Assembly: GCF_005049285.1 (NCBI RefSeq)
Contig: NZ_SOSC01000004.1
Coordinates: forward strand, 1-64,000
DNA: 64,000 bases
Direction: 5' to 3'
Source of the DNA: Halorientalis salina
GTDB taxonomy: Archaea; Halobacteriota; Halobacteria; Halobacteriales; Haloarculaceae
Shown: in pieces, positions 1 through 64,000 of the stretch
Position numbering within the stretch: position 1 is the stretch's first letter
How the letters are laid out: every line of letters starts with the position of its first letter
Notes under the pieces: generated by a model
The model's database searches: none
Seen by the model: the letters and a program-made list of their open reading frames with translations, nothing else
What the model was told of the DNA's origin: nothing
Translations under genes and position numbers: made by a program

Positions 1-1
1 A

Positions 2-115
2 CAGCTCCAAGCGGCACTCAGCAACCGGTTCTTTGACTCGCTCGACGATCTTACAACAGCGATCGACACCGCTCTCGGTCAGCTTTCCGTTCCAGAAGTG
101 AGCAATTACTTCTAG
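2..115 (+). CDS. IS630-type transposase, C-terminal end only
   Basis: The first 37 codons visible, ending at a TAG, encode a tail with FFDSLDDLTTAID followed by LSVPEVSNYF. This resembles the C-terminus of haloarchaeal IS630/Tc1-type DDE transposases, recognised from memory of the family and not by a search. The catalytic domain lies outside the window, so it cannot be said whether the element is intact. The following 60-odd bases should hold the right terminal inverted repeat, but the left end is not available to confirm it. No other transposase is visible in the window. Confidence 0.6.
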   Translation, partial: QLQAALSNRFFDSLDDLTTAIDTALGQLSVPEVSNYF

Positions 116-180
116 TGTCTACTATAGGTTTGAAACACTACTAAGCGCCGTCGCCACCATCGCGCAGCGTTTCGGTGGCG

Positions 181-639
181 TCAGTCGGCGCGATACAGTG
201 TCACCACTCCGCTGACCAGAAATAGCGCGCCGAGGAGACCGGCGACAGTGATCCCCAACCGGAGCATCGATCCGAGGACCCAATCGGTCCGTTCAGACGT
301 GCGGACTGAGTAGTTGTCTCCCTGGTATTGGACGACGTAGCGACCGCTCCCGGGTTCGGAGTTGTCGGTCACATACTGGAACTCCGGTGCCGTGTCCTCT
401 TCGGTGTCGACGGCGTACTCCTCCTCGTCGAGCGCTCGGTCGAACACCTGCTTCCCGCGGTCTGAGAGGTTCTCGTACCGGAGGTGACCGGGTTCGGACG
501 CGTCGAACTGCTCGTGCGTTTCGGTGACGGTGTGGACGTACGTCACGTCGTTGACCTGGACCTGTCCGAGCCCCCACCACGCGCCGAGCACGAGAACGAG
601 TCCGATAGCGACGTACCGCCACCCCCGGTCGGTATCCAT
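181..639 (-). CDS. two-helix membrane protein, haloarchaeal, unknown function
   Basis: This 152-residue protein has a TM helix at about residues 8-26, an extracytoplasmic acidic segment of about 85 residues, and a second TM helix near residues 122-148 ending in a short basic tail. The middle contains a YENLSDRGKQVFDRAL motif. The 248-residue protein encoded at 61448-62194 has the same plan (N-terminal helix, acidic exposed segment, C-terminal helix), so the two may be distantly related. A TATA-like CATTTATAATC on the minus strand (659-669) sits about 25 bp before the ATG, suggesting a leaderless transcript. No catalytic motif is visible and I cannot assign a function. Confidence 0.75.
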   Translation of the reverse strand: MDTDRGWRYVAIGLVLVLGAWWGLGQVQVNDVTYVHTVTETHEQFDASEPGHLRYENLSDRGKQVFDRALDEEEYAVDTEEDTAPEFQYVTDNSEPGSGRYVVQYQGDNYSVRTSERTDWVLGSMLRLGITVAGLLGALFLVSGVVTLYRAD

Positions 640-658
640 CGAGCCTCCGTTTTTCTGA

Positions 659-669
659 TGATTATAAAT
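659..669 (-). promoter_or_regulatory. TATA box of the 181-639 membrane protein
   Basis: CATTTATAATC read on the minus strand, centred about 25 bp upstream of the ATG at 639. This is the spacing expected for leaderless haloarchaeal mRNA. Confidence 0.55.
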
Positions 670-712
670 GTTTTATTATTGATTAGTATGGGGAAGGGAA
701 TACGGTAGCACG

Positions 713-891
713 AGCATCCGCGCGCCAGCGGCGCGCGGTTCCCCGGACGCGAGGCGGGCGAGGCGCGACTGTAGGGAGCGCCTCGAAGCGAACGGGCGAA
801 GCCCGTGAGCAGGCGAGCGTCCGGCCTTTTTTGGTCCAGTTTTTTCGAGGAGGGGTCGCGCCCTGCGCGACCCGACGAAGAAAAAGGTGGT
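713..891 (-). repeat. structured 3'-end repeat, copy 1 (long form)
   Basis: This gene-free stretch is a chain of hairpins ending at the stop codon of the minus-strand gene that follows. A 9-bp stem with loop AGC lies at 718-738. A branched middle section has GGACGC pairing with GCGTCC, GAGGCGC with GCGCCTC, and an inner CGGGC-GAA-GCCCG hairpin. A 9-bp stem GGGTCGCGC/GCGCGACCC lies at 853-873. Between stems are T6 runs on the plus strand, and AAAAAGG just before the stop codon gives T5 on the gene's own strand. The second copy at 35625-35750 shares the ends and architecture but not the stem sequences. A role in transcription termination or mRNA 3'-end formation is inference. Confidence 0.75.
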
Positions 892-1857
892 CTAATAGCT
901 ATCGAGGTCGGTCCCCACAGAACAGACGTACTCGCCGGTGGCGACCTGCGGGAGTCGGCGGGTGCGCCAGAACACGCCCGAGGAGTCGGCGGTGATCTCG
1001 GCTTTGCGCTCGCCGAAGACGTCGGTGACCTCGAACAGGAGATCGTTACGGGAGACGCGTTCGCCCAGTTCGGCATGGAAGGTGACGAGGCCGCCGGTGG
1101 GCGACCCGTACTGCTCGAAGCCCTGCGCGCGGGTCTGGGGGTCGGGAACGTGGGTGCCGTCGGTGAAGCCGTAGTAGTCGAGGACGTTCCTGACGCCGCG
1201 AACGCCGACGTCGATGGAGTGGTCGTCCCAGCCGACACACCCGCCCAGTTCGGGGTCGATGGTGGGGATGCCCTCGTCGGGGCCGGCGCGGGCGAGTTGG
1301 CCGTCGGGGCCTTTCTGGTCGAGAATGTGGCCGCAGCCGAAGGCCTTCGCGAGTTCGAGGCAGTCGTCGTGGAGGCGGTGGCGCGTGCCACAGCGGACGC
1401 GACACTCCTCGATCATCCGTGAGGTCGACCCCTGGTGGAGGTCGAGAATCAGGTCGGCGCGGGTTGCGGCGTCGAAGGTGGCCGCGGCGATGCGCTCGCT
1501 GGAGGTGCCGTTCTCGTCGCCCGGGTACGCCCGGTTCATCTTGGTGTCGTCGACCGGGTTGCGGTGCTCGGCGACCTGGAAGGCGTGGTAGTTGACGATG
1601 CCGACGACGAGGATCGTGCCGGCGATCTCGTCGGGATCGAGCTGTGGGAGGACGCGCCGGATGACGCCGACGCCGTTCAATTCGTCGCCGTCGCTGGCCG
1701 CCTGTAGATAGAGCGTCTGCCCGCTGTCGGCACCGTTGACGACCGCGACCGGCAGGCCGATCTCGGTCCCGTCGCGGGCCTCACCGACGAACAACCGCCC
1801 CGTGTCTACCTCACCCGGGGCTGCGGTCGCCGTGCCGAGACTTGTCATTGTATCCAT
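892..1857 (-). CDS. succinylglutamate desuccinylase/aspartoacylase family hydrolase
   Basis: A 321-residue member of the M14-like aspartoacylase/AstE family of zinc amidohydrolases that remove an acyl group from an N-acyl amino acid or related amide. The first metal motif appears as DGDEL at residues 56-60, where most relatives have HGDE or HGNE. The N-R pair (98-99) and the LDLHQGS motif (His141) follow, as in the family. The C-terminal third is the beta-rich domain usual here. The substrate is unknown and no arginine-catabolism genes adjoin. An alternative start is the ATG at 1848. The gene runs into the structured repeat exactly at its stop codon. Confidence 0.85.
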   Translation of the reverse strand: MDTMTSLGTATAAPGEVDTGRLFVGEARDGTEIGLPVAVVNGADSGQTLYLQAASDGDELNGVGVIRRVLPQLDPDEIAGTILVVGIVNYHAFQVAEHRNPVDDTKMNRAYPGDENGTSSERIAAATFDAATRADLILDLHQGSTSRMIEECRVRCGTRHRLHDDCLELAKAFGCGHILDQKGPDGQLARAGPDEGIPTIDPELGGCVGWDDHSIDVGVRGVRNVLDYYGFTDGTHVPDPQTRAQGFEQYGSPTGGLVTFHAELGERVSRNDLLFEVTDVFGERKAEITADSSGVFWRTRRLPQVATGEYVCSVGTDLDSY

Positions 1858-1941
1858 CCCGCGCCCCCATGCTCTTAGGCGGTTCGATAGCCGTCTCTCC
1901 TGCCGGAACCGGGAGTGTCCCGTCCACCCCGGACCGACGCG

Positions 1942-1948
1942 GTTTTTA
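1942..1948 (+). promoter_or_regulatory. TATA-like box supporting the GTG start at 1972
   Basis: TTTTTAC about 27 bp upstream of the GTG at 1972, the usual haloarchaeal leaderless spacing. It lies inside the longer reading frame that opens at 1915, arguing against that earlier start. Confidence 0.45.
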
Positions 1949-1971
1949 CGACACCGTCCGTACGCACGGCC

Positions 1972-2238
1972 GTGTCCGGGGACACCGACGCCGACGGGGC
2001 CAGCGGGACGGCAGCGTTCGTCGAGGCACTGGAAGTACCGCGGAACGCGCGCCGGGGCTTCGGGTTCGGCCTCGCCTTTACCGTCGCCACGTTCGTCTTC
2101 TTCGTGGTGATTCCCGGTGTGACGCGCTCGCCGCTGTACTACGTCATGCTGGCGTTCGTCCTCGCGGTCGGCATCGGCGGGATCGCGACCGCAGTACTGA
2201 CGATGCGGACCGCCTATCGCCTCTCGAAAGAACTCTAG
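1972..2238 (+). CDS. small two-helix membrane protein
   Basis: An 88-residue protein if started at the GTG at 1972. An ATG at 1915 in the same frame would add 19 residues, but a TATA-like box lies between the two. An acidic N-terminal segment of about 30 residues is followed by two hydrophobic helices with a short PGVTRSP loop and a short charged tail. Its TAG overlaps the stop codon of the convergent PhoU/TrkA_C gene by 2 bp. Conserved hypothetical protein; no function can be read from the sequence. Confidence 0.65.
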   Translation: MSGDTDADGASGTAAFVEALEVPRNARRGFGFGLAFTVATFVFFVVIPGVTRSPLYYVMLAFVLAVGIGGIATAVLTMRTAYRLSKEL

Positions 2239-3470
2239 TCCTCGACGTCCGCGTCGTCGCCGGCCAGATCCGCCAGCCGCCCGGCTCCCGACCGGGTGCC
2301 CTTGGCGATGAACACGTCGCCGGCTGTCAGTTCAGTCGTGGGACCGGGCGAAACGACCCAGCTGCTCCCGTTCCGGTCGAGGCGGTCGCGTCCCCCGCGT
2401 GCCCGGCGGACGGCGATGACGCGCATCCCGGTCTCGGTTTTGACCATCTGCCCGCCGAGGGTGACGCCGTCGAGGGCGCTGTCGGGAGCGACGGTCAGTC
2501 TGACGATCACCTCGTCGGATTCTTTGACCGCTTCGGCGACGACCGGATGGGTGCCGAGGCCGCGGAGGACCCCTTCGCTGATTTCGAGGGCGGCGTCGCT
2601 GATGACCTCGGTCGCGTTCGCGAGGTGGACCAGCCCGCGCAGGGAGACGGGGTCGTCGATGCGGCTGGCCGCGCGCAGGACCCACGCCTCGAACCGGGAC
2701 TGGAGGGCGTCGACCTCGGCTTCGAGTTCGAGGACTTCCTCGGCGACCTCGTCGCTGTCGAACAGCACCGCGCCGTAGGCCAGGTCGACGGCGAGTTCGC
2801 TCATGTTTTTCATGTGGACGATGGAGTCGACCGCCCGTTCGAGGTCGTCGATCCCGGGTTCGGGCGGGTCCGGCGGCGTGTACGACTCCCCGGCCGCATC
2901 GGCGTAGACGGTGGCGATGCCGTCCTCTGGACCGCGGAACAGGACGACGTCGCCCCGCCGGAGCGTCGTCTCGGCGTCCGGGTTGAACAGCCACTCGCCC
3001 TGCCGCCGGACCGCGAGGGCACGCACCCCGGTGTCCGTTTCGAGATTGATGTCGCCCAGCGAGCGGTCGGCGAAGGCGGAGTCGGGCGCGATCTCGGCCC
3101 GCACCAGCGTCTCGACGGCCTCGGGGAGCGCGGCACGCATCGCGTCGGGCAGGCCGATGTCCTCCAGGACGATCTTGGCGATGTCGCCGGCCGCGTCGCT
3201 GACTTTCTCCGCAGCGCCGACGACGCCGAGGACGGGCGCGAGCGCTTCGGCGTCCTCGGGGTTGCGCGCGGCCATCAGCAGGCTCATACGGGCGCGCATC
3301 TGGAGGAGGTCCATTCTGGTTTCCAGTTCGAGGACCTCCTCCGCGAGTTCGTCATCACCGAGTAACACCGCCGAGTACGACAGGTCGATCAGCAGCTCGG
3401 CGGTGTCTTTCATCTCCGCCAGCACCTCCTTGACGCTGACGGGCTCGTAGGCGACGTCGTCGGCTGCCAT
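2235..3470 (-). CDS. tandem PhoU-TrkA_C domain protein
   Basis: A 411-residue soluble protein made of two copies of one unit: a PhoU-like helical bundle (about residues 8-100 and 200-290) followed by a TrkA_C/RCK_C ligand-binding domain (about 105-185 and 300-385). The repeat is visible in paired motifs such as GDDELAEEVLELE and DSDEVAEEVLELE, and PDSAFADRSLGDI and PDSALDGVTLGGQ. TrkA_C domains usually bind nucleotides or ions and gate K+ or other transporters. There is no TM segment and no transporter next door, so the partner is unknown. I chose the ATG at 3470; an in-frame start at 3497 adds nine basic residues that look non-native. Regulation of ion or phosphate flux is an inference from the domains. 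Confidence 0.85.
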   Translation of the reverse strand: MAADDVAYEPVSVKEVLAEMKDTAELLIDLSYSAVLLGDDELAEEVLELETRMDLLQMRARMSLLMAARNPEDAEALAPVLGVVGAAEKVSDAAGDIAKIVLEDIGLPDAMRAALPEAVETLVRAEIAPDSAFADRSLGDINLETDTGVRALAVRRQGEWLFNPDAETTLRRGDVVLFRGPEDGIATVYADAAGESYTPPDPPEPGIDDLERAVDSIVHMKNMSELAVDLAYGAVLFDSDEVAEEVLELEAEVDALQSRFEAWVLRAASRIDDPVSLRGLVHLANATEVISDAALEISEGVLRGLGTHPVVAEAVKESDEVIVRLTVAPDSALDGVTLGGQMVKTETGMRVIAVRRARGGRDRLDRNGSSWVVSPGPTTELTAGDVFIAKGTRSGAGRLADLAGDDADVED

Positions 3471-3636
3471 CGTCCTAGCTCCACGGTGGCGAGACAAAAA
3501 CGTTGTCCGCCACCGGCCGCCGCGACGGACACGTCACCGAAGGCGTGAAATGTTCCAAATATCTAGACGCCGTTCCGTAAAAGAATGGACATACGATCAA
3601 TCCTGGCGCCCTGTAGCGGTAAGCTATCTGCCACGG

Positions 3637-3651
3637 ATAATAATGTTTTTA
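3637..3651 (+). promoter_or_regulatory. promoter (TATA) of citrate synthase
   Basis: The AT-rich block ATAATAATGTTTTTA is centred about 31 bp before the ATG at 3676, implying a leaderless or near-leaderless transcript. The 205-bp gap from the preceding divergent gene holds nothing else recognisable. Confidence 0.5.
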
Positions 3652-3675
3652 GCGGCAGGTCCTAAAGCCCGACGT

Positions 3676-4812
3676 ATGTCCGACGAGCTCAAGAAAGGGC
3701 TTGAGGGTGTTCTGGTCGCCGAGTCGGAGCTCAGCTACATCGATGGTGACGCGGGCCAGCTCATCTATCGAGGCTACTCCATCGACGATCTGGCGCGCGA
3801 GGCCAGCTACGAGGAGGTCCTGTACCTCCTCTGGCACGGTCACCTTCCCGACAGCGAGGAACTGGCGACGTTCACCGAGGAGATGGCGACGGAGCGCCAG
3901 CTCGACGAGAACGTACTGACGACGGTCCGACAGCTCGCCGAGGCCGAGGAGAACCCGATGGCCGCGCTGCGGACCGCGGTGTCGTCCCTGTCGGCCTACG
4001 ACCCGGACGCCGACGCCGAGCCGACCGACCGGGAGGCCAACCTCCGGAAGGGTCGGCGCATCACGGCGAAGATTCCGACCATCATCGCGGCCTTCACCCG
4101 ACTGCGCGACGGCGAGGACCCCGTCGCGCCCCGCGAGGACTTGGACCACGCCGAGAACTTCCTGTACATGTTGAACGGCGAGGAACCCGACGAGGTGCTC
4201 GCCGAAACCTTCGACATGGCGCTCGTCCTGCACGCCGACCACGGACTGAACGCCTCGACCTTTTCCTCGATGGTCGTCTCCTCGACGCTCGCGGACCTCC
4301 ACTCGGCCATCCCGGCCGGCATCGGCGCGCTCTCGGGCTCGCTCCACGGCGGCGCGAACCAGGACGTCATGGAGGCGCTGCTCGACCTCGACGAGAGCGG
4401 GAAAGAACCGGTCCAGTGGGTCAAGGACAAACTCGACGCCGGCGAGCGCGTCCCCGGCTTCGGCCACCGCGTCTACAACGTCAAGGACCCGCGCGCCCGC
4501 ATCCTGTCGGACAAGTCCAAGGCGCTGGGCGAGGCCGCTGGCTCGCTGAAGTGGTTCGAGTACTCCACCGACATCGAGGAGTGGATCGGCGAGCAGAAGG
4601 GCCTGGCCCCGAACGTCGACTTCTACTCGGCCTCGACGTACTACCAGATGGGCATCCCGGTCGACATCTACACCCCAATCTTCGCCATGTCTCGGGTCGG
4701 CGGCTGGATCGCCCACATCCTCGAACAGTACGAGGACAACCGCCTGATCCGCCCGCGCGGCCGCTACATCGGTCCGGACGAGCAGGAGTTCGTCCCGGTC
4801 GACGAGCGGTAA
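3676..4812 (+). CDS. citZ: citrate synthase
   Basis: Type II-like short citrate synthase of 378 residues, condensing acetyl-CoA and oxaloacetate at the entry of the TCA cycle. The signatures are all present: HADHGLNAST with the first catalytic histidine, GSLHGGANQ, GFGHRVY with the second histidine, and the catalytic aspartate in PNVDFYSAS near residue 315. Length matches archaeal enzymes. The reading frame is open upstream to 3550, but the ATG at 3676 starts the conserved MSDELKKGLEGV and has a TATA box at leaderless distance. A MaoC-like gene follows after 32 bp and may be cotranscribed. Confidence 0.97.
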   Translation: MSDELKKGLEGVLVAESELSYIDGDAGQLIYRGYSIDDLAREASYEEVLYLLWHGHLPDSEELATFTEEMATERQLDENVLTTVRQLAEAEENPMAALRTAVSSLSAYDPDADAEPTDREANLRKGRRITAKIPTIIAAFTRLRDGEDPVAPREDLDHAENFLYMLNGEEPDEVLAETFDMALVLHADHGLNASTFSSMVVSSTLADLHSAIPAGIGALSGSLHGGANQDVMEALLDLDESGKEPVQWVKDKLDAGERVPGFGHRVYNVKDPRARILSDKSKALGEAAGSLKWFEYSTDIEEWIGEQKGLAPNVDFYSASTYYQMGIPVDIYTPIFAMSRVGGWIAHILEQYEDNRLIRPRGRYIGPDEQEFVPVDER

Positions 4813-4844
4813 GTCGCAAGCGATCCCGAACAACCGTTTTTTCT

Positions 4845-5228
4845 ATGACCGAGCGACCCCAGGAGGGCGACGTGTTCACCGTCGAACGCACCTTCACCAA
4901 AGCGGACGTGCGGGCGTTCGCCGAAGTCTCGGAAGACACCCAACCGCGCCACACCGAACCCGACGAGGACGGGCGGCTGCTGGTCCACGGACTGCTGACG
5001 GCGACGCTCCCGACGAAGATCGGCGGGAACCTCGAAGTGCTGGCGAGTCGGCTGGACTTTCACTTCCAGCGGCCGGTCTACACCGGCGACACCGTCACCT
5101 GCGAGTGGGAGTGTACCGAGGTGGCCGAGGCCGACGGCTACCTCGAAATCGTCGGGGACATCACCTGTACGAATCAAGACGGCGACGTGGTCATGACCGC
5201 CCGTGGCGAGGGGCGGATCTACGACTGA
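4845..5228 (+). CDS. MaoC-like hotdog-fold dehydratase
   Basis: A 127-residue single hotdog domain of the MaoC/enoyl-CoA hydratase 2 type. The segment FAEVSEDTQPRHTEPDED corresponds to the hydratase-2 motif region (usual D-x-N-P-x-H), here degenerate to DTQPRH, and VHGLLTATLPTKIG follows as in MaoC proteins. It probably acts on a 2-enoyl- or 3-hydroxyacyl-CoA, or merely binds acyl-CoA, given the altered motif. It lies 32 bp behind citrate synthase in the same direction. A T6 run immediately before its ATG could serve as a terminator for citZ or as part of its own promoter. Confidence 0.85.
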   Translation: MTERPQEGDVFTVERTFTKADVRAFAEVSEDTQPRHTEPDEDGRLLVHGLLTATLPTKIGGNLEVLASRLDFHFQRPVYTGDTVTCEWECTEVAEADGYLEIVGDITCTNQDGDVVMTARGEGRIYD

Positions 5229-5262
5229 CACCAGTCGACGGCAGTACAGTAATACACGAATA

Positions 5263-5286
5263 CCTTAATACATCGTAGCGCCTACG
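5263..5286 (+). promoter_or_regulatory. TATA box and palindromic operator of the toxin-antitoxin pair
   Basis: CCTTAATA (5263-5270) is followed at once by the perfect inverted repeat CGTAG-CGC-CTACG (5274-5286), which lies between the TATA box and the start codon. A dimeric repressor bound there would block transcription, as expected for autoregulation by the winged-helix product. Three AATAC repeats lie just upstream. The position and symmetry are seen in the sequence; binding is inferred. Confidence 0.5.
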
Positions 5287-5295
5287 TTCGTGACG

Positions 5296-5637
5296 ATGAC
5301 CATAGATATCGAGGAGTTCAACGCCGCCGACGAGGAGGAACTCGGCGGTCGAACGAACCCCGAGCGCGTCCTCGCGTTCCTGGCTCGGAACGCCGATACG
5401 GCGTTCCGGCAGGCGGAGGTTGCCGAGGGTGCGGGCGTCAAACGGGGGTCTATCGGCCCCGTGCTCTCGCGTCTCGAAGAGCGCGAACTCGTCCGACACA
5501 AGGGGGCATACTGGGCGATCGGCGACCCCGAGCGGATTCGAGAGGCAGAGGGATTGAGCAGCACGCTACAGTTCCTCGACGAGCGGTTCGGAACCGAAGA
5601 CCCCGCAGACTGGCGGCCGAAAGACGGGGACGAATGA
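5296..5637 (+). CDS. winged-helix protein, probable antitoxin/autoregulator of the MazF-like gene
   Basis: A 113-residue small protein with a MarR-like winged helix at about residues 20-85 (FRQAEVAEGAGVKRGSIG as the turn and recognition helix, then SRLEERELVRHKGAYW as the wing). A charged C-terminal tail of about 30 residues follows, of the kind antitoxins use to embrace the toxin. A GTG six bases earlier (5290) is an alternative start. Its last codons overlap the next ATG by 4 bp (ATGA), so the two proteins are translationally coupled. MazF toxins are usually paired with ribbon-helix-helix, AbrB or Phd-type antitoxins, so the winged helix is less usual. Confidence 0.75.
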   Translation: MTIDIEEFNAADEEELGGRTNPERVLAFLARNADTAFRQAEVAEGAGVKRGSIGPVLSRLEERELVRHKGAYWAIGDPERIREAEGLSSTLQFLDERFGTEDPADWRPKDGDE

Positions 5638-6059
5638 CGGAGACGGACGAGTTCGACCCCACCGCTCTCGACCGGGGAACTGTCGTCTGGTGTCTCGACC
5701 CGTTCAAATTCGATTCGGAAGAAAGCGGAGAGCGAGACAACGCTGACGAAGAATCACTACCAGGTCGACCGGTTGTTATCGCCAACACTCCGGACCATCC
5801 GTTCGCTGGCGAACAGTATATCGGGCTTTCGTTGACGACCCGAACCTGGTATGCGGATCAACTCGTCGAGGTGACTGAGGAAGCGTGGCTCGATGGCGGC
5901 ACGACACACCGAAGCTATCTGATTCCCTGGAGTATCCTCTCACCACAACCCGACGATATCGAGTTCTGGATCGGGCAACTGGACGGCGATGTCCTCACTG
6001 CTGCCCTTGGCGAATTGTTACCGTATCTCCATCCTGTACCCGAACAACTGGTCGAGTAA
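5634..6059 (+). CDS. PemK/MazF-like toxin
   Basis: A 141-residue protein with the MazF/PemK beta-barrel pattern: RGTVVWCLDP near the N-terminus (usual RGDIVWVDF), an acidic insertion of about 18 residues, GRPVVIAN, then GLSLTTRT corresponding to the conserved PLTS strand, and THRSYLIPW matching the late S-x-L/V strand. MazF proteins are sequence-specific endoribonucleases that cut mRNA or rRNA. That activity is inferred here. It is coupled to the upstream winged-helix gene by ATGA. It ends 3 bp from the convergent tsaC stop codon. AT content looks somewhat higher than in neighbours, compatible with a mobile module. Confidence 0.75.
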   Translation: MTETDEFDPTALDRGTVVWCLDPFKFDSEESGERDNADEESLPGRPVVIANTPDHPFAGEQYIGLSLTTRTWYADQLVEVTEEAWLDGGTTHRSYLIPWSILSPQPDDIEFWIGQLDGDVLTAALGELLPYLHPVPEQLVE

Positions 6060-6062
6060 GAT

Positions 6063-6641
6063 CTAGAGCCAGTCCTCGATGTCGTCGGCCATCGCGCCCC
6101 GTCGGATGATCTCGCCGGCCTCGACGTCGACGACCGTGCTCCCGCCGCCGGGCGTCTGCCCGCCGTCGAGCAACACGGCCGCGGCTTCGCGGACCTGCTC
6201 GCCCAGTTCGTCGAGGTCGCGGACGCTCCCCTCGCCGCTGACGTTGGCGCTCGTCGACGTAATCGGATGGAACGCGTCGAGCAGTTCGAGGGCGAGGTCG
6301 TGGTCGGGGACCCGGACGCCGACGCGGTCGCTGCCGGCAGTGAGCGCGTCCGGAACCATCTCTTTGCGGTCGACGACGAGCGTCACGGGGCCGGGGAGGA
6401 ACTCGTGCATGAACCGTCGTTCGCGGGCGGTCGGAGCGGTGTACTCCAGTGCGGTCTCGGCGTCGGGGACGGCCAGCGAGACTGGTTTGTCGCGATCGCG
6501 GCCCTTCGCCTCGAAGACGCGGGACACGGCGTCGGCGTCGGTGGCGTCCGCGCCGAGGCCGTAGACGGTCTCGGTGGGATACACGACGAGGTCGCCGGCC
6601 CGCAGTGCGTCGGCGGCGGCGTCGATGTCGGCGTCGGTCAT
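6063..6641 (-). CDS. tsaC: L-threonylcarbamoyladenylate synthase (Sua5/YrdC/TsaC)
   Basis: A 192-residue YrdC-domain enzyme that makes threonylcarbamoyl-AMP from threonine, bicarbonate and ATP, the donor for t6A37 of ANN-decoding tRNAs. PTETVYGLGADAT near residue 22, the basic KGRDRDKPVSL loop, PGPVTLV, and the STSANVSGEGS nucleotide-binding segment are all present. It is the short form, without the C-terminal Sua5 domain. The ATG at 6641 gives the normal family N-terminus. It converges on the MazF-like gene with only 3 bp between stops. Confidence 0.93.
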   Translation of the reverse strand: MTDADIDAAADALRAGDLVVYPTETVYGLGADATDADAVSRVFEAKGRDRDKPVSLAVPDAETALEYTAPTARERRFMHEFLPGPVTLVVDRKEMVPDALTAGSDRVGVRVPDHDLALELLDAFHPITSTSANVSGEGSVRDLDELGEQVREAAAVLLDGGQTPGGGSTVVDVEAGEIIRRGAMADDIEDWL

Positions 6642-6680
6642 TGCCTGGTAGTCGGCGGTCCGGAGCGAAAAACCTGCCCC

Positions 6681-7217
6681 TCAGAGCGCGTCCAGTTCGG
6701 CCTCGATCTCGTCGTAGTCGGGGAACGCGGGCCAGGTGTCGGCGACCCAGGCGTACTGGACGACCCGCTCCGAATCCAGCAGGAAGACGGCCGGCCGGGG
6801 TTCGCTGACGCCGGCCATCCCGTCCAGCTCGTGGGCGATGCCGTACTGCTCGGCGACGCCGTTTTGCGGGTCCGAGAACAGGCGGTAGTCCATCTCCCGC
6901 TCGTCGATGGTCGTCTTGTGTTCGTAGGCCGACGAGATTGAACAGCCGACGACCTGCAGGCCGGCGTCTTCGTCATCGGGACGGTGTCCCCACTTCCGAT
7001 CCCGAATCTCGTTCCACATATACGTGGTCGGAAAGGCCCCGTCCATGGTGTGAAAGAGCAGGAGGACGGGCCCCTCGGCGGTGAGATCGGAGAGAGCCGC
7101 GTCCTCCCAGTACTCCTGATTGACGAGGGGGCGCTCGAAGTCGGGGGCCTGCTCGCCGACGTCGGGGTGGTCGGCCGGGGGGAGATCGACCACCTCGAAG
7201 TCCAGTCCCATCACCAT
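6681..7217 (-). CDS. peroxiredoxin-like (AhpC/TSA) protein lacking the peroxidatic cysteine
   Basis: A 178-residue thioredoxin-fold protein with the peroxiredoxin layout: GEQAPDFERP, then LLLFHTMDGAFPTTYMW where the active-site loop should be, VVGCSISS, and FSDPQNGVAEQYGI. In peroxiredoxins the loop reads like P-x-x-x-T-x-x-C. Here no cysteine occurs in it, and the only cysteine in the protein is the one in GCSISS. It is therefore unlikely to be a classical peroxidase. Its start overlaps the stop of the upstream glutaredoxin-like gene (TGATG), implying coupling and perhaps partnership. The ATG at 7211 is an alternative start. Confidence 0.8.
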   Translation of the reverse strand: MVMGLDFEVVDLPPADHPDVGEQAPDFERPLVNQEYWEDAALSDLTAEGPVLLLFHTMDGAFPTTYMWNEIRDRKWGHRPDDEDAGLQVVGCSISSAYEHKTTIDEREMDYRLFSDPQNGVAEQYGIAHELDGMAGVSEPRPAVFLLDSERVVQYAWVADTWPAFPDYDEIEAELDAL

Positions 7218-7501
7218 CAGTCGGCCCCTCCGGCGGCCGCGGCTTCGGCCTCGTCGCCGTAGGTCCCGTCGAGATAGGCGACGATGTTGGCGCTTTCGGA
7301 CATGGTGACGCCCGTGTTCTCGTCGACGATGGCGGGGACGGTCCGCTTCCCGGAGATGCGCTTGACCACGTCCCGGTCCGAGTGCATCGGCTCGACGAAC
7401 CGCGAGCGGTACTCGAGGTCGTACTCGTCTAGTTTGCGGACGACGCGCTCGCAGAACGGGCACGCCTGCAACCGGTAGAGTGTGATCGCTGGATCGCTCA
7501 T
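7217..7501 (-). CDS. glutaredoxin / GST N-terminal-domain protein
   Basis: A 94-residue single thioredoxin-fold domain with the dithiol motif CPFC at about residues 14-17, then KRTVPAIVDENTG (cis-proline TVP) and MSESANIVAYLDGTYG, which is typical of GST N-terminal domains and glutaredoxins. It probably reduces disulfides. Haloarchaea use gamma-glutamylcysteine in place of glutathione, so that may be its cosubstrate (inference). An acidic alanine-rich tail follows. The reading frame is open upstream, but the ATG at 7501 begins the domain. The stop overlaps the start of the peroxiredoxin-like gene. Confidence 0.88.
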   Translation of the reverse strand: MSDPAITLYRLQACPFCERVVRKLDEYDLEYRSRFVEPMHSDRDVVKRISGKRTVPAIVDENTGVTMSESANIVAYLDGTYGDEAEAAAAGGAD

Positions 7502-7650
7502 CACTGGTCCCTTGGGGCGAACGCCCGGTAAGCCCTTCGGGCGTGCAAGGCGGACACACGGCCGAGCGGGGGCGGCAGCGGAGCGGCCAGGGAGTGCCCT
7601 TTGTGGGTATGACAAGTCTTAATCCCGACGGCGGTGAAGTCTGACTGCTA

Positions 7651-9072
7651 ATGGCCGTCACTTCGGCTGCCACCGTACTGCTCTCGAACCCGACACCGTT
7701 AGTCACTGAAGTGCTCGGCGTGGCGCTCACCGACAGCCTCGTCACCGGTATCGGGGTCGTGTTCGTCCTGCTCTTGCTGGTGCTGTCGGCGTTTTTCTCC
7801 TCTTCGGAGATCGCCATGTTCTCGCTGGCAGCCCACCGCGTGGAGGCACTCGCCGACGACGGCGTCCCCGGCGCACGGACGCTCCAGCAGCTCAAGGAGG
7901 ACCCGCACCGACTGCTGGTGACGATCCTCGTCGGGAACAACCTGGTCAACATCGCGATGACCTCCATCACGACGGGGCTGCTCGCCATCTACTTCAGCCA
8001 GGGCATGGCGGTTGCCATCTCGACGTTCGGGATCACGGCGCTGGTCCTGCTGTTCGGCGAGAGCGCGCCCAAGTCCTACGCCGTCGAGAACACCGAGTCG
8101 TGGGCGCTGCGCATCTCCCGGCCGCTGAAGTTCGCAGAGCGGGTGCTGTTCCCGCTGATCGTCGTTTTCGACTTCCTCACCCAGCAGGTCAACCGCATCA
8201 CGGGCGGGCAGTCGGCCATCGAAACGTCGTACGTGACCCGCCAGGAGATCCGGGACATCATCGAGACCGGCGAGCGCGAGGGGGTGCTGGACGAGGAGGA
8301 ACGCGAGATGCTCCAGCGCACCCTCCGCTTCAACAACACCATCGCCAAGGAGGTGATGACGCCGCGTCTGGACATGACTGCCGTGCCCGACGACGCGAGC
8401 GTCGGGGAAGCCATCGAGACCTGCGTCCAGAGCGGCCACGCGCGCCTTCCGGTGTACGAAGGCAGCCTCGACAACATCATCGGCGTCGTGCACATCCGCG
8501 ATCTGGTGCGAGACCTGAACTACGGGTCGACCGACGCCGAGAACATCGAACTCGACGACCTCATCCAGCCGACGCTGCACGTCCCCGAGTCCAAGAACGT
8601 CGACGACCTGCTGGCGGAGATGCGGGACAATCGGTTGCACATGGTCGTCGTCATCGACGAGTTCGGGACGACCGAGGGACTGGTCACGATGGAAGACCTC
8701 ACCGAGGAGATCGTCGGCGAGATCCTCGAAGGCGAGGAAGAAGAGCCCATCGAGTTCCTCACCGACGACACCGCGGTCGTCAAAGGCGAGGTCAACATCG
8801 AGGAGGTCAACGAGGCCCTGGAGATCGACCTCCCGGAGGGCGAGGAGTTCGAGACCATCGCCGGCTTCATCTTCAACCGCGCGGGTCGGCTCGTCGAGGA
8901 GGGCGAGCAGATCGAGTTCGACGGCGTCGACATCCGCGTCGAGCAGGTCGAGAACACCCGCATCATGAAAGCCCGCGTCACTCGCAAACTCGAACCGACG
9001 GAGCGGGACGAGGGAGAGGACGGGGACGGGGACGGGGACGAACCCCAAACCGAGGAAGCCAGAACCGAGTGA
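7651..9072 (+). CDS. CNNM/CorC family membrane protein (DUF21-CBS-CorC_HlyC)
   Basis: A 473-residue hemolysin-C/CorC-type protein. A DUF21 transmembrane domain spans about residues 25-195 with the motif FSSSEIAMFSL. A CBS pair at about 215-335 follows (KEVMTPRLDMTAVP, VVIDEFGTTEGLVTMEDL), and then a CorC_HlyC domain at about 355-440. The acidic tail contains (GD)n. Family members export or sense Mg2+ or Co2+; the ion here is not determined by sequence. The ATG at 7651 follows a gap of about 150 bp from the divergent glutaredoxin gene, and no partner gene is adjacent. Confidence 0.92.
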   Translation: MAVTSAATVLLSNPTPLVTEVLGVALTDSLVTGIGVVFVLLLLVLSAFFSSSEIAMFSLAAHRVEALADDGVPGARTLQQLKEDPHRLLVTILVGNNLVNIAMTSITTGLLAIYFSQGMAVAISTFGITALVLLFGESAPKSYAVENTESWALRISRPLKFAERVLFPLIVVFDFLTQQVNRITGGQSAIETSYVTRQEIRDIIETGEREGVLDEEEREMLQRTLRFNNTIAKEVMTPRLDMTAVPDDASVGEAIETCVQSGHARLPVYEGSLDNIIGVVHIRDLVRDLNYGSTDAENIELDDLIQPTLHVPESKNVDDLLAEMRDNRLHMVVVIDEFGTTEGLVTMEDLTEEIVGEILEGEEEEPIEFLTDDTAVVKGEVNIEEVNEALEIDLPEGEEFETIAGFIFNRAGRLVEEGEQIEFDGVDIRVEQVENTRIMKARVTRKLEPTERDEGEDGDGDGDEPQTEEARTE

Positions 9073-9138
9073 CGGCCGTTTTCGCGACCGATTCAGGCGG
9101 AGTACTTATCAATATAGATACAGCAACTGCCGGTAGGA

Positions 9139-10845
9139 ATGGTCGGGACCGCGGACGTGGCGGGTGTCGGACTGGCCAGCGTCGCGATCCCGGCGCTCGT
9201 GCTGGTCGCCGTCGCACTCAGGCACAGGGGGAAACCGGGGGTCCGCGGATTCGTCGTGGCGGTAACCGGGGTCGGCTGCTGGTCGCTGGCGAGCGGACTC
9301 CGAGTCCTCGTTCGGGACCCCGGACTCGCCTACGGTTCGGCGGTCGGACAGCTGGTGGCCGCGAACGTGACGATCCTGGGGTGGGCGCTGCTGGCCGTGG
9401 AGTTCGTCCGGGGGCGGCGGATTCGGCTGTTCTCGACGCGAGTCGCCGCCGTACTGGTGGTACCCGCCTGCACGGTCGTGCTCGCGGTGACGAACCGGTG
9501 GCATCACCTGGTGTACGCCGCCAGCACACACGTAACACAGGGAGGGCTCCAGCTCGGGTTCGGCCCGTGGTATCCGGTACACGCCCTGTATCTGCTGTCG
9601 TGTAGCGCCGGTGCCGCCGGCCTCCTCGTCCGGGAGGTTCCCGGTTCGAGCCGGGTCCACCGCCAGCAGGTGGTGCTGTTGCTGGTCGCGTGGGCCATCG
9701 CCACGCTCGGGGCGTTCGACTTCGTTTTCAGGCAGTTCGGGCCGTGGCCGTTCCCGGCGTACGTCGACGTGACGCCGGTCGGATTCCTCCTGGCGAGCGG
9801 CGTGTGGGGACTGGCACTGTTTCGCTACGGCCTGTTCGATCTGGTCCCCATCGCCCGGCGGACGGCCGTCGAGACGATGCCGGACGCGGTCCTGACGGTC
9901 GACGGCGACGATCGCATCGTCGACGCGAACCCGGCCGCCCAGTCGCTGTTGGAATGCGATCCCGTCCAGCAGTCGGTGTCGACGGTGTTCGAGGACTATC
10001 CGGGGTTGCTCGCCCAGTACCGCAGCGACGGGGACGGCACCACGGACATCGAGGTGCTCGACGACGGGGCCGTCAAACACCTGGCAGCGACAACCACACC
10101 GATCACCGACCGGGGGGCACCGACGGGGACGCTGATCGTGCTGCGCGACGTGACCGCGCTGAAGAGCCGCGAGCAGGAACTCGACCTGCACAGACAGGTC
10201 CACAACCGGATCGTCCGCCACAACATCCGGAACGAACTCACCGTCATCAGGGGGAGCGCCGAGGAGATCCACCGGCGAAGCGACGACCGTCGCGCCGAGT
10301 TCGCCGAGACGATCCTCGACCGGTGTGACGAACTCGCCGCCACCAGCGAGAAGGCGAGACACATCATGCGGCTCATCGAGGACGACTGCGCGCTGGTGAC
10401 GATGGACGCGCGGGCGCTCGTCGAGGACATCGAGGCCGAGATGCGCGACCGGTATCCCGACGCGACCATCGAGACGACGGGGGACGACGAGGCGTGGGTC
10501 GACGCACACGAGGACCTGAGTGTGGCCGTGCGGAACCTCCTCGAGAACGCCGTCGTTCACAACGACGGGCCAGCGGAGGTGGCTGTGTCCGTCGAACGGA
10601 CCGACGGGACGGTCGAGGTCGCCGTGGCCGACGACGGACCGGGGATCCCAGACTACGAGGTCACGGTGCTGGATCGGCTGTCGGAGACGGCGCTCGAACA
10701 CAGTAGCGGCGCGGGCCTGTGGCTGGTCAACTGGGTTGCGATGCGATCGAACGGTGCGCTCGGCTTCACAGTGACTGACCGCGGGACGACGGCCACGCTC
10801 ACGCTGCAGGCCGCGGCCGTCAAGCGGGAGTCGGCGGAGTCGTAG
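9139..10845 (+). CDS. sensor histidine kinase with 7TM N-terminal domain and PAS
   Basis: A 568-residue protein. Residues 1 to about 220 form seven hydrophobic helices of the histidine-kinase N-terminal 7TM type. A PAS domain (about 240-345) begins MPDAVLTVDGDDRIVDANPAAQ and ends LIVLRDVTALKSREQEL. The dimerisation helix carries the phospho-acceptor His361 in VRHNIRNELTVI. The ATPase domain has NLLENAVVHND, VADDGPGIPD and GAGLWLVNW, with an N box and recognisable G boxes. No response regulator is adjacent, which is common for haloarchaeal kinases. A TATA-like TACTTATCAAT lies around 9103. Its signal is unknown. Confidence 0.92.
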   Translation: MVGTADVAGVGLASVAIPALVLVAVALRHRGKPGVRGFVVAVTGVGCWSLASGLRVLVRDPGLAYGSAVGQLVAANVTILGWALLAVEFVRGRRIRLFSTRVAAVLVVPACTVVLAVTNRWHHLVYAASTHVTQGGLQLGFGPWYPVHALYLLSCSAGAAGLLVREVPGSSRVHRQQVVLLLVAWAIATLGAFDFVFRQFGPWPFPAYVDVTPVGFLLASGVWGLALFRYGLFDLVPIARRTAVETMPDAVLTVDGDDRIVDANPAAQSLLECDPVQQSVSTVFEDYPGLLAQYRSDGDGTTDIEVLDDGAVKHLAATTTPITDRGAPTGTLIVLRDVTALKSREQELDLHRQVHNRIVRHNIRNELTVIRGSAEEIHRRSDDRRAEFAETILDRCDELAATSEKARHIMRLIEDDCALVTMDARALVEDIEAEMRDRYPDATIETTGDDEAWVDAHEDLSVAVRNLLENAVVHNDGPAEVAVSVERTDGTVEVAVADDGPGIPDYEVTVLDRLSETALEHSSGAGLWLVNWVAMRSNGALGFTVTDRGTTATLTLQAAAVKRESAES

Positions 10846-10849
10846 CCGA

Positions 10850-11095
10850 CTAACGTGGCTCCGACGGAGACCCGCCGAGGACCTGCCGAACGTGGCCGAG
10901 CGCGGCCCGGAACTGCTCGTCGCCGCGGACGAGGTGGGCCGAGACGTCGCCGAGGCCGGCGAGCGCGCCGGCCAGCAGCGCGGTCCCAGCCGGCCCGAGG
11001 CCGAGCGCGAGCCCGGAGAACCCACCGGCGATGCCGCCACCGGTAGCAACGAGGAGGGACTGGAGCGGGGTGTCACAGAACGGAATGAGACGCAT
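10850..11095 (-). CDS. small hydrophobic protein downstream of the PiT transporter
   Basis: An 81-residue protein, mostly two glycine/alanine-rich hydrophobic helices (about residues 11-46) followed by a soluble segment with HLVRGDEQFRAALGHVRQVLGG. It lies 42 bp behind the phosphate transporter gene on the same strand, so it is likely cotranscribed and may be an accessory subunit (inference). Its TAG is 4 bp from the convergent histidine-kinase stop. I do not recognise the family. Confidence 0.6.
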   Translation of the reverse strand: MRLIPFCDTPLQSLLVATGGGIAGGFSGLALGLGPAGTALLAGALAGLGDVSAHLVRGDEQFRAALGHVRQVLGGSPSEPR

Positions 11096-11137
11096 AGCGA
11101 CAGGTTCGGACGTGGACAGGAAAAGGGTACTGGGTGG

Positions 11138-12346
11138 TCACAGGACCAGGTCGACGGCGGCGAAGGCACCGTAACTGACGCCCAGGGCGAGCACGAGCGA
11201 GGCGACCCACGCGAGGACGGTGTAGCCCATCTTCGAGCCGCTGACGTCGCTGCCGCCGGCCGCGTAGCCGCTGCCGATGATGGCGCTGACGATGATCTCG
11301 TTGAACGAGACGGGGATGCCGAAGAAGACGGCGGTCTGGGCGATGGCAAAGGAGGGGATGAGCGCGGCGATGGAGCGCCGCGGACCGAGCGCCGAGTAGT
11401 CCTGCGCGAGGGCCTTGATCATGCGCGGCGCACCGGTCCAGGAGCCGAGCAGGAGGCCGAGACCGCCGCCGAGCAACACCGCGACGATCGGGATCTCGAA
11501 GGGGTCCAGCAGCGGGAGGAGGGGGCCAAGCGCCAGCCCGACCTGACTCCCGCCGGCCGAGAAGGCCACGAGGCCGCCGAGCGCCAGCAGGAAGTGGCGC
11601 TGTCCGGCCTCGGGGTCCCCGCGGATGTCGGCGAACAGTGCCAGGCCGACGAGCACCGCGAACAGGAGCGTGACTCCCAGCGACGCGACGGTCGGGGAGA
11701 ACCAGGGAACGGCGGTGGCTGCAGTGCTCGCGAGCGAGGCGGCCTCGCCGGGCGGGCCGAGCAGGACGAACTCGACGTTGGCGAGGATGGCACCGACGAG
11801 CGCGGCGAGGGCGGGCACGGCGAACCGCTCGGCGACCCGCTCGTTCCGGAGCGCGCGGGCGGTGGCGTACGCGATGGAGCCGCCGATGAAGGGCGTCGCG
11901 ATCCAGAGCGCGACGATCTCCTGGTATTTCGCCCAGGCCGGTGCACCGCCCATCGCCAGGCCGACGCCGACGACGGCGCCCGTGACGGTGAAGGCGGTTG
12001 CGATCGGGTAGCCGGCGAAGACGCCGATGGCAACGAGGATCGCGGCGGTGATGAGCGCGACCGTCGCGGCGGTGGCCGACAGCGTGACGCCGCGGATGAG
12101 TTCGCGCCCGACGGCTTCGGTGACGTTGGCTCCCTGAAGGACCGCCCCAGCGAGGCCGAGCAGGCCGACGATAAAGCCCGCTCGCATCACCGAGATGGCG
12201 TTGGCTCCGACCGCCGGGGCGAAGGGCGTCGACCCCGAGGATCCGGCACCGATGGCCCAGGCCATGAACAGACTCGCCCCGCCGGCGACCAGAAACGTCG
12301 CGATCGTCCCTGCGGCTACCATTCGTTGCGTCGGTATCGTCGGCAT
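11138..12346 (-). CDS. inorganic phosphate transporter, PiT family (first of two)
   Basis: A 402-residue integral membrane protein of the PiT (PHO4) family, which takes up phosphate, or a metal-phosphate complex, with a cation. The family repeats are visible: PAVGANAISVMRAGFIVGLLGLAGAVLQG near the N-terminus and VSFNEIIVSAIIGSGYAAGG near the C-terminus, the two inverted halves. There are about ten hydrophobic helices. Compared with the second PiT at 26784-27995, the signature PxxGAN-type motifs are present but the sequences are clearly diverged, so it is an old paralog. A small hydrophobic gene follows in the same direction. Confidence 0.88.
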   Translation of the reverse strand: MPTIPTQRMVAAGTIATFLVAGGASLFMAWAIGAGSSGSTPFAPAVGANAISVMRAGFIVGLLGLAGAVLQGANVTEAVGRELIRGVTLSATAATVALITAAILVAIGVFAGYPIATAFTVTGAVVGVGLAMGGAPAWAKYQEIVALWIATPFIGGSIAYATARALRNERVAERFAVPALAALVGAILANVEFVLLGPPGEAASLASTAATAVPWFSPTVASLGVTLLFAVLVGLALFADIRGDPEAGQRHFLLALGGLVAFSAGGSQVGLALGPLLPLLDPFEIPIVAVLLGGGLGLLLGSWTGAPRMIKALAQDYSALGPRRSIAALIPSFAIAQTAVFFGIPVSFNEIIVSAIIGSGYAAGGSDVSGSKMGYTVLAWVASLVLALGVSYGAFAAVDLVL

Positions 12347-12482
12347 CGGTAATAACCTGCCGACACGGTCGTCGCCGTCCGGTCGAACGCAGCCATAGCA
12401 TGAGAGTTAATTACAGGCACGGTACACCCGAATCATTATGCCAGTGGATGGTCACAGTGAGTAACACGACGGTGGGGGACGA

Positions 12483-12632
12483 ATGGTACTCGATCGAATA
12501 AAGCAACTGACGAAAACGACAGAGAATGGCGGCATCGACTACGAATGCCAGGAGTGTGAGGCCGGGTACGAGATGCGACGGCAGGTGTGCCCGGAGTGTG
12601 GCGGCTATCGCATCGAACGCGCCGACTGGTAG
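12483..12632 (+). CDS. 49-residue zinc-ribbon protein
   Basis: A short gene (ATG to TAG) whose product has two CxxC knuckles, CQEC and CPEC, with 12 residues between them, in the arrangement ECQECEAGYEM...VCPECGGY. This is a complete rubredoxin-like zinc ribbon with a basic N-terminus (VLDRIKQLTK) and the C-terminus RIERADW. Haloarchaea encode many such small zinc proteins, several important for fitness, mostly of unknown partner. It stands alone between two divergent or convergent neighbours, with CATTATG about 47 bp upstream as a possible TATA element. Confidence 0.75.
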   Translation: MVLDRIKQLTKTTENGGIDYECQECEAGYEMRRQVCPECGGYRIERADW

Positions 12633-12727
12633 CCGGGGTCGCCGGATAGCGTGCGGTCGTGGGGGACGGTATCCGGTTTTGCTGTCGGGCAACGGGCAAG
12701 CGGGCCGTCTGGCCGTCGCGCGTCGGG

Positions 12728-13462
12728 TCAGCTCGAGTCGCCGTTTTCGGGTTCGGACGGGTCGTTGGTCTCGTGGTCGAGGTCGCCGTTGGGTTCGGGC
12801 GTCTCGACGCCCTCGACGGCCTCGATCGTTTCCGTGTCTTTTGGGGTATCGATGTGCCAGCGGTCGACGTCGGACTCGAAGTCGGCGAGTCGGTTCGAGA
12901 CGCGGATCTTCAGGTCGTCGTCGTTGACGTTGACCTCGAAGACGTACTCGGGGGCCTCGCCGCGGCCGACCCGCTGGAGGTTCGCGCTGACGAGTTCGTT
13001 GTCGAAGTAGTAGGGCGACATCTGGGTCATCACGTTCCGATAGACCGCGCCCTCGACGGCTCGCAGGGCCTTCCGGCCGGCCGAATCGGCCGCGCGGGCG
13101 ACGTAGTCGAGCGACTCGCCCCACTTGTCGACGGCCTCGTCGGGCTCGTCGAGTTTCTCGTAGGACTCGCTGAGTTTCTCGCCGGCCTTCTGGAGGTCCT
13201 CGTCGGGTTCTTTGCCCGCCTTCTCCCCTTCGCCCTCGTCGACGCTGGCCTGTTCGGCGGTCTTCTCGTTTACGTGTTCGTCCAGGCGTTCGTCGGTCTT
13301 CGGTCGCCACTCGTCGAACGCCGCCAGTGCGTCGGTGTCGACGGCCTCGTCGACGTCCGGGTCTTCCAGGATGTCCCTGACGGCACGGCTGATGCGTTCG
13401 CCGTGTTCGACCACGTCGACCCAGCGTCCGCGCGTTTTGAACCCCGAAACGCTCTCTTCCAT
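12728..13462 (-). CDS. acidic helical protein (DUF5828-like), haloarchaeal
   Basis: A 244-residue, very acidic soluble protein. Residues 1-115 are highly charged and helical, with GFKTRGRWVDVVEHGERI and a glutamate-rich stretch likely to form a coiled coil. Residues 115-205 are more globular (YRNVMTQMSPYYFDNELV, EYVFEVNVNDDDLKIRVSNRLADFES). The last 40 residues are a disordered acidic tail. It resembles the conserved haloarchaeal family DUF5828, of unknown function. I chose the ATG at 13462; starting at 13474 adds MLIP. Confidence 0.75.
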   Translation of the reverse strand: MEESVSGFKTRGRWVDVVEHGERISRAVRDILEDPDVDEAVDTDALAAFDEWRPKTDERLDEHVNEKTAEQASVDEGEGEKAGKEPDEDLQKAGEKLSESYEKLDEPDEAVDKWGESLDYVARAADSAGRKALRAVEGAVYRNVMTQMSPYYFDNELVSANLQRVGRGEAPEYVFEVNVNDDDLKIRVSNRLADFESDVDRWHIDTPKDTETIEAVEGVETPEPNGDLDHETNDPSEPENGDSS

Positions 13463-13586
13463 CGGTATGAGCATTCAGTTATGGGTGGAGCAATATACGC
13501 TTTCCTGCTACCCGCCGACTATCGACCCCCACCTGAATGACCGTTACCCCCCGCCTTTTGGACCTGGCACCCATAGGGAAGTCGCC

Positions 13587-14273
13587 ATGGTTTCAGCACT
13601 GTTCGTCGTCAGCGAGGAAGGCTACTGGGGCGAGGAATGTATCGAGCCACTGACTACACTCACCGACGCCGGCGTCGAGATCACGGTGGCGACGCCATCG
13701 GGGCAGCCGCCGGTCCTGGACGAGCGGTCGGTCGACCCCGAAGAGGTCGGCGAGGAGACCGCCGAGCACGTTCGGGACGTCCACGAGAGCGACGAGCGGC
13801 TCAACGACCCGACGGCGCTGGCCGCCGCCGACCCGAGCGAGTACGACGCGGTCGTGTTCCCGGGCGGCCACGGGGCCGAGTGGGACGTGACGCAGGACAA
13901 GCACGCGCGGGCGGCACTCCGGACGGCAGTCGAAGACGGCGAGAAGAAGGCGCTGGTCGTCTGTCACGCCGTCGGCATCCTCGCGTTTACGCGGGACTCC
14001 GAGGGCGGAATGCTGGTCGCGGGCCGGGAGGTTACCGGCTTCCCGAACGCCTGGGAGGAGGGGATCGTCGACGACCTGGATATGATGCCCGACGGCCGTA
14101 AGCTGCCCTACTGGGTCGAAGACGAGGTCGAAGCGGCCGGCGGGAACTGGGACGCGGAACTCGATTCGGACACCTCGGTGACCGTCGACGGCGACCTGCT
14201 CACGGCTCGCGGCCCGCCCTCGTCCCACGCGGCGGCGCTCGCCCTGTTGGACGAACTGGGCGTCGAGTACTGA
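13587..14273 (+). CDS. DJ-1/PfpI family protein (class I glutamine amidotransferase-like)
   Basis: A 228-residue single-domain DJ-1/PfpI member. The nucleophile-elbow motif is VVCHAVGI (cysteine near residue 130), a glutamate occurs early in SEEGYWGEE, and VVFPGGHGAEWD supplies the oxyanion-region glycine/histidine motif. The pattern SEEGYWGEECIEPL and the C-terminal TARGPPSSHAAALALL resemble Hsp31/glyoxalase-III-like members, so activity on glyoxals or as a deglycase is possible but not provable here. It stands alone. The ATG at 13587 was chosen because the conserved first strand VSALFVVSEEG begins there. Confidence 0.88.
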   Translation: MVSALFVVSEEGYWGEECIEPLTTLTDAGVEITVATPSGQPPVLDERSVDPEEVGEETAEHVRDVHESDERLNDPTALAAADPSEYDAVVFPGGHGAEWDVTQDKHARAALRTAVEDGEKKALVVCHAVGILAFTRDSEGGMLVAGREVTGFPNAWEEGIVDDLDMMPDGRKLPYWVEDEVEAAGGNWDAELDSDTSVTVDGDLLTARGPPSSHAAALALLDELGVEY

Positions 14274-14301
14274 CGCCGCTTCGGTCGGCGCCAGGTTCAA
14301 A

Positions 14302-14311
14302 ACTATAATCA
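14302..14311 (+). promoter_or_regulatory. TATA box of upp
   Basis: ACTATAATC, about 27 bp before the ATG at 14334, at leaderless spacing. Confidence 0.5.
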
Positions 14312-14333
14312 GCCAGCGGTCGACACCTCCGCT

Positions 14334-15008
14334 ATGACCATCGAGCAACGGGGCGACGCCCGCGTCGTCACGCACGCGCTAGCGCGACACACGCTCTCGA
14401 ACCTGCGGAGCGCCGACACCGAGCAGGTGGCGTTCCGGAAGGGCCTGGTGAAACTGGGTCGGATCTGCGGGTACGAACTCATCGACGGTGAGATGGAAAC
14501 CGAAGAAGTGCCCGTCGAGACGCCGCTGACGGAGACGACCGGCGAGCGCGTCACCGACCTCGACGACGTGGTCATCATCAACGTGTTGCGGGCGGCGACG
14601 CCGTTCGTCGAGGGGCTGTTGAAGGCGTTCCCGACGGCCAAACAGGGCGTCATCAGCGCCGGACGCAACGAGGACGCGGGGATGACCGCCGACGGCGAGT
14701 TCCCCATCGACATCGACTACGAGAAACTCCCGGAGATCACCGAGTCGGACACAGTCATTATCGCCGACCCGATGCTGGCGACGGGGTCGACGATGTGTGC
14801 CGTCCTCGACCGGGTACTGGAGGCGGGCACGCCGGCGTCGCTGTTCGTCCTCTCGGCGGTCAGCGCCCCGCCGGGCGTCGAGCGGGTCGCGGAGTCGTAC
14901 CCGTCCGCGGAGGTCCTGACGGTCAGCGTCGACGACCGTCTCGACGACGACGGGTTTATCGTCCCGGGCCTCGGCGATGCAGGTGACCGCGCGTTCCGGA
15001 CGACCTGA
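14334..15008 (+). CDS. upp: uracil phosphoribosyltransferase
   Basis: A 224-residue UPRT that salvages uracil to UMP using PRPP. The PRPP loop is [10 protein letters not shown] (about residues 145-154). The N-terminal arm [24 protein letters not shown], the [13 protein letters not shown] segment and the uracil-contacting C-terminus [12 protein letters not shown] are all typical. Length is slightly above the usual 208-210 because of acidic surface insertions. It is monocistronic, with its own TATA box. Confidence 0.95.
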
Positions 15009-15041
15009 ACGCCCGACGAGGCCGTCGACTCGACACGGGCC

Positions 15042-15065
15042 GACCCCTTCGTTTCTCGTAGAGAC
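15042..15065 (-). other. origin-box-like motif downstream of upp
   Basis: Read on the minus strand this is CTACGAGAAACGAAGGGGTC plus flanks. It shares the 13-nt core GAAACGAAGGGGT with the two boxes of the origin at 54.7-55.0 kb. It lies in the 178-bp gap between upp and the TAXI gene. A single isolated box; function is not implied. Confidence 0.4.
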
Positions 15066-15155
15066 CAGTACACTGCGGAAAGATCACGTTGCAGTCGAAA
15101 CGAACAGCAGAGCGGCGAGGCTAGCGCGCTCGCGGATTTGGACTCCGCCACATAG

Positions 15156-15163
15156 TATAAATA
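15156..15163 (+). promoter_or_regulatory. TATA box of the TAXI binding-protein gene
   Basis: TATAAATA, 27 bp (centre) before the ATG at 15187, consistent with a leaderless transcript. Confidence 0.6.
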
Positions 15164-15186
15164 CGTACCAATGAAATGGGACGTAT

Positions 15187-16146
15187 ATGTCGAGGGAGTC
15201 GACGCGACGTCAGTTTCTCGCGGCCGGTGGGGCCGCAGGTGCCGTCGCCCTCGCGGGGTGTGGGGGAAACGGTATCGGTGGTGGGAGCGGGAGTACGAAC
15301 TGGTACTACGGCGAATCGAACGAGCAACTCTCGAAGGAGTTGGTCTCGATCATCAACACGCGGGACTCGAAGGAGATCGAGTTACGGAAAGGCGGGACGG
15401 CCCCCGATGCGGCCAAGCGGCTGCACAACGGGAGCGGCGAGTTCGCCGTTATCGGATCGGACATCGCGTCGTTCGCCATGAAGGGGGCGGGCGTCGACGC
15501 GATCAGCACCAAATACGAGACGATGCGGGCGGTGATGTCGCTGTACCCGATGCCGGTGACGCTCGTGGCACGACCGGACATCGAGGGAGAGACGCTCGGT
15601 GATCTGTCCGGCGCGACGGTCAACGCCGGGCCGCCCAGCAGCCGCCTCGCGGCCAACGCGAACCAGATCGTGAACAACTCACAGACCGACTTCGACACGG
15701 CGAACGTCCCGCTATCCGAGGCGATGGCGAAACTCGGCGACGGGTCACTGGACGCGACGTTTGCCATCGGGGACTGGCCGATCCAGGCGGTCCAGGAAGC
15801 GGCACCCGACATCGAGATACTCGGCGTGAGCGACAAGCTACAGCGGAAAGTGATCGGGAGCACGAACTGGTTCGTCCAGACGCAACTCCCGGCCGGGGTC
15901 TACGAGGGCAGCGACGAGATGACACCGACCCTCGGAATCATGTCGCTGCTCGTCACCAGGGAAGGAGCGGACGAGGGGACGGTCGCCGTCGTCACGGACA
16001 GGATCCTCGAGAGCGCGGAGAACGGCGACATCAAGACGCGAGGGTCCTACATTCCGAAGAAAGAAAGCAAGGACGACGGCAGGGTCGGGATCCCACAGAC
16101 CGTCGACATGCACGACGGGGCCGAACAGATCATCATCTACGACTGA
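15187..16146 (+). CDS. TAXI-family TRAP-type solute-binding lipoprotein, orphan
   Basis: A 319-residue periplasmic-type binding protein anchored as a Tat lipoprotein: RRQFLAAGGAAGAVALAGCG contains the twin arginine and an LAGC lipobox. The mature part follows the TAXI (TRAP-associated extracytoplasmic immunogenic) pattern: NGSGEFAVIGSDIAS, MRAVMSLYPMPVTLVARPDI, NAGPPSSRLAANANQIV, DATFAIGDWPIQAVQE. TAXI proteins deliver organic acids or amino acids to fused DctQM (4TM+12TM) permeases. None is encoded nearby, so the permease must be elsewhere or this protein has another role. Its end overlaps the convergent YigZ gene by 10 bp. Confidence 0.88.
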   Translation: MSRESTRRQFLAAGGAAGAVALAGCGGNGIGGGSGSTNWYYGESNEQLSKELVSIINTRDSKEIELRKGGTAPDAAKRLHNGSGEFAVIGSDIASFAMKGAGVDAISTKYETMRAVMSLYPMPVTLVARPDIEGETLGDLSGATVNAGPPSSRLAANANQIVNNSQTDFDTANVPLSEAMAKLGDGSLDATFAIGDWPIQAVQEAAPDIEILGVSDKLQRKVIGSTNWFVQTQLPAGVYEGSDEMTPTLGIMSLLVTREGADEGTVAVVTDRILESAENGDIKTRGSYIPKKESKDDGRVGIPQTVDMHDGAEQIIIYD

Positions 16147-16778
16147 TCGCCCTCGGTCTCGATCGTCGCGCGGCCGCTGGTCGCACTTCGGAGTCGGTCA
16201 CGGACGGCCGACGCGTCCGCGACGGGTGCCCGGACAGTGAAACGGACGTCGGCCTCGTAGGTCGCCTCGAACTCGCCGGGCGTCGATTCGAGGATGCCGC
16301 GCACGGTCCCTGAGTCGTCGTACTCGACGGTGACGGTAAACCGCTCGTGTGGCCGTTCCTCGACGATGCCGGCGTCGTCGATGGCGTCCTTGACGCCGCG
16401 GGCGTACGCCCGGGCCAGCCCGCCGACGCCGAGTTTCGTCCCGCCGTAGTAGCGCGTGACGACGACGGCCACGTTCTCCAGTTCCTCCTGCTGGAGGACG
16501 TTGAGCGCGGGTTTGCCGGCCGAGCCGGTCGGCTCGTCGGCGTCGCTGGCCCACTCCCGTATCGGTTCGGCCCGGACGCGATAGGCCGGGACGTTGTGCG
16601 TGGCGTCGTCGTACTCGGTCGCGACCTCGTCGACGAACGCCTCGGCCGCGTCGACGTCGGTGACGGGGGCGGCGTGGCCGATGAACTCCGAGCCCGAGAT
16701 CTCGAAGGCCGCCTCGCCGCGACCGGCGAGCGTCCGGTAGCTGTCGGTCACGGTGGCCGGTTCGGGCGGGACCGTCAT
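16137..16778 (-). CDS. YigZ/IMPACT family protein
   Basis: A 213-residue UPF0029/Impact domain protein. Motifs: SEFIGHAAPVTDVDAAEAFVDEV at the N-terminus, then YRVRAEPIREWASDADEPTGSAGKPALNVLQQEELENVAVVVTRYYGGTKLG reduced to its key elements (the DDGEP-like DADEPTGSAGKP and VTRYYGGTKLGVGGL). A C-terminal ferredoxin-like DUF1949 domain follows. Eukaryotic IMPACT regulates GCN2; the prokaryotic role is poorly known. I start at the ATG at 16778; an upstream extension to 16874 would cross the TATA element shared with the divergent ATPase gene. Confidence 0.88.
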   Translation of the reverse strand: MTVPPEPATVTDSYRTLAGRGEAAFEISGSEFIGHAAPVTDVDAAEAFVDEVATEYDDATHNVPAYRVRAEPIREWASDADEPTGSAGKPALNVLQQEELENVAVVVTRYYGGTKLGVGGLARAYARGVKDAIDDAGIVEERPHERFTVTVEYDDSGTVRGILESTPGEFEATYEADVRFTVRAPVADASAVRDRLRSATSGRATIETEGDQS

Positions 16779-16812
16779 ACCGGTTTCGTGCCGTCCGCGC
16801 CGTCGAACTGGG

Positions 16813-16823
16813 ACGGATATATA
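16813..16823. promoter_or_regulatory. near-palindromic TATA element between divergent YigZ and KaiC-like genes
   Basis: GGATATATATG lies about 32 bp before the KaiC-like ATG at 16850 and about 40 bp before the YigZ ATG at 16778. Because ATATATAT reads the same on both strands, it could serve both promoters. Confidence 0.45.
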
Positions 16824-16849
16824 TGTACATTGAGAACACGTAACGATAC

Positions 16850-18235
16850 ATGCCGCGTTCGACAGGAGATGCAACGCTCGACGAGATGCTCGGGGGCGGG
16901 GTTCCGGACGGCCGGACGCTGCTGGTCCGCGGGGAGGCAGGCGTCGGCAAGAGTCGGCTGGCGCTGGGGTTCCTCGCGGCCGGCCTGGCCGACGATGCGG
17001 ACTGTCTGTACGTCACGACCGACGAACCGCTCGCCGTCGCCCGCTCGTCGCTTTCCCGCCCCGACGAGTCGAGGCTGACCATCGCTGCCGCACACCGCGA
17101 GGGCGACAGCGGCGGCGTTCGCTTCGAGACCGACGACGAGTCCGAGACGCTGCCGTACGGGTCACTCGTCGAACGACTCACGGATCCGGGCTGGGACCGG
17201 GTCGTCGTCGACGGGGCACCGGGACTGGTCCACCTCGCGCCCGACCGCGAGCGAGGCCGCCAGGGGCTGTTCCAGTTGCTCGAACGCCTCGACGCCCACG
17301 ACGCGACGGCGGTGCTGACTGCGACGCCGGACGGCCCTGCCGATCTGGACCGGGCCGCCCACGGGGTCCTCGACTGCTGGCGCGAGGAGGTCGAGGGGGA
17401 CACCCGGACGTTCTGCAGAGTCCGGAAGCTTCGGGGCGTGGACCACGACACGCGCCGGCACGCACTGGCACACGACGACGACGGCGTCTCGGTCGCCAAC
17501 CGGGAGTGGGCGACGAGCCAGCGCCCGTTCCGGACGGGTATCGCCTCGTTCGACGACCTGACCGGGGGGTTCGTCCGCGGCGGGACGACCGTCTTCGAAC
17601 ACGAGGGGACCGCCGACCACTGGCCGATCACCGCGTCGCTGTGCGTGCGAGCCATCGAGCAGAACAGACCCGTCGTGTTGATAGCGGCACCCGGCACCCT
17701 GCTCAACCGCATCGACGGCCTGCTGGCCGAGCGCGTCGGGACCGTCCGGGAACTCATGGAGCGCAACCTGCTGTTCCTCATCGACCCGATCAGCCACGGG
17801 CCGGACGCGCCGGCGCTCGCCGACCTCCCCGCCGAGAACGTCGTCATCCAGGAGGTCGAGGGCACCATCCAGGAGGCCATCCGGACGCTCGTCGAGGCAC
17901 TCAGTGGCCAGGTCGACGAGGCGGTAGCGGTCCTCGAACACACCGCCTTACAGCACCTGGTCGACGAGAACCAGGCCAGACAGCTGTTCTACTGGACCAG
18001 CGGGAGCGTCATGAACGACGTGTACGAACTGACGCTCGTGTTGACCGTCGACCGCGAGGTGACCGGCGACCAGCTGACCAGTTTCTTCTCGGGGGCCGCC
18101 GACCAGGTCGTCCGTACCTGGCGCGGCGACGACGAACTGCAGTATCTCTCGATCCCCAAATCGCCGGCCGGCACACCCGGCCACACCCGGGTCGTCGAAC
18201 CCCGGGAGAACCCGCCGTACGTCGACCTGCGATAG
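16850..18235 (+). CDS. tandem KaiC/RadA-like ATPase with one degenerate ATP site
   Basis: A 461-residue RecA-superfamily protein with two KaiC-like domains. Domain 1 (about 1-205) starts TLDEMLGGGVPDGRTLLVRG and has an intact Walker A, GEAGVGKS (about 28-35), and a Walker B-like DRVVVDGAP. Domain 2 (about 225-440) starts TGIASFDDLTGGFVRGGTTVF, but the P-loop position reads EHEGTADHW with no GK[ST], so it should not bind ATP in the usual way. Haloarchaea have many such signalling or recombination-like ATPases of unknown role. The stop codon abuts the convergent ferredoxin gene with no gap. Confidence 0.82.
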   Translation: MPRSTGDATLDEMLGGGVPDGRTLLVRGEAGVGKSRLALGFLAAGLADDADCLYVTTDEPLAVARSSLSRPDESRLTIAAAHREGDSGGVRFETDDESETLPYGSLVERLTDPGWDRVVVDGAPGLVHLAPDRERGRQGLFQLLERLDAHDATAVLTATPDGPADLDRAAHGVLDCWREEVEGDTRTFCRVRKLRGVDHDTRRHALAHDDDGVSVANREWATSQRPFRTGIASFDDLTGGFVRGGTTVFEHEGTADHWPITASLCVRAIEQNRPVVLIAAPGTLLNRIDGLLAERVGTVRELMERNLLFLIDPISHGPDAPALADLPAENVVIQEVEGTIQEAIRTLVEALSGQVDEAVAVLEHTALQHLVDENQARQLFYWTSGSVMNDVYELTLVLTVDREVTGDQLTSFFSGAADQVVRTWRGDDELQYLSIPKSPAGTPGHTRVVEPRENPPYVDLR

Positions 18236-18580
18236 TTACTGACGCCCGTCGTCCTCCGGGTTCCGCCCGCCCCACACCCGTTTGTCCGGGATCCGAACCG
18301 TCACGTCCTCGGTCAGCGACATCTGACAGGAGAGTCGGGGGTAGCCGAACCTGGCGGCCAGTCGGTCGTGCCAGTGGTCCGGGTCGTGGTCGCCCTCGCA
18401 GACGCGGACGCCACAGGTCGCACAGAGCCCGCGCCCGCCGCAGTTGAGCCGCTCGGTGTAGCGCGTGTACGGCGAGATGCCGGCGTCGAGCAACACGTCG
18501 CGGAGCAGTGCTCCATCGGGCGCGTCCAGCCGCGTCTCGCCGCCGTCGTGCAGGACGGTCACGGTGACAGCGTCGGTCAC
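18236..18580 (-). CDS. [2Fe-2S] ferredoxin-like protein
   Basis: A 114-residue single plant-type ferredoxin domain. The cluster motif is CGGRGLCATC (C-x5-C-x2-C) with the fourth cysteine in RLSCQMSL, as in adrenodoxin/plant-type ferredoxins. It lacks the long acidic insert of the main halophilic ferredoxin at 28097. It starts with GTG, overlapping the upstream ACT-domain gene's TGA (GTGA), so the pair is coupled. The redox partner is unknown. Confidence 0.88.
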   Translation of the reverse strand: MTDAVTVTVLHDGGETRLDAPDGALLRDVLLDAGISPYTRYTERLNCGGRGLCATCGVRVCEGDHDPDHWHDRLAARFGYPRLSCQMSLTEDVTVRIPDKRVWGGRNPEDDGRQ

Positions 18581-19080
18581 TGCAACTCGATCTTCCGGAC
18601 GTACTCCAGGCTCCGGATGTCGTTGATGAGGTGTCCCGGGAGTTCCGTCTCGGTGATGATGTAGAGCTTGGGATCGACGGCGAACTCGGGGTCCTCGCTG
18701 ACGGTCTGGCGCATGGAGATGCCGTCCTCGGCGATGAGCCCAGTGATCTCGGCGACGATCCCGGGTCGTTCGGTGTCGAGCACGTCGACGGTGAGGACGT
18801 TCAGGTCGAGCACCGGGGCCAGATCCATCAGGCTGGGGATCTGGGAGATGTTCTGGAAGATGCGTCGGAGTTCCGGGTCGTCGAGGATGGCGTCGGTCGT
18901 CGAGTCGACGACGCGGCGGTCGACGCCGATCTCGCGGGCGATGCCGGTGTTGGGGATCTCGATACCGCCGGAGACGACCCGGCCCTCGTCGTTGACCGAA
19001 AAGCCCCGTTCCAGGAGGAGTCGAATGACAGCCTGCTGGCTGGGGCTGCCCTCGAACTTCTCCATGATGTCCTCGAACAT
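18577..19080 (-). CDS. HTH-ACT domain regulator (amino-acid-binding protein family)
   Basis: A 167-residue archaeal protein with an N-terminal helix-turn-helix region (SPSQQAVIRLLLERGFSV, GIAREIGVDRRVVDSTTDAIL; about residues 10-70) and a C-terminal ACT domain (about 92-165; VLTVDVLDTERPGIVAEITGLIAEDGISMRQ). ACT domains bind amino acids and control metabolic enzymes or transcription. The HTH suggests an amino-acid-responsive transcription regulator, but its ligand and targets are unknown. It is translationally coupled to the downstream ferredoxin. Confidence 0.82.
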   Translation of the reverse strand: MFEDIMEKFEGSPSQQAVIRLLLERGFSVNDEGRVVSGGIEIPNTGIAREIGVDRRVVDSTTDAILDDPELRRIFQNISQIPSLMDLAPVLDLNVLTVDVLDTERPGIVAEITGLIAEDGISMRQTVSEDPEFAVDPKLYIITETELPGHLINDIRSLEYVRKIELQ

Positions 19081-19138
19081 GCCCGCAGCGACGGGAGCGG
19101 CGGGTATAGTGGTTGTGGGCCTGGGCGAGTCGGCCGTC

Positions 19139-19615
19139 TCAGCTCGCGGCCTGGGACGGGACGCGCCGACCGACGGCGGCGGCGACGACGCCGGCGAAGA
19201 TGAGGATCGCCGTCCCGAGGTGGGCCGTGACGATCAGCGGCGCGAGCGACTCGGTCACCGTGAGCCCACCGAGGACGACCTGGACCGGGAGCAGCGCCCC
19301 GGCACCGAGCGCGGCCCACTCCGGGCGGTCCAGCGACTCGCGTCGCCAGGCGGCGACGGCGGTCGCAGCGATGAGCAGCCCGGTCCCGGCGGCCAGCGTC
19401 CGGTGGACCCACTCGGCGGCCACCTGCAGCGTCGAGTACGGCGTCTCGGCCATGACCGCCGGATGCAGGAACGGGACCCAGGTCCCGTAGCAGGTCGGCC
19501 AGTCCGGACAGGCAAGCCCCGCCCCGATGGCCTTCGTGTAGGCCCCGACGAGCATCAACAGGAAGGTGCTGGCTGCCGTCACAGCGGCGAGACGACGGAA
19601 CGGGAGACGACGCAT
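19139..19615 (-). CDS. ctaA: half-size haem A synthase (CtaA/COX15 family)
   Basis: A 158-residue membrane protein with four TM helices, half the length of the bacterial eight-helix CtaA but like the short archaeal form, which probably dimerises. Haem A synthase oxidises the C8 methyl of haem O for aa3-type oxidases. The cysteine pair CPDWPTC lies in the first extracytoplasmic loop, and histidine ligands occur in AEWVHRTLA and VTAHLGTA. It is divergent from the first UreH/SafE gene, and the cluster beyond encodes a SCO protein, in line with cytochrome oxidase assembly. Confidence 0.9.
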   Translation of the reverse strand: MRRLPFRRLAAVTAASTFLLMLVGAYTKAIGAGLACPDWPTCYGTWVPFLHPAVMAETPYSTLQVAAEWVHRTLAAGTGLLIAATAVAAWRRESLDRPEWAALGAGALLPVQVVLGGLTVTESLAPLIVTAHLGTAILIFAGVVAAAVGRRVPSQAAS

Positions 19616-19639
19616 ATCCGACAGTCGACCGCTCGGGCG

Positions 19640-19648
19640 ATATAAACA
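19640..19648 (-). promoter_or_regulatory. TATA box of ctaA
   Basis: GTTTATATC on the minus strand, centred 29 bp from the ATG at 19615, consistent with a leaderless transcript. Confidence 0.55.
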
Positions 19649-19715
19649 CTCTAGTACGTTCCTCGAAGGAGAGAACGACAGAAACCCTTGGGGAGGACGG
19701 GCCCTAAGTACAGGC

Positions 19716-20786
19716 ATGGTCGGGACCGTCTTCGGGAGCGAGTCGGTCACGCTCGGGCTGTTCGTCGCCGTCGGCTTCCTCGGGAGCGGGCACTGCGTGG
19801 GGATGTGCGGTCCGCTCGTCTCGCTGTACGCGGACCGGATGCCGGGCGGACGACGCCGGGCACTCGGGCAGCACGCGCTGTTCAATCTCGGTCGGGCGAG
19901 TAGCTACACGGTTCTGGGCGGGCTGTTCGGGCTCGCCGGCGGCCTCGTCGCGAGCGGTGCCGAGGCGCTCCCCGCACCGTTCGGGGCGCTCCGGGGCGTC
20001 GTCGGCGTCGGCGTCGGCCTGGTGGTGGCGGCGTCGGGACTGGCACACCTGGCAGGGACGCCCAATCCGCTCCTCGCGGGCAACGCACGAGAGCTGTGGG
20101 CACCGCTCGGCCGGGTGAGTCGTGCGGTCCGCCGCCGCCTCGACGCCTGGCTGGCCGGGCCGCGAACTGCCGTGCTGGGGGTCGCCCACGGACTGTTTCC
20201 CTGCCCGCTGTTGTATCCGGCGTACCTCTACGCGTTCGCACTGGGCGATCCGCTGGGCGGGGCGGCAGCGCTGGCCGCACTCGGACTCGGAACGGTCCCA
20301 GCGGTTCTGGTTTTCGGGCTCGCAGTCGACTCCGTCCGGGTGGGTCGCGTCGGTGCGCGCGCCGTCGGCGTGGCCTTCCTGCTGCTCGGGGCCGGGACGG
20401 TGCTGGCGGGGCTGGCGTCGCTCGGCCTTCCGGTCGGGCGGCTTGGCGCAGTCCCGCTCGACGCGATGGGGGCCGCGACGCTGCCGGCGATCGTGGCAAC
20501 GCCCATCGCCGTCGTCGGCTCACTGCTGTTGCTCGGCGTCGCCGTGACGCTGCTGGTCCAGCGCCGGTCGTTGTCGTACCTGTTCGTCGCCCTCGCGTTG
20601 CTGGCGTTCGCCGGGCAGGTGCTCACGGGCCGCCTGGTCGCGGCCGGTGTCGTCCAGGAGGGGATCGAGCGGCAGGTGAGCCTGCTGGCGGACGCGGCGG
20701 TCGTCGTGTTGCTGGCGGCGGCCACCATCGCCGTCGGGCGAGCCCAGCGCCCGGACCGCGAGAACGGGGAGGTGTCCCGTGACTGA
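19716..20786 (+). CDS. UreH/SafE-type (DsbD-like) membrane protein, copy 1
   Basis: A 356-residue polytopic protein of the sulfite exporter TauE/SafE / UreH_2 group, related to DsbD/CcdA. The hallmark GSGHCVGMCGPL is in the first helix (about residues 24-35), and the matching FPCPLLYPAYLYAF is in the fourth, giving paired cysteines across the membrane. About three extra hydrophobic helices at the C-terminus make it longer than copy 2 (22111-22908). In bacteria such proteins accompany copper handling and cytochrome oxidase maturation, which fits the neighbours ctaA and SCO. The next gene starts inside its last codons. Confidence 0.85.
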   Translation: MVGTVFGSESVTLGLFVAVGFLGSGHCVGMCGPLVSLYADRMPGGRRRALGQHALFNLGRASSYTVLGGLFGLAGGLVASGAEALPAPFGALRGVVGVGVGLVVAASGLAHLAGTPNPLLAGNARELWAPLGRVSRAVRRRLDAWLAGPRTAVLGVAHGLFPCPLLYPAYLYAFALGDPLGGAAALAALGLGTVPAVLVFGLAVDSVRVGRVGARAVGVAFLLLGAGTVLAGLASLGLPVGRLGAVPLDAMGAATLPAIVATPIAVVGSLLLLGVAVTLLVQRRSLSYLFVALALLAFAGQVLTGRLVAAGVVQEGIERQVSLLADAAVVVLLAAATIAVGRAQRPDRENGEVSRD

Positions 20787-21300
20787 GTCGCGCGCGGCCG
20801 TAGCCCAGTACGTCCGGGAGCACCCGGGGAGTCACTTCAGCGCCATCGTCGACGCGCTCGACCAGGCGACGGGGCAGGTCCAGCACCATCTCTCCCGACT
20901 GGTCCGCGACGCGGAACTCGAACGTGGGTCGCTGTACGGCCAGACCCACTACTACCCGCCGGGGTACGAACAGCGGGAGAAGGAGACGCTGGCGTTGCTC
21001 CGTCGGGAGACCACCCGGGCGCTGGTCACCGCACTGCTGGCCGAGGACGAGCGGCGGCCGGGCGCGCTCGCCGAGGACCTCGGCGTCGCGCGGTCGACGC
21101 TGGAGTACCACCTCGACCGGCTGGTCGAGACCGGGGTCGTCGAGAAGCGCCGCGACGACGCCGGCCGCGTCACGCTCGCGCTCGAACGGCCACAGGAGAC
21201 GGCGCTGTTGCTCGCCGAGGTCGCCCCGACGAGGGGCGACCGCTTTCTCGACCGGTTCATGCGGCTGGTCGACAGCCTGCTCGAGGACGCCGGCCGGTGA
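20779..21300 (+). CDS. two-domain winged-helix transcription regulator
   Basis: A 173-residue protein with two winged helices: residues about 1-60 (HPGSHFSAIVDALDQATGQVQHHLSRLVRD) and about 75-140 (LAEDLGVARSTLEYHLDRLVETGVVEKRRD), both of the HTH_20/ArsR-like type. It begins with GTG 8 bp inside the preceding membrane-protein gene, so it is coupled to it. A SCO gene follows after 62 bp. It is the likely local regulator of this copper/oxidase block (inference); no metal-binding cysteine cluster is visible, so the signal is unclear. Confidence 0.85.
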   Translation: MTESRAAVAQYVREHPGSHFSAIVDALDQATGQVQHHLSRLVRDAELERGSLYGQTHYYPPGYEQREKETLALLRRETTRALVTALLAEDERRPGALAEDLGVARSTLEYHLDRLVETGVVEKRRDDAGRVTLALERPQETALLLAEVAPTRGDRFLDRFMRLVDSLLEDAGR

Positions 21301-21362
21301 CTCGCTCTCGCGTTCGAGGAACGTACTACGGGGTTCAAGTCCTGCCAGTCGAACCGTCGGAT

Positions 21363-22109
21363 ATGACCGACAGACGAGTCTCGCGGCGGTCGCTGCTGGG
21401 CGCGGCCGGATCGGCGTCGGTCGCCGGTCTCGCCGGCTGTACGGACCTGCTGGGCAGTGGCTCCGGGGACGGTGGTGGGAACACGTACCTCGACGCGAAA
21501 GACTGGGGCGGCAACGCGAGCGCGCTCCCGTTCCCGACGCACGGCGACGAACTCCCGTCGGCGGAGGTACCGCTCGCGCTGGGTGAGGAGACGCGAGCAG
21601 TCCCGGCCGACTACGCCGGCCAGGACGTGGTCATGACGTTCGTCTACACCCACTGCAACACGATGTGTCCGCGGCTGACGGCGATCCTCGCGGGCGTCCA
21701 GGCCCACGCGATCGACAACGACTACGCCGAGCGGGTCGCGTTCGCCGAGATCACGTTCGACCCCGCCCGCGACGACGCCGAGCGGTTCCGCGAGTACGCC
21801 GACGACCACGACGTCGCCCTCGACACCGGGACCTGGGAGTTCCTCCGGCCGGAGAGCGAGCAACGCGCCAAAGCGGTCGTCCAGGACACCTACGGCGTGG
21901 CGTTCGAGAAGACCACGCCCGAGGAGATGGACATGTACATGTTCGCCCACTCTGGGGTCGTGGTGCTGGCGAACAAGCAGGGGTACGTCGAGCGCGCGTA
22001 CAAACTGTCCAGCGGCGCCAGCGGGACGGCCGAAAGCGGGGACGACGACTTCGTCAGCTGGCAGACCGTCGAAGAGGACCTGGCGACGCTGCGCGACCGG
22101 GAAGACTGA
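21363..22109 (+). CDS. sco: SCO1/SenC family protein, Tat lipoprotein
   Basis: A 248-residue thioredoxin-fold copper chaperone for the CuA centre of cytochrome oxidase. The leader has RRVSRRSLLGAAGSAS and the lipobox LAGC, so it is probably exported folded and lipid-anchored. The copper motif is CNTMC (C-x3-C, about residues 98-102) in FVYTHCNTMCPRL; the distal histidine is in MFAHSGVVVL, as in Sco proteins. The next gene, a UreH/SafE paralog, follows after one base. The ATG at 21363 precedes the twin arginines; an upstream in-frame extension is not needed. Confidence 0.92.
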   Translation: MTDRRVSRRSLLGAAGSASVAGLAGCTDLLGSGSGDGGGNTYLDAKDWGGNASALPFPTHGDELPSAEVPLALGEETRAVPADYAGQDVVMTFVYTHCNTMCPRLTAILAGVQAHAIDNDYAERVAFAEITFDPARDDAERFREYADDHDVALDTGTWEFLRPESEQRAKAVVQDTYGVAFEKTTPEEMDMYMFAHSGVVVLANKQGYVERAYKLSSGASGTAESGDDDFVSWQTVEEDLATLRDRED

Positions 22110-22110
22110 G

Positions 22111-22908
22111 ATGCCCGGCGGTGCGTACGGGTTCGCCCCGCAACTGGAACTGGTCGTGTTCTTCACGGTCGGCCTGCTGGGCGGTGCCCACTGCCTGGGG
22201 ATGTGCGGCCCGCTGGTGACGACGTACGCCTCGCGGCTGGGCGAGGACGGCCCGGTGTCGTTCGGCGAGATCCGCCAGCACCTCCTCTTCAACACCGGCC
22301 GGACCGCTGCCTACGCCGGCGTCGGCGCGCTCATGGGTGCGATCGGGGCCGTCGTCTACGACGCGGCCGCCATCGTCGAACTCGCCAACGGACTGCGCGC
22401 GGTCGTCGGCGTCGTCGTCGGCACCGTGGTCATCTTCGTGGGGGTGAGTTACCTGCGGGGCGGAGCCGGCGGCCCCCTGACGCGCATCGAGGGGACTGGC
22501 GGCGTGGCGGCGAAACTGACCGCCCGCGTCGACGCCTGGGTCGAAGGCCCGCGCATCCTCGGCCTGGGCGCGCTCCACGCGGCGTTGCCCTGTCCGCTGT
22601 TGTTCCCGGCGTACCTCTACGCGCTGGCGCGGGGTGACCCCGTCGAGGGAGCCGTCGCGCTCGGCGTTCTCGGCGCGGGAACGTTCCCGTCGCTGTTCGT
22701 GTACGGGACCGTCGTCAACGCGGCCCCCCGGCGATGGCTGGGTCGAGTCCACCGCGGCCTCGGCGTCGCCTTCCTCGTCCTGGGGTACCTGCCGCTCTCA
22801 CACGGGTTGGTCCTGCTCGGCGTCCCCGTCCCCTATCCGCCGATCCACGACCTCATCTACCAGCCGATCGATACGCTCGTCGGCGCGGCCGAATACTGCC
22901 TGCCCTAG
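22111..22908 (+). CDS. UreH/SafE-type (DsbD-like) membrane protein, copy 2
   Basis: A 265-residue paralog of the protein at 19716-20786, with the same motifs: GGAHCLGMCGPL near the N-terminus and LPCPLLFPAYLYAL in the middle, and about six helices. It starts one base after the SCO stop codon, which suggests a shared transcript. Together with copy 1 it frames the regulator and SCO genes. It may pass electrons or copper across the membrane to SCO (inference from DsbD-like cysteines). Its TAG overlaps a remnant hisB reading frame ending at 22905 on the other strand. Confidence 0.85.
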   Translation: MPGGAYGFAPQLELVVFFTVGLLGGAHCLGMCGPLVTTYASRLGEDGPVSFGEIRQHLLFNTGRTAAYAGVGALMGAIGAVVYDAAAIVELANGLRAVVGVVVGTVVIFVGVSYLRGGAGGPLTRIEGTGGVAAKLTARVDAWVEGPRILGLGALHAALPCPLLFPAYLYALARGDPVEGAVALGVLGAGTFPSLFVYGTVVNAAPRRWLGRVHRGLGVAFLVLGYLPLSHGLVLLGVPVPYPPIHDLIYQPIDTLVGAAEYCLP

Positions 22909-22947
22909 AGTTCGCCTTTCGTGCTGGGCGTGTCGCGCCGGCGCTCG
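22905..22947 (-). pseudogene. remnant of the hisB 3' end, and left repeat of the acyltransferase cassette
   Basis: Bases 22909-22947 match 24175-24213 (the last codons of hisB) at 38 of 39 positions. Read on the minus strand it encodes [13 protein letters not shown] followed by a TAG, against [13 protein letters not shown] and a TGA in the complete hisB. The remnant therefore keeps both frame and stop. The simplest reading is that it is the original hisB end, left behind when the segment 22948-24174 was inserted with a replacement end. Confidence 0.75.
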
Positions 22948-22950
22948 GCG

Positions 22951-24063
22951 CTACTCCGACCCGGCGTTTCGGAGCCGCGGCACACGCGGAACGTGGCTCC
23001 CGTCGATGTCGATGATTCCCAGTTCGTGCGCTGTGAGGTAGACGGCCAGCGCTCCGAAGAAGGTCGCCGGCGTCAGCGCGAGATGCCACGCGACCGTTTC
23101 CCCGACGGCGTAGCCCGCCGCCGTCAGCGCGTCGTGCACACCCTGTAACACGTACAGCACTGCGGGGTGGGTGACGTAAATCCCGACCGCGTATTTGCCC
23201 CACCGTGGGAGTCGGGTCGAGGACCCGAGATCCGGCCGCGAGAGGAGAAACAGAAACAGCGAGAGCGACAGCAATGCGGTCGTAATGGCGTAACTCGGCG
23301 CGTAGACGGACTGGCCGAACGGTTCACCCGGAACCACGTATCCCAGGAGAGATAGTTCGCCGAGTTGGGCCAGGGCGAAACACACCGTCAACACGAGATA
23401 GCGCCCGCTAGCTTCGGCCGTCGGCCGCCAGTCCCGCGCGTAGACAGTGTACCCGAGACTCGTGTAGAAGACGCCGAAAAACAGCGCGTCCCTGATCTCG
23501 AAGGGGACGTCGACGAACATGGTGTAGCTCGCGCCCAGAAGTCCAACGGCGTGGAGACAGAGCGCGGCCGGCAGCAGCAGGGCCGTCCGGTTCGTTCGCA
23601 CGAACGCGTACACGAAGGCAAACGAGAAGAGGAGCGCCGGGAGAAACCACAGGATCTCCGAGACGGAGGTGCCGTAATACAGCAACTCCACCGGCGAGAG
23701 GAACCCCGCCAGCGTGCCGAGCGCGCTGTCGACGACGTTGCGACCGCTAAGGCGGGCGCGAACGAGCGCCCCGATGAAAAAGACGGGCGCTGCGAGCGCC
23801 AACCCGAACACGTAGAGCGAGGTGATCCGTTTGGCTCGGGCGACGAAATACCGGGTCGGGTCACGGCTGGTCGTTTTGAGCGCGAAAAAGTACCCGGCCG
23901 TCAGAAAGAAAAACGGAACCGCGAACCGAGCCGTCGTCTTCGTGGCGAAGTTGAACATGTTTCCATACAGGGAGTAGCCCTGAAACGGGTCCGTGTGGAT
24001 GAGAACGATCGGCACCATCGCGACGATCCGCATGGCGTCGACACTGTAGATTCGCTCCGCCAT
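22951..24063 (-). CDS. acyltransferase 3 (OafA/YrhL-type) membrane protein, in a repeat-flanked insertion
   Basis: A 370-residue polytopic acyltransferase-3 protein, the type that O-acetylates surface polysaccharides, lipids or antibiotics. The N-terminal motif RIVAMVPIVLIHTD carries the family's active histidine, and R/ARAKRITSLYVFG follows TM2-3. There are about ten hydrophobic helices. The start at 24063 gives MAERIYSVDAMRIV, the normal family beginning. The gene sits between two 39-bp copies of the hisB 3' end and reads as more AT-rich than hisB and SCO on either side, with several lysine-coding A runs, suggesting recent acquisition. No integrase is present. The acyl acceptor is unknown. 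Confidence 0.88.
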   Translation of the reverse strand: MAERIYSVDAMRIVAMVPIVLIHTDPFQGYSLYGNMFNFATKTTARFAVPFFFLTAGYFFALKTTSRDPTRYFVARAKRITSLYVFGLALAAPVFFIGALVRARLSGRNVVDSALGTLAGFLSPVELLYYGTSVSEILWFLPALLFSFAFVYAFVRTNRTALLLPAALCLHAVGLLGASYTMFVDVPFEIRDALFFGVFYTSLGYTVYARDWRPTAEASGRYLVLTVCFALAQLGELSLLGYVVPGEPFGQSVYAPSYAITTALLSLSLFLFLLSRPDLGSSTRLPRWGKYAVGIYVTHPAVLYVLQGVHDALTAAGYAVGETVAWHLALTPATFFGALAVYLTAHELGIIDIDGSHVPRVPRLRNAGSE

Positions 24064-24170
24064 GCGACGCCTAGGTGGATACTGGGTATGGCTTTTTCCA
24101 CTCACACGTCCGGGTGGCTGCCAGACCCCGTCGTCTCCGACTCCCGAGATTCCCTGCCGTCAGTCCCCGG

Positions 24171-24758
24171 TCACAGTTCGCCTTTCGTGCTGGGCGTGTC
24201 GCTCCGGCGCTCGTCAATGCGGGTGGCGTCGTCTAACGCCCGCGCCAGGCACTTGAACAGCGCCTCGACCTGGTGGTGGGCGTTTTCACCGGTGACACCG
24301 GCGTGGAGGGTCAGCCCGGCGTTGGTCGCCAGCGAGCGCAGGAAGTGCTTGCCCATGTGGCTGGTGAACTCGCCGACCGTCTCCTGGGCGAACGCACCGT
24401 CGAACTCGAAGTATGGCCGGCCCGACACGTCGACGACGACCTCGGCGACGGCCTCGTCCAGGGGGACTTTCCGGTCCGCGAACCGCCGGATGCCGCGCTT
24501 GTCGCTCAGGGCCTCCTCGATGGCCTGGCCGAGGGTGATGGCCACGTCCTCGACGGTGTGGTGGTCGTCGATCTCCAGATCGCCGTCGCACTGGACGGTC
24601 ACGTCGAACAGGCCGTGCTTGGCGAACGATTCGAGCATGTGGTCGAAAAAGCCGATGCCGGTGTCCACCGTCGCGTCGCCGTCGCCGTCGATGTCGACGG
24701 TGACCTCGATGTCGGTCTCGGCGGTCTCGCGTGTCACCGCCGCCGTCCGCTCGGTCAT
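24171..24758 (-). CDS. hisB: imidazoleglycerol-phosphate dehydratase
   Basis: A 195-residue monofunctional IGPD of histidine biosynthesis, converting imidazole-glycerol phosphate to imidazole-acetol phosphate. Metal-binding histidine motifs are in place: [45 protein letters not shown] and [18 protein letters not shown]. The C-terminus ends STKGEL, the usual end for IGPD. Its last 39 bp (24175-24213) are duplicated at 22909-22947. hisA lies 430 bp upstream on the same strand, not in an operon with it; a small membrane gene intervenes on the other strand. Confidence 0.96.
24175..24213. repeat. right 39-bp repeat (hisB 3' end) of the acyltransferase cassette
   Basis: Identical to 22909-22947 except for one base (T for G within the RRS/RRR codons). 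The distance between the two copies is 1266 bp. Confidence 0.85.
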
Positions 24759-24943
24759 ATCACCCTCCAGACGCCCCTCGTTTAAGCCGATTCCGCTCGG
24801 TCCCACGTCACGCCGTCAGCCACCCGTCAGACGCCGATACACCGCCGACAGCGGCCGAAATCGCCATCCCGCACCATCCTGTCGCCGAAGCGATGACGGC
24901 CGTCTGACATAGATATATGAGTGAGAGTCCCAAACGCGGGGCC

Positions 24944-25129
24944 ATGGGCAAGCGCGTAGCGATCGCGGTGCTGGTGCTGCTGACGGGCGCACTCCTGTTC
25001 AACCAGATGGTGACGGCACCGTTCGGTGCCCTGCTGGTCGCCGCCGGGACGTACCTGTTGCTTTTGCCCCACCTCGGGGCCCGACAGCCGAGCGTCAAGC
25101 AGTCACACGGCCGTCGCGATCGGATCTAG
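24944..25129 (+). CDS. small two-helix membrane protein
   Basis: A 61-residue protein with hydrophobic helices at about residues 4-20 and 25-42 and a basic tail (SVKQSHGRRDRI). The same frame is open from an ATG at 24917, but CATAGATATATG (24908-24919) looks like a TATA box at the right distance for a leaderless start at 24944, so I prefer the shorter form. It is positioned between hisB and hisA on the opposite strand. Unknown function. Confidence 0.6.
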   Translation: MGKRVAIAVLVLLTGALLFNQMVTAPFGALLVAAGTYLLLLPHLGARQPSVKQSHGRRDRI

Positions 25130-25190
25130 GGCGGGAGTCCGGCGACGGCGCCGGGAGCAGCCGCGTGAGAATCGAGGCCGCAAGAAGACG

Positions 25191-25916
25191 TTAGTCCTCG
25201 ACCGCAGTCATGGCTTCTTCGAGCGTGAACTGGCCCTCGTAGAGCGCGGTTCCGACGACGACGGCGCTAGCTCCCGCGTCCCCGAGCGCGACGGCGTCGT
25301 CGATGGTCGCGACGCCGCCGCTGGCGACGACGGGGATGTCGACGGCTTCGACCACTCGGCGGACCGGGTCGGTTCGGACCCCCTCTAGCTGGCCCTCGAC
25401 GTCCACGTCGGTAAAGAGGATGCCGCCGGCCCCCAGTTCCTCGTAGCGGGCGGCGGCTTCGGCGGGGTCTAACCCGGTTCCTTCGGTCCAGCCCGAGACG
25501 ACGACTTCGCCGTCCTTGGCGTCGAGACTGACGAGCACCGACCCGGGGAACGTCTCGCTGATCTCGGCGACGATGTCGGGGTTCTCGACGGCCGCAGTCC
25601 CGAGGATGACGCGGTCCAGGCCCCGGGAGAGGAGGTCGGTGGCGTCGTCGACCGTGCGGATACCGCCACCGAGCTGGACGGGCACGTCGACCGCGTCGAG
25701 CACGGCGTCGACGGCGGGGGCGTTCGCCCGTTCGCCCTCGAAGGCGCCGTCGAGGTCGACGAGGTGGAGCGTCCGCGCGCCGGCGTCGACCCACCGCCGA
25801 GCGGCCTCGACGGGGTCGCCGTAGGTCTTCTCGGTGCCGCGCTCGCCGCCGACGAGCTGGACGACCTGCCCGTCCTGCATGTCGACTGCCGGGACGACCT
25901 CGAACTCGGAGAACAT
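25191..25916 (-). CDS. hisA: phosphoribosylformimino-5-aminoimidazole carboxamide ribotide isomerase
   Basis: A 241-residue TIM-barrel enzyme of histidine biosynthesis (ProFAR to PRFAR). It shows the half-barrel repeat typical of HisA: VVPAVDMQDGQVVQL with the catalytic aspartate near residue 11, LHLVDLDGAFEG, VQLGGGIRT, then in the second half GGILFTDVDVEGQLEG, VVASGGVAT and AVVVGTALYEG. The start at 25916 gives the expected N-terminus; the frame remains open upstream but would overlap the promoter of the divergent gene at 25997. Confidence 0.95.
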   Translation of the reverse strand: MFSEFEVVPAVDMQDGQVVQLVGGERGTEKTYGDPVEAARRWVDAGARTLHLVDLDGAFEGERANAPAVDAVLDAVDVPVQLGGGIRTVDDATDLLSRGLDRVILGTAAVENPDIVAEISETFPGSVLVSLDAKDGEVVVSGWTEGTGLDPAEAAARYEELGAGGILFTDVDVEGQLEGVRTDPVRRVVEAVDIPVVASGGVATIDDAVALGDAGASAVVVGTALYEGQFTLEEAMTAVED

Positions 25917-25996
25917 GTCCGTTTCTGGGTCGCCACTGGCGGAAAGGATGTCGGTTTCCAGCAAGGCTTTTCCCCCGCGGGAGACACCAGCGAGCA

Positions 25997-26716
25997 ATGG
26001 CACCGCAGATTCCGGGGCTCCGAGGGCTGGGACGGGCGCTGGAGCGCATCATGTTCGGCGGGTATGCCGGGTTGTATCGCCAGTTCGTCAGAATAGTGAT
26101 GGCGGCGACGGTCGTTCTGGTCGTCGCCAACGCCGCCGTCTGGGCGGAACTGGTCACCGTGGCCGCCGGAACCGCCGCGCTGCTGGAGACGGCCGGCGCG
26201 GTCGCCGTGGCGGCGTTCGTCGTCGTCGGGGCCCTCCAGTTGCTGGTCATGGCACGGGTGCTCGACCGCGAGTCGACCAACGTCGCGACCCAGGCCGCGA
26301 CGCTCGAAGAGCGGGCGGGCGAGGTGACCGAGACCGCGGACGAACTCGAATCGACGGCCGAAGGGCTGGAGACGACGGCCGACGAACTCGAAGCGCGGGC
26401 CGAGAAGCTAGAGACGGCCGCCGAGACCCTGGCCGAAACCGCCGACGCGGTCGACGCCGAGGACAAAGCCCGGGACGAACTCGTCGAACAGGCCGCCAAG
26501 TTGCGCGAGGAAGCGACCGAGTTGCGCGACGAGACCGCCGACGCCAAAGCCGAGACCGCGGAGGCGAAAGCCCAGACCAAGGACGTCAAGGAGACGAGCG
26601 AGGACGTGAGCGAGGACCTGGCGGCCGACCGGGAGCGGTTGCCGAGCGATCCGGACCCAGACGCCGTCGAGGAGCCAGCGGGGCGCGACGACGGGGAGTC
26701 GACCGACGAGGCCTGA
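25997..26716 (+). CDS. membrane-anchored coiled-coil protein
   Basis: A 239-residue protein. Two TM helices (about residues 30-52 and 60-85) are followed by about 110 residues of uninterrupted heptad-like, Ala/Glu/Thr-rich coiled coil (TATLEERAGEV... type repeats, ETADELESTAEGLETTADEL) and a disordered acidic tail. This layout resembles the signalling helices of transducers but without a conserved hairpin tip, so it is unlikely to be a canonical chemoreceptor. It lies 67 bp upstream of the second PiT gene in the same direction and may be cotranscribed. Confidence 0.75.
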   Translation: MAPQIPGLRGLGRALERIMFGGYAGLYRQFVRIVMAATVVLVVANAAVWAELVTVAAGTAALLETAGAVAVAAFVVVGALQLLVMARVLDRESTNVATQAATLEERAGEVTETADELESTAEGLETTADELEARAEKLETAAETLAETADAVDAEDKARDELVEQAAKLREEATELRDETADAKAETAEAKAQTKDVKETSEDVSEDLAADRERLPSDPDPDAVEEPAGRDDGESTDEA

Positions 26717-26783
26717 CCGGCGGACGGCCGGACCTGCGGACGTGAACGCCACCGTTTAACGGCCGGGCGTCACAGGGGGAGAT

Positions 26784-27995
26784 ATGGTATCGGCACTGCT
26801 GGCTATCGGTCTTCTCGTCGCGGTCTTCGTTGGGTTCAACATCGGCGGGTCCTCGACGGGCGTCGCGTTCGGGCCGGCCGTCGGCGCGAAGACCATCTCG
26901 AAGTTCGGGGCCGCAGCGCTCATGACGATTTTCGCGTTGCTCGGGGGACTGACCTTCGGGACGGAGGTCGTCCAGACGCTGGGCGGCGAGATCGTCCCGA
27001 AGAGTTCCTTTACGCTCGTCGCGTCGATCGCCGTGTTGTTTTTCATCGGGTTCGCGCTCTTCCTCTCGAACGTGGTCGGCGTCCCCGCATCGACGTCGAT
27101 GACAGCCGTCGGAGCCATCGCCGGACTCGGCCTCGCACAGGGGAACCTGAACTGGGCGGAGATGGGTGAGATCGTCTCCTGGTGGCTGGTCTCCCCGCTG
27201 GTGGCGTTCTGGATCAGCGCCGTCATCGGCCGCTACTTCTATCCGCGACTGGTCGAGTGGTTCGCCATCACCCAGTCCGAAGGGTCACTGCTCGTGCTCG
27301 ACCGCTCGGGGCTCGTCCCCCATCCCACGCTCGGCCCCGAGACGACCCGGCGGGAGTTCGTCGGGACGGTGCTGGTCATCATGATCGGCTGTTATCAGGC
27401 GTTCGCGGCCGGGGCCTCCAACGCGGCGAACGCGGTCGCACCGCTGGTCGGAAGCGGCCAGGTCGGCGTCATCAACGGCGTGTTGCTCGCCTGCGGTTCC
27501 ATCGGCCTGGGTGCCTTTACCATCGCCCGGCGGACGATGGACACCGTCGGGAACGACCTGACCGACCTGCCGATCCTCGCCGCACTGGTCGTGGCAGTCG
27601 TCAGCGCGTCGGTCGTCAGCTTCCTGTCCTTTCTCGGCGTGCCGGCGAGTTTCGTCATCATCGCGACGATGAGCATCGTGGGGTTGGGCTGGGGGCGCGC
27701 GACCCGGACGGTCACCCTCTCGGAGACGGTCAAAAGCAAGGGCAAAGACGTGGACGTGTCCGTCGGGGCGCTGACGGCCGACGCCGAGGACGCGCCGACG
27801 GTCGGCGGGGAGGGCGGAACGCCCAGCGAGGGCGATCACAAACCCATCGGCGAGGAGAAATCCGAGGACATCCCGAAGGCGGCGGATCTGTTCGAGCCGT
27901 CGACGACGGCCCGGATCGTCTTCCTCCAGAACATCGTGCCGGGAATCGCGACGGTCGCTTCCTATCTCATCTTCCGGTTCGTCCCCATCTTCTGA
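26784..27995 (+). CDS. inorganic phosphate transporter, PiT family (second)
   Basis: A 403-residue PiT/PHO4 transporter with about ten TM helices. Family motifs: FNIGGSSTGVAFGPAVGAKT near the start (the usual G-x-N-D-x-x-N loop is altered to NIGGSS), GVPASTSMTAVGAIAGLG, and in the second half AFAAGASNAANAVAPLVGSG and SFLGVPASFVIIATM. A cytoplasmic loop rich in Glu and Asp precedes the last helix. It is probably phosphate/cation symport. Upstream is a membrane coiled-coil gene; a T-rich terminator follows at 28003-28026. Confidence 0.9.
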   Translation: MVSALLAIGLLVAVFVGFNIGGSSTGVAFGPAVGAKTISKFGAAALMTIFALLGGLTFGTEVVQTLGGEIVPKSSFTLVASIAVLFFIGFALFLSNVVGVPASTSMTAVGAIAGLGLAQGNLNWAEMGEIVSWWLVSPLVAFWISAVIGRYFYPRLVEWFAITQSEGSLLVLDRSGLVPHPTLGPETTRREFVGTVLVIMIGCYQAFAAGASNAANAVAPLVGSGQVGVINGVLLACGSIGLGAFTIARRTMDTVGNDLTDLPILAALVVAVVSASVVSFLSFLGVPASFVIIATMSIVGLGWGRATRTVTLSETVKSKGKDVDVSVGALTADAEDAPTVGGEGGTPSEGDHKPIGEEKSEDIPKAADLFEPSTTARIVFLQNIVPGIATVASYLIFRFVPIF

Positions 27996-28002
27996 CCGTT
28001 CG

Positions 28003-28026
28003 GCCGGTTTTCTTCCGGGTTTTTTA
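28003..28026 (+). terminator. T-rich terminator after the second PiT gene
   Basis: CCGGTTTTC, then CCGGGTTTTTTATCGG: two T runs 8-30 bp after the PiT stop codon, the usual archaeal terminator signature. Confidence 0.45.
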
Positions 28027-28096
28027 TCGGTATTGCCGCCGGAGAGGGGTCCGGAACAGCAAAGTCTAACAGTCAGGGGGTCGAAGAGTCTCGGTG

Positions 28097-28486
28097 ATGC
28101 CCACGGTAGAGTACCTCAATTACGAAGTATTGGACGACCACGGCTGGGACATTTACGACGAGGACACCTTCGAGCAGGCGGCAGACGCCGACCTCGACGA
28201 CGAGGACTACGGTAGCCTCGACGTCAACGAGGGCGAGTACATCCTCGAAGCGGCCGAGGCACAGGGCTACGACTGGCCCTTCTCGTGTCGCGCCGGCGCG
28301 TGTGCGAACTGCGCCGCCATCGTGGTCGAAGGCGAGATCGACATGGACATGCAGCAGATCCTCTCCGACGAGGAGGTCGAGGACAAGAACGTGCGTCTGA
28401 CCTGCATCGGCAGCCCGGACGCCGACGAGATCAAGATCGTCTACAACGCGAAGCACCTCGACTACCTGCAGAACCGCGTCATCTAA
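28097..28486 (+). CDS. fer: halophilic [2Fe-2S] ferredoxin
   Basis: A 129-residue halophilic ferredoxin, the main electron carrier of haloarchaeal 2-oxoacid oxidoreductases. The acidic N-terminal insert is visible ([22 protein letters not shown]). The cluster ligands are CRAGACANC (C-x4-C-x2-C) and the distal [10 protein letters not shown]. The protein ends in [11 protein letters not shown], as in known Haloarcula and Halobacterium ferredoxins. I start at the ATG 28097 ([10 protein letters not shown]); a GTG just before is not needed. A perfect hairpin overlapping the stop and T runs follow. Confidence 0.97.
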
Positions 28487-28495
28487 CGCGGTTTT
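28472..28495 (+). terminator. hairpin terminator at the end of fer
   Basis: AACCGCGT (28472-28479) pairs perfectly with ACGCGGTT (28486-28493) around a 6-base loop that contains most of the stop codon. TTTT follows. Hairpins are not required for archaeal termination, but this one overlaps the stop codon precisely. Confidence 0.5.
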
Positions 28496-28555
28496 CCGTT
28501 TTCGGTTTCGGACATCGCCGCAAGTGCTATTGCCTAGCCGCGGGACCGGGCGCAC

Positions 28556-29680
28556 GTGCTACCCGTCGGCTCTCTCTCCGGCCTGCTCTCAGTGGGCTCG
28601 GCGCCCGACCTGTTGCGCCTGCTCGCCGTCCCCGTGTTCGGGTGGGCCGCCTGGCTCGACATCCGGACGCGCCGCGTCCCCAACCGGACGTGGAAACCCT
28701 TGCTCGTGTTGGGCCTGGTCGCGCTGGTCTGGGAGGGCTGGCTGGTCTACTCGGGCACCACCCCGACGTACGTGAACCAGAACCGCTACCTGTTCCGCGT
28801 GGCCTTTAGCCTCGGCTTCATCGTCCCGCTGGCCTACGGGTTCTGGTGGATCGGCGGCTTCGGCGGGGCCGACGCGAAGGCGCTCATCACGCTCGCGCTC
28901 CTGTTCCCGACCTTCCCGACCTACCTGCTCCCGACGATGGCGTTCCCGCAGGTCGTCCCCACGCTCGGCGTGTTCTCGATGACCGTCCTCTCGAACACCG
29001 TCGTCATCGGCATCGCGTACCCGTTCGTGCTCATGCTCCGGAACGGCCTGCTCGGCCACTTCGGGAAAGCGATGTTCGTCGGTCGTCCCATCACCTGGGA
29101 CGCCGCAACCGAGGAGTACGGTCGCCTGCTGGAGGACCCCGACGGCTTCACGCGGGGCGGCATGGACTTAGACGCCCTGCGGATGTACCTGCAGTGGCGC
29201 GGCCTGACGCTTTCCGAGATCCGGGCCGATCCCGACCGCTACCGCGACCCCAGGAGTCTCCCCGCGGACCCGAACCCCGCCGGCGACGGGTCGATCCCCG
29301 TCACTGATGGCGGTCACCCGGGCCAAGCGGCCACCCGCGGGACCCTGGAGACGCCGGACGGGGACGCCGATACCGCCGCCTGGAAAGACCGGGCGGTCGT
29401 CCCGGAGTTCGTTGCCCGGGACGACGGGGCAGTCTTCCCGGAGTTCGTCGAGCCAGTCGACGACGACTGGGGGGCCGAAGCGTTCCTGGAAGACATCCCG
29501 GGGACCGCCTACGGGACGAGTCCGGAGGAACTGCGCGGTGGTCTGGAGGTACTGACCACCGAGGAGACGGTGTGGCTCACGCCGGGTGTGCCCTTCCTCG
29601 TGCCGATGTTCGTCGGGCTGGTCGTCAGCCTGACCTACGGGGACGTGCTCTACGCGGCGCTCGGGGGAGTCGCGTTCTAG
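28556..29680 (+). CDS. pibD: A24 prepilin/prearchaellin peptidase (PibD-like)
   Basis: A 374-residue membrane aspartyl protease that cleaves type-IV-pilin-like signal peptides of archaellins and pilins. The first catalytic aspartate is in [14 protein letters not shown] (about residue 36) and the second in [14 protein letters not shown] (about residue 107), matching the paired aspartates of the GxGD family. A large acidic cytoplasmic domain (about 180-345, Asp/Glu-rich) and a C-terminal helix follow, longer than the minimal enzyme but usual in Halobacteria. The start is GTG. No pilin gene is adjacent. Confidence 0.9.
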
Positions 29681-29749
29681 CCCGGGCCGCTCCCGGCAGA
29701 GGGTGGGACTGACACAAGACATATCGGCTGGAGGGGCGACGTGGCGAGT

Positions 29750-30127
29750 ATGGAACGAACGGACGTCGAACTGGCGTTCGACGAGCAGGAGCTGCTGCCG
29801 GCGGTCGCCCAGGACGCTACGTCCGGGGCGGTACTGATGCTCGCCTACGTCACCGAGGAGGCCGTCGAACGGACCCGGGACAGCGGCCTGGCGCACTACT
29901 ACTCGCGAAGCCGGGACGAACTCTGGCAGAAGGGGGGATCCAGTGGACACACCCAGGAGATCGAGGAGGTGCGAGTCGACTGCGACGGCGACGCACTGTT
30001 GTATCTGGTCGAGCAGACCGGCGGGGCCTGCCACACCGGCTACGAGTCGTGTTTCTACCGGACCATCGACGGCGAGGTCGTCGGCGAACAGGTGTTCGAC
30101 CCCGACGACGTGTACGATGACGAATAG
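29750..30127 (+). CDS. hisI: phosphoribosyl-AMP cyclohydrolase
   Basis: A 125-residue monofunctional HisI that opens the adenine ring of PR-AMP in histidine biosynthesis. It has [35 protein letters not shown] with the metal-binding D-x-D, and the zinc cysteines in [14 protein letters not shown]. Length equals that of archaeal HisI without the HisE domain. The ATG at 29750 was chosen over a GTG 9 bp upstream. Its last 11 bp overlap the next gene, implying cotranslation. Confidence 0.95.
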
Positions 30128-31265
30128 CGTCACGGCCGGGGAGGCCGTGGACGTGTCGGACCTGGTCGCCGACCTGGAGGCGGCGGCCGACGCCTACGAG
30201 CGGGCGAGCGAGCGGGTCGACGAGCGCGGCGAGGCGGAACTCCGACGGATCGCCGAGTACTACGACGAATTACAGTCGCTGTTCGACCAGTACGAGGAGG
30301 AAGCGACCGGCGACGGCGACTTCATGGTCTTCATCGAGTTCCAGGAGGAGATGGAGGGGTTCATCGAGCGGTTGCCCGAGGACCTGCCCCACCGCGAGCG
30401 CTTCGAGGAGGTCGACGACGTGATGCAACAACGCCGGCTCACCGAATCGGACTTCGCGGCGGCCCGGGACGCCCTCTCCCCGGTCGACGACGACGTGGCG
30501 CTGCTCACCGAGCGGGACGCCACGCGGAGTCGGTACGAGGACCTCCGGAAGAAAGGCCGGCGGCGGGTTCGGGAACTCGGCGAGCGGATCGGCGACCTGG
30601 AGTCGCTCCAGCGGATGGGCGAAGCCGACCTCGACGCCCCGGTCGAGCGCCTGCGCGACCCCATCGAGTCGTACAACGAGGCCGTCTCGAAGGCGTTCAC
30701 GGCGTTCAAACGCGAATCGAGCGCGCGCGACGTCCTCTCGTTCGTCGCGACGACGACGGCCTTCCCGCTGGTCCCGTATCAGGAACCGCCCGAGACCCTC
30801 CGAGAGTACGTCGAGACGGCCGAGGCCGGGACGGAGTCGCTCGTCACGCTTCGGGAGTACGCCGACTACTCGAAGTCCAAACTCGATCACTACGTCGACG
30901 ACGCCGACGCGCTCAAGCGATCGGTCGGGGCGAACCAGACGTACCTCCGGCGGCTCGACGCCGACCCGCTCCGGATCGAGTGGCCGCCGCGACCGGCCGC
31001 CGAACTCCAGTGGCGCGTTCGGGAACTGATCCAGGTGACCGGTCGGTTCGCGCCCGATGATGTCGTCGCGGCGCTTCGAGACGTGCGCGCCCGACTCGAC
31101 GACGACGAGTACGAGCGCCTGCGCCAGAGCGCCCGCGCCCGCGAGCAACTGACAGAGGCACAGCGCGAGCGCGTGGCCAGCGGCGCGGTCGACGAAGAAC
31201 TGGCGAGCACGCGCGAAGCGAAACAGCTGCTGGAGGAGACGCTGGCTGAACTGCCCGAGGCCTAG
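30117..31265 (+). CDS. long coiled-coil protein (DUF7118-like)
   Basis: A 382-residue, highly charged protein, predicted almost wholly helical: [22 protein letters not shown] at the start, [28 protein letters not shown] in the middle, and [18 protein letters not shown] near the end. It has no TM segment or enzyme motif. A more globular part lies at about 195-300 ([36 protein letters not shown]). It overlaps hisI by 11 bp, yet nothing in it suggests histidine metabolism. Conserved among haloarchaea as far as I recall; function unknown. Confidence 0.75.
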
Positions 31266-31367
31266 GTACCGGTCCGAGGGCGCGTTTTACCGGGCTTGAC
31301 CCCGAGAAACGGCGAGAGCAGCGTTTGCAGTCATTACGTTTATGATTTGCGTGGGAGAGGTCTGAGT

Positions 31368-32876
31368 ATGATGAACGGACGGACGCGGCGACAGTATTTG
31401 CTGGCGGTTGGTACGGCGGGCGTGATCGGTGTCGCAGGCTGTTCCGGCAACCAGGACGCGTCACCGGACAGTGACGAGGACGAGGAGGAGGAAGACGAGG
31501 AGCGCGACGACAGTGTCACCGGTGGTGCGCCGATGTTTCAGTACGACCTCGCAAACACGGGACACGCGCCCGGGGAAACCGGGCCGGCAGGACCGGTGAC
31601 AGACGAGTGGACGGTCGGGATGGACGGGTCCGTGCAGTCGTCACCGGCGGTCGTGAACGGCACCGTCTACGTCGGGAGCGCTGACGACAGCCTGTACGCG
31701 GTCGACGCCGCCACGGGCGAAGCACAGTGGACCTTCGAGACGGGTGGGTCAGTGCGGTCCTCGCCGGCTGTCGTGAACGGCACCGTCTACGTCGGGAGCG
31801 ACGACAACCACCTGTACGCGGTCGACGCCGCCACGGGCGAGGAGACGTGGGCGTTCCAGACGCGGGAGGCGGTCGCGTCGTCACCAGCGGTGGCGGCCGG
31901 CACGGTCTACGTCGGAAGCGACGGCACCGAGGTGTACGCGGTCGATGCCGCCACGGGCGAGGGGGAGTGGACCCGACAGACGGGCGGCGGCGAATCGGCC
32001 TCGCCGGCGGTCGTCGACGGCACCGTCTACGTCTGGAATATCGACGGGACGGTCACCGCGCTGGACGCGGCCACCGGCGACCGCCAGTGGGCCGTCGGAA
32101 CTGACGAGATGACTGCCACGCCCGACGGAAATCTCGACGCTGGGACTGGCGTCTCCGGCGGCGATCGGAGTGTGGCCGTAGCCACCGGTGACGCGCAGCC
32201 GGCGCTTCAGGTGAGTGGAGCGCTACGCTCGTCGCCGGCGGTCGCGAACGGCACCGTCTACGTCCAGCGCCAGCGCGGCACGGTCGTCGCGCTGGATGCC
32301 GTCACCGGTGACCGACAGTGGTCCGCCGGGATGAGCGGGACGGACGATGCAGCGGCGACCGGCAACGGCGGGATCACGGCCCAGGCGAGCGCAGCCGACG
32401 ACCAACCGGGTTCCAGTGCTGGAACGCGGTCGGCCGTCCAGGTCCGCGGGAGCGTGGCGTCTTCCCTAGCGGTCGCGAACGGGACCGTCTACGCCGGGAG
32501 CCCGGACGGAACGGTCGCTGCGCTGGACGCGACCACTGGTGACCAGCAGTGGTCCGTCCAGACAGGCGGCCTGAGCGCATCGTCGTCCGACGGGATCTAC
32601 ACCGAACTGTCGACCGCCCAGACGGTATCGCCGATGAGCCTGTCGCTGGCGGTCGTGGGCGTCTCCGGCGGTGCCGGAGGCTCGTCGGACACGTCCGACG
32701 GCGGAACCGTCTACGTCGGAAGTTTGGGCGGGCGGGTGTACGCGCTGGATGCGGCCACCGGTGATCGACAGTGGCAGTCCGAGACGAGCGGTCAGGGCGG
32801 GTCGTCGCTGACAGTGGTCGATGGTTACGTCTTCGTCAACGGGAGCGAGGGGCTGGTCGCAGTGGCCGGACGGTAG
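31368..32876 (+). CDS. PQQ-like beta-propeller Tat lipoprotein
   Basis: A 502-residue exported lipoprotein: RTRRQYLLAVGTAGVIGVAGC has the twin arginine and lipobox. An acidic spacer precedes about eight WD-like PQQ repeats, each with the pattern SPAVVNGTVYVGS...LYAVDAATGEAQW, consistent with an eight-bladed BamB-like propeller. Repeats 1-3 are very alike even in DNA, with a 120-bp (40-residue) period. Two longer low-complexity inserts (Ala/Gly/Thr/Ser-rich) separate later repeats. No dehydrogenase domain is present, so it is more likely a binding or scaffold protein than a quinoprotein enzyme. Confidence 0.9.
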   Translation: MMNGRTRRQYLLAVGTAGVIGVAGCSGNQDASPDSDEDEEEEDEERDDSVTGGAPMFQYDLANTGHAPGETGPAGPVTDEWTVGMDGSVQSSPAVVNGTVYVGSADDSLYAVDAATGEAQWTFETGGSVRSSPAVVNGTVYVGSDDNHLYAVDAATGEETWAFQTREAVASSPAVAAGTVYVGSDGTEVYAVDAATGEGEWTRQTGGGESASPAVVDGTVYVWNIDGTVTALDAATGDRQWAVGTDEMTATPDGNLDAGTGVSGGDRSVAVATGDAQPALQVSGALRSSPAVANGTVYVQRQRGTVVALDAVTGDRQWSAGMSGTDDAAATGNGGITAQASAADDQPGSSAGTRSAVQVRGSVASSLAVANGTVYAGSPDGTVAALDATTGDQQWSVQTGGLSASSSDGIYTELSTAQTVSPMSLSLAVVGVSGGAGGSSDTSDGGTVYVGSLGGRVYALDAATGDRQWQSETSGQGGSSLTVVDGYVFVNGSEGLVAVAGR

Positions 32877-32889
32877 GTTCTCGAAGCGG

Positions 32890-34254
32890 CTACGCCGTCG
32901 CTTTCGCCTCGGTCATCGCCTCGTGCATCTCGTCGGCGAGGTCGGCGGCCCGGCCGGGGTCGCTCGATTCGGCGTAGATGCGGACGACGGGTTCGGTCCC
33001 GCTGGGTCGGGCCAGCACCCAGCTATCGCCGTAGTCGAGCCGGTAGCCGTCTGTCGTGTCCAGGGTCGCGCCGGCTTCTGTCGCGACGCGTTCGGCGGCG
33101 TCCAGCAGCGCCCGGCGCTCGGCGTCGTCCTCGTACTCGATGTCCATCCGGAGCAGATGGTAGTCGTCGTAGGGTGCGATAACTTCGCTGGCCGGAGTTT
33201 CGGCCAGCAGTTCCAGGAAGCGCGCGGCGGTGAAGGCCCCGTCGCGGGTCACCCGGTAGTCGGGGAAGATGATGCCGCCGTTGCCCTCGCCGGCGATGGG
33301 GACGGTTCGGCCCTCGGCCTGGAGGTCCCGAATACGGGTCATGATGTTCGTGCTGCCGATGGGCGTCAGCGACAGCTCTGCGCCTGCCTCGTCGGCCACG
33401 TCGACGAGGCGCTGAGAAACGTTGACGGCCGAGACGGCCACGTCGCCGGCGTCGAGTTCGGCCGCCGCCAGCGCCGCCAGCGCCGCGTCGCCCTCGACGA
33501 ACTCGCCGCGCTCGTCGAAGAACATGGCGCGGTCGGCGTCCCCGTCGTGGGCGATCCCCACGTCGGCGTCGGTCACCCGGACCAGTCGCCCGAGGTCCGC
33601 GAGGTTCTCGGCGATCGGTTCGGGGTCCCGACCCGGGAAGTGGCCGTCCTGCTGGGCGTTGACGGTGACCACGTCACAGCCGAGTTCGCGGAAGAACTCG
33701 GGGCTGGTGAGCACGCCTGCGCCGTGGCCCGGATCGAGCGCGACGGTGAGGTCCCCCTCGGCGATGCGGTCGCGGTCGACCGCGGTCAGGATCTGGTCGA
33801 GGTAGCGGCGGCGGGCGTTCTCGACGCGCGTCTCCGCACCGGTCTCGTGCCAGGCGACGGTCGCGTAGTCCTCCGAGAGGAGACGCTCCTCGACGCGTTC
33901 GAGCGTGCCCAGGGAGAGTTCCACGCCGCTCGATCCGACGAGTTTCACGCCGTTGTACGCTGGCGGGTTGTGCGACGCCGTGACCATGAGGCCAGGGACG
34001 CCCTCGGCCTCGCAGTAGGCCTGGAGGCCTGGCGTCGGGACGACGCCGAGGCGGTCGACGTCACAGCCCACGCTCGCGAGGCCGCTGGACGCGGCGTTGG
34101 CCAGCATCTGGCCGGTCGCACGGGTGTCGCGGGCGATGGCCGCGCGGTCGGTGTTCCAGACCGACCCCGCAGCCTGGGCGATCTGGCAGACGAACTCCGG
34201 GTTGAGATACTCGTTTGCCACCCCGCGGACGCCGCTCGACCCGAAGATTTCCAT
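32890..34254 (-). CDS. glmM: phosphoglucosamine mutase / phosphohexomutase
   Basis: A 454-residue alpha-D-phosphohexomutase. FGSSGVRG at the N-terminus, the phosphoserine loop TASHNPPAYNGVKL (active Ser near residue 92), the metal loop DGDADRAMFF, the sugar-binding GEGNGGIIF, and the phosphate-binding RPSGTEPVVRIYAE are all intact. It probably converts glucosamine-6-P to glucosamine-1-P for UDP-GlcNAc and S-layer glycan precursors; relatives act on glucose or mannose phosphates, so substrate is not certain. The ATG at 34254 (MEIFGSSG) is the start. Confidence 0.92.
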   Translation of the reverse strand: MEIFGSSGVRGVANEYLNPEFVCQIAQAAGSVWNTDRAAIARDTRATGQMLANAASSGLASVGCDVDRLGVVPTPGLQAYCEAEGVPGLMVTASHNPPAYNGVKLVGSSGVELSLGTLERVEERLLSEDYATVAWHETGAETRVENARRRYLDQILTAVDRDRIAEGDLTVALDPGHGAGVLTSPEFFRELGCDVVTVNAQQDGHFPGRDPEPIAENLADLGRLVRVTDADVGIAHDGDADRAMFFDERGEFVEGDAALAALAAAELDAGDVAVSAVNVSQRLVDVADEAGAELSLTPIGSTNIMTRIRDLQAEGRTVPIAGEGNGGIIFPDYRVTRDGAFTAARFLELLAETPASEVIAPYDDYHLLRMDIEYEDDAERRALLDAAERVATEAGATLDTTDGYRLDYGDSWVLARPSGTEPVVRIYAESSDPGRAADLADEMHEAMTEAKATA

Positions 34255-34318
34255 CACAAGCGTCTGGGCACGGGAACCCACTAAACCTTTGCAACTGCTC
34301 CGCCACCGATTTCGCCAC

Positions 34319-35209
34319 TCACCGCAGTTCGCGTGCTCGCTCCCAGGTCCGCAGGAGGTCGGCGAGCGTCCGGTTGACCGGCGCGTTGTCGGCGCGGTCG
34401 GCGACGTAGCCGTTGATGGCGTCGACCTCGGTGGCCCGCTCGGCCAGCACGTCCTGGTGCATCGACGACGTGTTGGCCGCGGTCGCGTCGGCCACGCGCT
34501 CGACGGCGGCCACGGCGTCCCCGGGCGAGAGATCGACGCCGGCGGCCTGTGCAGCACGAGCAGTCTCACGAGCGGCGGCCGAGGCAACCCCGTGACCCGG
34601 CCCGTCGACCAGCGCGCCGTTCTCGACGCGTGCCAGCGCGGTCGTGGCGTTGATCCCGGCGTTGACCGCCAGTTTCTCCCAGAGCCGACGGGGCATGTCG
34701 GGGGCGACGGTCGTCTCGATACCGGCCGCCGAGAACGCGGCCCCCACGTCGTCGGCGCGGTCCGACTCGCCGCCCTCGGGCGGGCCGAGCGTGACCTCGC
34801 CGACGCCGGTACAGGTCACACGCCCGGGTTCGGCCAGGAGCGCACCGTACGTGCAGGTGCCGGCGAGAACCGGACAGTCCAGGCGGGCAGCGAGGGTCCG
34901 TTCGTTGCCCATGCCGTTCTGCAGGGAGAGGGCGCTCCCGAGGTCGCAGTCGGCCAGCGCCGCTGCGGCCGCGTCCGTGTCGGCGGCCTTGACGGTCACG
35001 ATCGCCAGGTCCGCCGTGGCGTCTCCGGGAAGGGCGGTCGTGGCATCGGGAGCGACGCGGAGGTCGAACTCGCCGTCGACCGACAGGCCGTCGGCGGCGA
35101 CGGTTTCGACGTGTGGGTCACGGCCCACGAGCGTCACGTCGTGTACGCGCGCGAGCAACCCACCGATCAGCGAGCCGAGACTGCCGGCACCGAAGACGAT
35201 GACGTCCAC
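34319..35209 (-). CDS. panE: 2-dehydropantoate 2-reductase
   Basis: A 296-residue ketopantoate reductase of CoA biosynthesis, NAD(P)H-dependent. Dinucleotide motif FGAGSLGSLIGGLL at the N-terminus, LQNGMGNERTLA, the catalytic lysine in RRLWEKLAVNAGINATTAL (about residue 178), and the C-terminal NTSSMHQDVLAERATEVDAINGYV with the conserved serine and glutamate. It starts with GTG. The next gene on the strand, a small rubredoxin-like protein, lies 9 bp upstream, so the two are likely cotranscribed. Confidence 0.93.
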   Translation of the reverse strand: MDVIVFGAGSLGSLIGGLLARVHDVTLVGRDPHVETVAADGLSVDGEFDLRVAPDATTALPGDATADLAIVTVKAADTDAAAAALADCDLGSALSLQNGMGNERTLAARLDCPVLAGTCTYGALLAEPGRVTCTGVGEVTLGPPEGGESDRADDVGAAFSAAGIETTVAPDMPRRLWEKLAVNAGINATTALARVENGALVDGPGHGVASAAARETARAAQAAGVDLSPGDAVAAVERVADATAANTSSMHQDVLAERATEVDAINGYVADRADNAPVNRTLADLLRTWERARELR

Positions 35210-35218
35210 ACTGGGCCG

Positions 35219-35518
35219 TCAGTCTTCAGTCCAGTAATAGATGTCCTCTTTCGGTGCGCCACAGGAGGGACAGGCTTCGGGAATGTCCTCGTCGAGTTCG
35301 CCCATCTCGCCGCACTCCCAGCAGCGCCACATCAGTTCGGCCTCGCCGAACTCGTGGCCGGAGGTGACGTGTTCCTCCGAGAGGGCCTCGATGCCCTCTT
35401 CGAGGGTCACGTAGAAGCCGTGTTTGTCGAACCCACGGACGCGTCCGAGTTCGTTCCCGTCGTCGTCGTACACCGTCTCACCGAACGACAGCTGTCGGTC
35501 ATCGATTGTGTCGCTCAT
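35219..35518 (-). CDS. rubredoxin-like zinc/iron protein (DUF7130-like)
   Basis: A 99-residue protein. Residues 1-55 form a small beta domain (FGETVYDDDGNELGRVRGFDKHGFYV, PRC-barrel-like). The C-terminal half has two CxxC knuckles in WRCWECGEMGEL and ACPSCGAPKEDIYYW, as in the rubredoxin domain of rubrerythrins. It may carry iron or zinc. It shares a probable transcript with panE, 9 bp downstream. Conserved in haloarchaea; role unknown. Confidence 0.82.
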   Translation of the reverse strand: MSDTIDDRQLSFGETVYDDDGNELGRVRGFDKHGFYVTLEEGIEALSEEHVTSGHEFGEAELMWRCWECGEMGELDEDIPEACPSCGAPKEDIYYWTED

Positions 35519-35624
35519 ACACTGTGTGATTCGTTCGCAAAGTGGATAAAGCCATCTGGTAGGCTTCGGCTGACAGGATTCCGAGGCCGCTGTGCGAGCC
35601 GTTCCGTGCGGTGCGGTCCCTGTC

Positions 35625-35750
35625 AGCATCCGCGCGCCGCTGGCGCGCGGTTCACCGCCAGAGCGGGCGAAGCCCGCGACGGCGGCTTTTTTGGTCGAGA
35701 TTTTTCAAGGAGCGGTCGCCGACGGCGACCCGACGCAGAAAAAGGTCGTC
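35625..35750 (-). repeat. structured 3'-end repeat, copy 2 (short form)
   Basis: It has the same order as copy 1 at 713-891. A stem with loop GCT lies at 35630-35650 (loop AGC in copy 1). A nested hairpin has CCGCC/GGCGG outside CGGGC-GAA-GCCCG, then a T6 run, TTTTTC, and the stem GGTCGCC/GGCGACC at 35714-35730. AAAAAGG ends it directly at the polC stop codon. The last stem differs from copy 1 (GGGTCGCGC/GCGCGACCC) on both arms while keeping pairing. Confidence 0.75.
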
Positions 35751-38700
35751 TCACATGAAATCGCCGATGCCGCTCTGCTTGTTGTGGTCGTTCTCGAAGA
35801 CCCGTTCGATGGACTTTTCGAGAATACGGAGGCGCTGTTTGGTGTACTCGCGGGCACCGTACTCCTCGGCGACCTGGAGCGCGGTGTCGATGTACTTGGT
35901 GACCGAGCCGTGGTGCACAGTGAGCGTCATGTCGCCGCCGCACTTCCGGCAGTCCCCGGTGAGGGGAACCCGACGATACTTCTCCCCGCAGTCCAGACAG
36001 CGCGTCTCCTGGCGGGAGAACGCCCGGAGGTTGCCGATGATATCGGGCAGGAAGTGGCCCTCGATGACGCGTTCGGCCACGTCGGTCTGGTCGACAGCCC
36101 GGAGCTTTCGTGAGAGTTCCAGCTGGGCGTCCATCTTCGCCATCATGTCGTCCAGGGTCTTATACGCCGAGAGATCCGGCCCGAGCGCGATGTTCGAGGT
36201 GTCGTGGGTGTGTCGGAAGCCCGTGTACTCGCGGTCGGTGCCGAGGTTCTCCTCGGCGATGGTGACGAGGTCCTCGACGGCCTCGGGGTCGGCCATCTCC
36301 CGGGTCGCCTCGTAGAACTCCCGGGGGTACTGGTCGACGATGTCCATGTTGTGGGCCTCGTCGTCGATCTCCGAGGGGTCGATCCGCGAAGACATCACCA
36401 AGGGTGCGTCCATGGAATTGTGGGCGTAGAGCCAGTTCGCGGTGAAGATCGGCTCACCGCCGACCTGAAGGTCGTAGAGGTGGCCGTCGTAGTCGACACG
36501 TTCGACGTTCTTGACCCGGAGATACGAGAGGTCGCCATCAACAAGCGGTCGCAGTTCTGCAAGTTTCTCTGTCACGTCGTCCGGGAGATTACGCGATTCG
36601 AGTTCCCGGACGATCTCTCGGAGTTTCTCCAGCGAGATGTTGTCCCGACGCTTCAGGTACTTCGGGATCAGTTGCTTGATGCCCTCGATGTCCCGCTCGC
36701 GAATCTCCATCAGTGCATCCGGTATCGAGACGACCAGACTCTTGGGGTAGTAGGGGTCCTCGCCGTCGAGGACTCGATGAAGTGGGTTGTCCGACGCACC
36801 GCCCGATACCGTGACCGTGTAAATCGGCTGGCGGTTCTCGTCGCGCTCCCGGTGTGAGACGTTCGCGACCAGTCCGAGCCGATGAAGCAAGAAAACTACA
36901 CCGTCTTTGACGTCTTCGCTGGTCGTGTGGAACCCGACCGTGGTTACGTTGCCGTCGGCCGAGTCGCTCCCGTCGCCCTCGATGAAGCCACGCAGGAACG
37001 CGAGTGCTGTATCGTGAGGAGCCTGCAGGATGCACTCGGGAACGACCTTCTCGCTCGAATTGTACGAGTCGGCGTCCTCGAAGCCGAGATCGTACAAAAC
37101 CTCGCGGAAGACAGCCGGGAAGCGGAGTTCGTAGGTGCGGTTCGACCAGCGACGGCCGGGTTCGTGACCGAACGTGTCCTCGATGATGTCGGCAGCGCGG
37201 TCGATGAGGTCCTCGTTGGCGTTGTGGATCGTCGGACAGACGCTGGAAGTGGATCCTTCCGCAACGAACAGTCCGAGCAACCACGCGAAGTTCTCATCGA
37301 TATCGATAGTACGTGAGATCCCATCAGACGAACCTTCCAGACCGATCTTCACGTCCCGTGGGACCTGAAAGTCAACGAGATCAAGGATACGTTCGAACCG
37401 GTCGTACGGAATCTTCCCTTTCGAGAGTCGATAGGAGAGTCCAGATTTGAACGCCTGGTGAGTCGGGCTCCCTCGTTCCCTGGTCTCCCAGGCGGTCGTC
37501 AGCAGGTCCTCGACGTGATCGTCGATGACGACGTACGGTTCGTCGACGCACCCGGCGACGTCGATAGTAGTCCGTTCGGTCTCGACGTCGAGTTGGCGGG
37601 GTGCAACGACGAGATCGCCTGCCGAAAGTTCCGCTCCAGCAACTTCTTCGATACTGTCGTCGTAGCGGAACAGACTGTGATGTTCGGTCAGCTCCAGCGA
37701 GCGGCCGAACTGCGTCTCGATGCGGACGAGTTCTTCGTCCTCGTCAGCGCGGTAGCGTATGGCTTTCTCGACAGGTTGCAGCGACGCTTCATGGTTCTCG
37801 TCGAACGCGTAGGTCCGCCAGCCCTCCTCGTAGCAGGTTCGCTTCCGGAACTTCCCATCGACCTCCAGCGGTGATTCGAGTTCGTTCCAGAACTCCCCGA
37901 ATGTGAGAAACCGAACGTTGTCGTTGGGGTCGACCGCAACCAGTCGGGAGTCCTCCGCGACGCTTCCGCCGCGCTTGTCCGGGAGGTACTTTTTGCTGAA
38001 GTTCAGCAGGCCATCGAGCAGCAGCATCACACAGTCCTCGTCACCGTCGCACTGGCCGACGCCAATCCCGTTGGCAACGACTCGATTCGTATCCGCGACC
38101 GTAAGGCTGTACGTATACTCGACATCAGACGGGATGAGTTCGACCCGTTCGACTATTTCAACGTCCGTCCCACCGTCAGCGAGAGACTGCGGCAACTGAG
38201 CACCTGTAGGACGCTCTTCACTTTTCCCGAACAACGGGACGGCATCCCCCTCGTTCAACTCGCGTGCCTCGACGTCCGTCAGCCCATCGTCACATCGAAC
38301 CATCGAATGGTCCGGCGTGACAGTAATCGTCCGCCCGCCGTCGGTTGTAATCTCTACCAGATGCTCCGGTGCTGGGTGTTTCGAGACAGCTTCGACCGGT
38401 TTCCGGACCCAGTTCCCACCGTCGTCGATGGACTGGACGCGGATTTCGCCGTCTAGCTCCGCTACAGACGCACCGAAGTCGTCGATGCGCGGGTCGTCCA
38501 GCCGTCGCTCGACGAACTGTGCGATGGACTGGCGTCTCAGCGTCCCGTCATCGTCTTCGTACGTGATTTCGGTGTCCGGATGGAAGCAATTCCGCCGTTT
38601 CGCGGCGTGGAAATACGGATGCGCGTACCCGACGGCAGCTGACGTAAATCCGATAACTCGGCCCACGGTCGCCGCACTGGTGTGTGGTGCCATCCCGAAC

Positions 38701-41405
38701 ACGAGCTCGCCGACGAGGTCCTGGCGGTCGTCGAACTCGTAGTACGCATCGAGCCCGTAGTAGCTCTCCAGGAGGTCGTCGACGAAGTCGGCGGTCTTGA
38801 GCATGTGCTCGGCCGCGCCGTTCGAGAGGACGATGTCCTGGACTTTGAGTTCGGCGAGCTGGTCGTCGTGGACGAGCGGGTCGCCGTGGATGTCCTCCTC
38901 GTAGCCCAGCGCGCGGAACTGGTCGGCGGTGACGTCGAGTTCCTCGGGGCGGACCGACGTGACCGGGAGGTCGGTCATGTCGTAGCGGACGGTGCCGTCC
39001 TTGAACGCCGACACGCCGTGTTTCGCCCGCATGATCCCCTTCTCGATGGGTTCGGGCGTCTTCATCTTCGAGGACAGGCCCTTGACGCCCTTGACGATCT
39101 CAAAGGCGTTCTCGCGCTCGCCGACGTTCTCTAAGGCTTCGTGGAACTGCTCGCGGACGCTGACGGTCTTGGTCTGGACCGGCGAGGCCATGCTCTCACA
39201 GCGGTGACACTCCGCCCGGCCAGAGGGGTCGGGTTCGACCTCGATGTCGCAGTCCCGGCAGATGTAGACGGCGTCGGTCGTGCCGTTGCAGTCCGGACAG
39301 CGGGCCTCGTAGGTCTCGGTGCCGCAGTCGGTACAGCGGCGGCGGCCGACCTGGACCTCGACCTCGCCGCGCGGGTTGTCGATGCCGTCGCCGGTGGCGG
39401 CGGCCTTGCTCACGTCCCGCTGGCTGCCGCCGGCCTCGCCGATGGGAAAGAGCGTGTGGACGGCCGGCGAGAGGTCGCGGGACTCGGATTTCTCGGGGCG
39501 GCCCATCCGGTTCCCGATGCGGGTGGGGGCGCGTTCCCTGATCTCGAAGGGCGCGACCTCGTTGACGGCCCTGATGGCGTTGTCGCCGTCGGCGTACTCG
39601 CGGGCCGCAGTCGAGAGGTCCCCCGCGTCCCACTCGCGGTCGAGTCGGTCGGAAAAGCCCAGCGACCGGACCAGGGGTTTCCAGTCGGGGATCGTCAGGC
39701 GCTCTTCGCCCCGGTGGTGTTCGACCAGCAGGCTTTCGAGGGTTGTCGCGACCTCCTCGCCGTCGTCGGAACGGGGGACGACGAGGTCACCCGCGCCGTC
39801 AGGCCCCGACTCGCCGGACATCACGGCTCCGTCTGTTTCGGCGATACGACCGTTCTCGACGGCGTCGGCCAGCGCCTCGAACTCGGCGACGGAGACGTCG
39901 TGCCAGCAGTAGGTGTATTTCGGATGGATCGGCGCGTCGTACTCGGTGGCCCACTCGATGGCCTCATCGGCGGATGGGTCCGCCAGATCGACCTGGACCG
40001 AGTCGCGCATGGCCTGTACGTCCGCGCCGCTTGCCTCGAAGTCCTGCTCCCACCACTCCACAGTGTAGGAGGCTGGAGCCAGGGGATGATTGTTCTCGAC
40101 GAACTCCCCGTAGTTCACCAGGTACTCACCGAGGTCGAGGATCTTCTCGACGCCGTTCCGGACCTCCAGGGCCACCTCGGGGTCGTCGATGCGGCGCACG
40201 TCGCCGTTGGCGAGTCTGACCGTGGGGCCTTCGATGCTGTCGACGGGCACGACGCCCGCGGCCTTCCCGGGGCGCTCAGTTTTGATCTGGGTGCCCGTCG
40301 CGAGGAAGTCGTCGACGAGGTGCATCGTCGCCGGGTGGACGCCGGCGGTCGCGAAGCCGTGATTCCGCGCGCGACCGTAGCGGAGTCGGAACCCCCCGGG
40401 CTCACAGGGATGGGTGAAGACCGGGCGGCCGGCGATGAGGTCCCGGAGGAACTTCTTCGAGGGGCCGACGCGTGGCGGGCCGTCCGGTTCGTCCGCCTCG
40501 TCGCCGTCGTCGTGCTCGGCGTCGCCCTCCGCCTTGTCGTCGGCGTCGTCGTCGCCCTCGTCCTCGCCGATGGTCCCGTCGATCAGGTCCTGGAGCCAGG
40601 GCCACTCGACCTCGTCCAGATTGCGGGTGTAGCGCTGGATCTTCGGGGCCTTGAGCGCGATCCCCTCCGCGAGGACGAGACACATCCCGCCGCGGGCGGA
40701 GTTCGAATCGACCCGTTCGAGGTCCCGATAGCCCGACACCTCCTCGTCGCCGGTGGCCTCGCCGTCGAGCATGATCGGCATGTGCTCGGCGATGAACTTC
40801 GTCTCCTTCTCCTTGGGCGAGTACTGGAGGCCGGTGTCCTTGTCGTAGAGTTCGATCTCCTCGGCGTAGCGGCCGATCTCCTCGTCGCGGGCCTTGTACT
40901 CGTCCATGCCCAGCAGCGCGCGGGCGTAGTCGGCGACCAGCACGGAGAGGGCCTGTGCGGTCCCGCCCGCCGAGCGAATCGGGCCGGCGTAGTAGACGTT
41001 GACGAACTCCGTGCCGTCGTCGTTTTCCAACACTTCGACGCGGTCGATGCCCTCGATGGGGGCGGCGACGACGCCCTCGGTGAGCAGGGCGACCGCCGTC
41101 CGGACCGCGCCCTCGACCTTGCCGCCCTTGGTGTCGTAGTCGCCGACGGTCCCCTCGACGAAGTCCTCGACGAGTTCCAGTGCTGCTTCCTCGCGGCTCA
41201 TCTCGCCCTCTAGCTCGCGGACGCGCTCGGCGACGCCGTCGATGCCCAGAATGTTCTCGACGCGGTCGGCCATGTCCCGTGCGGTGGGGATCTCCACGTC
41301 TGTCGTGGGGTCGCCGCCGCGCTCGCGGGCCGCCGTCGCCACGTCGAAGGCGTCGTCGAGTTCGGCTTCGAGCCGCTCGAAGTACCGTTCGTCTTCCGGA
41401 CGCAT
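35751..41405 (-). CDS. polC: DNA polymerase D large subunit (DP2) with two inteins
   Basis: A 1884-residue precursor of the catalytic subunit of the archaeal replicase PolD. Removing two inteins (residues 940-1118 and 1148-1663) leaves about 1189 residues. Zinc knuckles CTDC...CPDC...CRDC...CHRC lie at about 690-745. The active-site acidic motif NCDGDED is in the short 29-residue extein between the inteins, so activity requires splicing of both. A second zinc cluster (CLDCGEKY...CRKCGG) is near the C-terminus. The start abuts the stop of the PPC-domain gene upstream (TAGATG), and the 3' end runs straight into a structured repeat. The small subunit is at 58037-59659. Confidence 0.96.
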   Translation of the reverse strand: MRPEDERYFERLEAELDDAFDVATAARERGGDPTTDVEIPTARDMADRVENILGIDGVAERVRELEGEMSREEAALELVEDFVEGTVGDYDTKGGKVEGAVRTAVALLTEGVVAAPIEGIDRVEVLENDDGTEFVNVYYAGPIRSAGGTAQALSVLVADYARALLGMDEYKARDEEIGRYAEEIELYDKDTGLQYSPKEKETKFIAEHMPIMLDGEATGDEEVSGYRDLERVDSNSARGGMCLVLAEGIALKAPKIQRYTRNLDEVEWPWLQDLIDGTIGEDEGDDDADDKAEGDAEHDDGDEADEPDGPPRVGPSKKFLRDLIAGRPVFTHPCEPGGFRLRYGRARNHGFATAGVHPATMHLVDDFLATGTQIKTERPGKAAGVVPVDSIEGPTVRLANGDVRRIDDPEVALEVRNGVEKILDLGEYLVNYGEFVENNHPLAPASYTVEWWEQDFEASGADVQAMRDSVQVDLADPSADEAIEWATEYDAPIHPKYTYCWHDVSVAEFEALADAVENGRIAETDGAVMSGESGPDGAGDLVVPRSDDGEEVATTLESLLVEHHRGEERLTIPDWKPLVRSLGFSDRLDREWDAGDLSTAAREYADGDNAIRAVNEVAPFEIRERAPTRIGNRMGRPEKSESRDLSPAVHTLFPIGEAGGSQRDVSKAAATGDGIDNPRGEVEVQVGRRRCTDCGTETYEARCPDCNGTTDAVYICRDCDIEVEPDPSGRAECHRCESMASPVQTKTVSVREQFHEALENVGERENAFEIVKGVKGLSSKMKTPEPIEKGIMRAKHGVSAFKDGTVRYDMTDLPVTSVRPEELDVTADQFRALGYEEDIHGDPLVHDDQLAELKVQDIVLSNGAAEHMLKTADFVDDLLESYYGLDAYYEFDDRQDLVGELVFGMAPHTSAATVGRVIGFTSAAVGYAHPYFHAAKRRNCFHPDTEITYEDDDGTLRRQSIAQFVERRLDDPRIDDFGASVAELDGEIRVQSIDDGGNWVRKPVEAVSKHPAPEHLVEITTDGGRTITVTPDHSMVRCDDGLTDVEARELNEGDAVPLFGKSEERPTGAQLPQSLADGGTDVEIVERVELIPSDVEYTYSLTVADTNRVVANGIGVGQCDGDEDCVMLLLDGLLNFSKKYLPDKRGGSVAEDSRLVAVDPNDNVRFLTFGEFWNELESPLEVDGKFRKRTCYEEGWRTYAFDENHEASLQPVEKAIRYRADEDEELVRIETQFGRSLELTEHHSLFRYDDSIEEVAGAELSAGDLVVAPRQLDVETERTTIDVAGCVDEPYVVIDDHVEDLLTTAWETRERGSPTHQAFKSGLSYRLSKGKIPYDRFERILDLVDFQVPRDVKIGLEGSSDGISRTIDIDENFAWLLGLFVAEGSTSSVCPTIHNANEDLIDRAADIIEDTFGHEPGRRWSNRTYELRFPAVFREVLYDLGFEDADSYNSSEKVVPECILQAPHDTALAFLRGFIEGDGSDSADGNVTTVGFHTTSEDVKDGVVFLLHRLGLVANVSHRERDENRQPIYTVTVSGGASDNPLHRVLDGEDPYYPKSLVVSIPDALMEIRERDIEGIKQLIPKYLKRRDNISLEKLREIVRELESRNLPDDVTEKLAELRPLVDGDLSYLRVKNVERVDYDGHLYDLQVGGEPIFTANWLYAHNSMDAPLVMSSRIDPSEIDDEAHNMDIVDQYPREFYEATREMADPEAVEDLVTIAEENLGTDREYTGFRHTHDTSNIALGPDLSAYKTLDDMMAKMDAQLELSRKLRAVDQTDVAERVIEGHFLPDIIGNLRAFSRQETRCLDCGEKYRRVPLTGDCRKCGGDMTLTVHHGSVTKYIDTALQVAEEYGAREYTKQRLRILEKSIERVFENDHNKQSGIGDFM
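36417..37964 (-). other. intein 2 of DP2, with LAGLIDADG homing endonuclease
   Basis: A 516-residue intein inserted between RGG and SMDAPLV. It begins with Ser (SVAEDSRLVAVD, block A) and ends WLYAHN, giving the normal His-Asn terminus and a Ser nucleophile on the C-extein. Block B is present around TEHHSLF. The two LAGLIDADG-type helices are WLLGLFVAEGS and FLRGFIEGDGS, both with acidic residues, so the endonuclease may be active. Boundaries were placed by continuity of the DP2 sequence. Confidence 0.92.
38052..38588 (-). other. intein 1 of DP2, mini-intein
   Basis: A 179-residue intein inserted in the catalytic motif between KRRN and CDGDED. It begins CFHPDTEI (Cys1, block A), has TPDHSMVR (block B) and ends VVANGIGVGQ before Cys. 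The terminal residue is Gln instead of Asn, and the usual penultimate His is Gly. There is no LAGLIDADG motif, so the homing function has been lost. Confidence 0.9.
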
Positions 41406-41828
41406 CTACAGGGGCCAGAGATCCAGGTCAGTGGTCTCGTCGTGCTCGCGGTCGAGTTCCGTGTCGAACTCCCGGACGTACAACTCGCCCGCGAAGGTCG
41501 TCGCCTCGTCTAGGTGGCCGGCGACGACGCTGCCGTCCTCACGGGAGAGCGTCATGTGCGTGTGCGCGAACCGGTCCTCGTACAGCCAGGAGATGTTGCC
41601 GACTGCGGGGACGACCTCGAACGGTTCGTCGAACTCCACGTCGTAGTACTCCTGGTCGTCCTGGTCGTAGAACAGCAGCGTCGCGTCCTGGACGGCACCG
41701 AGGCCGATGAAGAAGGCCGCGTCGATGCCCTCGTCGTCGGCGAAGTCCTCGATCTGTTCGCGCCAGCCCCGTCCGTGTTCGAGTCGGGCGACGTACTCCC
41801 GAGCACCCTCGACTTCGCGATAATCCAT
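41406..41828 (-). CDS. PPC/DUF296 domain protein
   Basis: A 140-residue single PPC (plants and prokaryotes conserved, DUF296) domain. GRGWREQIEDFADDEGIDAAFFIGLGAVQDATL, then VVPAVGNISW, and the metal-site region FAHTHMTLSREDGSVVAGHLDEA with the HxH...H histidines. In plants the domain accompanies AT-hooks; stand-alone archaeal forms bind a metal and have unknown function. It sits directly before polC with the stop and start adjacent (TAGATG), so the pair is an operon. Confidence 0.9.
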   Translation of the reverse strand: MDYREVEGAREYVARLEHGRGWREQIEDFADDEGIDAAFFIGLGAVQDATLLFYDQDDQEYYDVEFDEPFEVVPAVGNISWLYEDRFAHTHMTLSREDGSVVAGHLDEATTFAGELYVREFDTELDREHDETTDLDLWPL

Positions 41829-41905
41829 ACAGACTTCCAGGGAGGGCCTGGCAAAAAGTCTTCACTGTTTCCGCGCGCGGTCGAGAACTGGGACGGTCCG
41901 ACCGG

Positions 41906-42769
41906 CTACTCGTCGATGGTGAACCCGAAGGTATCGTCGAGGTGGTCGAGGCGAATCTCGAACCGACCGGCGGAACTCGGCGTAAACGAGTTTTCGATGC
42001 GTCTGGTCTCTTTCGGCCGCATATTCAGCGTAAGCGTCTGGTCCAGATCCATCCACGTGTCCGGTCCCTGTCGGAGGCTGAGGTCCGTCACGAGCGAACT
42101 CGCACGGTCAGCGCGGTTCTCGAACGTGAGCGCGTACGACAGCGACTCACCAGCGGTGGCGTGCGTGGGCAGGTCCGTCGAGATCAGTTGCACCTCACGA
42201 TCCGCCAGTGGTGTCACGATATCGAACTCCGTCGTCGCCGTCGTCGTCTCCGACGAGAGGGTATCCGTAACCACGATTTCGGCCGTATACGTCCCTGTTT
42301 CCCATTCATGCCGGCCGAAGTTAACCCAGTAGTTATCGACGTACTGATCGCTGTCGGACACGGCTTCCGTTATCAGGTCGGTCTCGAAGTCCTCGACCTC
42401 GGTACCGTTCCGGCTGACCGATCCGCCGTATTTGAACTCGGCCGCGTTGCCGTGGACCGGAATCGTCGCATCCAGCGCGACGAACGGTTCGGCCCCCCGG
42501 CCGAACGCCGACGTGGTATGGGCCGAAATCGTCTCCTCCTCGTCGAACGCGAGCCGCTTGGTGACGGGTTCGAGCGTCCGAATCGACGGTTGTGGCGTCC
42601 GTGTCGCAGTGGCCGTCGGTGATGCCGTCGCGGTGGCCGTCTCCGTCGCGGCGGGCGCAGTCGTCGCCGTTCCATCGTCCGCGGCGGTGTCGGTCGGGGA
42701 GTCCGTGTCCGAGGTACAGCCAGCGAACAGCGCCGCTCCGGTTGCCGCCAACATCTGTCTCCGTTTCAT
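41906..42769 (-). CDS. Tat lipoprotein, unknown function
   Basis: A 287-residue exported lipoprotein. The leader KRRQMLAATGAALFAGC has a twin arginine and lipobox. A Thr/Ala/Ser-rich spacer (about residues 20-62) resembles glycosylated haloarchaeal linkers. The mature part looks like two beta-sandwich (CARDB/Ig-like) modules: ISAHTTSAFGRGAEPFVALDATIPVHGN... and ESLSYALTFENRADRASSLVTDLSL followed by TLNMRPKETRRIENSFTPSSAGRFEI. No catalytic motif is present. It is monocistronic. Function unknown. Confidence 0.8.
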   Translation of the reverse strand: MKRRQMLAATGAALFAGCTSDTDSPTDTAADDGTATTAPAATETATATASPTATATRTPQPSIRTLEPVTKRLAFDEEETISAHTTSAFGRGAEPFVALDATIPVHGNAAEFKYGGSVSRNGTEVEDFETDLITEAVSDSDQYVDNYWVNFGRHEWETGTYTAEIVVTDTLSSETTTATTEFDIVTPLADREVQLISTDLPTHATAGESLSYALTFENRADRASSLVTDLSLRQGPDTWMDLDQTLTLNMRPKETRRIENSFTPSSAGRFEIRLDHLDDTFGFTIDE

Positions 42770-42904
42770 GATGATTCATCTACAAAAGAGGGTCAAAAGT
42801 GTCTTCAAATCCGAAGGAACGACCTGCGCGTGGGAAGTGACGGACGGCGAAAGGAGGCGACGGGACGGCGAGCGTCGGTCGCGAGACGAACCGGCCGAGA
42901 AGGC

Positions 42905-43069
42905 CTAACACCACTCGGAGAGGGTTTTAGCGTCTGCGAGGTCGGCTGAAACCCAGGCGTCGTCCTGGCAGGGGTAGGCGATGACGAACTGCTCGACGTC
43001 GCCGCTGTCGATCGAGCCCATAGCTTCACACTCCGCGACTTTCTCCGTAGTGGCTGCGTCAGGGGCCAT
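42905..43069 (-). CDS. 54-residue haloarchaeal small protein (DUF7556-like)
   Basis: A short gene whose product is acidic and has three cysteines (AECEAMGS, AYPCQDD and the C-terminal SEWC), with the core GDVEQFVIAYPCQDDAWVSA. It has a convincing promoter: a TATA-like GTTTATATG on the minus strand about 25 bp before the ATG, implying a leaderless mRNA. The cysteine spacing is not a normal zinc ribbon. It resembles a conserved small haloarchaeal family (DUF7556) from memory; function unknown. Confidence 0.65.
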   Translation of the reverse strand: MAPDAATTEKVAECEAMGSIDSGDVEQFVIAYPCQDDAWVSADLADAKTLSEWC

Positions 43070-43089
43070 GTGTGAGACTGTTACACACG

Positions 43090-43098
43090 CACATATAA
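43090..43098 (-). promoter_or_regulatory. TATA box of the 54-residue protein gene
   Basis: GTTTATATG on the minus strand, about 25 bp upstream of the ATG at 43069. Confidence 0.55.
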
Positions 43099-43243
43099 AC
43101 GTGCCGGATTCGTGCCAATAGGTCTCATTCGACGGACGGGCTGGGTCGGGCCGGACGGCAGGGGTCGGAAATCAGTTCCGGCTGGCAGTTCAGGAGGGTC
43201 AATGTGAAGGACTTAGTAGGAGCGGCCAGGAGATAGGTCCAAT

Positions 43244-44092
43244 ATGAAGGTCGCAGACGCCATGACGCCACGGTCCGAGGTCGTCACGGTGGAGATTCCG
43301 GGGACGCGTGACGACGTGCTAGAGTACCTCCAGGAGCGTGCGTTCTCGTCGGTACCAGTGATCAAACAGACGGACGATGGCGAGGAGTTCCGCGGCATCG
43401 TCTCCCGCGACGCGCTGATCGAACAACCCGACGAGGACCAGCTGGCGCTGTTGGTCGAGGAAGTCCCGACCACGACCGCCGACACCGACATCACCGAGGT
43501 GGCGGCGCTGATGGTCCGGGAAGGCGCGCGCCGCGTCCCGGTCGTCGACGGGAAACTCGAGGGCATCGTCACCGTCACCGACGTTGTCCACGCCATCGCC
43601 TCCGGCGAGGCCGACGGCACCAGCCCGCTGGACGAGGTGGCGACCCGCGAGATCAACTGCGTCTACGAGGGAACGCCCCTGCCCGTCGCCGAACGGGAGT
43701 TGTCCCACGCGGACGTGCCCTACGCCATCGTCCTCGACGACGACGGGGACATGTCGGGGATGATCACCGAAGTCGACATCCTGGACGTGGCTCGCGTCGT
43801 CGAGGGCGAGGCCGACACCGGCGAGTCCATCGCCGACGACGACGACGACTGGAAGTGGGAATCGGTCAAGGCCGTCGGCAACAGCTACATGCCGACGCGG
43901 AACGTCGAGATACCGCTCGAACCGGTTCGGGATTTCATGACCGAAGGGCTCATCACCGTCTCGAAGCGCCAGGACGCACAGGACGCCGCCCAGTTGATGA
44001 TCGACAAGGACATCGAACAGATCCCGCTGGTCGGCGGCGACTCCCTCGACGGGATCGTCCAGGACATCGACCTACTGAACGCCCTGCAGTGA
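43244..44092 (+). CDS. protein with four CBS domains
   Basis: A 282-residue protein made of two Bateman modules: CBS1-2 at about residues 1-120 (VADAMTPRSEVVTVEI, GARRVPVVDGKLEGIVTVTDVVHAI) and CBS3-4 at about 130-282 (VPYAIVLDDDGDMSGMITEVDIL, VRDFMTEGLITVS, IEQIPLVGGDSLDGIVQDIDLLNAL). CBS pairs bind adenosine nucleotides and regulate attached or partner proteins. It lies one base upstream of glyS in the same direction, so it is probably cotranscribed; whether it regulates translation or metabolism is unknown. Confidence 0.9.
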   Translation: MKVADAMTPRSEVVTVEIPGTRDDVLEYLQERAFSSVPVIKQTDDGEEFRGIVSRDALIEQPDEDQLALLVEEVPTTTADTDITEVAALMVREGARRVPVVDGKLEGIVTVTDVVHAIASGEADGTSPLDEVATREINCVYEGTPLPVAERELSHADVPYAIVLDDDGDMSGMITEVDILDVARVVEGEADTGESIADDDDDWKWESVKAVGNSYMPTRNVEIPLEPVRDFMTEGLITVSKRQDAQDAAQLMIDKDIEQIPLVGGDSLDGIVQDIDLLNALQ

Positions 44093-44093
44093 G

Positions 44094-45899
44094 ATGACCG
44101 ACAACACAGCGCGACTGACGGAACTGGCGAAACGCCGGGGTTTCTTCTTCCAGTCCAGCGAGGCCTACGGCGGCGTCGCGGGCTTTTACGTCTACGGCCC
44201 CGAGGGCGCGACGCTCAAAGAGAACGTCCAGGACGCCTGGCGCGACCGCTTCGTCCGCCGGGAGGGCCACATGGAGATCGAATCGCCCACCGTGATGCCC
44301 GAACCGGTCTTCGAGGCCTCGGGGCATCTCGACGGGTTCGACGACATGATCCTGGAGTGTCCCGAGTGTGGGACCTCCCACCGCGCGGACCACCTCGTCG
44401 AGGACAACACCGACATCGAGGAGGCCGAATCCATCCCGATCCCGGAAGTCGAGGAGATCATCGCCGAAGCCGAACTGGTCTGTCCGACCTGCGGCACCGA
44501 CCTCGCGGGCGAACCGGTCGACGATTTCAACCTGATGTTCGGGACGAACATCGGGCCGGGCAGTTCCTCGCCGGGGTACCTGCGACCGGAGACCGCCCAG
44601 GGGATCTTCGTGGAGTTCCCGCGGCTCAAGGAGTACGCACGCGGGCAACTCCCCTTCGGCGTCGCCCAGGTCGGGCCGGCCTACCGCAACGAGATCAGTC
44701 CCCGGAAAGGGCTCATCCGCCTGCGCGAGTTCGCGCAAGCGGAGCTGGAGCACTTCATCGACCCGGAAACGGACGAACCGCCGCTCGCCGAGGTCGAAGA
44801 CGTGGAAGTGACGCTGTACTCGGCCGCCGAACAGGACGCCGACGGCGGCGCACCCCAGACGATGACCGTCGGCGAGGCGGTCGCCGAGGACGTCATCACC
44901 AGCGACTGGGTGGCCTACTACCTCGGCGTCGCCAAGGACTGGTACGCGCGGATCGGCGTCGACATGGACCGGTTCCGGTACCGCCAGCACAACGAGGGGG
45001 AACTGGCCCACTACGCGGCCGACTGCTGGGACGCCGAAGCTGACGTGACCGCTCCCGGTGCCGAACCCGACTGGGTGGAGATCACCGGCTTCGCCTATCG
45101 GGGCGACTACGACCTCTCGAAACACGGCGAGTACGCCGACGAGGACTTCACGATCTTCAAACAGTACGACGATCCCATTACCGTGGAGCGCGCCACCGTC
45201 GACCCGGACATGAGTTATCTCGGGCCGGAGTTCGGCGGGGACGCGGCCGCGGTGGCCGACGCGCTCGAAGCCCTGGCCGAGCGCGACCGCTCGGCGTTCG
45301 AGGGCGACGAAGTGAGCGTCGACGTGGACGGTGAGGAGCTGACGGTTCCAGTCGAAAAGACGGGGTTCGCCGTCGAGGAGACGACCGAGTCCGGCGAGCA
45401 CATCACGCCACACGTCGTCGAGCCGTCCTTCGGCGTCGACCGGATCGTCTACACCGTGCTGGCTCACAGCTACCGGGAGGAAGATCTCGGGGAGGCCTCG
45501 GAAGACGCGAGCGGCGAAGCCGCGAGCGAGGCCGACGACGAGGACGAAGAGCGGACGGTCCTCTCGCTCCCGCCGGAGGTCGCACCGAAGACCGTCGCCG
45601 TGTTCCCGTTGATGGACAAGGACGGCCTGGGCGAGCGCGCCCGCGAGGTCGCCGACGAGTTGCGCGCTGCCGGCTTCGAGGTGGCCTACGACGCGTCGGG
45701 TTCGATCGGGCGGCGCTACCGCAGACAGGACGAGGTGGGGACGCCGTTTTGCGTGACCGTCGACTACGACACGCTCGAGGACGACTCTGTCACTGTTCGG
45801 GACCGGGATTCGACCGCGCAGGCACGGGTGGGACTGGACGAACTGGCGACGCGGCTCCGGACGCTCCGCGCGGGTGAGACGTCCGTGTCCGACCTCTGA
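44094..45899 (+). CDS. glyS: glycyl-tRNA synthetase
   Basis: A 601-residue class II homodimeric GlyRS of the archaeal/eukaryotic type. N-terminal KRRGFFFQSSEAYGGVAGFYVYGPEG, zinc knuckles CPECGTSH and CPTCGTDL (about 84-145), the glycine-pocket motif SSSPGYLRPETAQGIFVEF broken into its conserved PETAQG, motif 2 around VGPAYRNEISPRKGLIRLREF, motif 3 FGVDRIVYTVLAH, and a C-terminal anticodon-binding domain ending VRDRDS. An acidic insert (about 460-490) is a halophilic addition. It is preceded by the CBS gene and overlaps the next gene by one base (TGATG). Confidence 0.97.
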   Translation: MTDNTARLTELAKRRGFFFQSSEAYGGVAGFYVYGPEGATLKENVQDAWRDRFVRREGHMEIESPTVMPEPVFEASGHLDGFDDMILECPECGTSHRADHLVEDNTDIEEAESIPIPEVEEIIAEAELVCPTCGTDLAGEPVDDFNLMFGTNIGPGSSSPGYLRPETAQGIFVEFPRLKEYARGQLPFGVAQVGPAYRNEISPRKGLIRLREFAQAELEHFIDPETDEPPLAEVEDVEVTLYSAAEQDADGGAPQTMTVGEAVAEDVITSDWVAYYLGVAKDWYARIGVDMDRFRYRQHNEGELAHYAADCWDAEADVTAPGAEPDWVEITGFAYRGDYDLSKHGEYADEDFTIFKQYDDPITVERATVDPDMSYLGPEFGGDAAAVADALEALAERDRSAFEGDEVSVDVDGEELTVPVEKTGFAVEETTESGEHITPHVVEPSFGVDRIVYTVLAHSYREEDLGEASEDASGEAASEADDEDEERTVLSLPPEVAPKTVAVFPLMDKDGLGERAREVADELRAAGFEVAYDASGSIGRRYRRQDEVGTPFCVTVDYDTLEDDSVTVRDRDSTAQARVGLDELATRLRTLRAGETSVSDL

Positions 45900-46501
45900 T
45901 GGCCAACGAGATCGCGCGCAAGTTGGTTCACGCAAGCGGTGCCGGCATCCCGGCGCTGTACCTGCTAAACGAGCGGTTCCTCGGCTCGCCGTATCTCGAA
46001 TGGGACCCGTACATCCGGTATATCCTGGCCGGCGGCATCGCCGTCGCCGTCGTCCTGGAAGTGGTCCGCCTGGGCTTCGGGTGGGACTGGGTCGTCTTCG
46101 ACAAGCTGACCCGCGAGTACGAACAGGACAGCGTCGCTGGCTACGCGATGTACGTCTTCTCCGGGTCGCTGACTGGCATCGTCTTCGAGCCCCGCATCGC
46201 AATCCCGGCCATCCTGATGTTGACGCTGGCCGACCCGATCAGCGGCCAGCTCAGTGCCGACGAACTCCGAATGGTCAAGCGGCCGATCGTGCTCGCGACC
46301 ATGTTCGGCGTCTGTGCCGTCATCGCCTCGTTCTGGGTTCCGCTCTCGGCAGCCATCCTCGGCGGCCTCGCCGCGATGGTCGCCGACGGCGTCAAGCCCA
46401 TCATCAAGGGGTTCGTCGTTGACGACAACCTCACGATCCCCATCTACGCCGCCGTCGCGATGTACGCCGGCGTCGCCTACCTGCCGACGGTCAGCTTCTG
46501 A
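45899..46501 (+). CDS. dolichol-kinase-like CTP transferase membrane protein
   Basis: A 200-residue polytopic protein with about six helices, of the dolichol/phytol/diacylglycerol kinase (CTP-dependent) family. The N-terminal EIARKLVHASGAGIPALYLL carries the family's R-K-x-x-H motif, and LTLADPISG and ADGVKPIIKGF match the conserved D-P and D-x-x-E-like loops. It may phosphorylate polyprenol for N-glycosylation or another isoprenoid alcohol (inference). It is coupled to glyS by a one-base overlap. Confidence 0.85.
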   Translation: MANEIARKLVHASGAGIPALYLLNERFLGSPYLEWDPYIRYILAGGIAVAVVLEVVRLGFGWDWVVFDKLTREYEQDSVAGYAMYVFSGSLTGIVFEPRIAIPAILMLTLADPISGQLSADELRMVKRPIVLATMFGVCAVIASFWVPLSAAILGGLAAMVADGVKPIIKGFVVDDNLTIPIYAAVAMYAGVAYLPTVSF

Positions 46502-46610
46502 CGATCTCCGGGGACGTTTCAGCCCGTTCGTTCACCGGGAGCCGACATATCGGGGACATCGGGACCCCAGCCCCGGGGTTCGGGATAATCCTGTCGTACG
46601 GCCGTGCTGT

Positions 46611-46645
46611 CTATATACACGAACAATAACTACGAACCTATATAG
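46611..46645 (+). promoter_or_regulatory. promoter of the ATP-grasp gene
   Basis: Two TATA-like elements, CTATATACAC (46611-46620) and CCTATATAG (46637-46645), precede the ATG at 46660. The first gives a short leader with GCGGGGGT as a possible ribosome site. The second is too close for a leaderless start. Confidence 0.4.
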
Positions 46646-46659
46646 AGACCTGCGGGGGT

Positions 46660-47790
46660 ATGGGACGGACACTCGTCTTGAGCGGCGGGACGCGGCACGG
46701 CCTGGTCGCCATCAGGCAACTCACCCGGGCCGGCGTCACCGTCACGGCGGCCGGGCCGTCGCGGCTGTCGCCGGCCAGGTTCTCGCGGTACACCGACGAC
46801 TTCCTCAGGTACCCGGACCCGGCGGCTGACCGCGAGGGGTTCCAGCGGACGGTCGAGCGGGAACTCGAACGCCGCGACTACGACCTGTTGCTGCCGGTCG
46901 ACGGCGGGTCGATCGAGCCGATCGTCGCCGCCAGGGACCGCCTCGAACCCCACACCGAGCTTCCGTTCCCCCCGACCGAGCAGTTCGAACTCGGCTACGA
47001 CAAGGCCCGGACCATGGAGATGGCCGACGAGGTCGACGTGCCCCATCCGCAGACGGAGTGTCCAGAGGAGGTCGGCATCGACGGCGTGGACGCCCGCCTG
47101 GAGTACCCGGTCATCGTAAAGCCCCGGCACGGGCGAGCGAGAATGGGCGTGCACGTCTGTGCGGACAGGACCGAACTGACGCGGGCAGTCACGCGCGCCA
47201 GGAGCGAACACGGGCCGGTCATGGTACAGTCGTACGTTCCCAACGGGGGCGAGCGGGGCGTGTACACGCTCTACAACTGGGACAGCGATCTCCGGGGCGT
47301 GACGGTCCAGCAGCGCCTCCGGTCGACCCATCCCGACGGCGGGCCGAGCACGCTCCGGGAGACCGTCGCGGACCCCGACCTGATCGAGGCGACCGACCGC
47401 CTGCTGTCGGCGATGGAGTGGCAGGGCGTCGCGATGGCCGAGTACCGCGTCGACCCGCGAACGGACACCCCACAGCTGATCGAAGTGAACCCCCGGCTCT
47501 GGGGGAGCCTCCGGCTGACCGTCGCCGCCGGAATGAACGCCCCCGTCCTCCTCTATCAGCTCGCGACGACCGGGGAGTGTGACGCCGCACTGGAGTACGA
47601 CCACGGCGTCCGAGCCCACTGGCTGCTGGGCGACGCCATGCAGGCTCTCTCCGGGACGGACCGCCTGACTGCGGTCCGGGAGGTCCTCCAGTCAGTTTCC
47701 GAGACCCGACAGCGCGACGTGCTGTCGGTCGACGACCCCCTGCCCGGATTCTCCTACGGCCTCAGCGGACTGTGGCGGAACCTCGCCTGA
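46660..47790 (+). CDS. ATP-grasp ligase, carbamoyl-phosphate-synthase-like
   Basis: A 376-residue ATP-grasp protein. A Rossmann-like N-terminal domain starts TLVLSGGTRHGLVAIRQLTRAG; the ATP-grasp lobes have EYPVIVKPRHGRARMGV (lysine binding phosphate), MVQSYVPNGG and, for magnesium, PQLIEVNPRLWGS (E-x-N-P-R). The family joins a carboxylate to an amine or thiol through acyl phosphate; substrates differ and cannot be read here. It stands alone with its own promoter. It is similar in outline to polysaccharide or peptide-modifying ATP-grasp enzymes. Confidence 0.88.
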   Translation: MGRTLVLSGGTRHGLVAIRQLTRAGVTVTAAGPSRLSPARFSRYTDDFLRYPDPAADREGFQRTVERELERRDYDLLLPVDGGSIEPIVAARDRLEPHTELPFPPTEQFELGYDKARTMEMADEVDVPHPQTECPEEVGIDGVDARLEYPVIVKPRHGRARMGVHVCADRTELTRAVTRARSEHGPVMVQSYVPNGGERGVYTLYNWDSDLRGVTVQQRLRSTHPDGGPSTLRETVADPDLIEATDRLLSAMEWQGVAMAEYRVDPRTDTPQLIEVNPRLWGSLRLTVAAGMNAPVLLYQLATTGECDAALEYDHGVRAHWLLGDAMQALSGTDRLTAVREVLQSVSETRQRDVLSVDDPLPGFSYGLSGLWRNLA

Positions 47791-47958
47791 TACGGTTTGC
47801 TGTAGCTGTTTACCGCTACGACCGCCCGCAGTCGGGTGGTCGATGCGAAAATGTTCTACAGCATTCCGTATGAGAGCGGGGTAAGCCGGGCTTACCCATC
47901 GTTTCACTTCCGCCACGGTACACGAACCCTTAACCCGAGCCGGCGGATACCGGAACCA

Positions 47959-50535
47959 ATGGCAGCGACCGACGAGGTCGAGTACATCGAACACCCGCTC
48001 CTGACCGAGGGGTTGCTGGAAGACCGACAGTACCAGCGCCAGCTGGCCGACGCCGCGACCGGCGACCACACGCTGGTCTGTCTCCCGACCGGCCTCGGCA
48101 AGACCTCCGTGTCCCTGCTGGTGACCGCCGACCGCCTCCACGAACGCGGGGGCAAGGCGCTCTTTCTGGCCCCAACCAAGCCGCTGGTCACCCAGCACGC
48201 CGAGTTCTACCGGGAAGCCCTGCAGATTCCGGACGACGAGATCGTCGTCTTCACCGGCGAAGTGAAGCCCGACGACCGCGCCGACCTGTGGGAGGACGCG
48301 CGCATCATCATCGCCACCCCGCAGGTCGTCGAGAACGACCTGGTCGGGAATCGCATCTCGCTTCGTGAGGTGACCCACTGCACGTTCGACGAGTGCCACC
48401 GCGCCAGCGGCGACTACGCCTACAACTACATCGCCGAACGGTACCACGCCGACGCCGACGACCCGCTCGTCACCGCGATGAGCGCCTCCCCCGGCGGCGA
48501 CGAGGAGGCCATCCTCCAGGTGTGTGAGAACCTCGGCCTCCAGGAAGTCGAGGTGATGACCGAGGACGACGCCGACGTGGCCGAGCACACCCACGACACC
48601 GACGTGGAGTGGAAACGCGTCGAGCTGCCGGAGGCGGTCGTGGAGATCCGGGACTCGCTCAACGAGGTCATCACCGACCGGCTGACCAAGTTGAAGGACC
48701 TCGGCGTCACGAACAAGACCAGTCCCGACCTCTCCGAGAAGGAGTTAGTCAGGATCCAGGGGAAACTCCGGGAGCTGATGAACAACGACCAGTCGGAGGG
48801 GTACAAGGGGATGAGCCTCCACGCCGAGATCCGGAAGTTGAACACCGCGGTCAACTACGTCGAGACCCAGAGCGTCGAATCGCTCCGCAGGTACTTCGAG
48901 CGGCTGAAAAACGCCGCGCGCAGTTCCGGCGCGTCCAAAGCCGACCAGCGGTTCGTCTCGGACCCGAAAGTCCGGGAGTCGATGCGCCGGGCCGAGGAGT
49001 ACGACGACCTGCACCCGAAGTTCCGCCAGACCCGCATCCTGCTGGCCGAGACCCTGGGACTCAACGACGGCGAGCGAGTCATCGTCTTCACCGAATCCCG
49101 CGACACGGCCGAGACGCTGACGGAGTTTCTAGGTGAGCACTTCGAGACCCACAAGTTCGTCGGGCAGAGCGACACCGAGGGCAGCGACGGGATGACCCAG
49201 ACCGAACAGCAGGAGACGCTCGACGATTTCAGGGCCGGGGAGTTCGAGGTGCTGGTGTCCACGTCGGTCGCCGAGGAGGGCCTGGACGTGCCGGAGGTCG
49301 ACCTCGTCCTGTTCTACGAACCCGTGCCCACGGCCATCCGGTCGATCCAGCGGAAGGGACGGACCGGCCGCCAGACGGAGGGACAGGTCGTCGTCCTCCT
49401 CGCCGAAGACACCCGCGACGAGGCGTACTTCTGGAAGTCACGCAACGACGAGAAGCGAATGAAACGCGAGTTGCGCGACCTGAAATCCGTTGCAGGGGAA
49501 ATCGAGGCCGAACTCGTCGAGCAACCCGGAATCGACGAGTTCGCCGGGGACGGCGACGGGGAGGACCCGGCCGAACCCGGCAGTGGCGAGACAGCGGTCA
49601 GCGCGTCGGGCAGCGACGGCGCTGCAAGGGAAACGAAGGGGCAGCGGTCGGTCGACGCGGGACAGTCCGGGCTGGCGGCGTTCGCCGCCGACGGGACCGA
49701 CGCCGAGGACGCCGGGGACGGAGAGAGTCAGGGAGACAACGAGTCGGCGCGTGGAGACGAAACAGGGGGGTCGGGCGAGGAAGTATCGGCGAGTGGAGAC
49801 GAAACGGTGGGCGAAACGGGTGACAGGTCCGACGACGGAGAGGAAACGGAGGGGGTCGTCGCCGAGGCCGAACCCCAGGAGGAGGGCGTCGAGATCGTGG
49901 CCGACCAGCGGGAACTCGACTCGACGATCGCGCGTGACCTCTCGACCCGCGAGGGCGTCGAGACGCGACTGGAGACGCTCGAAGTCGGCGACTACGTCCT
50001 CTCGGATCGGGTCGTGGTCGAGCGCAAGACGGTGGGTGACTTCCTCGACACGCTGACGGGGGGCGACCGCTCGATGTTCGAGCAAGTGGGCGACGCCAGC
50101 CGGCACTACGCGCGCCCGGTGGTCGTCATCGAGGGCGGCGACCTCTACGGGGAGCGCAGCGTCCACCCGAACGCCATTCGGGGAGCGCTGTCGGCGCTGG
50201 TCGTCGACTTCGGCGTGAGCGTCCTGCGAACGGCCGACGAGGACGAGACCGCGGACATGCTGGAGGTCATCGCGACGCGCGAACAGGAGACCGCGGACCG
50301 CGAGGTGAGCGTCCACGGCGAGAAACAGTCCAAGACGCTCGCCGAGCAACAGGAGTACGTCGTCGCCTCCATCGCGGACGTGGGACCGGTCACCGCGCGG
50401 TCGCTGCTCTCGGAGTTCGGGGGCGTCGAGGCAGTCATGACCGCCAGCGAGGAGGACTTACAGGACGTGGACGGCGTCGGCCAGGTGACCGCCGAGCGGA
50501 TCCGTGACGTGGTCGGTAGCGACTACGATGGGTGA
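47959..50535 (+). CDS. hef: Hef-type helicase-nuclease
   Basis: An 858-residue archaeal FANCM/XPF-family protein that processes stalled and branched replication forks. The SF2 helicase part (1 to about 515) has LPTGLGKTS (Walker A), DECHRAS (DEAH-like), SASPGGD and QRKGRTGRQ (motif VI). Residues 515-644 are a disordered acidic Gly/Glu/Asp/Ser linker. The ERCC4 nuclease starts at ADQRELD (about 645), with the active ERK triad at 688-690 in VVVERKTVGDFL. Two HhH motifs close it (VGPVTARSLLSEFGGV, VDGVGQVTAERI). The start is the ATG at 47959. Confidence 0.95.
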   Translation: MAATDEVEYIEHPLLTEGLLEDRQYQRQLADAATGDHTLVCLPTGLGKTSVSLLVTADRLHERGGKALFLAPTKPLVTQHAEFYREALQIPDDEIVVFTGEVKPDDRADLWEDARIIIATPQVVENDLVGNRISLREVTHCTFDECHRASGDYAYNYIAERYHADADDPLVTAMSASPGGDEEAILQVCENLGLQEVEVMTEDDADVAEHTHDTDVEWKRVELPEAVVEIRDSLNEVITDRLTKLKDLGVTNKTSPDLSEKELVRIQGKLRELMNNDQSEGYKGMSLHAEIRKLNTAVNYVETQSVESLRRYFERLKNAARSSGASKADQRFVSDPKVRESMRRAEEYDDLHPKFRQTRILLAETLGLNDGERVIVFTESRDTAETLTEFLGEHFETHKFVGQSDTEGSDGMTQTEQQETLDDFRAGEFEVLVSTSVAEEGLDVPEVDLVLFYEPVPTAIRSIQRKGRTGRQTEGQVVVLLAEDTRDEAYFWKSRNDEKRMKRELRDLKSVAGEIEAELVEQPGIDEFAGDGDGEDPAEPGSGETAVSASGSDGAARETKGQRSVDAGQSGLAAFAADGTDAEDAGDGESQGDNESARGDETGGSGEEVSASGDETVGETGDRSDDGEETEGVVAEAEPQEEGVEIVADQRELDSTIARDLSTREGVETRLETLEVGDYVLSDRVVVERKTVGDFLDTLTGGDRSMFEQVGDASRHYARPVVVIEGGDLYGERSVHPNAIRGALSALVVDFGVSVLRTADEDETADMLEVIATREQETADREVSVHGEKQSKTLAEQQEYVVASIADVGPVTARSLLSEFGGVEAVMTASEEDLQDVDGVGQVTAERIRDVVGSDYDG

Positions 50536-50559
50536 CAGACGAGGACGCTGAAAAAACGG

Positions 50560-50583
50560 GTTCGACCGGAAACAGGGGGGTTA
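50560..50583 (+). other. origin-box-like motif between hef and a convergent gene
   Basis: TTCGACCGGAAACAGGGGGG followed by TTA resembles the archaeal origin recognition box (core GGAAAC-x-GGGG). It lies in the 45-bp gap between the convergent hef and zinc-ribbon genes. Hef's linker contains three more partial cores. Confidence 0.4.
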
Positions 50584-51276
50584 ACGGTCGGCGCGTTTGA
50601 CGGCTGCGAGCGCGTCGGCGGCTTCCTCGGTCGCGGCCAGATACGCGCGGGCGCGCTCGAGGTCGTCGCTCGCCTCGGCCTGCTGGGCCAGCCGGGTCAC
50701 CGTCCGTTCGAGCGATGCCCGGGCGCTCGCCAGCGATTCGCCCGTCGGGTCGGGACTCGACGACTGCCCACCGGAAACGGCCTCGGAACCGCTCGCCGAG
50801 GGAGCGGTCGTCGTCGGTGCGCCCTGCGCCGTCTCGCCGCGCACGTGCGCTGTCTCGGACGACGTTCCGGGCTGGTCGGGCGTCGTCGACTGGCCGGGCG
50901 CGTCCGGACTCGACTGGTTCCCGAGGTCGGCGTCGGTCGCCCCCGTCGTGTTCTCATCGGAGGCGGCCTCGGCCGGAACGTCGGGATCGGGTTGCCCGTC
51001 ACCCTCCGTTTCGGGTCCGTCCGCCTCGTCGGCGTCAGCGGCGTCCGCATCCGCCTGCGCTCCCTCGTCCGTGAGGACTTCCTGGCAGGTCGGACAGAAC
51101 TCCTGGCCCTCGTGGCGGAAGATGGGGTCGCCACAGGTGCCACAGTGGGCGTTGGTCATGGTCGCCCCTTTCAGGAGGAGGTCGCTCATGCGCTCGGTGG
51201 ATTCGCGGTCCTGCTCCTCGTCCTCGTACTTCGCACGCAACTTCTCGCGTTCGGCTTCCTTGTCGAACTCGCTCAT
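50581..51276 (-). CDS. Sjogren autoantigen 1-like (ZNRD2/SSSCA1) zinc protein
   Basis: A 231-residue protein. Residues 1-70 form the conserved Sjogren/scleroderma-autoantigen-1 domain: RMSDLLLKGATMTNAHCGTCGDPIFRHEGQEFCPTC gives four zinc cysteines (C-x2-C...C-x2-C). A disordered acidic Ser/Pro/Thr-rich region follows (about 75-175) and then a helical C-terminus (SLERTVTRLAQQAEASDDLERARAYLA). The archaeal role is unknown. It converges on hef with 45 bp between. Confidence 0.88.
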   Translation of the reverse strand: MSEFDKEAEREKLRAKYEDEEQDRESTERMSDLLLKGATMTNAHCGTCGDPIFRHEGQEFCPTCQEVLTDEGAQADADAADADEADGPETEGDGQPDPDVPAEAASDENTTGATDADLGNQSSPDAPGQSTTPDQPGTSSETAHVRGETAQGAPTTTAPSASGSEAVSGGQSSSPDPTGESLASARASLERTVTRLAQQAEASDDLERARAYLAATEEAADALAAVKRADR

Positions 51277-51422
51277 ACACGTAGCGTGTCGGTTCGTGTG
51301 GAAAAGGCTTTGCGAGCGCGGCCACCCCACGCCCGTCGCGACGGGTTCAGGTCCGGGGGACGGGCGAACGCGTCGCCCTACCGAAAGAAGTTAATCCCTC
51401 CGGACCGCCATTTTAAGGCGAT

Positions 51423-52337
51423 ATGACGAAAGTTAGCATAGTCGGTGCGGCGGGTACCGTCGGTGCGGCAGCGGGATACAACATCGCGTTGCGCGACATC
51501 GCGGACGAACTGGTGTACGTCGACATCCCCGACCAGGAGGACGTCACGGTGGGGCAGGCGGCGGACACGAACCACGGCGTCGCCTACGACTCGAACACCA
51601 CGATCCGGCAGGGCGAATACGAGGACACGGCAGGCTCGGACGTCGTCGTCATCACGGCCGGTATCCCGCGCCAGCCGGGCCAGACGCGGATCGACCTCGC
51701 GGGCGACAACGCGCCCATCATGGACGACATCATCGGCCAGTTGGAGGAGCACTCGGACGATTTCGTCTCGATCACCACCTCGAACCCGGTCGACCTGCTC
51801 AACCGCCACCAGTACGAGGTCGGCGATCGCGACCGCCACAAGGTCATCGGCTTCGGCGGCCGACTCGACTCCGCGCGGTTCCGGTACGTCCTCTCCGAGC
51901 GGTTCGACGAGCCCGTTCAGAACGTCGAAGCCACGATCCTCGGCGAACACGGCGACGCGCAGGTCCCCGTGTTCTCGAAGGTCCGCGTCAACGGTGCCGA
52001 CCCCGAGTTCTCCGAGGCCGAACAGGACGAGATCCTCGACAACCTCCAGGAGAGCGCCATGAACGTCATCGAGCGCAAGGGCGCGACCGAGTGGGGTCCG
52101 GCGTCGGGCGTCGGCCACATGGTCGAAGCCGTCATCAACGACACGGGCGAGGTCCTGCCCGCCTCGATCACGCTCGACGGCGAGTACGGCTACGAGGACA
52201 CCGCCTTCGGCGTGCCGGTCAAACTCGGCGCGAACGGCGTCGAGGAGGTCGTCGACTGGGACCTGACCGCCCACGAGGAGGAACTGCTCGACGAAGCCGC
52301 CGAGAAGCTCTCCGAGCAGTACGAGAAGATCTCCTAA
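51423..52337 (+). CDS. mdh: malate dehydrogenase (LDH-like tetrameric type)
   Basis: A 304-residue NAD-dependent malate dehydrogenase of the lactate dehydrogenase-like group, as crystallised from Haloarcula. [16 protein letters not shown] (dinucleotide fold), the acceptor aspartate in [10 protein letters not shown] (NAD over NADP), [16 protein letters not shown], the substrate-binding TSNPVDLLN, the catalytic histidine in [15 protein letters not shown] (about residue 178) and R residues on the loop. TCA-cycle partner of citrate synthase at 3676, but not adjacent. Confidence 0.96.
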
Positions 52338-52349
52338 GCGTCGTCACTG

Positions 52350-52365
52350 ACAGCGACTTTTTTCG
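52350..52365 (+). terminator. T6 terminator after mdh
   Basis: A T6 run 20 bp after the mdh stop codon, followed directly by the convergent small gene. Confidence 0.4.
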
Positions 52366-52391
52366 ATACCGAACGTCGAGCGACTGCGCTG

Positions 52392-52502
52392 TTACTGTTC
52401 GGGAGTGGCGGTCTCCTCGGACTCGCAGGCGAACTCCTCGGGGAGGTCCGCGTCGACGAGGGCCGCCCACTCACAGAGTCGCGTGTGCTCTCGGCGTCGC
52501 AT
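52392..52502 (-). CDS. 36-residue small protein
   Basis: A short gene with a strong promoter: GTTATATAAG on the minus strand (52532-52541) about 34 bp before the ATG. The product starts RRREHTRLCEWAALVDADL and is basic at the front, acidic at the back, with two cysteines. No domain is recognisable at this length. The coding case rests on the TATA spacing and on clean start/stop between mdh and the next transcription unit; it could be a leader or non-coding RNA instead. Confidence 0.5.
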   Translation of the reverse strand: MRRREHTRLCEWAALVDADLPEEFACESEETATPEQ

Positions 52503-52531
52503 GGTCTACAGCCGAGAGCATCCATGCCATC

Positions 52532-52541
52532 TTATATAACG
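52532..52541 (-). promoter_or_regulatory. TATA box of the 36-residue protein gene
   Basis: GTTATATAAG on the minus strand, a close match to the haloarchaeal TATA consensus, in the gap between that gene and oapC. Confidence 0.6.
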
Positions 52542-52611
52542 ATTGTGCCGGTTCGAGAATCAGGTCCGTGAGCAAACAGATGGGACCGTGTCGAGGAGTC
52601 GAAAGCGTGGC

Positions 52612-53316
52612 TCACTCGTGCCAGGTTTCGGGCACCTGGATGGTGTAGCGGCCGTCTTCTTGCAGCGCGATGATGTACTCCTCGCGGTCGTACAGCTCCA
52701 TCAGGTTGAGTTCGTACTGGCCCGGATTGAGCACTTTGATGCTCTCGAACTGGTCGTTGAGTTCCTCGCGGAGTTCCGTGAGGTCCGGTCGGTCCTCGCC
52801 GGCGTCCTCCGCGGAGCGCTCCTCGCCGGTGTCGGTCTCAGTGGACGAACCGTTCGGCGAAAGCGTCGCCGCGTCCGGCGATCCGGCGTCCGTGTCGTCG
52901 GTCGGGTTCCAGCCGCCCGTCGGGATCTCGTCGGGGCTGACGACCTCGCTGCGGGCGTTCGACTGTGCCGTATCCTCGGTCGACGGCAGGTTGGCCTCCG
53001 GGGCGCTCCGTGACTCGGGACCGGTCGGTGCGGCGGGGGTCTCCTCGGGTGTCTGTGGGTCCGGGTCGGGCGCGCCGGTCCCGGAGTTCCCGACCAGGTT
53101 GCGAACGGTCGCCGCGGCCGAACCGACGGTACGGGCGACTGAACTCTCGGGGGCCGGCGGGTCCGGTGGCTCGGCCGACGGGTCGGGGTCGTCGGACGCG
53201 TCGGTCTCCGAGGGGTGGAACTGGAACTTGTTGCCACCGCAGTCGGGACAGCCCGACAGCATCTCCTTGGAGCCGTCGGCGAACGCCCGACCGCAGTTCG
53301 TACACTGGTGGGGCAT
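52612..53316 (-). CDS. oapC: origin-associated zinc protein OapC
   Basis: A 234-residue protein. An N-terminal zinc ribbon (HQCTNCGRAF...LSGCPDCGG, two CxxC pairs) is followed by about 120 residues of disordered acidic/Pro/Ser-rich sequence, and a C-terminal conserved domain (LTELREELNDQFESIKVLNPGQYELNLMELYDREEYI). It is the last gene of the haloarchaeal oapA-oapB-oapC operon that regularly lies beside oriC1. It overlaps oapB by TAATG. The molecular role is not established. Confidence 0.88.
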   Translation of the reverse strand: MPHQCTNCGRAFADGSKEMLSGCPDCGGNKFQFHPSETDASDDPDPSAEPPDPPAPESSVARTVGSAAATVRNLVGNSGTGAPDPDPQTPEETPAAPTGPESRSAPEANLPSTEDTAQSNARSEVVSPDEIPTGGWNPTDDTDAGSPDAATLSPNGSSTETDTGEERSAEDAGEDRPDLTELREELNDQFESIKVLNPGQYELNLMELYDREEYIIALQEDGRYTIQVPETWHE

Positions 53317-53702
53317 TATTTCCGGGAAACCAAGGCGCTGATGAGCGTCTCGTCCTTGTGGAGCGTCTCTATCTGGTTGGCCGGCCCGATGACGGTCAGC
53401 TTCTTCGTCTCGGGGTCTTTGCCCATCAGTCGGTCGAACAGCCCGGAATCGGCGGTGTCACCTTTCGGGTAGGTCTCGATCTCGATGCCGTTGAACTCGT
53501 CGGGGCTGATCTCGGTCATCGTGACCTCGATGAGTTTCGACTCCTCGTCCGGCGAGAGCCCCTCTTCTAGGATGACGATGTTGCCCTCGTGGACCCCGTC
53601 GAGTATCATCCGGATCTTCTCCATCGATGCCATCCCCTCCATGCGCTCGCCGCTGATGAGGTCTATCTGGACGCCGTCGTCTGCTTGTTTGACTTCTGCC
53701 AT
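53316..53702 (-). CDS. oapB: origin-associated protein OapB (DUF2073)
   Basis: A 128-residue DUF2073 protein, alpha/beta, ending TLHKDETLISALVSRK. Conserved segments include RIRMILDGVHEGNIVILEEGLSPDEESKLIEVTM reduced to ILEEGLSPDEE, and the C-terminal KKLTVIGPANQ. I start at ATG 53702; a GTG at 53711, overlapping the oapA stop, is an alternative. It is tightly coupled on both sides to the Era-like GTPase and OapC. Biochemical function unknown. Confidence 0.88.
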   Translation of the reverse strand: MAEVKQADDGVQIDLISGERMEGMASMEKIRMILDGVHEGNIVILEEGLSPDEESKLIEVTMTEISPDEFNGIEIETYPKGDTADSGLFDRLMGKDPETKKLTVIGPANQIETLHKDETLISALVSRK

Positions 53703-53707
53703 CGATA

Positions 53708-54349
53708 TCACCCGAAGTAGTCCGCGATCTTGTCGTAGACCTCGTCCATGTTGTCGCCCTCCAGGGCGGACAGCGGGATGGTCTCGTGTTGCGGGAACGC
53801 GTTCTCGATGCGCCGGATGTTCGACTCCGGCAGGTCGGTCTTGTTCGCGAGGATCAGCACCGGGAGATCCTGACTCTCGATGATGCCGACCAGCATCGTG
53901 TTGACCTGCGTGAACGGGTCCTTCGTCGAGTCCAGCACGTAGAGGACGCCGTCGACGTCCTCGCGGAGCCAGTGCATCGCCTCGGCGACGCCTTCGGTGG
54001 CCTCGCGAGAGCGACGGACCGCGTCGTCTTTCTCCATGTCGTGTTCGAGGAACTCCGTGTAATCGACCTTCGTCGTCACGCCCGGCGTGTCGACGACGTC
54101 GATCGTGACGGATTTGCCGTCCCGCTCGATCTCGACGTTCTCTTTCCTGCGTGCGCGGCGTGTTTCGTGTGGAATGTGACTCTCCGGGCCGATGGCGTCA
54201 CCGGTCCAGTCGCGCGCGATTCGATTCGCCAGGGTCGTCTTCCCCGCGTTCGGCGGCCCGTAAATACCGATCCGTTTCGGGTCCTCCGCGGAGAACAACG
54301 ACGCTATCGACCGTGAAATGCTGTCTCGGATGTCCGTGATCAGTCCCAT
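53708..54349 (-). CDS. oapA: origin-associated Era-like GTPase OapA
   Basis: A 213-residue GTPase. G1 GPPNAGKTT (about 31-39), G3 DVVDTPGV, G4 NKTD (in LILANKTDLPES) and a G5-like SAL near the C-terminus are intact. A short N-terminal amphipathic helix (DIRDSISRSIASLF) precedes the G domain. It lacks Era's KH RNA-binding domain. First gene of the oap operon, transcribed away from the origin; its promoter faces the origin region. Confidence 0.92.
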   Translation of the reverse strand: MGLITDIRDSISRSIASLFSAEDPKRIGIYGPPNAGKTTLANRIARDWTGDAIGPESHIPHETRRARRKENVEIERDGKSVTIDVVDTPGVTTKVDYTEFLEHDMEKDDAVRRSREATEGVAEAMHWLREDVDGVLYVLDSTKDPFTQVNTMLVGIIESQDLPVLILANKTDLPESNIRRIENAFPQHETIPLSALEGDNMDEVYDKIADYFG

Positions 54350-54604
54350 CCTGGAGCCTCCCGCTCTCTTTTCCGCGTGAGAGAGCCTTAGAGGCTACAT
54401 CCCCACCGAATTAACTTAAGTGTACGTCAGACATACATAAATATTCCGATATTAATGCAGGAGATCGCCCGACGTAAGGGGGATCAGTATGGACGGGAAG
54501 CGATGGTGGGGGCCGTTCGCGTCGAGCAGGAGTCACGGCTGGGGCGGGACCGATTGGAACCCGACAGCACTCCATCGTGAGTGGATTCGTCGATCCGGTT
54601 CGAA

Positions 54605-54620
54605 TGGAAAGGGAGGGGTC
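54605..54620 (+). repeat. weak origin recognition box
   Basis: TGGAAAGGGAGGGGTC keeps the GGAAA and GGAGGGGT halves of the archaeal box but lacks the upstream CTCCA. It has the same orientation as the box at 54981. Confidence 0.4.
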
Positions 54621-54724
54621 ACGAGAACGAGAGACATACCGGCAGACAGCGGAGGTCGCCAAACCAGCCGATGGCAGCCCGGGGAACGGCAGTGGGAAGT
54701 GGCAACCGATTCACGACGTGCTAG

Positions 54725-54752
54725 CCCCCCACCCCTTCGTTTCGAGTGGAAC
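54725..54752 (-). repeat. origin recognition box, left (minus orientation)
   Basis: Read on the minus strand it is TTCCACTCGAAACGAAGGGG with a following TGGGGGG. It differs from the right box in one of 28 bases. The G run points left, away from the AT-rich core. Confidence 0.88.
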
Positions 54753-54762
54753 TCCGCTGAGA

Positions 54763-54781
54763 GGGTGGGTGGGGGGAGGGG
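54763..54781 (+). other. G-quadruplex-type tract in the origin
   Basis: GGGTGGGTGGGGGGAGGGG: four G runs of at least three with single-base loops, a canonical quadruplex pattern, 11 bp beyond the left box. Confidence 0.6.
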
Positions 54782-54840
54782 TGGACGACGTGACCGGACC
54801 TTCGAAAAGCCTAGAAAAGACGGTTTCTAGGGGCTGTCCT

Positions 54841-54939
54841 AGCCGTCTAGCTAGCTTTGGGGTGTGAATACGTTGTTTCTCTCTACTACGGGTTTGATTA
54901 TATAGTATCGTATTTAGTTCTTCTCTCTTCTAGACGGCT
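54841..54939. other. AT-rich unwinding segment framed by a 10-bp inverted repeat
   Basis: AGCCGTCTAG (54841-54850) and CTAGACGGCT (54930-54939) are perfect inverted copies. The 79 bp between contain TTTGATTATATAGTATCG and further T-rich DNA, by far the most AT-rich stretch of the region. Typical of a DNA-unwinding element. Confidence 0.7.
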
Positions 54940-54980
54940 CTTGCCGCAGGGGGGTCCCCCCACCCCCTCCTTCGGAGCCC

Positions 54981-55011
54981 GTTCCACCCGAAACGAAGGG
55001 GTGGGGGGGTT
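54981..55011 (+). repeat. origin recognition box, right (plus orientation)
   Basis: TTCCACCCGAAACGAAGGGG followed by TGGGGGGG. Its G run points right. Together with the left box it encloses the unwinding segment. Confidence 0.88.
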
Positions 55012-55398
55012 CCGTCAGTAGGTGATTGGTACCACTCCACAACTGTGATCGGTTGCTCGGCCAGGGTCGTTCCGATCACCACTGTCCTGTTCGTCCACCG
55101 TGTCGGTCGAGTCTGTCGTCCCGTTCAGCTCGTCGGGGATCGTCTCCCGTGTCGGTTGATCGGGGAGGTAACCTTCCCCTGCGTGCAGGCGTTGGTTCGC
55201 GTATTGGGAACTTCGCCGGTTGTTCCATCTCAGCTGGTTCCTTCCGCCGTCTAGACGCCGAACACGCCGCCCAGTTCGGCTGCAAAGGGCCGTTGCTCCG
55301 CCGACGGGTTCCTCAACTATCGAAATATTTAATAAGTAGTCAACCACGGGTTCTTGTGGTTCAACTGGACGTCCCGTAATTCCCGAATGGGCCGAAGA

Positions 55399-55409
55399 GG
55401 TTATATCTA
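55399..55409 (+). promoter_or_regulatory. TATA box of orc1
   Basis: GGTTATATCTA, about 70 bp before the ATG at 55476, implying a leader of about 45 nt that carries a GGAGGGG ribosome site 8 bp before the ATG. Confidence 0.55.
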
Positions 55410-55447
55410 GGCGATTTCGCGGTGTTACTGGGGCGCGAGAGATCGCT

Positions 55448-55467
55448 CTCCACCTGAAATGGAGGGG
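55448..55467 (+). repeat. origin recognition box overlapping the orc1 ribosome-binding site
   Basis: CTCCACCTGAAATGGAGGGG closely matches the general archaeal box (CTCCA...GAAACGGAGGGG). Its GGAGGGG is also the likely Shine-Dalgarno of orc1. The box lies downstream of the TATA element, so bound Orc1 could repress its own gene. Confidence 0.7.
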
Positions 55468-55475
55468 TTAAAATA

Positions 55476-57113
55476 ATGACAGATGGTGGAAACGAATCCG
55501 ACGATTCCGGCGTAAACGCGGGCGGTTCCGACCAGCAGGACGGGCCGAACGAGTCGGGTTCGGGTGACGACGACCCCGAACCCGAGGTCGACGCTGAGGC
55601 GTCCCCGCCAAACGTCGACCGAGACGAAACGGCGGCCGATGAACTGTCCCTCGGTGACGAGGACGACGGCCCATCGCTCGACGACGTGGTGTTAGACGAG
55701 ACGCCGAGCGACGACACGGACGAAGCGTCCCGGGGCCTGTTCGACGACCTCCTCAGCGGCGCGCCGATCTTCGAGAACAAGGAGGTGTTACGCCCCTCCT
55801 ACACGCCGCACAAGCTCCCGCACCGCGAGGAACAGATCAACAACATGGCGACGATCCTCGTCAGCGCGCTGCGCGGGGACACGCCGTCGAACATCCTCAT
55901 CTACGGGAAGACCGGGACCGGCAAGACCGCGAGCGCGAAGTTCGTCAGCGAGGAACTGGAGACGACCTCCCAGAAGTACGAGGTCCCCTGCGAGGTCGAG
56001 TACATCAACTGCGAGGTGACGGACACGCAGTACCGCGTGCTCGCCCAACTCGCGAACAAGTTCATCGAGAAAAACCGGACGGTCATCGACGACCGCATCG
56101 AGGACCTGGAAACACTTCGCGAGCGCGCACACGAAGGTTCTGTTCCTGCGGACTCGTCGGCCGACGTCGAGACCGTCGACGACATCGACGAGGAGATCGA
56201 ACGGCTCCAGGCTGACCGCGAGGAGTTCGAGGAGGTCCCCATGACCGGCTGGCCGACCGACCGCGTCTACAACAGCTTCTTCGAGGCGGTCGACTACCAC
56301 GAACGCGTGGTCGTCATCATGCTCGACGAGATCGACAAACTCGTCGAGAAGAGCGGCGACGACACGCTGTATAACCTCTCGCGGATGAACTCCGAACTGG
56401 AAAACTCCAGGGTGTCCATCATGGGCATCAGCAACGACCTGAAGTTCACGGACTTCCTCGACCCCCGCGTCAAGTCGAGCCTCGGCGAGGAGGAGATCGT
56501 CTTCCCGCCCTACGACGCAAACCAGCTCCGGGACATCCTCCAGCACCGCTCGGAGGTCGCCTTCGAGAACGACGCCCTCACCGACGACGTGATTCCGCTG
56601 TGTGCCGCCTTCGCCGCACAGGAACACGGCGACGCCCGGCGGGCCCTCGACTTGCTCCGGACGGCCGGCGAACTCGCCGAACGCGGCCAGACCGAGCGCG
56701 TCGAGGAGGACCACGTCCGGCGCGCCCAGGAGAAGATCGAACTCGACCGCGTGGTCGAGGTCGTCCGGACCCTTCCCACCCAGTCGAAACTCGTCCTCTT
56801 CGCGATCATCCTGCTGGAAAAGAACGGCGTCCACAACATCAACACCGGCGAGGTGTACAACATCTACAAGCGCCTCTGCGAGGAGATCGACGCCGACACG
56901 CTCACCCAGCGCCGCGTCACCGACCTCATCTCCGAACTGGACATGCTCGGCATCGTCAACGCCGTCGTCGTGAGCAAGGGCCGCTACGGCCGGACCAAGG
57001 AGATCAGCCTCTCGGTCCCCATAGACGAGACCGAAGCCGTCCTGCTGTCGGACTCCCGGCTGGGCGACATCGAGGACGTCCAGCCGTTCGTCCAGGCGCG
57101 TTTCGACAACTGA
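55476..57113 (+). CDS. orc1: Orc1/Cdc6 replication initiator
   Basis: A 545-residue AAA+ initiator that recognises the adjacent boxes and loads MCM. The first ~90 residues are an acidic, disordered haloarchaeal extension. Walker A is GKTGTGKT (144-151), Walker B IMLDEIDKL (Asp284-Glu285), sensor 1 SIMGISNDL, arginine-finger region LDPRVKSSLG, sensor 2 GDARRALDLLRTAG. The C-terminal winged helix (about 440-530) binds DNA (INTGEVYNIYKRLC, QRRVTDLISELDMLGIV). It is transcribed away from the origin, divergent from oapA, as for the oriC1-linked orc gene of other haloarchaea. Confidence 0.97.
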   Translation: MTDGGNESDDSGVNAGGSDQQDGPNESGSGDDDPEPEVDAEASPPNVDRDETAADELSLGDEDDGPSLDDVVLDETPSDDTDEASRGLFDDLLSGAPIFENKEVLRPSYTPHKLPHREEQINNMATILVSALRGDTPSNILIYGKTGTGKTASAKFVSEELETTSQKYEVPCEVEYINCEVTDTQYRVLAQLANKFIEKNRTVIDDRIEDLETLRERAHEGSVPADSSADVETVDDIDEEIERLQADREEFEEVPMTGWPTDRVYNSFFEAVDYHERVVVIMLDEIDKLVEKSGDDTLYNLSRMNSELENSRVSIMGISNDLKFTDFLDPRVKSSLGEEEIVFPPYDANQLRDILQHRSEVAFENDALTDDVIPLCAAFAAQEHGDARRALDLLRTAGELAERGQTERVEEDHVRRAQEKIELDRVVEVVRTLPTQSKLVLFAIILLEKNGVHNINTGEVYNIYKRLCEEIDADTLTQRRVTDLISELDMLGIVNAVVVSKGRYGRTKEISLSVPIDETEAVLLSDSRLGDIEDVQPFVQARFDN

Positions 57114-57176
57114 TTCCCGACTGTTCTCTGAACCCGACTGCGTATCGTATTGCTGCGGCCTTGAAAACCGCCCGTC

Positions 57177-57875
57177 TTAGCTGACCGCGAGCTCCGCGGC
57201 TTCGACGCTCGGGACCGGCGAGATCGAGCCGACGCCGAGTCGGAGCTGCCCGATGATGGGCATTCGGAACTCGGCGGTGCCGATGACCCACTCGGGTTTG
57301 ACGGGGGCGGAGACGCCGCCGGAATCGAGCTGGTCGTACCGCTCGTTGTTATCGCCCAGCGTGATGAACCCGCTGTGGGGGGCTGGACAGTACTCCAGGG
57401 CGTCACAACTCCGCTTGTCCTGCGGGAGGAACTTCGCCTGGGCTTTCGTCTGGTACCAGTTCTCGCTCTGGTTCACCCAGAAGACGGCCCGGTGGATGAC
57501 CGGCGTCGCGTCCCTGTTGCCGTTGGGCGCGTAGACGATCACGTCGCCAGGCCAGTTGAACTTCGTGTAGCCTTCGTCCTGTGCCTGGTAGACGGGGACG
57601 ACGCCTGTGTCCCGGATCTGTTCGTCCCCGGCGAACCGGTGTTCCTCCATGACGAACACGAGGTCGCCGATCTCGATGTTCGGCTCCATGCTGCCACTCT
57701 CGATGGCGACCATCGGTGGCCACACGCCGCTGATCGCGAACAGCAGGAGCCCGATCCCGAGGACGGCGAAGATGCTGCCGAGGAAGTCGTCGAGGAAGGA
57801 CCCACCCCGTGGCCCGTTCGGGGACGACGACGGCTCCGGTCGCGGCCCCCCGTTGTCCTCGCTACGCTCACTCAT
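57177..57875 (-). CDS. signal peptidase I (S26 family)
   Basis: A 232-residue membrane serine protease that removes Sec signal peptides. A TM helix at about 30-52 is followed by ESGSMEPNIEIGDLVFV with the catalytic serine (about residue 60), and GDVIVYAPNGNRDATPVIHRAV holds the catalytic histidine used by archaeal/ER-type enzymes in place of lysine. GFITLGDNNERYDQ is the conserved box D/E with the aspartates. It converges on orc1. An insertion containing KRSCDALEYC has two cysteines that might form a disulfide. Confidence 0.92.
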   Translation of the reverse strand: MSERSEDNGGPRPEPSSSPNGPRGGSFLDDFLGSIFAVLGIGLLLFAISGVWPPMVAIESGSMEPNIEIGDLVFVMEEHRFAGDEQIRDTGVVPVYQAQDEGYTKFNWPGDVIVYAPNGNRDATPVIHRAVFWVNQSENWYQTKAQAKFLPQDKRSCDALEYCPAPHSGFITLGDNNERYDQLDSGGVSAPVKPEWVIGTAEFRMPIIGQLRLGVGSISPVPSVEAAELAVS

Positions 57876-58036
57876 CGAACCAGGGTTGTCCCGGCCAGTG
57901 CTTCAACTTTGTGTGTCATCGCACTGGTGGCTCCTCGTCCCACAGTGTCCGATCTTCCCTGTCCGATCTGTTCCGGTCGATACCGATCACTGCCGATTCG
58001 GTATCCTTTTTGTTTGGTCGAGTACACTGACTGTCC

Positions 58037-59659
58037 GTGCCACTGGAGACGCCGGCTCGCATCGTCACCGAACTAGCCGAACGCGGGTACAACGCCGACC
58101 GCGAAGCCGTGACGCTGCTGGCGAACGCCGGCGACCCCGGCCGCGCGCTCGAACGCGCACTCGAAACCATCGACGACGACGCCCTCAAACTCTCCGCAAC
58201 TCACGTTCGGCGGACCCTCGACGGAGCCGACGACGGCGCGACTGCTGTCGATTCTGTCGCCGAAACGACGGACGTGAACGAATCGCAAGCGACGACCGAA
58301 TCGGCCACGGGCAACCCCCCTGCTTCGACTGGAACGAACGACCGATCGTCGGGTAACGACGGTGGGTCGACTCCAGTCGAAACGGAGGGGTATCGGGACG
58401 CGGCCGGGGCCGACGACGGGGGTCGTTCAATCGACCCGTCACGCCACGAAGTCGAGGTCTCGGGGGACATGACCGGGCAGTCCACCGGGACCGGCGAGTA
58501 CAGCGACTTCGTCGCGGTGTTCCGCGACCGCTACGAGAAACTCTCCGGGCAGTTGCGCGGGCGTGTCAACCACCGTCCCACCGACGCACTCGAAGCCATG
58601 GCCGGCGGGAGCGAGGCGGCCATCGTCGGGATGGTTTCGGACATCCGGTCGACCGCCAGCGGCCACTGGCTGATCGAACTGGAGGACACCAACGGGACCT
58701 ACCCCTGTCTCGTGATGAAAGACCGGGAGATCGCCGACCTGGTCGACGAGTTGCTGTTCGACGAGGTCATCGCCGTCGACGGGACCCTCTCGGACGACAA
58801 CGGCGACGGCGACGGCATCCTCTTCGTGGACGACATCTACTTCCCGGAAATTCCCCGTACGTACCAGCCGTCGACGGCCGACCGGGAGGTGAGCGCGGCG
58901 CTCGTCAGCGACGTCCACGTCGGCAGCCAGGAGTTCATGGCCGACGCGTGGTCCCGGTTCACCGACTGGCTCCACACCGAGGAGGCCGAACACGTCGAGT
59001 ACCTCCTCCTGGCCGGCGACATGGTCGAGGGCGTCGGCATCTATCCCGACCAGGACGAGGAGCTTTCGATCGTCGACATCTACGACCAGTACGAGGCCTT
59101 CAGCGAGTACCTCAAAGAAGTCCCCGGCGACATGGAGATCCGGATGATCCCGGGCAACCACGACGCCGTCCGGCTGGCCGAACCCCAGCCCGGCTTCGAC
59201 GAGGAACTCCGCTCGATCATGTCGGCCCACGACTGTTCGATCCACTCGAACCCCTCGACGGTCACAGTCGAAGGCGTCTCCGTGCTCATGTACCACGGGG
59301 TCTCGCTCGACGAGGTCATCGCGGAACTGCCCGACGACAAGGCCAGCTACGAGGAGCCACACAAGGCGATGTACCAGCTCCTGAAGAAACGCCACGTCGC
59401 CCCGCAGTTCGGGGGCCACACCCGCCTTGCACCCGAAACAGAGGACTACCTCGTCATGGAGGAGGTCCCCGACGTGTTCCACTCGGGGCACGTCCACAAG
59501 TTCGGCTACGGGAAGTACCACAACGTCCTGACGATCAACTCGGGCTGTTGGCAGGCCCAGACCGACTTCCAGAAGAGCGTCAACATCGATCCCGACTGCG
59601 CGATGGCGCCGATCGTCGATCTTGACACGCTGAACCTGACGATCCGGAAGTTCGCGTAG
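58037..59659 (+). CDS. polB: DNA polymerase D small subunit (DP1)
   Basis: A 540-residue proofreading subunit of PolD. An N-terminal helical domain (1-65) binds DP2, an acidic Ser/Thr-rich linker follows (about 66-150), an OB fold (about 190-270), and then the Mre11-like phosphoesterase with DVHVGSQEF, LLAGDMVEG, IPGNHDAVR, MYHGVSLDE, GGHTRL and HSGHVHKFG, all metal-binding motifs intact. It starts with GTG. Within the linker-coding DNA are two origin-box-like sequences (58311-58335 and 58371-58391). The partner polC is 16.6 kb away. Confidence 0.96.
   Translation: MPLETPARIVTELAERGYNADREAVTLLANAGDPGRALERALETIDDDALKLSATHVRRTLDGADDGATAVDSVAETTDVNESQATTESATGNPPASTGTNDRSSGNDGGSTPVETEGYRDAAGADDGGRSIDPSRHEVEVSGDMTGQSTGTGEYSDFVAVFRDRYEKLSGQLRGRVNHRPTDALEAMAGGSEAAIVGMVSDIRSTASGHWLIELEDTNGTYPCLVMKDREIADLVDELLFDEVIAVDGTLSDDNGDGDGILFVDDIYFPEIPRTYQPSTADREVSAALVSDVHVGSQEFMADAWSRFTDWLHTEEAEHVEYLLLAGDMVEGVGIYPDQDEELSIVDIYDQYEAFSEYLKEVPGDMEIRMIPGNHDAVRLAEPQPGFDEELRSIMSAHDCSIHSNPSTVTVEGVSVLMYHGVSLDEVIAELPDDKASYEEPHKAMYQLLKKRHVAPQFGGHTRLAPETEDYLVMEEVPDVFHSGHVHKFGYGKYHNVLTINSGCWQAQTDFQKSVNIDPDCAMAPIVDLDTLNLTIRKFA
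58311..58335 (-). other. origin-box-like motif inside polB, minus orientation
   Basis: On the minus strand GTTCCAGTCGAAGCAGGGGG then GTT. It shares the GTTCCA-x-TCGAA half with the left origin box. Confidence 0.45.
58371..58391 (+). other. origin-box-like motif inside polB, plus orientation
   Basis: CTCCAGTCGAAACGGAGGGG then T, a near-consensus archaeal origin recognition box within the disordered-linker codons. Confidence 0.55.
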
Positions 59660-59677
59660 TCGTCGGGGAGTACGGGG

Positions 59678-60061
59678 TTAGCTGTCGAGCCGGTACTTGA
59701 CGGTTGGCGTGCCGTCGAACAGCGGACCGGAGCCGACGTGGTCGAAGCCGGCGTCGTCGGCGGCCGACTGGATGTCCTCGTCGGGTTCGGGGACGAGCAG
59801 TTCGACGGCCATCCCCTCGCCGCGGGCGAAGCGGACGGGTTCTTCGAGGAGGCGGTCACAGACCGACGGCGACCCCTCAAGCTGGGTGACGTGAACCGTC
59901 CGTTCGCGAGCGTCGTAGCTGACGAACCCGACGATGCGGTCGTCCTCGGTGGCGACCCGGACCGTCCGGTCGTGAACGAGGTTCGTCATCACGTCGGTCG
60001 GGACACCGGTGAGTTCGGCCAGTCGGTCGGCGTCCGCCTCGACGGCGTCGCGGACGTCCAT
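59678..60061 (-). CDS. GNAT-family acetyltransferase-like protein
   Basis: A 127-residue protein with the shortened GNAT outline: MDVRDAVEADADRLAELTG (first strand/helix), VRVATEDDRIVGFVSYDAR (beta 2-3), and AVELLVPEPDEDIQSAADDAGFDHVGSGPLFDG (late strands). The acetyl-CoA P-loop Q/R-x-x-G-x-G/A is poorly conserved (VRFARGEGMAV), so catalysis is uncertain. Substrate unknown. It converges on polB and is divergent from lysC. Confidence 0.75.
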   Translation of the reverse strand: MDVRDAVEADADRLAELTGVPTDVMTNLVHDRTVRVATEDDRIVGFVSYDARERTVHVTQLEGSPSVCDRLLEEPVRFARGEGMAVELLVPEPDEDIQSAADDAGFDHVGSGPLFDGTPTVKYRLDS

Positions 60062-60237
60062 ACCATCCCGTTGCCTCCCACCGGCCTAAACGTTTGTCCA
60101 CGGTCGGGCGTGACGGCTGCCGGTGACCGTGGGAGGCGGGAGATAGCGACACCATTCAGCAAATGAAAGCAGTTATCCCCGCCGCTAGACAAGCGAGCGG
60201 ATATGAGCCACGACCACACACCAACGGAGGCAGGCGG

Positions 60238-61428
60238 ATGCGCGTAGTCGCGAAGTTCGGCGGGACGAGCCTCGGGGACGGGGACCGGGTCAATCGCGCA
60301 GCGGACTCGATTTCGGCCGCGGTCGAGGAAGGCCACGAGGTCGCCGTCGTCGCCAGCGCCATGGGGTCGACGACCGACTTCCTGCTCGACGAGATCCAGT
60401 ACGAGGCCAACGAGGCCGACCGCGCCGAGATCGTCAGCATGGGGGAACGCACCTCCGTCCGGATGTTGAAGGGCGCACTCTCCGCGCGCGGGGTCAACGC
60501 CGTCTTCCTCGAACCGGGGCGGGACGACTGGCCGGTCATCACGAACGAACACGGCGAGGTCGACGTCGAGGAAACGACTCGACGCGCGAAAGTCCTCGCC
60601 GAGCAGATGCACAACGATGACGTGGTGCCGGTCATCACCGGCTTCCTGGCACAAGATCACGCCGGCAACGTCACCACGCTGGGCCGCGGTGGCTCGGACA
60701 CGACCGCCGTCATGCTCGGGAAGTACATGGACGCCGACGAAGTCGTCATCGTCACCGACGTCGAAGGCGTCATGACCGGCGACCCGCGCGTCGTCGAGGG
60801 CGCGCGCAACGTCGGCGAGATCACCGTCGACGAACTCCGCAACCTCTCGTTCCGCGGGGCGGAGGTGGTCGCGCCGAGCGCGCTCACCTACAAGGGCTCG
60901 GGCATGAACGTCCGGGTGGTCCACTACCAGCACGGCGACATCATGACCGGTGGGACCAACATCGAGGGCGAGTTCGAGAACCTCATCGACCTTCAGGAGG
61001 ACAAACTCGCCTGTCTGACCATCGCCGGTCGCGCCATCCGCAACCGACCGGGTATCCTCTCTGAACTCTCGACGGCGCTGGCCGACGCGGACCTCAACAT
61101 CGACGCGGTCTCCTCGGGGATGGACTCGGTCACGTTCTACCTGAAAGAGGAGTTCGCCGAGGAGGCCGAAACGGTGCTCCACGACGAGGTCGTCGCCTCC
61201 GAGACGCTCTCGTCGATCACGGTCGACGATCCCTTCGCCGTCATCCGCGTCACCGGCGGCGAGCTCCAGGCCGAACCGGGCATCGTCTCTCGCATCATCG
61301 CGCCGCTGGCCGACGAACACATCAACGTCCACGACGTCATCACGTCGGCGACCTCCGTCGCGGTGTTCGTCGACTGGGAGAACGGCGAGGACGCGCTCCA
61401 GCTCATCCAGGGCGTCTTCGACAACTGA
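60238..61428 (+). CDS. lysC: aspartate kinase
   Basis: A 396-residue aspartokinase, first step of the Thr/Met/Ile (and lysine) pathway. KFGGTSLGDGDRV (phosphate/aspartate loop), FLEPGRDDWPVITNEHGEV, GRGGSDTTAVMLG, VTDVEGVMTGDPRVV, and two C-terminal ACT domains (about 258-325 and 330-396: LACLTIAGRAIRNRPGILSELSTAL, FAVIRVTGGELQAEPGIVSRI) for feedback control. I start at ATG 60238 after GGAGGCAGGC. A 14-codon upstream ORF (60203-60247) overlaps this start in another frame. Confidence 0.95.
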   Translation: MRVVAKFGGTSLGDGDRVNRAADSISAAVEEGHEVAVVASAMGSTTDFLLDEIQYEANEADRAEIVSMGERTSVRMLKGALSARGVNAVFLEPGRDDWPVITNEHGEVDVEETTRRAKVLAEQMHNDDVVPVITGFLAQDHAGNVTTLGRGGSDTTAVMLGKYMDADEVVIVTDVEGVMTGDPRVVEGARNVGEITVDELRNLSFRGAEVVAPSALTYKGSGMNVRVVHYQHGDIMTGGTNIEGEFENLIDLQEDKLACLTIAGRAIRNRPGILSELSTALADADLNIDAVSSGMDSVTFYLKEEFAEEAETVLHDEVVASETLSSITVDDPFAVIRVTGGELQAEPGIVSRIIAPLADEHINVHDVITSATSVAVFVDWENGEDALQLIQGVFDN

Positions 61429-61447
61429 GCGCCGCTCCGATCCGGAA

Positions 61448-62194
61448 TCAACGCGTTTTGCCCGACACTCGCTGCGTGTAATCGTACCGGGCCAGCAGCA
61501 GGACGACGACGAGCAACAGCGCAACGGCCCCGACGAACTCGAAGAATCCCTCGGTGATCGGCGAAATCACCGGTCTGTCGAGCCGGCTGCGTTCCGTGAC
61601 GACGACGGTGTAGTAGCTCCCGTCTCGCTCGTAGACGACGCCGGTGTCGACCGTCCCGCCGCTGTCCTCGGGTTTATCCAGGGTCGTTACCGACTCGCCG
61701 GTGACGACGACCTCGTGGGCGAGGAACTCGCGGCTCGCCGCGTCGTCGGCGCTGACGCCGGTGAGGTTTCGACCGATTTCCGCGAGCAACTGGTCGGGCG
61801 TGACTCGCTCGACGTCGTAGGTGGTCACGGTTTCGTTTTCCGTCCGGATGCGCTCGTAGTACCGGCCGTCGAGTTCGACGAAGGCCGGCCGTTCGTCACT
61901 GGCGGTGTCCGTTTCGACTGCAACCGGCCCGTTCGAGCGGAGATAGCGGTCGAACCCGCAGACTCGGGACTCGCCGTCCACACGCTGGCAGTCCACGTCG
62001 GCGAGGTCGTTCGCGTGGCCGAACGCCCACATCGAGTCGCCGCGATAAGTAATGGAGCCGTTTTCGACGCTGATCTCGGCCCGTTCGTACGTGTACTGTG
62101 GCTCGCCCTCGTTGGGGAGCAACCATAGCGAGTTCGTCACGCCGAGGAGACCGATCAGAGCGAGGAGGGCGATGCGACGGACGGAGTACGGCAT
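61448..62194 (-). CDS. membrane protein with exposed acidic domain, unknown function
   Basis: A 248-residue protein with a TM helix at about 7-27, a long extracytoplasmic acidic domain (about 30-212) and a second TM helix at about 216-236 followed by a basic end (DYTQRVSGKTR). DVDCQRVDGESRVCGFDRYL holds two cysteines that could be disulfide-bonded outside. It has the same architecture as the smaller protein at 181-639, with motifs GRYYERIRTENETV and EVVVTGESVTTL in the exposed part. No enzyme motif. Function unknown. Confidence 0.75.
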   Translation of the reverse strand: MPYSVRRIALLALIGLLGVTNSLWLLPNEGEPQYTYERAEISVENGSITYRGDSMWAFGHANDLADVDCQRVDGESRVCGFDRYLRSNGPVAVETDTASDERPAFVELDGRYYERIRTENETVTTYDVERVTPDQLLAEIGRNLTGVSADDAASREFLAHEVVVTGESVTTLDKPEDSGGTVDTGVVYERDGSYYTVVVTERSRLDRPVISPITEGFFEFVGAVALLLVVVLLLARYDYTQRVSGKTR

Positions 62195-62226
62195 CGGCCG
62201 AAACCCGTTGCCGAAGTGACGTATAG

Positions 62227-62886
62227 CTACCGCCCGGTGTGGAGTCGTTTGCCGATCTTTTCGGGGAGTCCGGCCGCTTCGACGGCGTCCTCGACGGCCT
62301 CGATGTCGTACTCGACGCGGTGTTCCTCGACCGTCATCGCGTCCAGGTCGAGCACGGCGTAAGCAGCTCGCGAGTCCTGGTCGCGGGGCTGTCCCACGCT
62401 CCCCGGGTTCATCACGATCCCCTCGTCGAACACCTCGTGGGCCTGGACGTGGGTGTGTCCCATAATCAGTACGTCTTCGTCGTCGAGCATCTCGGGTTTG
62501 AACAGGGAGGGGTAGGTGTAGCGGTCGGGATCGTCGGGGTGGCCGTGGACGACCTTCACGCGGTCGTCGAACTCGGTGCGTTCGGTCGGGAGCTCGTACA
62601 GCCACTCGATCTGGTCCTCGGAGAGGTGCTCACGGCTGTGTTCGACGCCCGCCTGGGCCATGCTGTTGAACGCGAACGCGGAGTCCATCGCGACCGCGCG
62701 GTCGTGGTTGCCCATCACCGTCGGTGCATCGAGGTCCCGGACCGTCTCCAGACACTCCGCGGGCCAGGGGCCGTATCCGACCACGTCGCCCGCGCACACG
62801 TACGCGTCGACGGCGGGCATGTCGTCCAGTACCGCCTCGAAGGCAACCCTGTTGCTGTGAATGTCCGAGATGACGCCAACTCGCAT
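62227..62886 (-). CDS. calcineurin-like metallophosphoesterase (MJ0936/YfcE type)
   Basis: A 219-residue phosphodiesterase/phosphatase. The five metal motifs are complete: SDIHSN, GDVVGYG, GNHDRAV, HGHPDD and GHTHVQAHE, with NPGSVGQPRDQDSRAAYAVLDL after them, the classic MJ0936-like end. Substrate unknown; relatives hydrolyse phosphodiesters or cyclic nucleotides. It lies 32 bp downstream of the preceding reading frame on the same strand and 45 bp from purO; all three genes here run leftward and may share a transcript. Confidence 0.92.
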   Translation of the reverse strand: MRVGVISDIHSNRVAFEAVLDDMPAVDAYVCAGDVVGYGPWPAECLETVRDLDAPTVMGNHDRAVAMDSAFAFNSMAQAGVEHSREHLSEDQIEWLYELPTERTEFDDRVKVVHGHPDDPDRYTYPSLFKPEMLDDEDVLIMGHTHVQAHEVFDEGIVMNPGSVGQPRDQDSRAAYAVLDLDAMTVEEHRVEYDIEAVEDAVEAAGLPEKIGKRLHTGR

Positions 62887-62931
62887 GGTCGAAGCCTCGC
62901 GGGCGAGCGTGATAAATCGCCGCCCGGGAAA

Positions 62932-63513
62932 TCAGTCCTCGCCGTTCTCGATGGCCGTCTCGAAGCCGTCGCCGGCTTTGGCGACGCCCGCGGCACAGAC
63001 CGCGTGTTCGAACTCCAGGTCGTACACCTCCGTGGCGACGCCGGCGGCGTCCTCGGTCACGAGCCCGTGGGCTTCCGGGGTGTCCTTCTCGTAGGTCGCG
63101 ACGAGCGTCGGGTCGTCGACGGCTTCCACCAGCAACGCGTCCCGGCGGACGATGCCGATGTAGCTCTCCTCGTCGCCGACGACGCCCGCGATACGAGGAG
63201 TGTCGTAGTCGTCTTTCTCGTAGTCCAGCGCGAGCAGGGACTCCGCCAGCGCGTCTCGGGCCGGGTAGCCGAGTTCGAGCTTTTCCGTGATCGGGTCGAC
63301 CTGCGTGCCGTTGCCGATAACTGCCGCGTCGTCGGTCTGACGCAGGCAGTTGTAGGAGATGTAGGGGTTGTCCGTCGATTCCGCGTCGTCGGTCGGAACC
63401 ACCGTGAGGGTCCCACCGTCGCGTTCGATGATCTTTCGGTTCGGGAACGACCGCGAGGAGACCCTGTAGGCTGCCCGGTCCGGTGCGACGACGATGAAGC
63501 GTCCGACGTACAT
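62932..63513 (-). CDS. purO: IMP cyclohydrolase, archaeal type
   Basis: A 193-residue archaeal PurO that closes FAICAR to IMP, replacing the PurH cyclohydrolase domain. The N-terminal [27 protein letters not shown] and the late [22 protein letters not shown] are family signatures, and the fold is Ntn-hydrolase-like with the active-site arginine and tyrosine residues in those segments. Length agrees with the family (about 200). It is divergent from the LUD-domain gene; the gap between them holds two palindromic operators. Confidence 0.92.
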
Positions 63514-63597
63514 ACCCTTCTCTGGCCCCCTCGGCGGAAAGTAGGTGTCGATTCCCCGCGTTCCGGCGTTCTATCATCTACTCGTCACGGGGTGGTA

Positions 63598-63626
63598 ACA
63601 CCGGTGTAACCCGATAACACCGGTGT
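63598..63626. promoter_or_regulatory. tandem palindromic operator upstream of the LUD gene
   Basis: Two copies of TAACACCGGTGT, each containing the perfect 10-bp palindrome ACACCGGTGT (63598-63607 and 63617-63626), 19 bp apart (about two helical turns). They lie just before GATTTATG, a possible TATA box of the LUD gene, and 85 bp upstream of purO. This is a likely regulator-binding site. Confidence 0.6.
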
Positions 63627-63700
63627 CCGCGCCGATTTATGAGGTTTCGGGCTGTAGTGAGTATCGAAGTTATCCCCGTTTCAACAGGATACTGATACCA

Positions 63701-64000
63701 ATGTCACAGAAAGCAGACTACGCGGACGACGCCGACATCGACGAATCGCTCGACCAGGTCCCCGACGAGAAGACCATCGAGGAGACGGTCGCGAACCTCG
63801 AAGCCAACGGGTTCGAAGTCGAGGTCGTCGACTCCGCCGAGGCGGCGCTCGACACGGTTACGGACCTCATTCCGGCGGGAGCCTCCGTGATGAACGGTCA
63901 CTCGACGACCCTCGAAGAGATCGGGTTCACGGACTTCCTGGAGGGCGACCACGACTGGGAGAACCTCGCCGCGGAGATCTGGAGCATCGACGACGACGAG
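63701..64000 (+). CDS. LUD-domain (lactate utilisation) protein, truncated by the window end
   Basis: The first 100 codons of a LutC/LUD-domain protein. KTIEETVANLEANGFEVEVVDSAEAALDTV is the start of the domain and PAGASVMNGHSTTLEEIGF the phosphate-binding loop typical of LUD proteins, which act with iron-sulfur proteins in L-lactate oxidation. The ATG at 63701 is preceded by GATACCA. The tandem palindrome upstream suggests regulated expression. The rest lies outside the window. Confidence 0.85.
   Translation, partial: MSQKADYADDADIDESLDQVPDEKTIEETVANLEANGFEVEVVDSAEAALDTVTDLIPAGASVMNGHSTTLEEIGFTDFLEGDHDWENLAAEIWSIDDDE

Follow-up and report, generated by a model that had tools for sequence, protein, structure and literature searches.

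The window analysed here is a 64,000-nucleotide stretch of Halorientalis salina DNA. It holds two copies of a structured repeat, at 713-891 (copy 1) and 35625-35750 (copy 2), and each of them ends, as the initial annotation had noticed, at the stop codon of a minus-strand gene, with 1 nt between right end and TAG in the first case and 2 nt between right end and TGA in the second (Table 1). The gene flush with copy 1 encodes an AstE/AspA-like protein with the C-terminus ...SVGTDLDSY, and has orthologues in 57 of the 57 family genomes searched, the window genome counted. The gene flush with copy 2 is polC, which is interrupted by intein sequence: two intein splicing stretches and a LAGLIDADG-type endonuclease domain can be recognised in it. 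Elsewhere in the window, tandem direct repeats of ~120 and 231 nt lie inside a plus-strand gene (31607-32774), and two 28-nt arms, 96% complementary and 228 nt apart (54725-54752 and 54981-55008), form an inverted repeat; judging from its letters, the stretch 54725-55008 looks like a separate MITE-sized element.

Table 1. Features of the two window copies and of the genes they adjoin.
Feature	Position	Strand	Basis
Copy 1, whole element	~714-890	plus	
Copy 1, left end: GCATCCG leader and hairpin 1	714-738	plus	sequence
Copy 1, hairpin 1, CCGCGCGCC-AGC-GGCGCGCGG	718-738		sequence
Copy 1, hairpin module 2, branched; T tract directly after	743-824	plus	folds
Copy 1, first plus-strand T tract (TTTTTT), after hairpin 2	827-832	plus	sequence
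Copy 1, right-end hairpin	836-890	plus	covariation; covariance-model match 826-890, 78.7 bits
Copy 1, second T tract	840-845		
Copy 1, last stem, GGGTCGCGC/GCGCGACCC	853-861/865-873		
Copy 1, A tract	881-885		
TAG stop of AstE/AspA-like gene, 1 nt from copy 1 right end	892-894	minus	
Succinylglutamate desuccinylase/aspartoacylase family gene, convergent neighbour of copy 1	892-1857	minus	Pfam PF24827, E=2e-39
Copy 2, whole element	~35627-35748	plus	
Copy 2, left end and hairpin 1 (CCGCGCGCC-GCT-GGCGCGCGG, 35630-35650)	35627-35650	plus	sequence
Copy 2, hairpin module 2, nested, GAA triloop	35655-35685	plus	folds
Copy 2, first T tract	35687-35692	plus	sequence
Copy 2, right-end hairpin	35696-35748	plus	covariance-model match 35686-35748, 78.9 bits
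Copy 2, second T tract	35701-35705		
Copy 2, last stem, GGTCGCC/GGCGACC	35714-35720/35724-35730		
Copy 2, A tract	35739-35743		
TGA stop of polC, 2 nt from copy 2 right end	35751-35753	minus	
polC, DNA polymerase II large subunit DP2, with intein sequence	35751-41405	minus	

Both copies consist of three hairpin modules in the same order, with T tracts placed alike. These points had been read in the initial annotation and we find them again in the sequence, together with its finer observations: the loop of hairpin 1 is AGC in copy 1 and GCT in copy 2, the middle module folds as a branched structure in one and as a simple nested hairpin in the other, and both arms of the last stem have changed together. 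A near-identical match to the branched module of copy 1 is present at locus L027. The right-end hairpin reads, in order, outer arm CCA, T tract, GAGGAG, stem, CGACGAAG, A tract and GGTGG in copy 1, and outer arm CGA, T tract, stem, A tract and GGTCG in copy 2. Two features go beyond the earlier description: the second T tract pairs with the A tract inside the structure, and the outer-stem pairs covary too, CGA/TCG (copy 2, L002) compensating CCA/TGG of copy 1.

We built an alignment and a covariance model of the right-end hairpin from 25 copies, with an outer stem (CCA..TGG), the T tract paired to the A tract, a tandem G-A internal stretch and the last stem. This structure pairs 94.1% of cells, against 81.9% in shuffles. 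Its covariation score is 0.269 against 0.061 in shuffled alignments (0/500), and falls to 0.064 or less when the partners are slid. Compensatory base changes exceed both the shuffled and the shifted controls, as is characteristic of a structured element under selection, and this check, suggested with the initial annotation, comes out in favour of its proposal that structure is kept.

Both window copies belong to a family of structured repeats specific to haloarchaea. The right-hand 68 bases of copy 1 give 41 blastn matches at E<=10 in their own genome, where the covariance model, searched against a set of 29 genomes of relatives, finds 64 copies at E<=0.01; a separate listing for the window genome by itself has 70 at E<=1. 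Matches occur in 25 of these 29 genomes (window genome included), with 0 to 64 copies per genome, and named carriers include Haloarcula, Halomicrobium, Halomicroarcula, Halosimplex, Halorientalis, Halovenus, Salinibaculum and Salinarchaeum; in a 60-genome sample of the phylum, no genome outside the order of the window had a match. Rfam gave no match for the whole window at gathering score nor in a permissive search around copy 1, virus and phage collections gave none, and plasmids gave two weak partial matches only. We found no account of this element in the open literature, a search outside which most subscription journals lay, so that an earlier description is possible. Genome-wide statistics are taken from loci fetched around copies. 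Elements are ~90-190 nt long and built of hairpin modules; the left half is modular: its second hairpin varies and precedes a T tract, and some copies have extra hairpin pairs at fixed places. The GCATCCG..CGGTTCA left-end hairpin is found in 54 of the 107 unique copies (one mismatch allowed on each side), and C(GNA)G triloops in 89/107. A second subtype (TTTTAGTCCAGG ... GTAAAAAGTGG) lies near copies of the first at L018:2171, L019:1280, L022:1272 and L025:1050.

The T tracts recall termination signals: a T5C motif gives 95% termination in vivo in Haloferax volcanii (PMC7237163). T5C is present on both strands in both window copies, the A tract of copy 1 being a T5C when read on the minus strand. 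Among copies in general, tracts of T4+ on both strands are nearly universal, and convergent-flush copies have a minus-strand T4+ in 30 of 30 cases and a strict T5C in 12 of 30. A T4+ within 20 nt of the stop is found in only 10 of the 64 genes of the window, so the T tract lying 6-7 nt after both flush stops is not what most genes have. Among relatives, four from one genus (L212, L214, L215 and L219) have a decayed copy at the AstE-like gene but have kept the T tract beside the stop. As T5C ends transcripts, as T4+ tracts stand on both strands and as the T tract outlasts decayed copies, the element appears to act as a two-way terminator or insulator. A T tract (T4+/T5C) shortly downstream of stop codons is the mark of archaeal intrinsic terminators, and by their letters the copies would qualify; T5C-type tracts on both strands beside stop codons thus lend indirect support to the 3'-end-forming role that the initial annotation had put forward. 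Against a two-way terminator, a given strand has a strict T5C in no more than roughly one half to two thirds of copies. Against a plain 3'-UTR terminator, the right-end structure favours the plus strand in convergent copies too, that is, the strand opposite to the 3' UTR of the flush gene. With RNA parameters the plus strand folds better in 100/107 copies, convergent ones included, a bias much of which is composition according to shuffled controls and which a plain 3'-UTR terminator does not require. A function solely as the 3' UTR of the flush gene is weakened by plus-strand features that persist where the other strand is the UTR, with composition explaining part of the bias.

Distances from the right end to the next gene were obtained for 113 copies, using a codon-usage gene caller trained on the window. 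Among the 55 copies with a convergent neighbour, the stop codon lies at -4 to +5 nt from the right end in 30, and in none at 6-30 nt; for random intergenic points the share at 0-5 nt is 3.2% (p=2.5e-30, a nominal value, related copies not being independent). For neighbours in the same direction, start-codon distances cluster at 39-41 nt; reading on past the right end leads directly into a BRE/TATA-like promoter, the right end lying 3-4 nt upstream of promoters. Named genomes replicate both patterns, with convergent stops at -2 to 4 nt in 9/18 and start codons at 38-49 nt in 11/28. Placement relative to genes, a check suggested with the initial annotation, is therefore not random, and the sharp, replicated distance peaks lead us to reject chance placement or the selection of harmless sites alone. 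Copies also adjoin tRNA 3' ends, at L006/L042, L025/L095 and L110, with short duplicated tRNA ends.

In 34 of the 113 copies, and in 18 of a further 46 from named genomes, or about 30-40%, the DNA to the right of the element is a repeat of the 3' end of the gene on its left. The full gene copy ends at the left end of the element and the duplicate begins at its right end, as a rule 0-7 nt after GGTGG, with lengths from ~18 to >110 nt; some loci are tandem arrays of the form gene, element, gene end, element, gene end. Duplicated ends differ at 51 synonymous and 13 nonsynonymous codons (51/64), where the neutral expectation for the synonymous share is 23% (p=3e-21; p=1e-4 under a half-constrained, mixed null). 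Because the differences are mostly synonymous, both ends have evolved as coding sequence, which is what one would see in orthologous ends taken from different species. The 3' end of polC bears the element in many genera: among 30 fetched genomes, it is flush and convergent in ~11, and in three a sense-oriented element, intact or decayed, comes with a duplicated end. The element also makes use of argF 3' ends across many genera: at least six right junctions can be told apart there, with no obvious common core, and most genomes with an argF fragment have it beginning at query base 437. At L239 (G014), argF is followed by two tandem truncated units, each of half an element and ~18 nt of argF end, which from their sequence we take as a product of decay or slippage. 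In G008 (L248) and G054 (L254), a pair of genes that reads as a PIN/AbrB-like toxin-antitoxin module separates the element from the displaced argF end; the toxin gene of G008 is about four codons shorter, and its TGA stop coincides with the right end of an element.

Orthologous genes without the element do exist among relatives, and they document its movement. The argF body of G057 is 96% identical to that of the element-free G043; G057 carries an insert of 355 bp made of elements and argF ends, and the DNA beyond the displaced end is 91% identical to the empty site of G043. Compared with G044, the displaced end in G070 is 95% identical to the native end, the gene-attached end 82% and the gene body 91%. 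A foreign gene end with its element thus sits upstream of the displaced native end when sister genomes are compared, showing that the unit has moved horizontally; these insertions back the suggestion of a small mobile palindromic repeat in the initial annotation.

The reading we favour, and to which we would give roughly even chances, is that the element is a bidirectional T-tract terminator or insulator travelling as a cassette anchored to gene ends, by homologous recombination. Its plus-strand T tracts would stop transcripts entering from the left, and its minus-strand T tract (the A tract) would stop the convergent gene just past its stop codon. The unit of gene 3' end and element, with or without a duplicated gene 3' end, would arrive on foreign DNA and recombine with the orthologous gene, the native end being replaced and pushed to the far side of the element. 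The duplicated gene ends would be the homologous arms, the donor inserting by a crossover within the conserved gene end, and recombination between the direct repeats could remove the cassette again. The flush position of the right end at stops and promoters may have arisen as DNA of no use, lying between a retained element and the functional site that follows, was lost; such flank erosion gives no obvious reason for the sharp cut-off with nothing at 6-30 nt. The first acquisition of the element by a new gene lies outside this explanation.

A clearly less probable account, and the one that survives best after it, makes the repeat a dedicated mobile element: a recombinase or transposase acting in trans would recognise the plus-strand hairpin as single-stranded DNA and insert it at gene ends, with termination as a side effect that allows insertions to be tolerated. 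In its favour, convergent copies keep the tandem G-A positions, the C(GNA)G triloops and the stronger fold of the plus strand; RNA polymerase would be halted at the T tracts before it had made the whole hairpin; and most argF fragments share one starting point. The variety of argF right junctions tells against it, as do element-rich genomes without a match to a Y1 transposase (Y1 being what was surveyed among recombinases) and the searches of phage, virus and plasmid collections. Of much the same, tentative standing, and a shade lower, is the broader idea of a new archaeal mobile system in which DNA hairpins recognised by their structure move as cassettes fused to gene 3' ends, form tandem arrays at conserved core genes such as argF, polC and tRNA genes, carry cargo such as the toxin-antitoxin pair and serve as portable gene-boundary modules, with a putative host or trans-acting recombinase.

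It is improbable that these are selfish REP- or PATE-like palindromic repeats without host function, found at gene ends where insertions do no harm. Other transposase-free palindromic repeats are known from haloarchaea (PATEs and SMRs; PMC3119063), and the variation in copy number between genomes would suit this account. Avoidance of harm predicts scatter over intergenic DNA, however, and not the peaks seen at stops (0-5 nt) and ahead of promoters (3-4 nt); nor would it lead one to expect compensatory change that keeps the structure over great divergence, or the recurrence of the element at the 3' end of polC across many genera. Lower still we place a small RNA or structured 3' UTR made from the plus strand and acting at the RNA level, in stability or regulation. 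Departures from pairing on that strand are more often G-U than A-C (27 vs 19 in all) and it is the better folder, yet this strand bias is largely composition, Rfam gives no match, and ~30 copies, both window copies included, have no gene that transcribes the plus strand into the element. A transposase with very long staggered cuts, leaving the repeated gene ends as target-site duplications, would fit duplicates that begin where the element ends and a full copy that stops where it starts, but is most improbable and rejected on synonymous divergence and sister comparison, since a new duplicate would be identical and its spare would decay codon-blind, the displaced end of G070 and not the gene-attached one matches the native end of the sister, and lengths vary.

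Whichever account is preferred, the nearest described things are the PATE (palindrome-associated transposable elements) and SMR repeats of Haloquadratum walsbyi (PMC3119063), REP elements and integron attC sites. Like PATEs and SMRs, the element is short, non-coding, palindromic, multicopy, haloarchaeal and sequence-heterogeneous, and some copies are invaded by other modules; it differs from PATEs, which are linked to ends of the IS605 type and leave the target unduplicated (PMC3119063), in its duplicated gene 3' ends and in a right end flush with functional boundaries. IS200/IS605 Y1 transposases (PF01797) do not track element copy number and gave no match in G005, G009, G011, G012 and G020, which have 11-42 copies, although past activity is possible; dependence on IS605/Y1 is weakened accordingly. 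Two features that define PATEs, a Y1 transposase in the genome and the lack of a flanking duplication, were thus looked for and neither was found. The copies, read by eye, have no terminal inverted repeats joining left and right ends of the kind that MITEs show, and in place of a short target-site duplication there are gene ends of variable length with coding-like divergence.

REP/BIME sequences of bacteria are multicopy palindromes at gene 3' ends, with roles as terminators or at mRNA ends and with suspected mobility. In comparison, the haloarchaeal element is larger and modular, has T and A tracts inside its stem and travels with duplicated gene ends; no common tetranucleotide tag was seen in it on informal inspection. 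The integron attC is a structured, sequence-variable and covarying site right after a stop codon, found in tandem arrays whose cassettes are exchanged between species. All of these traits, interspecies exchange included, are shared by the element, which duplicates the host gene's own 3' end whereas an integron brings an independent cassette gene. With the archaeal T5C intrinsic terminators (PMC7237163) it shares T5C-type tracts near stop codons, but those are tracts evolved locally and this is a conserved, multicopy, structured element that moves horizontally. Deletion-coupled insertions and repeat-mediated deletions in Haloquadratum (PMC3119063) likewise involve foreign DNA, sharp junctions and direct repeats that permit removal; in the present case the junctions have a single defined element in common, and it duplicates gene ends.

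These observations point to a concrete route for the exchange of gene ends and termination signals between archaeal species, and the natural insertions with empty sites in sister genomes make that route testable. Such exchange could account for gene fragments without an assignment in haloarchaea and for the foreign DNA seen where their core genes end, at the 3' side, and the element may provide ready-made two-way terminators for haloarchaeal genetics.
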